Shown here one piece after another: positions 1-37,343 of a stretch of 37,343 nucleotides of DNA. The notes beneath the pieces are model-generated. The model was not told where the DNA came from, did not search any database, and saw nothing but the letters and a program-made list of their open reading frames with translations. This stretch comes from an uncultured Candidatus Poseidoniales archaeon. Lineage in GTDB: Archaea > Thermoplasmatota > Poseidoniia > Poseidoniales > Thalassarchaeaceae. Each line of letters starts with the position of its first letter. The first letter of the stretch is position 1. The stretch spans positions 1 through 37,343 of the forward strand of contig CACGIM010000009.1 in the NCBI GenBank assembly GCA_902573115.1, written 5' to 3'. The translations under genes and the position numbers were made by a program.

Positions 1-31
1 CATACAGTTCGACAGGAAGTACAATTCATTC

Positions 32-1030
32 ATGAAATCGATAAAAGAGGCCATTGATGATTCCTCCTCCACACCAACAAGACTTGCTGAGCTCATGTCA
101 ATACACGAGTTTGCGATGCAACGTAGAGAAGCAGGGCTAGCAGAGGAAGAGGAGCGAGGGGCAGATGTAGAACCTACCGAGTCAGCCCCAGTGGTGCAGG
201 AGGAGACCAAGTCCAGACTGGAGAGGAGATTCAAGGTAGTCAGGCACCTAAAGGAAGACGGTGGGATGGCCGAGGTCTACCTTGCCCAAGATAACGAGAC
301 CGGAGAACAGGTGATCTGGAAGCAGGCAGCTCCGGACAGGAAGACAACCCTCTCAACGGTGAACACGGCATTGGAGAACGAAAGCGAGATGCTGCAGAAC
401 ATCGATCACCCAAGGGTTCCGAAGTTCATAGACGCTGGGAAGATCATCAATAACCACGACGAGCTAGTAAGCGTACTTGTCATGCAGTACATTGAGGGCA
501 ACAGCCTCAACCAAGAGATGAAGGCAATGGTCAATGCGGGACTACAGATGCCTTTTGATAGGATCTCCACCATACTGCTCCAGTTATGCGAGGCCCTAGA
601 ACACCTAGGTGATCTAGATCCTCCAGTATTCCACAGGGACGTCAAGCCCCACAACATCATGATGACTCCTTACGGAGGGGCCGTGCTGATCGACTTCGGT
701 CTCGCCAAGGGAGTCGATGCCGGCAAGGGGACTTCATTGTCCGGTGGCAACCACACCCCAGGTTGGGCACCTCCTGAGAGAGAGAACGGGGTGACAGGGC
801 CCACTACCGACGTGTATAGCCTCGGTCAGCTTTTGTGGCACATGCTCACCAACCAGCGCCCGGGGGTAATATCAGAGGAGGCGCGGCTGGAGAAGATGGA
901 GGAAATGGCGCATCCCGAGTGGCTAGGCGAGCTTGTCAATTACGCTACAGTACCTCATTCGCCGGATGAGCGTATACAGTCTGTCGCCGAATTTAGGGTC
1001 AGATTGGAGAACCAAGGTGAGTTGCCTTGA
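32..1030 (+). CDS. Eukaryotic-like Ser/Thr protein kinase (possibly 5'-truncated; frame is open to the window edge)
   Basis: ORF has kinase motifs: FHRDVKPHNIMM (catalytic loop), LIDFGLAKG (DFG), GWAPPERENG (APE-like), TDVYSLGQLLWHML. Codons from position 2 (IQFDRKYNSF-M...) have no stop, so the true start may lie upstream. Confidence 0.93.
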   Translation: MKSIKEAIDDSSSTPTRLAELMSIHEFAMQRREAGLAEEEERGADVEPTESAPVVQEETKSRLERRFKVVRHLKEDGGMAEVYLAQDNETGEQVIWKQAAPDRKTTLSTVNTALENESEMLQNIDHPRVPKFIDAGKIINNHDELVSVLVMQYIEGNSLNQEMKAMVNAGLQMPFDRISTILLQLCEALEHLGDLDPPVFHRDVKPHNIMMTPYGGAVLIDFGLAKGVDAGKGTSLSGGNHTPGWAPPERENGVTGPTTDVYSLGQLLWHMLTNQRPGVISEEARLEKMEEMAHPEWLGELVNYATVPHSPDERIQSVAEFRVRLENQGELP

Positions 1031-1809
1031 GCGAATCAAGCAGAGTCGACCTTTCGGGAGTAAATTGGGCTTTTGGTACCTCAGTGACCGGTAAGAGAGA
1101 CCGAGACGAGGACTTTGTTGCATGTAGCGAGTTCGGTGGTGTAAGGGTTGGCGTTCTATCTGATGGGATGGGAGGGGGAATATCTGGCGAGATGGCATCT
1201 GAGTTGGCCTCTAGAACCTTTATGCATGGAATCGGAGAAATAGTGGGGAAAGATTCCGATTTGTGGGAAGACGAAGAGAAGAGGCGTGAAGCCTACGCCG
1301 AGATTGTTGAGAAGTGCCACGATGTGGTTATTTCCATGGCAGGCGGACCAGGGTTGTCCGGGACAACCCTCACGGCCATAGTAGCGAGTCACAATAATGG
1401 AAATGTCGGTTTCGCCGATCTAATACACATAGGGGACTCGAGGTGCTACGAGATTTTCCCGGGGGGGCACAGGATAGCAACTCAAGACCATTCCATCACA
1501 GGTGATATGGTTCGTGCCGGTTATATCGAGATCCATGAGATAGAAGAGACTGCAGGTAGGAACACGCTTACTAAAAACATCGGGGACGAAAATAGATCCC
1601 AAGCGGATATCTCCAATTTGGAATTAGATCAGGAGTGCACCATACTGTTGTGTTGCGATGGGGTTTGGGGGCCCCTTCACACAGAGTCAGGATTTTTTGA
1701 GCCTGCAGACTTCTATTCACAGGATTCCGCCAATGAGATCGTTGCTAAAGCCATTGAGAGAGGGAGCACCGACAACTGCAGCGTTTTGATTCTACGACTT
1801 TTTGCTTGA
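1027..1809 (+). CDS. PP2C/PPM-family Ser/Thr protein phosphatase
   Basis: KRDRDEDF, VLSDGMGGGISGEMAS, LIHIGDSRCYEI, LLCCDGVWG, DNCSVLIL motifs. Overlaps the kinase stop by 4 bp. Confidence 0.93.
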   Translation: MSESSRVDLSGVNWAFGTSVTGKRDRDEDFVACSEFGGVRVGVLSDGMGGGISGEMASELASRTFMHGIGEIVGKDSDLWEDEEKRREAYAEIVEKCHDVVISMAGGPGLSGTTLTAIVASHNNGNVGFADLIHIGDSRCYEIFPGGHRIATQDHSITGDMVRAGYIEIHEIEETAGRNTLTKNIGDENRSQADISNLELDQECTILLCCDGVWGPLHTESGFFEPADFYSQDSANEIVAKAIERGSTDNCSVLILRLFA

Positions 1810-1842
1810 AGACTTGAAATACGTTTAACGGGCTGGAGTGTT

Positions 1843-3477
1843 ATGTTCTCCTCCCGCCAAGTCGATTGGAAGCGCGGCACATCAGCAATAGCATGCTACT
1901 ACTCTATGGAATCCTTGCCCAAGGATCTGAAGGGAAAAGTGGAGCTAGATCCTGCAACCGACTCGGCAATGTTATACTCTTCCAAGACAACCATCTGGCC
2001 CAAGAACAAGGAGCTGGACCTGGGCAAGTCCAGCGTTAGAAAAGAATACAGCTCTGTTCTATTCTGGAGAAGTGGGTCGCTTGAAATTCAGGTTCCAGTG
2101 AACTATCGCCCTTCCCCAACCTCCGCGGTCCTAAGAGGTGTAATGAAAATGGAGCTGAGGGTGGACGGGGACCTTGGAGCGTCAAAGCTAGTCGAGGGTT
2201 TCTTTACCTCTAAGCCAGATGTTTCGGAGTTGGATTCTGGCTCTTTATCCGCCTTCGTCAAGGATACGGTAAGAGGTCGTGTTGGATCGATGCTTGAGGG
2301 CCTCGATGAGTCGAATCTCAGGGACCAAACGTCGAGTCAGTCCGCAAACCATCAAGCCCAAGAGATGTTAAGCTCCATTCTGGAGACTACCGGGATCTCT
2401 GTCGGTGGCCTAAACATCAGTTGGAAAAAGACAGGAGGGGAGAAGCTCGGGCAGAAGAGGGCCACCCTGGATAGGAGGAGGGACGTGATGGACGCTAAGA
2501 TTGAGGAGGATGCTCTGGAAAGGATGCGGAAATCGGGCAATATGGAGCAGCTCGAGAAGCACAGAGCCGAAACAATTGCCTCAGAGTTCCTTGAGGAGGA
2601 TAGAGCACGAAGGGACACTGCCAAGCTGAGAAGGAAATCAGAAGTTGAAGAGGCCGAGCAGGAGATGGAGCTTAGGAAGGCGGTGCATGAAGGACAGTCG
2701 AAACTGGCAGACGTAGAGTGGGGCGAGAAGGCTGAGAATCTCAAGCATAAGGGTAAGATCGGCAGAGAAATGGATGAGCTGGAGCTTACTAGGGCCAGGA
2801 TAGAAATGGAGCTGGCTAGGAAACAAGCCGAATCCGAGTTGGATGAAGGCTCCAAGGACAAGGACGTAGATCGGATCGTCAGGGCTGCATTGGCCCTTCA
2901 AGGAGGGAACCTGAAGGAGGAGACGATAGTAGAATTACTGAAGCCGGAGGGAGAAGGCGGTAGGTCTTACGATTTCTCAGATGTGATCAATCAGGACATT
3001 CATGAAGACCTAGATCAGGGCCTTTACACCGCAACTGAGATAGACGGTTTTATTTCCGAGCTGGAAAGGATGACCAAGAACCCGGGAAACAGCAAGGAAA
3101 GGCTGTCAGACATCTGGGCAGGATTGGGGGTTTTCCAAAGGCATAGGGGGAACAAGGGGGGATCGATGGACGAAGCTATCTCCAACTCACTCAGGCTGAA
3201 TGGTGGCAACCCGATAGCGATGAAGTGCAGGATGGACTACCTCTGGAATAGGCACCCACAACAGTTTCTTCCCGGGAAGTTGGAGAGGTTTGGGGACCAG
3301 TTGATGGAGATAGAGTCCCTACTGGAAGGCCTGCTAGCGCATGACGCGGTTAGTGATTCTGACAAATCAGACATGTCTGAGAAGCACAGAAAGTGCCTCA
3401 GAGCCCTAACTAGAGACCCGGAAGATGGAGTCAAATGGAAATCGAAGCTCGAGTCTTCCTACGGCCTGGAGATCTGA
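1843..3477 (+). CDS. SPFH-like N-terminal domain plus long charged coiled coil, function unknown
   Basis: 544-aa ORF. The N-terminal half looks SPFH-like (SLSAFVKDTVRGRVGSML...EMLSSILETTGISVGGLNISW), followed by a long Glu/Lys/Arg heptad-rich region. Domain call by eye. Confidence 0.6.
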   Translation: MFSSRQVDWKRGTSAIACYYSMESLPKDLKGKVELDPATDSAMLYSSKTTIWPKNKELDLGKSSVRKEYSSVLFWRSGSLEIQVPVNYRPSPTSAVLRGVMKMELRVDGDLGASKLVEGFFTSKPDVSELDSGSLSAFVKDTVRGRVGSMLEGLDESNLRDQTSSQSANHQAQEMLSSILETTGISVGGLNISWKKTGGEKLGQKRATLDRRRDVMDAKIEEDALERMRKSGNMEQLEKHRAETIASEFLEEDRARRDTAKLRRKSEVEEAEQEMELRKAVHEGQSKLADVEWGEKAENLKHKGKIGREMDELELTRARIEMELARKQAESELDEGSKDKDVDRIVRAALALQGGNLKEETIVELLKPEGEGGRSYDFSDVINQDIHEDLDQGLYTATEIDGFISELERMTKNPGNSKERLSDIWAGLGVFQRHRGNKGGSMDEAISNSLRLNGGNPIAMKCRMDYLWNRHPQQFLPGKLERFGDQLMEIESLLEGLLAHDAVSDSDKSDMSEKHRKCLRALTRDPEDGVKWKSKLESSYGLEI

Positions 3478-3491
3478 AGGGATTGAGCGAT

Positions 3492-4232
3492 ATGGCATTC
3501 GTGGACATCGACGGATTCATCAGGAGTCAGTTGCTAAATCTCGCCATTGCAGTCATCTTCGGTCTTGGCGTGGGATTGATCGAGGACGTTCCAATCGACC
3601 TAGTACCTGATGCTCTAATCTTCGGTCTAGCAATCGCGATGGTAATCCAGGAGGCTGCACTTGTCCAGAGGACCGGTGTCTTGGGGGGCAGGTACGAGAA
3701 GGAGATGAGGGAATACACCGAGAGAATGCTGAGCTTCTTCGATAGCAAGTCCTTCTGGCTCTTTGGAATTCTTGCAATCTTCTTCGTCTTGGGTATGATC
3801 CCTCTTATCCTCTCAGAGAGGGAGCTTGATGCAATCTCGGTAGCTAGGATATTCTGTGTGGCCGTGATAATCACCCTTGGGGTCGACCCAATTCTAGGCA
3901 CGCTCCCGAAGAAAGACGGCACTGCCACTATAGGGGCACTCGTGATCTATGCATTGGTTTTCCACTCCGGCCTGAGTGGTTATCCGGACCTGGCGATTCA
4001 ACTCAACTCCTACCTTGGGTCATTCTCAGCGGTCACTTGCTCTTCCATTGTCCTAATCTACCTAGTCCTGTCAACCAGATGGGCATACATCAGGAACCTG
4101 TGCTATGGCATGGCCGATGGTTGGGTCGAGTTCGCCCTCTACATAGGAATCCCGCTGCTGATAATCCTCCAGCCGGAGATTCCAGAGTTCCTCGAGCTGG
4201 TATACAAGATCTACATCGGCTCTGCGGGCTAG
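3492..4232 (+). CDS. Multi-pass membrane protein, unknown function
   Basis: ORF 3435-4232; ATG at 3492 preferred because 3435 overlaps the upstream CDS. Several hydrophobic segments (LLNLAIAVIFGLGVGLI, FWLFGILAIFFVLGMIPLIL, IARIFCVAVIITLGV...). Confidence 0.75.
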   Translation: MAFVDIDGFIRSQLLNLAIAVIFGLGVGLIEDVPIDLVPDALIFGLAIAMVIQEAALVQRTGVLGGRYEKEMREYTERMLSFFDSKSFWLFGILAIFFVLGMIPLILSERELDAISVARIFCVAVIITLGVDPILGTLPKKDGTATIGALVIYALVFHSGLSGYPDLAIQLNSYLGSFSAVTCSSIVLIYLVLSTRWAYIRNLCYGMADGWVEFALYIGIPLLIILQPEIPEFLELVYKIYIGSAG

Positions 4233-4675
4233 ATATCTATTCCGAGCTCTTCGAAGGGGTTCACCTCGGCACTAAGCAGAGCGTCGAGCTCGTTGGTGGC
4301 GTTAACCGAGAACAGCCCGTAGTCTATGTCCTCTCTGAGGTCGCTGAGTAGGTCCGGGAACTCGAAACCCTCCATGGACATGACCTCCAGGAGCTGCTTC
4401 TCCAAGGCTGTGCTGACGTATGCGTTCAGAACTGGTTGGCTGGAGGCGAGCTCTAGCTTGAACGAGTTGAGGGCCTCCTTGGCCTTTTCCTCCTTGCCCC
4501 TGGACTGAAGCCTGTCTGCCTTGCGTGCGTAGTCCTTCGCATTTGCCAGTCTCGAGTCCATGATGCTTCTTTGCTCGGCGAATCTTACATCTATCTCCTG
4601 TTTCATCTTGTTCTGCTTCCTCGTGGAAAGCTTGACGTAGGACCTAATTCTGCTTCTGTTAAACCATGAAATCAC
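4229..4675 (-). CDS. Small coiled-coil protein, unknown
   Basis: 148-aa ORF, basic N-terminus, helical middle, acidic C-terminus; ATGA overlap with the upstream gene (4672-5154). Confidence 0.7.
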   Translation of the reverse strand: MISWFNRSRIRSYVKLSTRKQNKMKQEIDVRFAEQRSIMDSRLANAKDYARKADRLQSRGKEEKAKEALNSFKLELASSQPVLNAYVSTALEKQLLEVMSMEGFEFPDLLSDLREDIDYGLFSVNATNELDALLSAEVNPFEELGIDI

Positions 4676-5154
4676 CGATCCTCACCCCCCAAATGCCCAT
4701 CTAACTCCGATCTCAGGTCTCCTAGAATACCATCTAGGTTGGTCGATATTATCGACTCCTCAACTAGCTCGGAGAACTCGGATGCTGCGAGGTTGTCGAC
4801 CCTGCTAGGGTCATACTCTACGCCTGCCTTGACGTCCTGGATGAGCATCATCATCAGCCTGTGGTAGAACTGGTTGGACCTCATCACTGACAGAACGCTC
4901 TTGGCGATGAGTAGGTCAGCCTGAACATGCCTCATCTCCATTGCTGTCCCTAGCGCTCTGGGGACTGAAGAATCAAGTTCATTCGATGCCTTCTTTCTCA
5001 GCTTCGTCAGCTTCTTGTCGAGGGACTGGACCTCGCTGACCTTGCCCTCCTTGGCATTGCTGAATCTTGTCAGGTGCTGCTGGTGACCATATTCGAGGGA
5101 GTCTAGCTTGCTCTTTCTCATCTTCGCAAGCTTGTCATAGATGGGTCTTGCCAC
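4672..5154 (-). CDS. Small coiled-coil protein, unknown
   Basis: 160-aa ORF, basic helical N-terminus (MARPIYDKLAKMRKSKLDSLEYGH), acidic C-terminal LDGILGDLRSELD; same layout as the 4229-4675 product. Confidence 0.7.
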   Translation of the reverse strand: MARPIYDKLAKMRKSKLDSLEYGHQQHLTRFSNAKEGKVSEVQSLDKKLTKLRKKASNELDSSVPRALGTAMEMRHVQADLLIAKSVLSVMRSNQFYHRLMMMLIQDVKAGVEYDPSRVDNLAASEFSELVEESIISTNLDGILGDLRSELDGHLGGEDR

Positions 5155-5165
5155 GAGGATCCCGC

Positions 5166-5753
5166 CTACTCCTCGCTGTCCATAATGTCCGAGTTGTCTA
5201 TGTCCGTGACCCTAGGGAGGTTGTCCCTGACGTCCTCCAATTGGTCTCCTGTCGACCAGACTGGGCTCTGGACCAGCTGGTCTGGGGAAACGACTCTCTT
5301 GTTGGTGATCATCTGGAGCATCTTGACAGTCTCGTTGGTGTTGTCGATTGTCTGCTCGACTCTGATCTTCTCAGCGCTCATCCTGTCGATTATTCCCGTG
5401 GAGAGCTCAATCTCGGCAGTCACCCTCTGAAGCTCTTGACTGTGCTTGGCGTCCTCTCCCTGCTTGAGCTCCTTCTGTTGGCCGGTGAGCCTGGCCTTCT
5501 TGAGCTCGTTCTCCCTTATTTCGGCAGTAAGCTCCCCGATTCTCATTTCAGAGTCGGAGATCTTTGTGTTGTTCCTGTCTATCTCGGACTTCAGCTCTTT
5601 CTTGCTCCTGTTGAAGGCGTCCCTGTACTCTGCGGGTATGCCCTTCTCCCTGAGCCACCTGTCGTCGATTAGGTCGAATGTCTTCTTCCCGAATGGCCAC
5701 ATGAGCCCATGTGGGTGTGGAGCGTATTTGAAAATATCCTGAATAAAAGGCAT
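5166..5753 (-). CDS. Coiled-coil protein, unknown
   Basis: 195-aa ORF; an internal start at MWPFGKKTFDLIDDRWLREKG is possible. Long heptad-rich region. Confidence 0.68.
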   Translation of the reverse strand: MPFIQDIFKYAPHPHGLMWPFGKKTFDLIDDRWLREKGIPAEYRDAFNRSKKELKSEIDRNNTKISDSEMRIGELTAEIRENELKKARLTGQQKELKQGEDAKHSQELQRVTAEIELSTGIIDRMSAEKIRVEQTIDNTNETVKMLQMITNKRVVSPDQLVQSPVWSTGDQLEDVRDNLPRVTDIDNSDIMDSEE

Positions 5754-5773
5754 TTATGCCGTTTGGGGCAGGT

Positions 5774-6973
5774 TCAGTGCAGGAATCCCCACGAGTGCTC
5801 GGCATTTCCGTGCATCCACTCGTAATCCTCGAGAGTCCTCGATCCATCTGGGTCCCGGATTGTTATGCTTGTCACCTCAAATGGGTACTCGTTGTAAGTG
5901 AGGTGACTCACTAAGCCCCCTCTTGTGGGTTGGTCGAAGGTCCACCTAGCCCTGCTGTAGGCCCTTATTGAGAGGTCGACCATAGTGGATTCGTTCCACA
6001 CCCTTATCCTGAAGTCCGGCAGGAGGTTCCCATCTTCATCGAGTAGCCCTTCACCAGATTTTGAGAGCTCTACCTCGCAATGATCGAAGTCGTGGGTTGT
6101 GTCCCTTGCCCTATCATGGAATATCCCTGCTGCCTTCAACGGGACTCTAGTGGTGTCCCTGCCCCTCCAAGGGGCGTCATCCTTCACTGTGGAAAGGGGA
6201 GTTAGATGGGGTAGGAACCAGTCCAGGTATGATCCGTCATCGAAGTGCAGCATGCCCCAGAACCAAGGCACTGAGGGGGCCTGCACGGTGACCTTCTGGA
6301 AGTAGGCCGAGCCCTCGACCTCCTCACCGTCTATCTTCAGCTTCGATTTCATCCCCTGGACCCTCAGGATATCGTAGCCCATCCCCAAGGCGATCTCGTT
6401 GTTGCGGTATGTGAGCTCGCTGGGTGGGCCCCACCATGGCACGAGCTCGGCCTCGAACCTCGAGGGAGCCCCCCTTGCCTGTGCTTGTTTGTCGCTTGAA
6501 AGACTCATCCACATTGACTCGTTGCCGGGGGCCATGCCCATGGAAAGGTCCTCCCTGTCGAGAGGGATGACTGCCCCTGCCCCCTCTCCCTTGCCCTCGC
6601 CGGGCCAGAGGGGGTGTTGATCGCTCACAACGGCCATCCTGCACTCTCTCATCGTCAGTGGCTCGTGCATCCTCTCGCCATCGTACCACCAGGCGCAAAC
6701 CATCCCAGGAATCACGAATCCGCCGTGCTCGTCCTTGTGCATCCTGGAACCGGGCCTCCACCAGTGACCGCTCACCCTGATCGCCTCGGTCTCCTTGGTT
6801 GACCATAGTGTCATTAGTTGTCGAGACCTCATGGGGTTAGAAGGGTCTGGTACTAGGATTATCACCCAGTACCACCACCATGATAGTCGGTGAATTGCGG
6901 GCATCACATCGAGTTTCCAGAGGGATGAGAAATCTCCTCCGAATATCTTTGGTGAATCCTGTTCCGGCCTCAC
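5774..6973 (-). CDS. CrtC/AttH-like (lipocalin-like) protein, tentative
   Basis: ORF extends to 7159, but a GTG start at 6973 (VRPEQDSPKIFGG) overlaps the ABC permease stop (GTGA), implying coupling. Trp-rich HRLSWWWYW and WGMLHFDDGSYLDWFLP resemble CrtC/AttH-type motifs. Confidence 0.6.
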   Translation of the reverse strand: MRPEQDSPKIFGGDFSSLWKLDVMPAIHRLSWWWYWVIILVPDPSNPMRSRQLMTLWSTKETEAIRVSGHWWRPGSRMHKDEHGGFVIPGMVCAWWYDGERMHEPLTMRECRMAVVSDQHPLWPGEGKGEGAGAVIPLDREDLSMGMAPGNESMWMSLSSDKQAQARGAPSRFEAELVPWWGPPSELTYRNNEIALGMGYDILRVQGMKSKLKIDGEEVEGSAYFQKVTVQAPSVPWFWGMLHFDDGSYLDWFLPHLTPLSTVKDDAPWRGRDTTRVPLKAAGIFHDRARDTTHDFDHCEVELSKSGEGLLDEDGNLLPDFRIRVWNESTMVDLSIRAYSRARWTFDQPTRGGLVSHLTYNEYPFEVTSITIRDPDGSRTLEDYEWMHGNAEHSWGFLH

Positions 6974-8670
6974 ATTATCTCCCTCCTGTTGAAGACGGAC
7001 TTCCCAACGAAAACGAATGAAAAGGTGAACAATAGGAGGACAACGGTGCTTATCAGGAGTGAGACTGCGGCTGACTGAGTGCCTAGTGTGTGCACCGGGG
7101 GCTGCCAGAAGAACGAGAGGCCGGAGTAGATTCCGAAGGCCTCGTCTATGGCCGACCACTGTATGGTGTCAGGCCATGCCATCAGGACAACCGCATCTAT
7201 CATTTGCAAAGCCCAGTGGGACACCGAGACGCTGGAGACCGTCCAGTTTGGGTTGACTATGGAGAAGCTACCCATTGTGAACTCCCAGATCCCAAATAAA
7301 ATGCAGATGTATACTCCGTACTTTGGCGAAATAAGCCCCAGCGTGTTGAACAGAGACCCATAGGCGGCTAGAACAAGTGTTGTGGCGATCCCTATCCCCA
7401 ACCACACGGGAAGGTCGGAGAGCCGGATGATGCTGTCTCCGGGGCCGAGCACGGAGGCGACAATGCCGACCAGCAAAGCCAGTGCAATTACGTATGTTCC
7501 CGATACGGCTAGGTACCCCATCAGCCTGTATGCGATGAACTCTGACCTGTTGATGGGCTTGGATAGGAGAAGGTGGAGGGTCCCGTTCTCGGTTTCGTCT
7601 CTAACGAGGCCCAGAGACAGGAACAATGGGATAAATAGCCCCAGAAGGATGACGAAGGCCATCTTTCCGACTGCAATTACGAACATTCGGTGCCCTAGCT
7701 CTCCGGTGTACTCCTGCTCATCCAGGTCCTCGTCGACGTTGTAGTCAGCCGTTATCCCGATAACGACCCCATTCGACGTCCTCCAGATGACGTCGCAAAG
7801 TATGCCGTTGCCGTTCTCATCTACGAACTCTCCTCTTTCGGCGGCGGCGAGGCAGTCACCGTCATCGTCGAAGCCGTGACTTCCGGAAAGACGGTCCTCC
7901 GATGGGCAATCTCCTATTTGGCCGTCTAGATCTATGCAATCGATTCCATCCTCGTTGATGTACATCTCCTTTGGGTCCGGGGCCACGTAGAACTCCTCAG
8001 TCCAGTACCCCCATTGCAGGAAACCTCCCTCCAGTACTGTGTTTGTGCCCTCGCCTCTCCACTTACCTGCGGCATAGTATGTGTTTCTTCCATCCTCGTC
8101 GCCGTCACCCATGTCGCAAGCCTCGCCCCAGCTTATTCGATTGAGGACCCGGTCCAAGTCCCAGTCCGAGCAGTCTGTGAGCTGTGGCTCGCCGTTGTCA
8201 TCGGGCCTCCAGTTGATGTGGGAGTCCCACTGTTCGCCTGAGTAGTTGTAGTCTATCCAGGTGGCCTCGAAGAATGCCGCACCCTCCCAGCTCTTGTTCT
8301 CGTAGATTGTCCTGACTTGGTCATTGGCGTCTATGTAGCTCTCGGGAACGTACGCGCTGGAACCGGGGTACTCGCTCGCCCCGTTCCAGAAGTAGTCGCT
8401 CGTCCCGTACTTTTCCTCCTGTCCCCTGGGATATCCGTCACCGTCCTCGTCGACGCTGTCGCCGTCGTTGTCTATCGGCTCGAAGGACTCCCTGACTGAG
8501 TCGACGTAAAAGATCAGTAGCAGGGCCATGAGCATGATGCCCACCCCCAGTACGACCCATGTCGAGAGTCGGTGCCTGAGCTGCCTCACTGTGAGCTCGA
8601 TTATCGCTCCAGCCTTCCTGTCTAGTCGAGTCCAAACTGTCTCGGCGAGATCCCTGCCCTGTTTGTCCAT
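6970..8670 (-). CDS. ABC-2 type transporter permease with large extracytoplasmic Asp-rich region
   Basis: TM segment near N-terminus (VLGVGIMLMALLLIFYV), then DNDGDSVDEDGDG..., then ABC-2 type TMs with LVRDETENGTLHLLLSKPINRSEF. Confidence 0.85.
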   Translation of the reverse strand: MDKQGRDLAETVWTRLDRKAGAIIELTVRQLRHRLSTWVVLGVGIMLMALLLIFYVDSVRESFEPIDNDGDSVDEDGDGYPRGQEEKYGTSDYFWNGASEYPGSSAYVPESYIDANDQVRTIYENKSWEGAAFFEATWIDYNYSGEQWDSHINWRPDDNGEPQLTDCSDWDLDRVLNRISWGEACDMGDGDEDGRNTYYAAGKWRGEGTNTVLEGGFLQWGYWTEEFYVAPDPKEMYINEDGIDCIDLDGQIGDCPSEDRLSGSHGFDDDGDCLAAAERGEFVDENGNGILCDVIWRTSNGVVIGITADYNVDEDLDEQEYTGELGHRMFVIAVGKMAFVILLGLFIPLFLSLGLVRDETENGTLHLLLSKPINRSEFIAYRLMGYLAVSGTYVIALALLVGIVASVLGPGDSIIRLSDLPVWLGIGIATTLVLAAYGSLFNTLGLISPKYGVYICILFGIWEFTMGSFSIVNPNWTVSSVSVSHWALQMIDAVVLMAWPDTIQWSAIDEAFGIYSGLSFFWQPPVHTLGTQSAAVSLLISTVVLLLFTFSFVFVGKSVFNRREIM

Positions 8671-9617
8671 CAGCTTGCCTCCCTGATCAGGTAGCCCAGA
8701 AGCGACTCGAGGTTGTCATCTGGGTTCTCAATGCTAGTGATCTTCTGATTTGAGCTGACTACTATGGAAGGAAGTAAGGAGTGCGCTGCTGAGAGGTCGT
8801 TTGTCTGTATCTCTAGCTGCCCCTCAGAGGGGAACCTGACCCCGAAGACCGGATCTTGGGAAACGAAGAGTCCGGCCATGCTCCTAGGGTCCTCGCAGTT
8901 AATCAGGATTCGATGTGGGTGTTTGTCGAGCATGTCCCTTATTGCATGAAGGTTGCCAATCGCTAGAAGACGGCCATTGTGCAGAATCACAATCTGCTCT
9001 GTGATTCTCTCTATCTCCTCCAGAATATGGCTCGAAACCAATACTGTCTTCCCCTGCCTGCCAAGCTCCCTGATCACACTCATTATGCTGGTTCTAGCGA
9101 TCGGGTCGCAACCGTGAAGAGGCTCATCTAGAACGATCAGATCAGGGTCATGGACCAGGGCATGGGCTATCTTCACCCTCTGCCTCATGCCCTTGCTGTA
9201 CTTTCCTAGCTCCTTGTGCATCACGTCGGTGAGGCCAACGAATTCCAAGACGTGCTTTGACCGGTCAGTAGCCTCCTCCCTTGTCATTCCATGGAGCCTT
9301 GCCAGCGTCGTAACGAAATCCAAGGCAGTCATCCACTCGTAGAGCTTCTCAGACTCGCTGACGTATCCCACCCTACGATATGGCGAGGTGTTTGTCCATG
9401 GGTCTACACCGAACAGCCTCACTGAGCCCTGATTTGGCTTTATTCGACCCATCATCATCTTGAACAGAGTTGACTTTCCTGCTCCATTTGGGCCTAGTAT
9501 TCCTGTTACCCCGCCATCTATGGCAAGAGATACCTCGTTGATTCCGATGACTTGGCCGTACCATTTGGAGGCCTGGTCGATAAGCACTGCCGGCGGCTTC
9601 TGTTCGGCGATAGTCAC
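8670..9617 (-). CDS. ABC transporter ATP-binding protein
   Basis: Walker A GPNGAGKST, signature YSKGMRQRVKIAHAL, Walker B LIVLDEP, H-loop SSHILEE. Confidence 0.95.
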   Translation of the reverse strand: MTIAEQKPPAVLIDQASKWYGQVIGINEVSLAIDGGVTGILGPNGAGKSTLFKMMMGRIKPNQGSVRLFGVDPWTNTSPYRRVGYVSESEKLYEWMTALDFVTTLARLHGMTREEATDRSKHVLEFVGLTDVMHKELGKYSKGMRQRVKIAHALVHDPDLIVLDEPLHGCDPIARTSIMSVIRELGRQGKTVLVSSHILEEIERITEQIVILHNGRLLAIGNLHAIRDMLDKHPHRILINCEDPRSMAGLFVSQDPVFGVRFPSEGQLEIQTNDLSAAHSLLPSIVVSSNQKITSIENPDDNLESLLGYLIREAS

Positions 9618-10621
9618 TCCCTAGTCACCTCCAATGATGAGACCCTGCTTACCAAAATCCAGATAGAGATGCCATTCATTGCAATCAAAGACACTATCGA
9701 GAATGACACTGGGTGTTCGTAATTCAGGGGGAGCCCCAAGAGAAGCTGTCCGAGATGGGCAAGGCAATCATAAGGGCTGATTACGTACAAGAAGGTGGTC
9801 TCAAAGGTCCATTCCACAAGCTGGGAGACTATCTTGGTCCCGTAAATTATGCTAAGGAAGCCAATAGCAGCGAAGAACCTGCTTTGGCTTATGCTAGATA
9901 GGGCTAGACCGATTGAGGTGTATGTAATCACTAGTATTACGCCTGCCAAAATCCCAGAAAGGAACATTGGCAATGTGTCTGAGAGGTAGGCCCAACCCTC
10001 ACCCTTGAAGACTATCGCGCTAGTGTAGTATGCGAAGTATGAGAAAACTATCACGAATCCTAGTATCACAGCGACGCTGGCGTACTTCATGGCCGTGTAA
10101 TCAAGCCTGGAAACCGGCCTCGAGAAGTATATCGCACTGGTCCCGTGCTGCCGATCGTCGGAAATCATCCCCCCGACTACGATTGCTGTCAGAAGTGGCC
10201 ACATACACAGGTTGCGTGGGAAGTACCCCAGTACCTGTCCCCAAAGGTTGTACCTGTTTATGCCCCACATCTTGTCGAAGAAACCCCCATCGTCTCCGAA
10301 AAGTGAAGAAAGGAATAGCATGGGAATCGGTGTTAGGGAACCCAGGAAAATTACCAGAATCATTAGGCGAACCATTGGGTGGTACTGCCTGTGGCCTTTG
10401 CCGGTGAAGACTCCGTATACGTGATGCCTGTAGATCGCGTAGTTTCTCATCCACCTGGGTCCCAGCTCACCCCTCCAAGGCCGGTAGCTCTGCTCGAATA
10501 TCGTTCCCAATGAGGCCTCAGACCTAGCGACTATCGCGGTTGCCTCATCATCACCGTCTCCAGCCCCGAAGGCCACCTCCATGCGGGTTTTCCCACCCTC
10601 GATATCAATCTCCTCTGCCAA
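9614..10621 (-). CDS. ABC transporter permease (ABC-2 type)
   Basis: Hydrophobic ORF, ATGA overlap with the ATPase; ISDDRQHGTSAIYFSRPVSRLDY motif of ABC-2 permeases. Confidence 0.85.
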   Translation of the reverse strand: MAEEIDIEGGKTRMEVAFGAGDGDDEATAIVARSEASLGTIFEQSYRPWRGELGPRWMRNYAIYRHHVYGVFTGKGHRQYHPMVRLMILVIFLGSLTPIPMLFLSSLFGDDGGFFDKMWGINRYNLWGQVLGYFPRNLCMWPLLTAIVVGGMISDDRQHGTSAIYFSRPVSRLDYTAMKYASVAVILGFVIVFSYFAYYTSAIVFKGEGWAYLSDTLPMFLSGILAGVILVITYTSIGLALSSISQSRFFAAIGFLSIIYGTKIVSQLVEWTFETTFLYVISPYDCLAHLGQLLLGLPLNYEHPVSFSIVSLIAMNGISIWILVSRVSSLEVTRE

Positions 10622-11608
10622 TCAGGACTCCCCCGTGTGCTCAGGGGTCATGAGCTCTGAGCTTCCCTTGATCTCCGATCCGAGTTTCTCCATGACCAAC
10701 AGGAAGATGTCTTCCAGATCCGGTTCGTATTCCTTCATCTGCCTGACCTGGACCTCGGCCCTGACCGCGGCGTTCAGGATCTTGTCCACGGTAGACTCGC
10801 TTTCAACCTTGATTCTGATTACCCTGCCGAGCCTTCGTGCCTCTAGCCCGTCGGTGGCCAGCTCCTCCTCCATCCTCGATGCGCCGCCCCAAATAACCAC
10901 CTCAATCTCCTTGTCTACTTGTTCCGCGAAATCATCAAAGTATCCTTGGAGAACTATCTTGCCCTTGTGAATCATGACTATGCTGTCACATACCTCTTGG
11001 ACGTCGTCCATCACATGGCTGCTCATCAAAACGGACCTTTCGCCCTCGACGACGGTCCTCTTTAGGGTCTGAAGCATGAATGACCTAGCTCTTTGGTCCA
11101 GGCCATTCGTTGGTTCGTCACAAATCAAGATTTCTGGGTCATGGACCAGTGCACAAGCGAGCTTCGTGGCCTGCATCATCCCAGTGCTGAATGTCTCTAT
11201 TTTCCTATACCTCTGGTCCTTGAGGCCAACGTATTCCAGGACTTCGTGAGCCCTTTGGGTCGCTGTTTTGGAATTCATCCCAAGAAGCTCGCCAGCATAT
11301 CTGACCTGGTCGACTGCGAATAGGTTTGGGTCAAGAGCATTGTATTCGGGCATGTATCCAATCTTCGATCGGATAGACTCGCCTTCTGTGCGGATATCGT
11401 GACCTAGGACCGTTCCCTCTCCAGAAGTCGTTGTGATTAGTCCGAGCAGGCATTTGAACAACGTAGACTTTCCTGCTCCGTTTGGTCCAAGGATGCCTAT
11501 TGCTCCTCGGGGGATTTCTAGGTTAATCCCATCGATGGCCAAGTGGGACCCGTACATCTTGTTCAGGCGCTCGGTGGTGATGATTGGTGACTCATGTTCA
11601 TCCGACAT
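10622..11608 (-). CDS. ABC transporter ATP-binding protein
   Basis: Walker A GPNGAGKST, signature FSTGMMQATKLACAL, Walker B ILICDEP. Start MSDEHESP at 11608 preferred; ORF extends to 11659. Confidence 0.93.
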   Translation of the reverse strand: MSDEHESPIITTERLNKMYGSHLAIDGINLEIPRGAIGILGPNGAGKSTLFKCLLGLITTTSGEGTVLGHDIRTEGESIRSKIGYMPEYNALDPNLFAVDQVRYAGELLGMNSKTATQRAHEVLEYVGLKDQRYRKIETFSTGMMQATKLACALVHDPEILICDEPTNGLDQRARSFMLQTLKRTVVEGERSVLMSSHVMDDVQEVCDSIVMIHKGKIVLQGYFDDFAEQVDKEIEVVIWGGASRMEEELATDGLEARRLGRVIRIKVESESTVDKILNAAVRAEVQVRQMKEYEPDLEDIFLLVMEKLGSEIKGSSELMTPEHTGES

Positions 11609-11686
11609 ACGAAGGCCTCGACTCCCAAGGGAGTCAATCAACGGTTGAGCACTAGTCACTTGAATGAATCCCCGGAGCGTTCCGTT

Positions 11687-13819
11687 TCAATTTGGGTTCT
11701 TCATCGCCCCTTCTCTGACCTTGACTGCGATCCCCTTCCTCAGGAATGCCATCTCCAAATGGGAGGTTAGGGGCGTACCGTGGGCAACCAGCTCTCCCTT
11801 CGAGTTGACAACCAGGCAAGGCTGGCCGGGAATTAGGTGCGGATCTGCCCCTGTGATATAGCCGTGCATAACGTTCCTACCCTGTCCCACGAATGGAATC
11901 GCGTCATCAATCACGCACACGCGAGGAATCCCTGGGAAATCCTCGTCATCCGAATCGATACCGAACACAGGGGGTTTGGAGGTAATCAGCTCGTTGACCC
12001 TTCGGGCACCCTCCAAGGCCATTGAGATCCCACCATCAGTCAAACGTGGTGATAGGATGTGATCCCCCTTTGAATGGACATTGACTATTCGATCTGTCTT
12101 CGACCTCCTGGATGTCATCCCTTCGGTTAGCTTGCATGCATCGAGGGGGTGAATCGCGCAAAGGACGCTTAGTTTGTCGACTATCGAGCAACGATCCATC
12201 CATTCTCGGATTATTGACCCTTTGTCCGGATCATTGTCATACAGCTCCTCTGGGGAATACCTTGTCACCGGAATCCCCGATAGTCCAAGTTCATCTATCG
12301 AGTCTGTTATTTCTTCGTCATCGGGGACCGCATGCCAGATTGCCTCTGGGCCGTTAAGGTGGCACCATGGGGATACATCTTCCAGCGAGAAGGGAATGGG
12401 CCCGATTGGGGTGGAAATTAGAATTACGGTTTTTGGATTCTCAATTAGTAGGCTGATTACCGACTCCATGGACGTGATCCTCCAGGGGGGCGGGGTTCCC
12501 TCGATCAGCACAACCCTGTCGGGATCACCACCACTTGAGTCCCACCACGAGCCCGGAAACCTCCATCTCATCGCTAACAGGGCTTGCATGTGTAGGATGT
12601 GTGGTCTGTACTCGATATCTTCTCCTAGTGACTCCCCTCCCTGCCTCAGGGGATCTGTGGAGGCAATGAGTCTCAGCACTGAGTCACCCACAGGGCCCTC
12701 GTCTGGAATGTCCAGCTGGTCCTGAAGCCATACAAAGGCCTCCCTTAGGTAGGGAGAGGAATGGCTACGCTGCTCGGCGAGCTCCCAAATGGTGCCCTTT
12801 CTGACGGCCTCCCTGCACTTAGCAAGCTCTGATTGGGTGATTTCCAAGTTATGCCTGGCGAGTATTTCTGACCTTTTCTGCAAATCCATTGACTTGACCT
12901 GCTCCGGAGTGTGGCCGTGTAGAGAGTTGGAAGGAAATGGCCACTCGCTTATTTCCTCTAGTTTCACGGTGCCTTCGGGAGTCAGGATCCGACCGTCCCT
13001 CGCAAAAATGGCATAGGCAGCGCTGTCGAAAAGGTCAACTCCCAATGCTATTGACAGTGGGAAGAGGATCGGATGACCGCAACCAAATAGGTGGACAGGT
13101 CGATCTGGCGGCAAGGATGACTTAGAGGCTAATAGTATCTCAAAAAGCTCTCTGTACCTCTGTTGCTCCATTAGGGGGACTATGCCTCCCAGGGGGTGAA
13201 CGCAGAAGCCCCTTCCTTCTGATTCGGCTTTGCCCATCGAAAAGGAGGCTTGTGCCCTAAGGTCAGGATGGGTCCCCCCTTGTATAGGTCCGTTTAGAAG
13301 CAGCTCACTGCCTGCCTCCGTCAAAGAGAGCTCTGATCTCTCTGAGGTTATTTCCACTGCCCTATCAAGTTCCTCCCTAGTCATGTCAGGGCGGCCGAAT
13401 TCGTCCAGTATGGTCCCGATATCGACACCCATGTCCCTTTGGAAAGACACGATTTCCTTGGGGCCTACCTCAACGTCTCCGTAAATGTAGGATTGGAATG
13501 TTCCAGAATCAGTGACTACTGTTCCCGGGAAATCGAGCAGGCAGTGTATGCCATCAGCGAGTGCCTTCTCCCTAAGATCGTCATGCTTCCAGATTACGTA
13601 AGAATTTGTGATTAAGGCATCGACTCCGAATGAGTCCCACATCTCCCTAGGTTCGATAGTCCGCAGGTTTGGATTAATCACAGGGAGTAGCATTGGAGTG
13701 GTGATTATTCCGTGTTTAGTGTGCAGTTTCCCGATTCTAGCGGACCCGTCACGATGTGTTATCTCGAAAAGACCGAGGTCCTGCTCCCTGCACTTCTTGG
13801 GGTCAGGTCGCTCAGGCAT
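11687..13819 (-). CDS. tgtA: Archaeal tRNA-guanine transglycosylase (archaeosine TGT) with C-terminal PUA-like domain
   Basis: GTVVTDSGTFQSYIYGDVEV, FQRDMGVDIGTILDEF, ALGVDLFDSAAYAIFARDGRILTPEGT are ArcTGT motifs; C-terminus GRNVMHGYITGADPHLIPGQPCLVVNSKGELVAHG is PUA-like. Start MPERPDPKK at 13819 avoids overlap with the upstream CDS. Confidence 0.88.
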   Translation of the reverse strand: MPERPDPKKCREQDLGLFEITHRDGSARIGKLHTKHGIITTPMLLPVINPNLRTIEPREMWDSFGVDALITNSYVIWKHDDLREKALADGIHCLLDFPGTVVTDSGTFQSYIYGDVEVGPKEIVSFQRDMGVDIGTILDEFGRPDMTREELDRAVEITSERSELSLTEAGSELLLNGPIQGGTHPDLRAQASFSMGKAESEGRGFCVHPLGGIVPLMEQQRYRELFEILLASKSSLPPDRPVHLFGCGHPILFPLSIALGVDLFDSAAYAIFARDGRILTPEGTVKLEEISEWPFPSNSLHGHTPEQVKSMDLQKRSEILARHNLEITQSELAKCREAVRKGTIWELAEQRSHSSPYLREAFVWLQDQLDIPDEGPVGDSVLRLIASTDPLRQGGESLGEDIEYRPHILHMQALLAMRWRFPGSWWDSSGGDPDRVVLIEGTPPPWRITSMESVISLLIENPKTVILISTPIGPIPFSLEDVSPWCHLNGPEAIWHAVPDDEEITDSIDELGLSGIPVTRYSPEELYDNDPDKGSIIREWMDRCSIVDKLSVLCAIHPLDACKLTEGMTSRRSKTDRIVNVHSKGDHILSPRLTDGGISMALEGARRVNELITSKPPVFGIDSDDEDFPGIPRVCVIDDAIPFVGQGRNVMHGYITGADPHLIPGQPCLVVNSKGELVAHGTPLTSHLEMAFLRKGIAVKVREGAMKNPN

Positions 13820-13844
13820 GACCCTCTGCAGGGAGTCAGAGCCA

Positions 13845-15587
13845 TCAATCCTCGGGAGACCTCGATTCGACCCTGAGGGATACGGAACCGTCTGATAGCG
13901 ACATGAACACCTCATCACCAGTATTCACGTGGATCGTAGGATCTTCATCGAATCCATGAGCATAAGGCACTCCTAGGAGAGAAGCAGCAGGCAGTGTTAA
14001 TGGGCAAACATCCCTGTTTACTATCGCACGGGGGCCTTCGCCGGTGTATATCAGGCCCATGAGGACAAAGGGTGCGACAGTGGAACCAGAGCCTTTTGGG
14101 TAGATGAGTATCGTGTCCTTGATTGCTACACCGTCTAGTGGGTGGCCGGGCTCCTCTATCATCCCAGTGTCTCTGTTGACGTACCCTAGGTATGTGATCG
14201 GAACATCAGTAACCAATGCCCTTCCGGAAACTTCCCACCGCGATTGGCTTGGAATGCCTTGTCCCTTGGTATCGAAAGAGGATTCCTGATGAGTCTTGGC
14301 TGTTGCGATGGCCTTAGAATGAGATTCGTCAAGATTCGGAGTTGGTCCTTCAACAAGATACTTGTCGAATGCGTGGGAAACACACTCGATAATTGGGGCC
14401 ACACTGGTTGGCATCCTGTTGAGTCCGCTGGTAAGGTAGTGCTCGGCCTTGAGCGAGTTCGTTAGGATATGGTTGTACTTCGACCGGTTGTATGGTGTGA
14501 CCTCAGGACAAGTATCTTTCAGGACAAGAGCCCCGGCCTCCTCGAGGAGGTCCAGAGTCCCATCTGAAGAAATCAAATCGTAATTCTCCGAGCTCATGAA
14601 CAACCACAATCTTTGGTCACTGATAACCTCACCGAGCTCCATTCTGGCCCTGACGGCTGCAGCGGCCTCCCTGGCTTCCCCTACACTAGCCTGGGGACAC
14701 CCAATCACCACTAGGTCCACCTTTCCCCTCGGAGCCAATTCCTCGTACCTCTCACGCAAGTCTTCCTCGTTGAAGGTTAGCTCCCCTTCGTATTGATCGA
14801 CCTGAGGCGCATCTCCAGTTATGCCATCCGCCCATAGCATGGGGCACCCGTAGTTTGCGGCTGAAGCGGTCAGTGCTTTCTTCTTCTCGAAGCTGCCGTT
14901 GGGAAGTCCAACTATCCTTGGCATGGGACCCCAAGGAAGTTCCCATGTTGGCAAGATTTGCTTTCCTATCCAGTCCCCCAGAACGCTCCAGTCGGATGAA
15001 TCGGCCATATCGCAACCGATGTTGACAAGTATGTTTGGCCTTCTGTTGGACTCGATATGTAGGCCCCACTTGGGAGCCCACCCTGTTAGGGCGGTTGCTA
15101 GGGCAGACAACCCAGATTCCCTATTAGTAATCAGTGAGGTATAAGAATTGGAAAAACAAACTGCATTAGACTCTGCCCATGAGCCAATTCCTACTGGAGT
15201 ATCTACTCCCCTATCGTACGGAGTGCATGAGAGAGTTGCTTCAATACCCAGCTCAGAGTAGGAATGGACTATTTCGAACTGCTGCTCCAGAAAGTCCGGG
15301 TAATCAATTCCCATCTCATCCATCTTTTCGTAATCGCATCCTGCTGAATTAAGGGTGGTTGGGATGGATACCTTGCCGTCTGGGTCCCCCGATAGATCGG
15401 AAAGGAATCTCCTGAGGCCATGGCCCCCCGTGATGACGCTGACACCTGAGACGTGAGCGTTATCAGCTCGGATGAATTCTACAGCTCCAGCAGTGGATGC
15501 CAAGTCGATAATCAAACGAGCTGCCTTCTGCTTCGTAGGGCCATTGGCGCCATCGAGCATCAATGATAGCTCGGTAGGCACCCTCAT
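13845..15587 (-). CDS. Aconitase X (AcnX), large and small domains fused; candidate phosphomevalonate dehydratase
   Basis: N-terminal LMLDGANGPTKQKAARLIIDLA...ADNAHVSGVS, candidate Fe-S Cys in YGCPMLWADG, VVIGCPQAS, LVLKDTCPEV; C-terminal swivel domain GHPLDGVAIKDTILIYPKGSGSTVAPFVLMGL. Confidence 0.85.
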   Translation of the reverse strand: MRVPTELSLMLDGANGPTKQKAARLIIDLASTAGAVEFIRADNAHVSGVSVITGGHGLRRFLSDLSGDPDGKVSIPTTLNSAGCDYEKMDEMGIDYPDFLEQQFEIVHSYSELGIEATLSCTPYDRGVDTPVGIGSWAESNAVCFSNSYTSLITNRESGLSALATALTGWAPKWGLHIESNRRPNILVNIGCDMADSSDWSVLGDWIGKQILPTWELPWGPMPRIVGLPNGSFEKKKALTASAANYGCPMLWADGITGDAPQVDQYEGELTFNEEDLRERYEELAPRGKVDLVVIGCPQASVGEAREAAAAVRARMELGEVISDQRLWLFMSSENYDLISSDGTLDLLEEAGALVLKDTCPEVTPYNRSKYNHILTNSLKAEHYLTSGLNRMPTSVAPIIECVSHAFDKYLVEGPTPNLDESHSKAIATAKTHQESSFDTKGQGIPSQSRWEVSGRALVTDVPITYLGYVNRDTGMIEEPGHPLDGVAIKDTILIYPKGSGSTVAPFVLMGLIYTGEGPRAIVNRDVCPLTLPAASLLGVPYAHGFDEDPTIHVNTGDEVFMSLSDGSVSLRVESRSPED

Positions 15588-15647
15588 ACTTGCCGGTTTG
15601 AGTTAGACCCCTTGAATGCCTCGATGTAATGGGCCTAGCCTTGGTAA

Positions 15648-16082
15648 TTAGCAACAGCCTTGTTCCCTCATCGGGGCACTCACAAAAGATACCTTGTCGA
15701 CATGAGGGGTATTCTGTAAACCTTCGATTACTGAACGCAAATTACCTGCTGATCCCTTGACCTGGAGGAGGTCAACACACGCGTGACTGTGCTTGAAGCT
15801 ACTGTGGCTGTAGGTTGAAACTTCAATGACGTCGGAGTGACGAAGGTCCACTAGCAGCCTCTGTCCATTCGCATGATCGTGCTGGTAGTGCACTACCAGG
15901 TGCCCCTCAATTATGGTCTTCTCTTCCATATCCTCTAAATCGCCCCTCTGCTGGATTTCAGCGAAGAAAAGAGACGCGTCACGTATGAAGCGGCTTCTGT
16001 TCTTGTATCCCGACTTCTTGATTAGGCTTTCAAAATCTCTTGCAAACTCCCTGTCCGCACTAAAAGAGATAATCTGACTCAT
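15648..16082 (-). CDS. NikR-like ribbon-helix-helix metalloregulator
   Basis: RHH N-terminus (ISFSADREFARDFESLIKKSGYKNRSRFIRDA) plus NikR-C/ACT-like His-rich domain (VEVSTYSHSSFKHSHACVDLLQVKG region). Divergent from znuA-like gene. Confidence 0.8.
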   Translation of the reverse strand: MSQIISFSADREFARDFESLIKKSGYKNRSRFIRDASLFFAEIQQRGDLEDMEEKTIIEGHLVVHYQHDHANGQRLLVDLRHSDVIEVSTYSHSSFKHSHACVDLLQVKGSAGNLRSVIEGLQNTPHVDKVSFVSAPMREQGCC

Positions 16083-16126
16083 GAAAACAGTTAGCAGTTT
16101 CTCACTAATAATAATTTTGAATAATG

Positions 16127-16145
16127 TAATTAATAGTCTTAATTA
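16127..16145. promoter_or_regulatory. Candidate operator: 7-5-7 inverted repeat TAATTAA-TAGTC-TTAATTA between regulator and znuA
   Basis: Perfect 7-bp arms in the divergent intergenic region, about 27 bp upstream of the znuA ATG, where an archaeal TATA box is expected for a leaderless mRNA. Confidence 0.35.
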
Positions 16146-16172
16146 AATAGATAATAATTTCCGCCGCGGTCC

Positions 16173-18857
16173 ATGAATATGCGAAGCACTGCTATTATGA
16201 CGGTCCTGATGATGCTATTTTCAAGCATGGCAGGATGCCTAGATAGAACAGAAGAAGAAGAACCAACTGCCATGGTTTCAACATATCACGTTGGCCAGTT
16301 GGTGTCCGCTATAGCCGGAGACACGATGAACGTGGAAATGATGTCCACAACAAATATCCCTGTTCACGACTACGAGCCATCCGCGGCAGATCTTGTAAGG
16401 CTGCAGGAAAGTGACATTTTCTTCTACCATGGGTTGAACCTTGAACCATGGGTGGAGTCGGCTCTTTCTTCCCTCGGAGATAATGCTCCAAAATCGGTCC
16501 AGACTCATGCAATGCCCTCAGGAGAAATTGAGTTGGACTATGAATCGATGCTTGTATCTGACCTTTGCGAGCTACTAGCTGATGGTCCGTACGAGAGCAC
16601 TACACTCGGTCACGAGGATCATGAGGGCCATGAGGATCACGCCAATGAGACCGAGGAGAACCACTCAGAGGAAGATGGTCACGAGGGTCACAACCATGCC
16701 GAAGCAGAAGAAACCATTCAGAATCCTGAGGGATGTCCAGCGGACACAGTGATCTCGATTTTCCACATGGAGGCTGGAGAGCATGTTTTGGAGTTTGAGG
16801 GGCATCACGACGAGACCTTCAATATGGCCGTTCTCAAGATGCCTGGCGGGCATGCCCACCACCATGACCACGGGCACGCAGGTCCATTCGAGTGGGCGGG
16901 AGTCTTCGAGATTGCCGACTCTTCCCACACTTGGACAATGCAGAAGGTCGACGGGGCCTACGCAGACCCGAGCATGCGCTTGGTGCTTATCCCGACCGAC
17001 GCGGCTACCGAAGAGGCCATGGAGGCTGCTGAGGAGGGTGTTGGCGAAATGATCGAGGGAGACTCTTGCACTGTTATCGAGGATGGGGAGACCATGACCC
17101 CGATTGCCGCAGAAGGCTCATGCTTCGAGCTACACGTGGGAGTCGGTGACGACTCGACCTTCACGATCGACACAACGGGAGTTTCTGCCCTGGCAGCCTA
17201 CGCCCAGCACGTTCCAACAGAATTCGAGCGTGACACCCACTACCTGGCAGACTCGGCAGGAAACGACATCGAGCCTGTCGCGCAAGAGGGTGCGGAAGGG
17301 CATGGGCATGAAGACCATGGTGAAGAGGACGAACATCATCACATGGTTTGTCACAACACAGCGACCCATCAAAACTATGACGCTACTGAGTCTGAATGTG
17401 AAGCTGCAGGCCACACATGGATGGAAGGAGGCGACGAGGGGGGAGTTTGTCATAACACAACGACCCATCAAAACTATGACGCTACTGAGTCTGAATGTGA
17501 AGCTGCAGGACATTCATGGATAGAGGGAGATCACCATGACTACCCGGAGATAGAAGCAGACTATGTTTCTCACAGTCTTTCTTTCCCTGAGGAAAAGGTC
17601 TGCTACGACATGAGTACCCACACGGTAAACGGCTCGATATCGAGTCAGTCAGAATGTGAAACTGCTGGACTAATGTGGACTGAGTCCACATCTGGAGGAA
17701 ACCACACTGATGAAGAAGGTGAGCACGAGGCTGGCTACGTCGTGGTTCACATAGAAGAGGAGGGGGACTATGGATTCGCAGTACCACTGGATGTCGAGTT
17801 CTACATACTGGCGGAAGAGACAGGTCCATTCGAGTGGGCGGGAGTCTTCGAGATTGCCGACTCTTCCCACACTTGGACAATGCAGAAGGTCGACGGGGCC
17901 TACGCAGACCCGAGCATGCGCTTGGTGCTTATCCCGACCGACGCGGCTACCGAAGAGGCCATGGAGGCTGCTGAGGAGGGTGTTGGCGAAATGATCGAGG
18001 GAGACTCTTGCACTGTTATCGAGGATGGGGAGACCATGACCCCGATTGCCGCAGAAGGCTCATGCTTCGAGCTACACGTGGGAGTCGGTGACGACTCGAC
18101 CTTCACGATCGACACAACGGGAGTTTCTGCCCTGGCAGCCTACGCCCAGCACGTTCCAACAGAATTCGAGCGTGACACCCACTACCTGGCAGACTCGGCA
18201 GGAAACGACATCGAGCCTGTCGCGCAAGAGTCTGTTGGTGGCCACGATCACGATCATGGAGGGCATGGTGAAGAGGGCGAAATAGAGGCAGGTGAGGATG
18301 AAGAGGCATTCAACTACGACCCGCATAGCTGGCTAGACCCAGTGTCTTTCAAGGAGCAGGCAAAGGTCGTACTGGAGGCTTTGAAGGAGGCTTTTCCCAG
18401 CGATGAGTCGGCATTCACGGCGAACGCTGAGGCCTATATGTCCCAGCTAGACTCTCTGCATGCGGATTTCCAGACCACGCTACCTAGCGATTCATCATGT
18501 ACCGAAAACAAGGTAATAGCCAACCACAACGCATACAGCTACCTTGCCAAGCGGTATGATCTAAAGTTCATATCAATACATGGTCTTGATCCAGAGGGCG
18601 AGCCATCGGCTGCAGATATTGCAGAGGCTGTGGAAGAAATCAATGAAGAGGGGATTACTGTCCTTTTCATTGAGGAGTACACATCCGAGTCAGCCGTCGA
18701 CAGCATAGTGGAGCAGACTATTTCAGACACAATGCCAAATGGCGTCGGAGTTGAGTACCTATACACGATGGAGATGGAGCCAAAGGACACAAGCGACGAT
18801 TACATTTCCATGATGAGAAAAAGCATGAACAGCCTCAAAGAAGGTCTCGGCTGCTAA
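16173..18857 (+). CDS. znuA: Zinc-type ABC transporter substrate-binding lipoprotein (ZnuA family) with giant His/Cys-rich insertion
   Basis: Lipobox-like SSMAGC; cluster A-I motifs VHDYEPSAADL, FFYHGLNLEPW, YDPHSWLDPV, NHNAYSYLAKRYDLKFISIHGL, IEEYTSESAVDSIV. A roughly 600-aa insertion separates the N-terminal lobe from DPHSWLDP. Confidence 0.9.
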   Translation: MNMRSTAIMTVLMMLFSSMAGCLDRTEEEEPTAMVSTYHVGQLVSAIAGDTMNVEMMSTTNIPVHDYEPSAADLVRLQESDIFFYHGLNLEPWVESALSSLGDNAPKSVQTHAMPSGEIELDYESMLVSDLCELLADGPYESTTLGHEDHEGHEDHANETEENHSEEDGHEGHNHAEAEETIQNPEGCPADTVISIFHMEAGEHVLEFEGHHDETFNMAVLKMPGGHAHHHDHGHAGPFEWAGVFEIADSSHTWTMQKVDGAYADPSMRLVLIPTDAATEEAMEAAEEGVGEMIEGDSCTVIEDGETMTPIAAEGSCFELHVGVGDDSTFTIDTTGVSALAAYAQHVPTEFERDTHYLADSAGNDIEPVAQEGAEGHGHEDHGEEDEHHHMVCHNTATHQNYDATESECEAAGHTWMEGGDEGGVCHNTTTHQNYDATESECEAAGHSWIEGDHHDYPEIEADYVSHSLSFPEEKVCYDMSTHTVNGSISSQSECETAGLMWTESTSGGNHTDEEGEHEAGYVVVHIEEEGDYGFAVPLDVEFYILAEETGPFEWAGVFEIADSSHTWTMQKVDGAYADPSMRLVLIPTDAATEEAMEAAEEGVGEMIEGDSCTVIEDGETMTPIAAEGSCFELHVGVGDDSTFTIDTTGVSALAAYAQHVPTEFERDTHYLADSAGNDIEPVAQESVGGHDHDHGGHGEEGEIEAGEDEEAFNYDPHSWLDPVSFKEQAKVVLEALKEAFPSDESAFTANAEAYMSQLDSLHADFQTTLPSDSSCTENKVIANHNAYSYLAKRYDLKFISIHGLDPEGEPSAADIAEAVEEINEEGITVLFIEEYTSESAVDSIVEQTISDTMPNGVGVEYLYTMEMEPKDTSDDYISMMRKSMNSLKEGLGC
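16879..17288 (+). repeat. 410-bp direct repeat, copy 1 (inside the znuA-like CDS)
   Basis: caggtccattcgagtgggcggg...gagcctgtcgcgcaagag; identical by eye to 17821-18230, offset 942 bp (314 codons, in frame). Confidence 0.95.
17346..17429 (+). repeat. Cys-module repeat unit 1 (VCHNTATHQNYDATESECEAAGHTWMEG)
   Basis: Near-identical to 17445-17528; a diverged third unit lies near 17598-17688. Confidence 0.85.
17445..17528 (+). repeat. Cys-module repeat unit 2 (VCHNTTTHQNYDATESECEAAGHSWIEG)
   Basis: 99-bp offset from unit 1 with few substitutions. Confidence 0.85.
17821..18230 (+). repeat. 410-bp direct repeat, copy 2
   Basis: Same sequence as 16879-17288; flanks differ (g/a before, g/t after). 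Confidence 0.95.
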
Positions 18858-19034
18858 CAATTTAGCAAATGAGGATCTCTCGAGTCGCCGGCGGGGTTTG
18901 GCATGAAGTCGTCATCCTCCGTCGGCCTGAAAACTCAAGTTGGCGGGGAGGACGGACTTCTTGGCATCATTTTCGAAATCACCATTCCTTCCCGTCAACA
19001 ACCAAGCGTAAAGCAATGGTGAGGAAGTGAGGTA

Positions 19035-19886
19035 ATGCCAGACCAGGATACTTGGAACATATTCTCGAAGATAAAAGGTAATTTGGCCAATATTAATCAA
19101 AACAATATAATTGAGAGTATACTCAAACTAAGGCAACTTTCGGTCACTAGGTCCGGAGTGAAAGTGGTGGAGAAAGTATCTTTCGATATAACAAAAGGTG
19201 AGTTCGTTGGCCTTGTGGGCCCTAACGGAGGCGGAAAGACCACCCTTTTGCTAACGATACTAGGCGTACTAAAACCATCCAGCGGGAGTCTCCTTGTCTA
19301 CGGACACAAACCTGCAAGTAGCCAAAACCTAGGAAAGGTTGCATGGGTCCCGCAGACCGGGGCAAACATTCCAAGGCATATTCACATAACAGTAAGAGAA
19401 CTGATTAGATTAGGAACGATCAATAGGAGCAACTTCTTTTTCAGAACTGGCAAATCTGGGACCGGGAGAGTCAATAAAGCCATAGAAATGGTTGGATTAG
19501 AGGATTTTGCCGATGTTGACGTTTTGAGACTATCTGGAGGACAGTTACAACGGGCTGTGATTGGAAGAGCACTTGCATCGGAATCGGATTTCATAGTCCT
19601 GGATGAGCCCCTCGTTGGAGTGGATAGGGCTGCAAAGAACTCGATACTAAGACTTCTAGATGACCTTTGTCACGACCATGGCAAGACTATTCTCATGGTT
19701 TCCCACGACTTGGCTGCTATTTCCCAGACAGCGCACAGGATAATCTACTTGGAGGGGGAGGTGCAGTTTGATGGCCCATCGAGCAAAATACCCGATCTAA
19801 ATGAGTTAGCAAGCATAAGGGGCATTCAGAACCCCCATGCAATGAAGAGTCGTCGAACACCAATTGTCCACATAAAGAGGGAATGA
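19035..19886 (+). CDS. znuC: Zinc-type ABC transporter ATP-binding protein
   Basis: Walker A GPNGGGKTT, signature LSGGQLQRAVIGRAL, Walker B FIVLDEP, H-loop MVSHDL; ZnuC-like SSGSLLVYGHKP, VAWVPQ. Confidence 0.93.
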   Translation: MPDQDTWNIFSKIKGNLANINQNNIIESILKLRQLSVTRSGVKVVEKVSFDITKGEFVGLVGPNGGGKTTLLLTILGVLKPSSGSLLVYGHKPASSQNLGKVAWVPQTGANIPRHIHITVRELIRLGTINRSNFFFRTGKSGTGRVNKAIEMVGLEDFADVDVLRLSGGQLQRAVIGRALASESDFIVLDEPLVGVDRAAKNSILRLLDDLCHDHGKTILMVSHDLAAISQTAHRIIYLEGEVQFDGPSSKIPDLNELASIRGIQNPHAMKSRRTPIVHIKRE

Positions 19887-20440
19887 GCATGGGAATTGGG
19901 AATTCGGTGATGAGTGCTCTGGGGCCAGTCTTGGAATTTATCGCCCCTGTAGTCCCAGGTGAGATTTTTCCTCATTTCTTTAGCGGAATTTTCCAGAATG
20001 CATTAGTTGCCTCAGTGATTGTGACCATTGTGGCTGGCATTTTGGGGTCATTTTTGATGATGAGGAACCTTTCGTTAATTGGTGACGGTCTGGCTCACGT
20101 TTCTTTTGGAGGAATTTGCGTGGGAATTGTCGTGGGCTCCACCTCCCCCCTGATTTATGCGCTTATTTTCAGCGTTTTGGCAGCGGTGTTGATTTTCGAA
20201 ATGCAGAGCAGAGAAATTCTGACCGGGGATGCCTCGATTGCAATCTTCCTGACGGGGATGCTAGCATTCGGACTAGTTGTCCTTAGACTGTGGGGGGGGC
20301 GGAGTAACCATGGATGTAGAAGGATATCTCTTTGGAAACCTATTACTAATGGACGAACAAAGTTTGGACATAATTATCTATATCAGCATATTTGCGTTAT
20401 TTTCCATCGCACTTCTTTACAATGGACTGCTTGCAACTAG
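19883..20440 (+). CDS. znuB: Zinc-type ABC transporter permease, N-terminal part (frame-interrupted)
   Basis: NALVASVIVTIVAGILGSFLMMRNLSLIGDGLAHVSFGGICVGI is ZnuB-like; homology stops at a G8 tract (20292-20299), after which this frame is non-homologous. Confidence 0.85.
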   Translation: MSMGIGNSVMSALGPVLEFIAPVVPGEIFPHFFSGIFQNALVASVIVTIVAGILGSFLMMRNLSLIGDGLAHVSFGGICVGIVVGSTSPLIYALIFSVLAAVLIFEMQSREILTGDASIAIFLTGMLAFGLVVLRLWGGRSNHGCRRISLWKPITNGRTKFGHNYLYQHICVIFHRTSLQWTACN

Positions 20441-20801
20441 CATAGATCCCATCGCGGCTCAAGTACAAGGAATACCTGCGCGCGGCATAGGATTGTTATT
20501 CAGTGTAATTACCGCAGCTGTTGTAGTAACGATGGTAAAAATCATTGGTGCTTTGTTGGTGACTGCTCTTCTTGTCACTCCAGCTGCCACGGCCCAGCAA
20601 ATAGGCAATAGTTTCAGGTCTTGCTTGATTTGGACACAGGTGTTCGGTCACACATCAGTATTATTCGGTCTGTACCTTTCCTCCGAGATTTCGACAGGAA
20701 GTGGTTCTATGATCGCAGTTGTGGCGGCGACCATGTTTGGGGTCGTTGGGGCATACCAAAACATAGTATTGCCATTGCTTAATCCAGATAGCAACCAATA
20801 A
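20277..20801 (+). CDS. znuB: Zinc-type ABC transporter permease, C-terminal part (shifted frame)
   Basis: VEGYLFGNLLLMDEQ...IDPIAAQVQGIPARGIGLLFSVITAAVVVTMVKIIGALLVTALLVTPAATAQQI is the ZnuB C-terminal half. Confidence 0.85.
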   Translation: MSLDCGGGGVTMDVEGYLFGNLLLMDEQSLDIIIYISIFALFSIALLYNGLLATSIDPIAAQVQGIPARGIGLLFSVITAAVVVTMVKIIGALLVTALLVTPAATAQQIGNSFRSCLIWTQVFGHTSVLFGLYLSSEISTGSGSMIAVVAATMFGVVGAYQNIVLPLLNPDSNQ

Positions 20802-20834
20802 CGCCTGTAGATACGCAAAATAATATGCGACCGA

Positions 20835-21722
20835 TCAATGGGGGGAATGGGCGAAGTTACCGTTCTGATAATCCAGAAAGGCTTGGTTTATTTCCTCCAT
20901 GGTGTTCATGACAAACGGCCCATAACGAGCAATTGGTTCATCAATCTCGGGGCCTGCTAGAACCAGAAATTCTGAGGCTAAGTCGGATTTTATTTCTACT
21001 TCATCACCTTGCGACAAAAGGGCTAGCTCACCATTGCGCACTTGTTGATTCACACCAAGGCCAGGTGGGAATGGATTTTTTCTGACACGAGGTTGATTTA
21101 CGACTGTTATTTTACCCCCAAACACGTAAATCATAGCATTCAACATAGGATCAATTCTTTGCATTAGACTAGCACCCTCCTCCGCTTTTACATGAATCAA
21201 GGTAATTGGGATGACAGTATCTATCGACGAAGTTGTGCCTAGGCATTCTCCTGCTATCACCCTAGCCCAGATGCCCCCATTTTCAACTGTGGGAGATTCC
21301 GTTGCAGGGATTTCTTGGTATCGAGGGGACATCATTTTGTATTTTGATGGAAGATTGACCCAGATCTGGAAACCATGTGTCCTACCTCCTGTTTTCTTAA
21401 AATCCTCATGGGGTTCTTCCGAGTGAATAATGCCCCTCCCTGCAGTCATCCATTGTACGTCTCCTGGGTTTAACTCACCCTTGTTTCCTGCACTGTCCTC
21501 ATGCCGCATCCTCCCGTCAAGAAGATATGTTACTGTTTCGAAACCACGGTGAGGGTGCCAAGGGGCCCCAACAGCTTCGCCTGGTCCGTAATCGACTGGC
21601 CCCATCTCATCGATCAGCAAAAACGGGCTCATCACCCTGCCCATCCTTGAGGGGCGACGGACTGTGAATCCTCCTCCCTCCATCATGGTGTGGGTGGGGA
21701 TTATTTCTACCACGCTGCGCAC
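20835..21722 (-). CDS. Pirin-family cupin protein
   Basis: PFLLIDEMGPVDYGPGEAVGAPWHPHRGFETVTYLLDGRMRHEDSAGNKGELNPGDVQWMTAGRGIIHSEEP. Confidence 0.95.
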   Translation of the reverse strand: MRSVVEIIPTHTMMEGGGFTVRRPSRMGRVMSPFLLIDEMGPVDYGPGEAVGAPWHPHRGFETVTYLLDGRMRHEDSAGNKGELNPGDVQWMTAGRGIIHSEEPHEDFKKTGGRTHGFQIWVNLPSKYKMMSPRYQEIPATESPTVENGGIWARVIAGECLGTTSSIDTVIPITLIHVKAEEGASLMQRIDPMLNAMIYVFGGKITVVNQPRVRKNPFPPGLGVNQQVRNGELALLSQGDEVEIKSDLASEFLVLAGPEIDEPIARYGPFVMNTMEEINQAFLDYQNGNFAHSPH

Positions 21723-21753
21723 GACTCAATGTATTGTACATCGGATATAATCT

Positions 21754-22070
21754 CTAGTCTTGCCCATCGGGGTCGAATATGTTGGACTTCAGAATACTAG
21801 GAATTTCTAGCATTGTCTGGTACGCTGATTTCTTCGCCCATTCAACAATTGCTTCGTAGTGTGCTGGCTGATTTAGATCCCCCACCCAAATTTGCTGGCC
21901 TTCGGCTTCCAAAACCGCAACATTATGCCATGAGCATGGGCCGAGGCAATCTGATATATCGAGTTCCACGTGTTTTGAGATGTCATTTTTTCCCATTTCT
22001 CCTTAAGGTACTCGACGGGTACCTCTGAGTGCCCCTTGGATGTATTGCCGCAACAACATCCGTTGCACAC
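21754..22070 (-). pseudogene. (2Fe-2S) ferredoxin-domain protein split over two frames (MCNGCCCGN... and ...DCLGPCSWHNV...)
   Basis: ORFs 21873-22070 and 21754-21996 join as CNGCCCGNTSKGHSEVPVEYLKEKWEK|NDISKHVELDISDCLGPCSWHNVAVLEAEGQQIWVGDL if A6 (minus strand, 21986-21991) were A7. Confidence 0.75.
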
Positions 22071-22132
22071 AATTACTCTTTTACTGATAAAATCACTTCC
22101 TGTAGAGGGGGTTTGGATGTATGTTAAGAAGC

Positions 22133-23329
22133 TCAGATGGCTTTCCTAACATAGTCATCATTGTCTATAGGGACCCAAACATTCGACTTTTCCGCATTCT
22201 GAATTTCCACACGGTATGGGTTTCCCTCATCCCAGCACTTCAGAATCCTACCTTCGGTAAATTCTCCGATGTTTGCGTAGACTTTGTCTCCCACATTAAA
22301 ACGTAGATCCTCCGCCTTGCAGTCCATTAAACCGGATTGCAAGGAGTCGTGATCTAGATTTCGGCCTATGAACACGAATCGGCATTCGCGAGTCTCGTCT
22401 TCCTTCCACTGAGCTACTTCTGAGCTGAAATTGCCAGCGAATAGCATGTGGACCCCCTGGAAGACGAACTTGTCATCTGTCCCCTTGACCGCAAGAACGC
22501 CTTTGTACCTAAACAGGTCCTCCCCATAGTTCTGGAGTAGATTGCCTATCCAGTTGTTCAGTTTGTTTACGTTTAGCTCACCCTCGAATTTGGAGCTGGT
22601 TGAAGTGACTCTTTCATCGTGTTCGTGCTCCGCCTCTATATCTAGGAATTCGGGGTCCATCTCCAATGTTTTCTCCAAATCAAAAGCCCCGATGTTGATA
22701 AGGTCCTCCGGATCGATGATGCTGTTTTCAGTGTGAAACATTGGGGCAAACTTGTTGATGGATCTAATTCTATTCTCGACCCGCTCTAGTTCCTCTTTGT
22801 CTACCAAGTCTATCTTGTTCAGCATAATTCTGTCCGCGAAAGCTATTTGCTCCACTGACTCGTTTTCCACTCCCTCGGGCTTTTCCTCATCCAGATGTTG
22901 GGTAATGTGCTTTGCATCTGCTACGGTTACTATGCCATCCAGTTCGTATTTATCTACAATATTCTCATCCACGAAGAATGTCTGAGCGACCGGAGCTGGG
23001 TCGGCAAGTCCTGTTGTTTCGATTAGAACTCCATCGAAATCCTTGATTCGGTCATACATATTGTCCAGCAATTCTGTAAGGTCCCCTCGTACGGTGCAAC
23101 AGATGCACCCGTTCATGACCTCAATAATACTCTCCTCGGAGCTCTCAACCAGTATGTTTTCATCGATCCCAACGTCTCCAAATTCATTTTCGATAACTGC
23201 GAATTTCATCTTGTGTTCCATACTTGTGAGTATGTGATTCAGAAGCGTGGTCTTTCCAGATCCTAGGAACCCTGTCAAGACCGTCACCGGTATGCGTCGC
23301 TTTTCGTTATGAGCCTCACTCATTGCCAT
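22133..23329 (-). CDS. COG0523/CobW-type G3E GTPase metallochaperone with C-terminal SH3-like extension
   Basis: TGFLGSGKTTLLNHIL (Walker A), GCICCTV (CXCC), IETTGLADPAPVAQ, LNKIDLV; CobW-C domain; extra tail LRFNVGDKVYANIGEFTEGRILKCWDEGNPYRVEIQN. Confidence 0.93.
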   Translation of the reverse strand: MAMSEAHNEKRRIPVTVLTGFLGSGKTTLLNHILTSMEHKMKFAVIENEFGDVGIDENILVESSEESIIEVMNGCICCTVRGDLTELLDNMYDRIKDFDGVLIETTGLADPAPVAQTFFVDENIVDKYELDGIVTVADAKHITQHLDEEKPEGVENESVEQIAFADRIMLNKIDLVDKEELERVENRIRSINKFAPMFHTENSIIDPEDLINIGAFDLEKTLEMDPEFLDIEAEHEHDERVTSTSSKFEGELNVNKLNNWIGNLLQNYGEDLFRYKGVLAVKGTDDKFVFQGVHMLFAGNFSSEVAQWKEDETRECRFVFIGRNLDHDSLQSGLMDCKAEDLRFNVGDKVYANIGEFTEGRILKCWDEGNPYRVEIQNAEKSNVWVPIDNDDYVRKAI

Positions 23330-23462
23330 GTTATATCGGGCGTATGCGGCGCTATTAGTTATTTAATGAAAGCTATTAACAATTCTCAACTAACTTATTA
23401 TTTACCAAAATGAGAATAGGTTTGAGCAAAATGTAGATGTTTATCTTCGCTGGGCCCAGTTT

Positions 23463-23705
23463 GTGGCTCAAGAGGTTGGGACTGGCGAAAAGGGCTCGTT
23501 GTTTCAAAATAAAATCTTCAGATCCTTCTTAATTTTCTCAATATTTCGTGCCATTTACGGTGCTGGAATACTTGTAATTACCTACTTCCTAGCGACCAGT
23601 GACGATTCTCCATTGTGGATCTCAGGTCTTTTCCTAATATCTTCGATGGTGATCTCCAGAATAATTTTCAGATGGATAAAGAGGAAATGGCCAGATTTAT
23701 TCTAG
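23463..23705 (+). CDS. Small membrane protein, unknown
   Basis: 80-aa ORF with two hydrophobic segments, GTG start. Confidence 0.5.
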   Translation: MAQEVGTGEKGSLFQNKIFRSFLIFSIFRAIYGAGILVITYFLATSDDSPLWISGLFLISSMVISRIIFRWIKRKWPDLF

Positions 23706-23728
23706 AGTTTCAGTGAGGTTAGATTATT

Positions 23729-24811
23729 CTATGATTCAGCATTGTACCCGTAGAATTCTGCATTCTGCAACTCTGGCCTGTCTTGGGGCTTGACAAGTAT
23801 GGTCCTTACCTCCCAGAGATCTTTGAAGATCCTATATCTGGCTGTAGCGTCGAGATAATCCACTCCACTGGTACCTCCTGTACCGGCTCTCTTTCCGATT
23901 ATTCTCTCAACCATCCTTGCATGGTCATGCCTCCACTTTGCCATTGATTCCTCAAGTTCGACGAATGCGTCAATTAATCTTCTTGGCCATGTGAGTAGAG
24001 GAAGTTCTCTGTACGACTCTATGAACAAAAGACCTGCTCGGGCTCGGCTGATGCCCCCATCGGGGATGAGGAATGAGGATGCGGAAGCATTGGCAGAATC
24101 CAGCCTCTCCCTTGCGGCCCCTTCTCCTCTGCCCCCTACTGATTCCATTTTCTCAAGGGCGTCCTCACCGATTTTACGATGAGATTCAAGGTGAGCCCTG
24201 ATGTAACCCTCCACAACATCATTGTCCCCTTCGTCCCCGAATTGGGACCCCATTATTGGGGTCCTCTCGATCCACCTCATTAGGGAGTCGTATAGGCTGT
24301 CTTCCTCTATCCTTGCCTCTAGCCTATCGAGTACTCTCTGATCCTCTTCCCCTCTTTCTGCAAGCTTCCTGAAAGCCATGAGTGGGTCAACTCCGAACAT
24401 CCTATCCTCGACCTCAAGACCGAGTAGGGCTTCGAATTCCCTCATCTGGAATGATTCAAAGCCCGATGCAGTCCCTAGTTCGTCCCTAAATGCTAGGAAC
24501 CCCTGAGGTGTAAGAGTCTCCAAAACAGTCCACTGGTTAGCCATTAGCCTGAATATTTCAGTAGTCCTTGAGAGGTGATCCACGGCACGTGGAACATCAT
24601 CCTCCGGGACTGGAACTTGGGCGAGAATATTTCTTGCTTCGGTTAGCTCGGTTATTATTTGCTTGAACCATAGCTCAAAGGTCTGGTGGACAATTATGAA
24701 GTGCATCTCGTCTGGGGAGACGGTGCCCTCCTCCCCTTGTAGCGTCAGCAGATCATGTAGCCTCAGGTAGTCGCCGTAGGTCTTGGTTTCCGAGTCTCCG
24801 TAGTCGCCCAT
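23729..24811 (-). CDS. kynA: Tryptophan 2,3-dioxygenase
   Basis: TYGDYLRLHDLLTLQ, DEMHFIIVHQTFELWFKQIITEL, GTASGFESFQMREFE, GGTSGVDYLD. Confidence 0.93.
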   Translation of the reverse strand: MGDYGDSETKTYGDYLRLHDLLTLQGEEGTVSPDEMHFIIVHQTFELWFKQIITELTEARNILAQVPVPEDDVPRAVDHLSRTTEIFRLMANQWTVLETLTPQGFLAFRDELGTASGFESFQMREFEALLGLEVEDRMFGVDPLMAFRKLAERGEEDQRVLDRLEARIEEDSLYDSLMRWIERTPIMGSQFGDEGDNDVVEGYIRAHLESHRKIGEDALEKMESVGGRGEGAARERLDSANASASSFLIPDGGISRARAGLLFIESYRELPLLTWPRRLIDAFVELEESMAKWRHDHARMVERIIGKRAGTGGTSGVDYLDATARYRIFKDLWEVRTILVKPQDRPELQNAEFYGYNAES

Positions 24812-24890
24812 AGGGTGTGCATGGGGCGTGTCTTTGAAGGGTTGTCGCCGAATCGGAATATCTCATATGCTCTAATGCACTGGGGAAAAT

Positions 24891-25511
24891 GTGACTGAAT
24901 CGGGAGACTGGCGTAAAGACTCAGGGGACTCTCGCCCAGAGCCTGCTCTAGGACTCCTAGTTTCTGATGATCTGGAGATATCCGTTCCAGTCGAGTCGGA
25001 TGCTGAAGAGTTGTTCTCTGTCATTGACGCCAACAGAGATTACCTTAGGGAGTGGCTTCCTTGGCTAGATGATATCTTGTCAATAGATGACGAAATATCG
25101 ATGATAAGGAATTTTTGGAACAATGGTGATGGCTCTGTGATTTACGTTATCCGGCTAGATGGCGCCATAGTTGGAGTAGTGAGTTTGAACTGGTTAGACT
25201 GGAACAATAGGAGCTTTGGACTAGGTTACTGGGTCTCCGAGGATTGGTCTGGAAGAGGAATTGCGACTAAGTCTTGCTCGAGACTGATAGATCACTGTTT
25301 CTCGGATCTTGGACTTCACAGGTCGGTAATCGAGGCATCCGTTCACAATCTTCCGAGCAGAGCGATCGCAGAGAAGCTTGGAATGCGGCTCGAAGGGATT
25401 TCCAAGGACCGAGAGTGGTTATATGACCACTTTACGGACAGTGTGATGTATGCAATAACTCAACCCGAATGGTTAGTTAAAGTCAATGATGAATTAGCCC
25501 TTGATCGTTAA
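24891..25511 (+). CDS. GNAT acetyltransferase (RimJ/RimL-like)
   Basis: FGLGYWVSEDWSGRGIATKSCSRLIDHCFSDLGLHRSVIEASVHNLPSRAIAEKLGMRLEG. Confidence 0.9.
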   Translation: MTESGDWRKDSGDSRPEPALGLLVSDDLEISVPVESDAEELFSVIDANRDYLREWLPWLDDILSIDDEISMIRNFWNNGDGSVIYVIRLDGAIVGVVSLNWLDWNNRSFGLGYWVSEDWSGRGIATKSCSRLIDHCFSDLGLHRSVIEASVHNLPSRAIAEKLGMRLEGISKDREWLYDHFTDSVMYAITQPEWLVKVNDELALDR

Positions 25512-27624
25512 TCTTGCACCCACCCGGCGGGAGGGAGGAAAGAACGTCTTCCTGTGAAAGCCCTGTGGATTTCGAGATCTTGTTCGCTATGCTCTCCTTC
25601 TTCTCCTTCCCTGGGACGATAATTGCCCACCTGTCGCAAATCTCAGATATGGTTTCAGGTACTCCGGAGAGAGGCAGGGGAACTCCGTTTACTACCGCGA
25701 GTCCTATAGCAATCTCCAGAGGTACGTCTCTATGCCAGTTCCTCTTCCCCCTAACTACAAATGATCCCTTGGACAATGATTCTCCAGTCTCAGTTGTCTT
25801 TGACACTTGGCTAGACCTGACATGAAAGGCAGTAGCGGCAGCTCCACCACTACCCCATGCCCTTGACCAACAGACTGCAAGTTGTGCTGCCTCCGCCAGA
25901 ACTGGGTCATTGAGTTCCCTCGCGTCCTCCAGCCCCTCTCCCAGTGCTTGCGCGATCTGAAGTGATGGTATGCCCTCCGGCACTATTCCCCCGGGAGAAT
26001 TGCCCCTAACCAGCCCATCCTTTAGCTTGAGGGAGCAGGATGGCGCTCCGTGTAAATCCGCATGGAAGTACAGATCTCTCGAGGAGAGGTGCTTCCTAAC
26101 TAACACGTCATTCCCCTTGGCATCCTTCCCACCGATCATTAGATGTCCCCCTGAAACAATGGCCCATCTGTATTTCTCAAACCAGAACCGCCTTGCCCGC
26201 TTTACGCCTCTCAGCTTCCCAGAGGCTGCTTCCTTTGCTGCCCTCTTCTCAGCTCTCTCCCTTGACGTCTCGGTCTTGTCCAAGGCAGCTTGGGCACCCT
26301 TTGCTTTGTCCTTCTGCACCCTTGCCTCGTCAAAGTACCTCTGAGCATTCTGGTGAACGTTCTTTGAGACATCTATAGTCACGCTTGTCCCAGGGCCTCC
26401 TTCCTCATCAGGTAGGGACGCGATCACAGTGTGCTTCGCAGGGTCGACGCTGCCAATCCATTCGGAGTCATAGGCCATTTCTGCAACATCAAGCCAGCCA
26501 TTTTCGTCGACAGCCGCATTGATCTGAGATATTATTGAGTCGACGTGTTCCCAATTATCTTGCAAAGCCTTGCCAAGCCTCTGGGTAATTGCTGCCCTCT
26601 CGTTGAACTTGTCGATTGCGGACCTTTGTTGATTGGCCCTTCTGGATAGCTTGGCGCCTTCATCCTCTGCTCTATCTCCCTTCTCAACTAGTTTCTCTTC
26701 CTCTCTTCTGATGAAAGCTGCCGCATCATGGGATCCGAAGACACAGTCAAAGGCGTAAGACAGATTTTGCACCTTGGAGTGGGTTTCGCTTGGCATGTTT
26801 GGAAGCTCGATTGGCGAAATCTCAATTATTCCAGAGGATGCTGAATCTCTATCAGACTCATTATTGCACGCCTCCCAAGAGGCCTTAGAGTCTGCATCGG
26901 AGAACCAAATGTTGGCGTCCTCGCCGTTATCAAGAGATTCCAACATATCGGAGAGTGCTTTTGCAAGTGATTCCCTATCCCTTGAAGACATAGAACTGGC
27001 CATAGAGTCCTCTTCAAGTCCAGCAGTGGAACATGCTGCTGCTGCATATATCCTCCCGAGATTGGCTCTGGACGCAAGGGTTCTGATGAGTGTGTGCTCA
27101 CTATCTTCGAGGATGCTATCGATATCATCACTACTCATCGACCTTGGGTCCACCGCTTCTGGCGGGGGCCTGTACTTCACACCCTTCTTCAGAGATCTAC
27201 TGGCGTACTTAGCGTGAGTGAGAGGACGGATTATCACGTCTCTCCCATCTAGGAGGAGAACGTTCCCATCCCTAAACAGCTCGATAATCAGGCTCAGCCT
27301 CCCTCCTCCGTGCTCGAAGACCAACCGAATAACTCTGTCAAAACCTAGTTGTTCGGCATCGATTAACCGAGAATTATTCAGATGCTTCCTAAGGATCATT
27401 GCAAACTGTGAAGGCTGTTGCGGCATAGGCCTGTCCCTGATTGATGCATATGCCCTGAGGCCCCTAACAATCACAAGATCAGTAGATGGGTGTCCTTTCC
27501 TGTTAAGTCTCAGAACGATCTGCTCATAGTGAGGCTGGTAGCACTTCCTCACCCTAGCGCCTATCATTCGAGAAATCTCCTTAACAATTCTTGAAATTTC
27601 GAAAGAAGACGACTGAGTTCGCAT
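25483..27624 (-). CDS. NFACT/Rqc2 (NEMF, RqcH)-family ribosome quality control protein
   Basis: NFACT-N motifs (ISRMIGARVRKCYQP, FAMILRKHLNNSRL, LFRDGNVLLLDG) and NFACT-R (FEKYRWAIVSGGHLMIGGKDAKGNDVLVRKHLSSRDLYFHADLHGAPSCSLK). Confidence 0.93.
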   Translation of the reverse strand: MRTQSSSFEISRIVKEISRMIGARVRKCYQPHYEQIVLRLNRKGHPSTDLVIVRGLRAYASIRDRPMPQQPSQFAMILRKHLNNSRLIDAEQLGFDRVIRLVFEHGGGRLSLIIELFRDGNVLLLDGRDVIIRPLTHAKYASRSLKKGVKYRPPPEAVDPRSMSSDDIDSILEDSEHTLIRTLASRANLGRIYAAAACSTAGLEEDSMASSMSSRDRESLAKALSDMLESLDNGEDANIWFSDADSKASWEACNNESDRDSASSGIIEISPIELPNMPSETHSKVQNLSYAFDCVFGSHDAAAFIRREEEKLVEKGDRAEDEGAKLSRRANQQRSAIDKFNERAAITQRLGKALQDNWEHVDSIISQINAAVDENGWLDVAEMAYDSEWIGSVDPAKHTVIASLPDEEGGPGTSVTIDVSKNVHQNAQRYFDEARVQKDKAKGAQAALDKTETSRERAEKRAAKEAASGKLRGVKRARRFWFEKYRWAIVSGGHLMIGGKDAKGNDVLVRKHLSSRDLYFHADLHGAPSCSLKLKDGLVRGNSPGGIVPEGIPSLQIAQALGEGLEDARELNDPVLAEAAQLAVCWSRAWGSGGAAATAFHVRSSQVSKTTETGESLSKGSFVVRGKRNWHRDVPLEIAIGLAVVNGVPLPLSGVPETISEICDRWAIIVPGKEKKESIANKISKSTGLSQEDVLSSLPPGGCKINDQGLIHH

Positions 27625-27685
27625 GCTAATCGGTTTGCTCGGCTCGACGGCCCTTCATCAGGGAATCGATTGAATAACTCCGAAA

Positions 27686-28600
27686 TTAGCTAAGAGATGA
27701 GTGGAATTCATCGATCTCTTCTAGGACATCGGCCTCGTGTGCATACTGGTTTGACGGTACCTCGATAAGCCTGCAACCCGGTATTGCATCTACAATTCCC
27801 TTTACCTTGCCAAAGTCGTGAATAGTATCCGAATGAGCCGTCATAACCGCACATGGGACGTTTACAGAGGAGAGATCCGCGGGCAGAGAGTAGCCAATAT
27901 TGGATCTTGTGGATAGCAGCATTCTTCTGACGTCCTGGTTCAAGAGAGTCCTCCTATACCTGATCTTCTGACCTTCCTCCTTAGTCCTCCTATCGACGAC
28001 CCATGCCACAAAACCAATCATTGCCCTGTAAACAAACATGGGCATTGGCGTTAGGATGATCATCTTGGCCCAAAGTGGAAACTCAAAGTCGGGGTTTGGT
28101 GCCAATAGTACTGAGCTCCTTCCATCGAGAGCGCCTCTCTGGTATGCATCTATCAGTAGCGTCGAACCCAAAGAAGATGCGAACCAGTCAACTTCTGATT
28201 GATCCACTCCAAGTGCTTCTAGGACATTGGAAACATCATCGCAATGCCTCTCTATCGAGAAATCAGACTTAGAGACTCGCCTAGTTATTACGGCGCTGGC
28301 TTTCTCCCTAGTCTCGATGTAAATCAATTTTCTAGTCTTCACCCATTCTGAAACTAGTGGCTTCCATCCTTCGAACAAAGAGGCCCACCCTGGAACCATC
28401 ACAACGGGACCAATTCCTCGCTCCTTTGGGTTTTCTGGCTCCCATACTATCACCCTAACTGAGACTCCGTTTTCGACTTGAATAATAATCTCCTCAGCGT
28501 TAGCGCCCTCAAGTTTTGGAGCACCCTCCCAAAGTCCTTCCACGGCCAGTTGGAAGGGGGTCTCTGTATCAGTATTCTCCATCTGGATGAGTCTGTTCAA
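27686..28600 (-). CDS. Alpha/beta hydrolase
   Basis: VVMVPGWASLFEGWKPLVSEW, DWFASSLGSTLLIDAY (nucleophile-elbow-like), MTAHSDTIHDFGK; ATGA overlap with the upstream gene. Confidence 0.78.
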   Translation of the reverse strand: MNRLIQMENTDTETPFQLAVEGLWEGAPKLEGANAEEIIIQVENGVSVRVIVWEPENPKERGIGPVVMVPGWASLFEGWKPLVSEWVKTRKLIYIETREKASAVITRRVSKSDFSIERHCDDVSNVLEALGVDQSEVDWFASSLGSTLLIDAYQRGALDGRSSVLLAPNPDFEFPLWAKMIILTPMPMFVYRAMIGFVAWVVDRRTKEEGQKIRYRRTLLNQDVRRMLLSTRSNIGYSLPADLSSVNVPCAVMTAHSDTIHDFGKVKGIVDAIPGCRLIEVPSNQYAHEADVLEEIDEFHSSLS

Positions 28601-30099
28601 CGTCTTCGTCCGCCGGACGACCGTCGGCCCCCTCCGCCCGAGCTTCTTCTTCCTCCGCCCGAGCTTCTTCGTCCTCCGGTTGAACTTCTTCCTCCGGACG
28701 TTCTTCCTCCGGATCTTCTCCTAGTTCGAACCCTATGACCCCCTCTGGGACCCAAGAACATTCTACGACCCCACCCCCATTGACCATAGTGGTGGTGAAC
28801 GACTCCAGAGGATGCCCCAATTCCTTGTTTTCCAGGGGCAGACTCGCCGATGACCCCGTTTCCAAGATCAGTGTACTTTGGAGCATTGCTGAATCTCGCG
28901 TTAATCAGCGTAATCACTAGAAGCAGGAGGAAAAAGGGCGTGCAGCATAACCATATGATGAATCCTGCCTCGCTAGGAGGATTCAACTGACTATTTTCCG
29001 GGTTTCCCTTCTCGTACCAGACATTTACCGTGCTTCCGAGCGGGAGCTCGTTAAACTCAACCTCCTCGAGGCAATAATCCCCCCATGTTCCAAGGAAAAT
29101 TACATCCTCGTCTGAGTAAATCGCCCCTTCAGCGGTGAATTCGTAGACGACTTCGGCCCCACATTCGTATTCGTAGTAGACGATGCAGTCATAGTACTCA
29201 TCATTGTAATCGTCATACAGGCAATCCTCCATCTCGTACTCTTCCTCCCACCATGCAGTCCCCAGGAGTACGGTTCCGTCATCGCTGACTTCCCAATCGG
29301 CCTCTAGGGATGATATGGCCATCCCCATGCCAAGGGTGAAGATTACTAGCATTGCAGACACTCCGATCGTGACAGCCTCCTCCCTCGATAGCCACCAGAA
29401 GCCAAGAACCCCTCCTCCGGTCTCATGGGCTATCTTTTCCTCTCGTGTTATTTCGCCGTCCCCATCCCTGTCAACTTCGTATACCATACGAGTGGATTGT
29501 TCGGAATGTGCAATCTTCCTCTTGGCCTCGGCCTCAATGGCCTTGGTCTGGGCAAGCTTCGCCTCATGCTCGGCTTGTTCTAACTCCTCCTTGCGGACTT
29601 CATCGTACGCAGAATCCTGTTTATTGGCGGCATCTCCCTCTGAGGCATCTCCCTCTTCCTCGGGCTTGCCTTCATCCCACCACCTATCTGCGCTAGGTCC
29701 CGGCATCGTTTCAGGCGAGTCGTCATGAAGTATTAACACCCCATCATCTTGGGTAAATTCGATCTGACTTAGAAAGTTCATTCCGAGTAGTGCATCAGCT
29801 TTACGCAGGTCCATGTCCAGCAAAACACCCCCACGCAGATCAGTCCTGACTTCAATATCCCCGATTCTAATCGAGTCGAGCGGCCCAGTCCAGGTTTCGG
29901 CTGGGCCCCCCGCTGTGGAGGAATTTCCCCTTCTCCAATTCCTCCAATCGAGACCAATTTCATCTGCCTTCTCATCAGTCATCGAGCATCGACTAGCACC
30001 AGTATCTACTAGGAACCTAATGGGTTTTCCATTGACGAAACCATTGACATAGTACATCCCAGACCTATCGGCCTTGATCACTACTTCTCTTCTAAGCAC
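28597..30099 (-). CDS. Retropepsin-like aspartyl protease domain, EF-hand-like motif, two TMs and C-terminal RG/RS-rich tail
   Basis: FLVDTGASRCSMTDEKADEIGL; DRDGDGEITREEK; TMs AVTIGVSAMLVIFTLGMGMAI and GFIIWLCCTPFFLLLLVITLI; tail RRRSGGRTSGGRSSTGGRRSSGGGRRSSGGGGRRSSGGRRR. Confidence 0.82.
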   Translation of the reverse strand: MLRREVVIKADRSGMYYVNGFVNGKPIRFLVDTGASRCSMTDEKADEIGLDWRNWRRGNSSTAGGPAETWTGPLDSIRIGDIEVRTDLRGGVLLDMDLRKADALLGMNFLSQIEFTQDDGVLILHDDSPETMPGPSADRWWDEGKPEEEGDASEGDAANKQDSAYDEVRKEELEQAEHEAKLAQTKAIEAEAKRKIAHSEQSTRMVYEVDRDGDGEITREEKIAHETGGGVLGFWWLSREEAVTIGVSAMLVIFTLGMGMAISSLEADWEVSDDGTVLLGTAWWEEEYEMEDCLYDDYNDEYYDCIVYYEYECGAEVVYEFTAEGAIYSDEDVIFLGTWGDYCLEEVEFNELPLGSTVNVWYEKGNPENSQLNPPSEAGFIIWLCCTPFFLLLLVITLINARFSNAPKYTDLGNGVIGESAPGKQGIGASSGVVHHHYGQWGWGRRMFLGPRGGHRVRTRRRSGGRTSGGRSSTGGRRSSGGGRRSSGGGGRRSSGGRRR

Positions 30100-30153
30100 C
30101 TTTGCACCATTTTAGTGTGCTGATTGATTTGGTTTTAACCTTGACAAATACAT

Positions 30154-31698
30154 TTACTTCGGGGTGGTAAAACCTTCACCCTTCATCCTCACTTCCCCTC
30201 TTCGTACCAATTCTTTGAGGTGCGAAAGTACCTGATCCTCCGCTAAAGCAAGATTGGCACCTGGGGTATCGGAATATGTTGATTTTGCGATGTCTTGCAA
30301 GGAGGTTTTCCCGGATCTGACAGCCTGGAGTACCATATTATGCCGTGACATTCGGTGAGCAATGTATTCATCGATTGTCCTACGAGGATTGGGTATGAAC
30401 GGACCGTGCCCCGGGAAGAGCTTGTGTGGCTCCAGATCCCTAAGTCTCTCGAGTCCAGATATGTAGGCACCCATGTCCCCGTCACTTGAGGGAACCAGTA
30501 TGGTCCCTACAATAGTACAGTTGTCGGCAGATACGATCCCTGGCTCTCCGACCAAACATATCTGCCCCGGACAATGTCCTGGTGTCTCGATTACCTCCCA
30601 AATGGATTCACCGCTGGGCCCTTTTAGTGATATTGAGTCTCCCTCTGCAAGACTCATCGAATCTGGACAAGATATAGCTTCCAGAGTCTCCGAACTCGCC
30701 CAGACTGGGGCCTCGTATAACCTTGAAATCAAGCTCATATCCCCTAGATGGTCCTGATGCCTATGTGTGAAAATTGTACACAGGATTTCGCTACCGTCGG
30801 CCTTAATCTCCTCTACCTTGGCCTTGAGCTCTTCGAATCCCTCTTCTTCCCTGATCGCCGGGTCCACGATAGCCCGCATTCCACCCCTCTCCCCTAATAC
30901 GAAACAATTGGTGTGGGTAGCGGGTGGAAGGGTTGCAGTTGGGATTAGGACGCATTCGACACCCGGAGCATACTCGAATCTATGTGGTCCAGAGGGAGGG
31001 TCTTTGGCGAGGGAGTCACATGCCGACACAAGATCAGAACCTAGGTCCATTTCTGATATTAAGTCCCTGAAGATGGTCACAATGGGGGCCGGAATATGTA
31101 TCTCATTTCCTTCCCAAGCCGAGATAAGGTCCCTCGGGTCCCACCACCTAAATTCATCAAATTCACTTCTCCCCGGAGGGAAAGAGGGCTCTGCCATAGA
31201 ATCCTCCAACATTACATGAAAGAATAGATTGTGGAATCTCATCGGGGATTGTGGTGGCGTAATTCTTTCAGTGATAACATGACAGTCAAAATCAACTATC
31301 GATATATTTCCTGATTCGACCTCCTTTATCCAAGCTGACTTGTCTTCGCAGACCCTTTGTCGTACCTCATCTTCTACCTCCAAGAAGCCACCTTTTCCAT
31401 CGGGCGATATCCCCACCTCCTCCACCATCTCCCTGAGGAGGGTAAAGGCCGCGAGTCTGTCAGACCCCCTATCCGCAAGTAACTGTGGGAAGTCCTTTGC
31501 TGATTTCCTGTCCACTCTGCTGATCCCTCCCCCGGGGAAAGACCAGAGATCTGGAAAGGCAGGAAGTTCGGGTGATCTGTGTCCCATCAGAACTTCATGG
31601 CCAGAGTCTGAGTTCCTGCTGAGCATTACTGAAGCGGAAGATCTAGGAGGAGTTGGCTCGGACTTCTTGAGTATGAGTCCATCGGGGGTCTCGTCCAC
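30154..31698 (-). CDS. Nudix hydrolase plus metallo-beta-lactamase fold (LACTB2-like) fusion
   Basis: Nudix: SFPGGG...REMVEEVGI; MBL: FTHRHQDHLGDM, ETPGHCPGQICLVG, SADNCTI, LFPGHGPFI. Confidence 0.88.
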   Translation of the reverse strand: MDETPDGLILKKSEPTPPRSSASVMLSRNSDSGHEVLMGHRSPELPAFPDLWSFPGGGISRVDRKSAKDFPQLLADRGSDRLAAFTLLREMVEEVGISPDGKGGFLEVEDEVRQRVCEDKSAWIKEVESGNISIVDFDCHVITERITPPQSPMRFHNLFFHVMLEDSMAEPSFPPGRSEFDEFRWWDPRDLISAWEGNEIHIPAPIVTIFRDLISEMDLGSDLVSACDSLAKDPPSGPHRFEYAPGVECVLIPTATLPPATHTNCFVLGERGGMRAIVDPAIREEEGFEELKAKVEEIKADGSEILCTIFTHRHQDHLGDMSLISRLYEAPVWASSETLEAISCPDSMSLAEGDSISLKGPSGESIWEVIETPGHCPGQICLVGEPGIVSADNCTIVGTILVPSSDGDMGAYISGLERLRDLEPHKLFPGHGPFIPNPRRTIDEYIAHRMSRHNMVLQAVRSGKTSLQDIAKSTYSDTPGANLALAEDQVLSHLKELVRRGEVRMKGEGFTTPK

Positions 31699-31800
31699 GG
31701 GCGTTCGAGAGCATACCGGGCTTCAACCTCCCTATGATAACGGTTGAATACGAATGCTGAGGTAGAGAACCATGGCCGTTGTCCAAGGGGCAATACTTCG

Positions 31801-31980
31801 ATGAAGGCTCCGGAGACCATAGAGGAGGAGTTGGAGATTATTTCTCAGGCCTTGGAAGCGGGCATAGACCCATTTCCACCCAAGAAGCCCCCTTCCAGAT
31901 GGGCCAAGACAGCACTTGGATGGTTCATGGTGGTGATGATGGTGAGCTGGGTCTCACAGTTCCTTTACCAGTACGTATGA
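31801..31980 (+). CDS. Small single-TM protein, unknown
   Basis: MKAPETIEEELEIISQALEAGIDPFPPKKPPSRWAKTALGWFMVVMMVSWVSQFLYQYV; start choice uncertain (ORF from 31744). Confidence 0.5.
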   Translation: MKAPETIEEELEIISQALEAGIDPFPPKKPPSRWAKTALGWFMVVMMVSWVSQFLYQYV

Positions 31981-31996
31981 CTTCAATCGTGTTCAA

Positions 31997-32524
31997 TCAT
32001 TCCATGTGTTGGCTAGCGCTAGATATCATTAGCGGCAGGCCAACGAAAAGTGCACAAATCCCGTTGCAAGCCACGGTAAAAATATCAGGAGTAGTTTCTA
32101 GTAGAGTTGTGACAATTATGCTGAGGACGACGCCGAGACCTAGAGTTCCCCATGCAATATGGACCCCAAGTTTTTTTCTCTGGGCTATCAAGACGCCTGA
32201 CCAGATTCCCACTGATCCTAGGATAAGGAAAAACAACCCTATCCCAGCCATTATGGCCCCAATACCTGTTGCCTCGCTATCATCATATTCTGCACCAAGG
32301 CCCCCGAAAAAGGCACCACCAAGCAGGAATCCTAGACCAGCCAAGATTGGCAATATCTGGTATATTGCGTAAAATATTCCGACTACGACTGGAAGGGAGC
32401 TCTTGGTCTCATACACCACTTGTGTCTGCATGAATGGCTGAGTCTGTGTCGGTTGGCCCCCCAAAACCGGAGAGCTTTGGGGCTGTTGGGGTGATTCTTC
32501 TGTGTTAGGTATCTGCTCGTCCAT
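31997..32524 (-). CDS. Multi-pass membrane protein, unknown
   Basis: 175-aa ORF, Pro/Gln-rich N-terminus then four hydrophobic segments. Confidence 0.7.
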   Translation of the reverse strand: MDEQIPNTEESPQQPQSSPVLGGQPTQTQPFMQTQVVYETKSSLPVVVGIFYAIYQILPILAGLGFLLGGAFFGGLGAEYDDSEATGIGAIMAGIGLFFLILGSVGIWSGVLIAQRKKLGVHIAWGTLGLGVVLSIIVTTLLETTPDIFTVACNGICALFVGLPLMISSASQHME

Positions 32525-32559
32525 GGTTGGGTGAGAAGGTGCCGGCTTATTGATTTTGG

Positions 32560-32632
32560 TAGTCCCTCCCGGATTCGAACCAGGGTCATGGCATCCAGAG
32601 TGCCATATGATGGACCACTACACTAAGGGACT
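32560..32632 (-). tRNA. tRNA-Gln (anticodon CUG), CCA encoded at 32557-32559
   Basis: Minus strand AGTCCCT TAGTGTAGTGGTCCATCATA TGGCA-CTCTGGA-TGCCA ... GGTTCGAATCC ... AGGGACT A CCA; 7-bp acceptor, 5-bp anticodon stem, loop CU-CUG-GA. Confidence 0.95.
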
Positions 32633-32686
32633 GACAGTGTCCCGACTATGGCACGATATTTCAACAAGACCGACGGCCGCAGTAAA

Positions 32687-33718
32687 TCAGGACCTGAATC
32701 CTGAGTTTACCTCATCTAGACTTTTCCTGCTGGGACGCTGCAACTCCTCAGGAAGATCAACCAGCGGCGTCTCGGTCAGGCCAAGTGTGTCGGTTGCAGT
32801 TGGGACCTCAGGATCGTAATAGAGCAGTCCGGTGACGTGATTGCCAGATTCTTCTGCCTCGTGAATCGCTCCTAGCGCCGAAACCGCGTTCTTGTAGTCG
32901 TGATCGGCTGCAATTGTCTCCAGCCTGAGAGTAGAGCCGTCGAAAAGGCTCACTTCCTTGTATTCGCCCTCGGGGACTTCTACCTCCTCTATCGGAGAGA
33001 AGTGTGGTATGTAGTCCAGTATGTGGAGGACCTCATCGTTCTCCTTAACGTAGTTGTAGGATTTGTAGGACTCATCGTTATTCGCGAAGGTGACGCAAGG
33101 CGATATTACGTCAATCACAGCCATTCCCCTGTGGCTCATAGCGGCCCGAATGAGAGCAGTTAGCTGCTTCTTGCTGCCGGAGAAAGAGCGAGCTACAAAG
33201 CTGCATCCTAGGTTTATGGCCATCGCGCACAGGTCTATTGGTGCCTGCTGGTTTGGATTTCCCTTCTTCTTCTTGGAGCCTTTTTCAACAGTAGCGCTGT
33301 ATTGTCCCTTGGTCAGGCCGTAAACTCCGTTGTTCTCAATGATGTAAACCATGTCCAAGTTCCTTCGAATAGCATGTACGAACTGGCCAATTCCTATGCT
33401 TGCCGTGTCTCCGTCGCCCGATACTGCCAGGAAGGAGAGGCCCTTGTTTACCAGATTGGCTCCTGTCGTCACCGATGGCATCCTACCGTGGACTGTATTG
33501 AAGCCGTGGCTCTTGCCGAGGAAGTATGCTGGGGTTTTGGATGAGCATCCAATTCCGCTCATTTTTGCTATCTTCTCCGGCTCAATCCCGTTCTCCCATG
33601 CGGCCTGGATGATGACATTGGAGATTTGGTCGTGTCCACATCCCGGGCACAAAGAGGATTTGCCTCCCGTGTATTCTGACTTCTCGAGATCCAATACGTT
33701 GAGCTTCATTACAGTCAT
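32687..33718 (-). CDS. 2-oxoacid:ferredoxin oxidoreductase beta subunit
   Basis: CPGCGHDQISNVIIQAA, GIGCSSKTPAYF, VSGDGDTASIGIGQFVHAIRRNLDMVYIIENNGVYGLTKGQ (TPP binding). Confidence 0.93.
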   Translation of the reverse strand: MTVMKLNVLDLEKSEYTGGKSSLCPGCGHDQISNVIIQAAWENGIEPEKIAKMSGIGCSSKTPAYFLGKSHGFNTVHGRMPSVTTGANLVNKGLSFLAVSGDGDTASIGIGQFVHAIRRNLDMVYIIENNGVYGLTKGQYSATVEKGSKKKKGNPNQQAPIDLCAMAINLGCSFVARSFSGSKKQLTALIRAAMSHRGMAVIDVISPCVTFANNDESYKSYNYVKENDEVLHILDYIPHFSPIEEVEVPEGEYKEVSLFDGSTLRLETIAADHDYKNAVSALGAIHEAEESGNHVTGLLYYDPEVPTATDTLGLTETPLVDLPEELQRPSRKSLDEVNSGFRS

Positions 33719-35502
33719 TTCACCACCTCTTTGAGCACTTCGAGAATCTTGTCCGCATACACCCTGGCCCTTGGAGGCATACCATCGCTGTAGGCGACAC
33801 TGTTTAGCTTTGGCACCAGTTCAACGGGGATTTCTTTCCTCATAATTCCGTATAGCTGACCATCACGATTAATTTCCAAGACGATGGTAGTATCGTGCCT
33901 CTCCACGAATTCCTCAACTTCTGGGTGTAGAGGCAGTGCCCTTACTCTGCAGGTACTGACCGATAGTCCGGTCTGCTCTAGAATATCGTCGATCTCGACG
34001 ATTGTATTTTCCATAGACCCAAAGAATACCACACCGACCTGCTTCTCCTCCTCCTCCCTTAAGATCGGGGCAGGGAGGGAAGTCCTAGCTCCGTCAATCT
34101 TTTTCTTCAGCCTGGACATTGCATCGTGATACACCTGAGGGTCTTCGGAGTAGACGCCCTCTTCATCGTGTCCGGTTCCTCTGTACAGGATGGGGTCAAG
34201 ACCGCTACCGGGAAGAGTCCGGTACGGTATCCCGTCTCCATCCACGTCTCTGTACCTGCCGTAGTTTGCTATTGAGTCCATCTCTTCCTGTGATCGTACT
34301 ATCTTTCCCCTGTCCATTGGGGAATCTGGGTACTGGAAGCCCGTAGTTCTCCACCTATTCATCCCCAGATCTAAATCGCTAAATCCGAATACCATAGTCT
34401 GGAACCTCTCGGCGTAATCGAAAGCCCGCCACCCAAACTCGAAGCATTCATCTACTGATCCGGGAATCAGGACGATGTGCTGAGTGTCTCCATGACTTGC
34501 CTCGTACAGTAGTGTAAGGTCCCCCTGTTGAGTTCTAGTAGGCAGGCCAGTGGAGGGCCCGACTCTGTTAACATCCCAAATCACACCCGGAACTTCCGCG
34601 AAGTAGGATAGTCCGATGAATTCGGACATGAGGGAGATTCCCGGCCCACTTGTACAGGTCATCCCCCTGCCTCCGGCCCATCCTGCCCCAATTACCATCC
34701 CAGCTGCAGCGAGCTCGTCTTCGGCTTGAATCACCGCGCAAGTGCTGCCTCCGTTGCCGTCACTCCTAAGATCTGGAAGCCACCCTATGACTGACTCTGC
34801 CAACGAAGATGATGGAGTAATGGGGTACCAGGAGAGCATGTTTACCCCCCCGTAGATGCATCCGAGTGCAGTTGCCTCATTTCCCTCGATCAGGAATGAT
34901 TTAGGGTCCTTGTCCCTTGCCTCAACATTGAATTGGCACTCAAAATCCCAATTGTCCTTTGCAAATGACCTCCCCTCGGAGATCGCTTGAATGTTTAGTT
35001 CGACTGCCTTCTCCTTCCCTTTGAATTGTCCTGCGACCGCTTTCTTGATTGCTATCTCATCAATGTCAAGCAGATGTGCTAATGCCCCAACATAATACAT
35101 ATTGGCCATCAGCCTCCCTAGTTTGGGGTTTAGCTTCCTTGCCATCTTAGTCATGGGCATACCAAGCAAGGTGCAATCTTCCCTTTCTACTGGTAGCCTG
35201 ACGTCTGTATTGTAGACTACAATGGTCCCTGAGTCTAGTTTTTCTAGATCCTCAAGCCATGTATCCTTATTCATTAGGATCTGTATGTTAGTAGTGTCCC
35301 CAGGAGCCTGATACCCTTCTTCGCTGGCTCTGATAATAAACCATGTCGGGAGGCCAGATATGTTGCTTGGAAATAGATTCTTTCCACTAACCGGAACCCC
35401 CATTTCGAACATAGAGTGTAGTATCACAAGGTTAGAAGATTGTGAGCCGGTACCGTTCGCAGTAGCGACGTTGATTACAAAATCGTTGACGACTTTCCCC
35501 AT
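33715..35502 (-). CDS. 2-oxoacid:ferredoxin oxidoreductase alpha subunit (gamma-alpha fusion)
   Basis: Gamma-like N-terminus (MGKVVNDFVINVATANGTGSQSSNLVILHSMFEMGVPVSGKNLFPSNI) then ISWYPITPSS-type NMLSWYPITPSSSLAE, GRGMTCTSGPGISLMSEFIGLSYFAEVPGV. Start MGKVVNDF at 35502 preferred. Confidence 0.92.
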   Translation of the reverse strand: MGKVVNDFVINVATANGTGSQSSNLVILHSMFEMGVPVSGKNLFPSNISGLPTWFIIRASEEGYQAPGDTTNIQILMNKDTWLEDLEKLDSGTIVVYNTDVRLPVEREDCTLLGMPMTKMARKLNPKLGRLMANMYYVGALAHLLDIDEIAIKKAVAGQFKGKEKAVELNIQAISEGRSFAKDNWDFECQFNVEARDKDPKSFLIEGNEATALGCIYGGVNMLSWYPITPSSSLAESVIGWLPDLRSDGNGGSTCAVIQAEDELAAAGMVIGAGWAGGRGMTCTSGPGISLMSEFIGLSYFAEVPGVIWDVNRVGPSTGLPTRTQQGDLTLLYEASHGDTQHIVLIPGSVDECFEFGWRAFDYAERFQTMVFGFSDLDLGMNRWRTTGFQYPDSPMDRGKIVRSQEEMDSIANYGRYRDVDGDGIPYRTLPGSGLDPILYRGTGHDEEGVYSEDPQVYHDAMSRLKKKIDGARTSLPAPILREEEEKQVGVVFFGSMENTIVEIDDILEQTGLSVSTCRVRALPLHPEVEEFVERHDTTIVLEINRDGQLYGIMRKEIPVELVPKLNSVAYSDGMPPRARVYADKILEVLKEVVK

Positions 35503-35652
35503 TGCTATTTTTCCCCAGCGCTGAGTCATCAAACTGCTGCTCGCAAGCCATCGGCGAAGTAAGAGGGTCTTATGCGTTACTATTATCAAGCCACTGTTTG
35601 TAAGCTATGTGTTTTCCGTTGCAATTTTGAATGATGGTGGTTTCGAAGGGTC

Positions 35653-36690
35653 GTGCCAATACCAAAGGATTTGCAGGATGCATGGGACCAATCCGTTGAA
35701 TTAATCGAAGAAAAAGGAGACCCAGAGGCTGCTTTGGAAGTACTAAGGAGCGCTTGGGGGAGCATCGAGAACGAGAGCCAGAGGGCGAAGACTCTCACAT
35801 TGGCTGCTGACGCCGGAACAGAACTCGGTATGAAGGATATCAGAAGCCAAAAGACCCTCTGGCAGAAAGCGTACAAGAATTACAATAAATCCCTCTCCAT
35901 AGACCCGAAGAACAAGGATACTAGGAGGAAGATGAACAAACTAGCTTCAATGATGGACGAAAAATCGATATCCTTGGGATTGGGGCTCCAGATGTTTGAC
36001 CAGGGTAACCCAACTCCACTTGGCCTATTGGTTATGGTTGCCTCTGTTGCTTTGGTGCTGACCTCGATCAAGGTTATTTCAGATAGCTTGTCTGATGAGG
36101 GAAACCCGCAAGTGACGCTAGACGTAAGGTACGTTCAGAACGGTCAGTCGGTGAATGGTGAGATTACTATCGAGATGTATGAAAATGAAGCCCCCAAACA
36201 TGTGGAGAGTTTCCTGACACACACAAGAAACTTCCAGTATGATGACAAAGTATTCCACAGAGTAATTTCTAGTTTTATGATTCAAGGTGGCGATATAGAG
36301 AACATGGGAGGTTCGGGAGGGTATGCTGCTCACTACTATGGGTGGTGCAACGGCGAAGAGTTGCCCGAGGAACAGTGCTCACAAAAAGAGTACTGGACAA
36401 TCCCCCAAGAACATGAAAATGGGCTCAAACACACTATGGGAGCCGTCGCAGCGGCACATGCTGGGGTGAATACGGATGGTAGTCAGTTCTACATCGTCCC
36501 CACGGACGGTCAGGCTGGACATCTTGATTGGGAGGAAGGCAAAGACTGTTCCTCACAAAGCTGCCACACGGTGTTTGGATACGTTATCTCCGGCATGGAG
36601 CATGTCGACAACATAAGCAAACTTCCTACTGATAACAGGGATTCCCCCTTGGACCAAGTCACCATTGTCAGCGCAAGGGTAACGAGTTAG
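35653..36690 (+). CDS. Membrane-anchored cyclophilin-type peptidyl-prolyl isomerase with TPR-like N-terminus
   Basis: TPR-like N-terminus, one TM (GLLVMVASVALVLTSIKVI), then GEITIEMYENEAPKHVESFLTHTR...FHRVISSFMIQGGD...MGAVAAAHAGVNTDGSQFYI...HTVFGYVISGMEHVDNI. Confidence 0.92.
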   Translation: MPIPKDLQDAWDQSVELIEEKGDPEAALEVLRSAWGSIENESQRAKTLTLAADAGTELGMKDIRSQKTLWQKAYKNYNKSLSIDPKNKDTRRKMNKLASMMDEKSISLGLGLQMFDQGNPTPLGLLVMVASVALVLTSIKVISDSLSDEGNPQVTLDVRYVQNGQSVNGEITIEMYENEAPKHVESFLTHTRNFQYDDKVFHRVISSFMIQGGDIENMGGSGGYAAHYYGWCNGEELPEEQCSQKEYWTIPQEHENGLKHTMGAVAAAHAGVNTDGSQFYIVPTDGQAGHLDWEEGKDCSSQSCHTVFGYVISGMEHVDNISKLPTDNRDSPLDQVTIVSARVTS

Positions 36691-36752
36691 GCTTCGGAGA
36701 GAAATAGAGAACTTCATTTACCACTTGCCCGGAGAAAATTTTAGGTGAGTAG

Positions 36753-37343
36753 TTGAGTAAATCTGATCCATTCGGTGCGACTTCGAGATTCGTGAAGTCG
36801 GATGGAAGTGATGGGAAATTCATTGATATAAACTCATTAAGTGAACATATTGAAGGAGAATTGGAAAATATTCCCTTTTCAATCAGAATACTCCTAGAGT
36901 CGGCACTGAGGAAATGCGACGGCTTTCTAATCGACGAGGAGGATGTCAAGAGGATTGCATCTTGGTCGCCCAAAATGGAACCTGAAGAGATTCCATTCAG
37001 CCCTAGCAGGGTAATTCTCCAGGACTTCACTGGTGTTCCAGCCATAGTAGACATAGCCGCACTTCGTGATGCTATGACAGACATGGGCGGGGACCCGAGT
37101 AAGGTAAACCCGCAGGTCCCGGTTGACTTAGTTATCGACCACTCAGTACAGGTTGATTTGTCCGGATTGTTCCCAAATGCAAAAGAAAGAAATCTCGAGA
37201 TCGAATATGACAGAAATATGGAGAGGTATAAATTTCTGAAATGGGGGCAATTGAGTCTAGACAATTTCCGTGCCGTACCACCCGGAAGGGGGATAGTACA
37301 CCAAGTAAACCTAGAATGGATAGCCTCTGTAGCTAGGGAGGAA
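36753..37343 (+). CDS. acnA: Aconitate hydratase (AcnA/IRP family), 5' part, truncated by the window end
   Basis: Not in the ORF track. Frame from TTG 36753 (preceded in frame by TAG at 36750) reads LSKSDPFGATSRF...IPFSIRILLESALRKCDGFLI...RVILQDFTGVPAIVDIAALRDAM...INPQVPVDLVIDHSVQ-like NPQVPVDLVIDHSVQVDLSG. Confidence 0.92.
   Translation, partial: MSKSDPFGATSRFVKSDGSDGKFIDINSLSEHIEGELENIPFSIRILLESALRKCDGFLIDEEDVKRIASWSPKMEPEEIPFSPSRVILQDFTGVPAIVDIAALRDAMTDMGGDPSKVNPQVPVDLVIDHSVQVDLSGLFPNAKERNLEIEYDRNMERYKFLKWGQLSLDNFRAVPPGRGIVHQVNLEWIASVAREE

Follow-up and report, generated by a model that had tools for sequence, protein, structure and literature searches.

A ZnuA-type receptor of Candidatus Poseidoniales with a large modular insert in its histidine-rich loop

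The stretch of DNA analyzed here (37,343 nucleotides, hereafter the window) contains a znuA-like gene whose product carries a very large His/Cys-rich part in its middle. This raises the question of what this part is made of and what it may contribute to metal uptake. According to the interpretation we favor, with a probability of about 60%, the protein is the receptor of a ZnuABC-type metal importer, in which a large modular arm outside the cytoplasm takes the place of the His-loop and would capture metal and hand it over.

Receptor frame and operon

The Pfam profile PF01297 (ZnuA) matched the 894-aa protein with 189.8 bits (gathering cut-off 29, E 8.5e-56) in two stretches, one upstream (profile positions 3-83) and one downstream (71-263) of the insert. 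The original prediction of an open reading frame with ZnuA ends and a large His/Cys-rich middle was exact in this respect. The residues H65, H718, H785 and E835, which we take to be the metal ligands from established ZnuA/AdcAII structures, are present and invariant (21 and 24 aligned homologues), as is the lipobox residue Cys22. Judged by its sequence, the product is a membrane-anchored lipoprotein with ZnuA at both ends. The insert (aa 121-712) comprises 592 residues, among them 49 His, 12 Cys, 141 Asp+Glu and 8 Lys+Arg. It had been placed between the two lobes; a large insertion is indeed present, but it sits in the His-rich loop, immediately N-terminal to the DPHSW ligand and beside the metal site, and not at a lobe junction. 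In solved structures, the His-rich loop of ZnuA lies at the same place.

Fold, lipobox, ligand positions, the ATPase/permease operon and the His-rich loop site are shared with ZnuA and other cluster A-I substrate-binding proteins (PF01297; AdcAII, E. coli ZnuA). What separates the protein from an ordinary ZnuA is the length of the loop (~592 aa compared to a few tens) and the presence of folded domains foreign to ZnuA. A fold search with the full-length model revealed ZnuA-type proteins only, among the matches listed. The AztC equivalog NF040870 gave 138.9 bits, which is below its curated cut-off of 350, and the receptor is therefore called AztC-like only. A ZinT domain, a trait of AdcA, was absent among the Pfam matches of the 894-aa protein to E 1; likewise, there was no Pfam match to the histidine-triad (Pht) family or to EF-hands, and none to NF038134 / TIGR03769 (choice-of-anchor M / HxD-HxH zinc proteins).

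The gene forms an operon with an ABC ATPase and a permease, as is characteristic of cluster A-I substrate-binding proteins, and this downstream pair is conserved in most relatives. In the window, the permease is split into two open reading frames (19883-20440 and 20277-20801), while it is a single intact one in the relatives examined. The frameshift is likely a sequencing error, the alternative being a real inactivation. The divergent regulator remained below the NikR cut-offs (TIGR02793, 28.8 versus 175 bits; best match PRK04460, 47 versus 105) and by its sequence can be called NikR-like only. By eye, it has a conserved H..HSHxCVD region with a His/Cys spacing unlike the H-x-H-x5-C of NikR; it is possibly a zinc-sensing relative of NikR.

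Table 1. Features of the znuA-like locus and their positions in the window
Feature	Position	Strand	Basis
NikR-like regulator, divergent, conserved beside znuA in most relatives	15648..16082	-	profile matches, neighborhoods
znuA-like gene, whole ORF with stop, 894 aa	16173..18857	+	ORF list, translation, Pfam
Signal peptide and lipobox (LFSSMAGC, Cys22)	16173..16238	+	sequence; A20, G21, C22 invariant in 21 homologues
ZnuA fold, N-terminal part with ligand His65 (VHDYEPS)	16263..16532	+	Pfam ZnuA positions 3-83; H65 invariant
His/Glu run 1 (HEDHEGHEDHANETEENHSEEDGHEGHNHAE), begin of expanded loop	16611..16703	+	sequence; low pLDDT
coreN, aa 188-225, putative N-half of split EWAG-like beta domain	16734..16847	+	pattern, hhalign, AF2 of orthologue fragment
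His run 2 (HAHHHDHGHA)	16851..16880	+	sequence
Direct DNA repeat (410 nt, copies 100% identical, spacing 942), copy 1	16879..17288	+	DNA comparison
EWAG domain copy 1, aa 237-372	16881..17288	+	homologue comparison, model
Cys module 1, aa 393-418	17349..17426	+	sequence, homologue patterns
Cys module 2 (aa 426-451; DNA 92% identical to that of module 1)	17448..17525	+	sequence, homologue patterns
Cys module 3, aa 477-501	17601..17675	+	sequence, homologue patterns
coreC, aa 521-546, putative C-half of split EWAG-like domain	17733..17810	+	pattern, hhalign, AF2
Direct DNA repeat copy 2	17821..18230	+	DNA comparison
Second copy of EWAG domain, aa 551-686, same sequence as copy 1	17823..18230	+	sequence comparison
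His/Glu run 3 (GGHDHDHGGHGEEGEIEAGEDEEAFNY)	18234..18308	+	sequence
ZnuA fold, C-terminal part; ligands His718 (DPHSW), His785 (NHNAY), Glu835	18309..18857	+	Pfam ZnuA 71-263; residues invariant
ABC transporter ATPase (best NCBIfam match AztA)	19035..19886	+	NCBIfam
ABC permease (AztB/ZnuB-like), frameshifted in G run ~20292-20299	19883..20801	+	NCBIfam, relatives

Composition of the insert

From its N-terminal end, the insert consists of a His/Glu run (aa 147-177), coreN, a His run, the first EWAG domain, three Cys modules (393-501), coreC, the second EWAG domain and a last His/Glu run. The larger module predicted to be present twice corresponds to the two EWAG copies, which are 100% identical over 410 nt, and the three predicted Cys modules were located as well (Table 1). 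The two core pieces constitute a further conserved element that had not been listed.

EWAG is the name given here to the domain of ~136 aa present in two copies in this protein. It has no family match in Pfam or NCBIfam, only chance-level matches in the PDB by sequence (E 0.034) and no resembling solved structure in a fold comparison with the PDB (best E 0.43); no viral spread and no viral structural match were found. Thus, it is a domain named by no profile library used here. A paper describing it or these interrupted receptors was not found in the literature searched. As to the database search proposed for the insert, the domain is new to Pfam, NCBIfam and the PDB; relatives of it occur in other lineages. 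AF2, run with a 45-row alignment, predicted a beta-rich fold with one helix (pLDDT 93-98). In all of 47 EWAG sequences compared, E240, W241, G243, D265, M268, P348, E350 and F351 are unchanged; H346 is present in 46. These conserved residues, among them E240, D265, H346 and E350, may serve as metal ligands.

The core pieces showed a relationship to the same domain. By hhalign, coreN was matched to residues 8-33 of haloarchaeal EWAG, at the beginning of the domain; its score of 24.7 exceeded those of all 60 column shuffles, which reached 15.7 at most. CoreC aligned at the matching place (residues 89-99 of haloarchaeal EWAG), its score alone not being above the shuffles, and the joined core gave no score with a Poseidoniales-weighted EWAG alignment. 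In an orthologue that has only Cys modules between the halves, both of them were modeled confidently by AF2 (about 85-90), and the core strand starts (17, 27, 44 and 175, 186, 196) mirror the strand spacing of EWAG (218, 228, 244 and 292, 303, 315). It is likely from these models that coreN and coreC are the halves of a split, degenerate EWAG-like domain. Since the pieces flanking the first EWAG look like halves of one domain, the insertion appears to be nested.

Distribution within and outside the order

A ZnuA profile search of 194 genomes of Ca. Poseidoniales detected the protein in 119, throughout as half-profile matches among the matches listed. As an uninterrupted ZnuA would score best and head the list, and none was among the matches listed, the genomes searched seem to possess none. 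Every detected Poseidoniales ZnuA among these matches is interrupted at the His-loop, so that the rarity of the insert implied by the original prediction was wrong. According to the original prediction, homologues that routinely carry the insert with an assigned function would refute it. Half of this applies: an insert is routine among the ZnuA detected in the order, while the literature searched assigns it no function. The znu system itself is patchy, ZnuA being missing from 75 of the 194 genomes, including 16 of 34 high-quality ones.

Elements were counted in a sample of 21 complete relatives, whose lengths range from 524 to 1146 aa and which differ greatly in length and content even if closely related. 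A pattern search found coreN in 20, coreC in 16 and EWAG in 11 of them; Pfam identified EF-hands in 12 and PRKCSH-like matches in two. About half of the homologues do not have EWAG, which is accordingly inessential to the receptor itself; these proteins have EF-hands instead. The Poseidoniales inserts are mosaics of EWAG, Cys modules, EF-hands and His/Asp/Glu linkers, and the reading frame is intact across all complete copies. The shortest homologue (L055, 524 aa) has coreN, coreC and little besides, whereas in the single-EWAG proteins L052-L054 coreN is present and coreC was not detected, the core being either dispensable or broken there. A binning artefact is unlikely because the loci L068, L069 and L094 stem from isolates with single-cell-style names. 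Large non-ZnuA proteins of the same order (L066, L067) also contain a similar Cys module (CYDxxxH...ECEAAGxxW) and EF-hand-like stretches, which suggests from sequence that surface modules may be drawn from a shared pool. By eye, some inserts (L041, L039, L035, L042) have an LDLa-like (CGDGSDE) or a DUF4430-like (SWYWxLxxWN) stretch, neither of which was named by Pfam.

In a sample of 293 genomes of the phylum, EWAG was confined to Poseidoniales, apart from one genome outside the order that matched the Marine Group III locus L102. Beyond the phylum, haloarchaeal ZnuA has one EWAG in the same His-loop, in some records with a gene for a GTP-binding protein in the neighborhood. Halosolutus, Halomontanus and Natrinema possess standalone small EWAG lipoproteins with His tails, and the Natrinema gene (L113) clusters with ureG, ureD, ureE and ureF, which may point to nickel. 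Two metagenome-assembled genomes (MAGs) labeled Gammaproteobacteria or Proteobacteria have EWAG at the corresponding loop of a ZnuA that is otherwise very different: the domain is 69% identical to that of the window, the C-terminal part of ZnuA 25%. In L096 (Verrucomicrobiales) and L080, EWAG adjoins choice-of-anchor M repeats, and both have an NF038134/TIGR03769-type match; L096 lies near a cobW (CobW/COG0523) gene, L080 near a ZnuA gene. HxD and HxH pairs as described for ZnuE/F/G of C. diphtheriae (PMC12445094) were seen by eye in L080. The contig of L080 (PATZ01000030.1) is titled Euryarchaeota, its EWAG surface protein resembles the verrucomicrobial L096, and it was probably mis-binned in a public MAG. 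Finally, a membrane protein on an Alicyclobacillus (Bacillota) plasmid (L126:3770-4681) has EWAG in a His-rich loop together with an HSILPDH motif, in a gene cluster that also encodes cation transporters and metal regulators. By eye, an HX4DH motif suggested a nickel/cobalt permease, but Pfam matched nothing, also after removal of the insert, and this identity is not claimed.

Thus, EWAG is nearly always found beside metal genes, be it in haloarchaea, proteobacteria, Verrucomicrobia or Bacillota. In the EWAG tree, four bacterial copies form one clade (99/92) within the Poseidoniales copies, with L077 as sister (97/89), while the haloarchaeal copies attach via a long branch. The nesting of bacterial in archaeal copies and the divergent identities of EWAG (69%) and ZnuA frame (25%) demonstrate that the domain moves; the tree points to a transfer from Poseidoniales archaea to bacteria. 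It is conceivable, as a tentative model that we hold at somewhat less than even odds, that EWAG is a mobile metal-handling domain, plugged as a built-in metallochaperone into exposed His-rich loops of unrelated archaeal and bacterial metal-uptake proteins, and that in Poseidoniales it was inserted into itself (the split core), extended by exchangeable modules and kept uniform by gene conversion.

Possible function of the insert

Several observations argue for an arm that captures metal. The ZnuA fold with its invariant ligands adjoins an ATPase and a permease, the insert begins at the His-loop by the metal site, and EWAG sits in metal-linked contexts across distant lineages. Besides the degenerate split EWAG-type beta domain, the proposed arm comprises two complete EWAG domains, the three Cys modules and flexible His/Glu-rich linkers. 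On the outer side of the membrane, Zn2+ (or a similar divalent metal) would be bound by its linkers and domains and thereby concentrated close to the receptor. From the arm, the ion might then reach the cleft (His65, His718, His785, Glu835) by direct handover, and the cleft would pass it to the permease. Zinc is the likely metal, as the family matches are AztA/B/C; nickel is possible, since the regulator is NikR-like and EWAG occurs beside urease genes. The earlier idea that the insert feeds the transporter as a zinc sponge or buffer is plausible and has support from its context: the transporter operon, the metal-linked EWAG neighbors in four other lineages and precedents such as the transfer from PhtD to AdcAII. 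The term sponge undersells the insert, in which the models show, besides the His runs, domains of confidently predicted fold, and in these some residues are invariant (E-W-x-G, D-P-x-M, H-x-P-x-E-F).

The perfect identity of 410 nt within one contig, with a second likely error nearby (the permease frameshift in a G run), could mean that the second copy is an assembly artefact of a metagenome-assembled genome. However, when independent assemblies were inspected for absence of the insert, the two-copy architecture was present in L074/G014, L070 and L071, which speaks against a private assembly error. The copies of G014 have the same order and are diverged (73%, gapped), while those of L070 (478 nt) and L071 (481 nt) are as perfectly identical as in the window, at other spacings; L070 is located on a 533-kb contig whose isolate is labeled PACB, suggesting long reads. 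An artefact is therefore highly improbable and was discarded as the main account of the duplicate; the pattern is better explained by recurrent gene conversion or re-duplication. Recombination between copies is also indicated by G017. Its only copy resembles copy 1 of G002 over the initial 180 nt (89-95%) and copy 2 over the final 180-240 nt (93-95%), which a crossover deleting the segment between the copies would produce, although it may be an assembly collapse in that MAG. Such recombination, identical copies in three species and the variable length and content among close relatives (524-1146 aa) would also suit a loop that expanded by unequal crossing-over between repeats and is tolerated with little selected function. 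This is very unlikely, since every complete copy has an intact frame, the matches listed for the order include no uninterrupted ZnuA, and EWAG combines a high-confidence AF2 fold with residues that are invariant across archaea and bacteria.

Alternatively, the insert might serve adhesion or scaffolding, the EF-hands, Cys modules and acidic linkers binding Ca2+ and attaching the receptor to the envelope or to particles, with metal richness being secondary. The EF-hands and PRKCSH-like matches of the homologues, the Cys modules shared with large non-ZnuA proteins of the same genomes and the very acidic composition are in line with this. On the other hand, the protein of the window (P0001) has no EF-hand match, the insert invariably occupies the His-loop next to the metal cleft, and even in distant lineages EWAG is still tied to metal uptake, which makes this explanation rather unlikely. 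That the receptor handles nickel (or another metal) instead of zinc, the insert being a nickel chaperone arm under a NikR-like regulator, would agree with the divergently adjacent NikR-like gene in most relatives and the EWAG lipoprotein beside ureDEFG. It nevertheless appears quite unlikely, as the best family matches of receptor, ATPase and permease include the zinc systems AztC, AztA and AztB, the regulators do not have the exact ligand spacing of NikR by eye, and other EWAG neighbors are of zinc type (ZnuA, COG0523).

The capture arm favored here has counterparts among bacterial zinc systems. PhtD hands zinc to AdcAII, as shown by NMR (PMC3842936), and zinc is reported to pass from AztD to AztC (PMC6689063). 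C. diphtheriae has the zinc-binding proteins ZnuE/F/G with HxD and HxH pairs (PMC12445094), and the two-domain PEP-CTERM protein ZepA, reported to be absent from archaea, assists a zinc importer (PMC10957091). All of these are extracytoplasmic zinc-binding helpers of a zinc importer, but they are separate polypeptides and unrelated to the insert by the family searches run. Streptococcal AdcA is a zinc receptor (ZnuA) fused to ZinT (PMC7858048), and resembles the protein described here in joining a receptor to an accessory metal-capture domain (here predicted). By contrast, its ZinT is a C-terminal fusion of a different family, for which no match was found here. A further likeness is provided by haloarchaeal ZnuA (for example Halorubrum ezzemoulense WP_094519641.1, annotated only as metal ABC transporter substrate-binding protein) with EWAG in the same His-loop, although it has one copy, about 32% identical, and no split core, Cys modules or EF-hands.

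The Poseidoniales belong to the most abundant archaeal groups of sunlit seawater, in which little dissolved zinc is available. If the arm captures metal, it would offer a built-in alternative to bacterial chaperones that are known as separate proteins (ZinT, AztD, PhtD) and would give a role to EWAG, an unnamed domain of several lineages, for which haloarchaea with their one-domain version would be a testable model.
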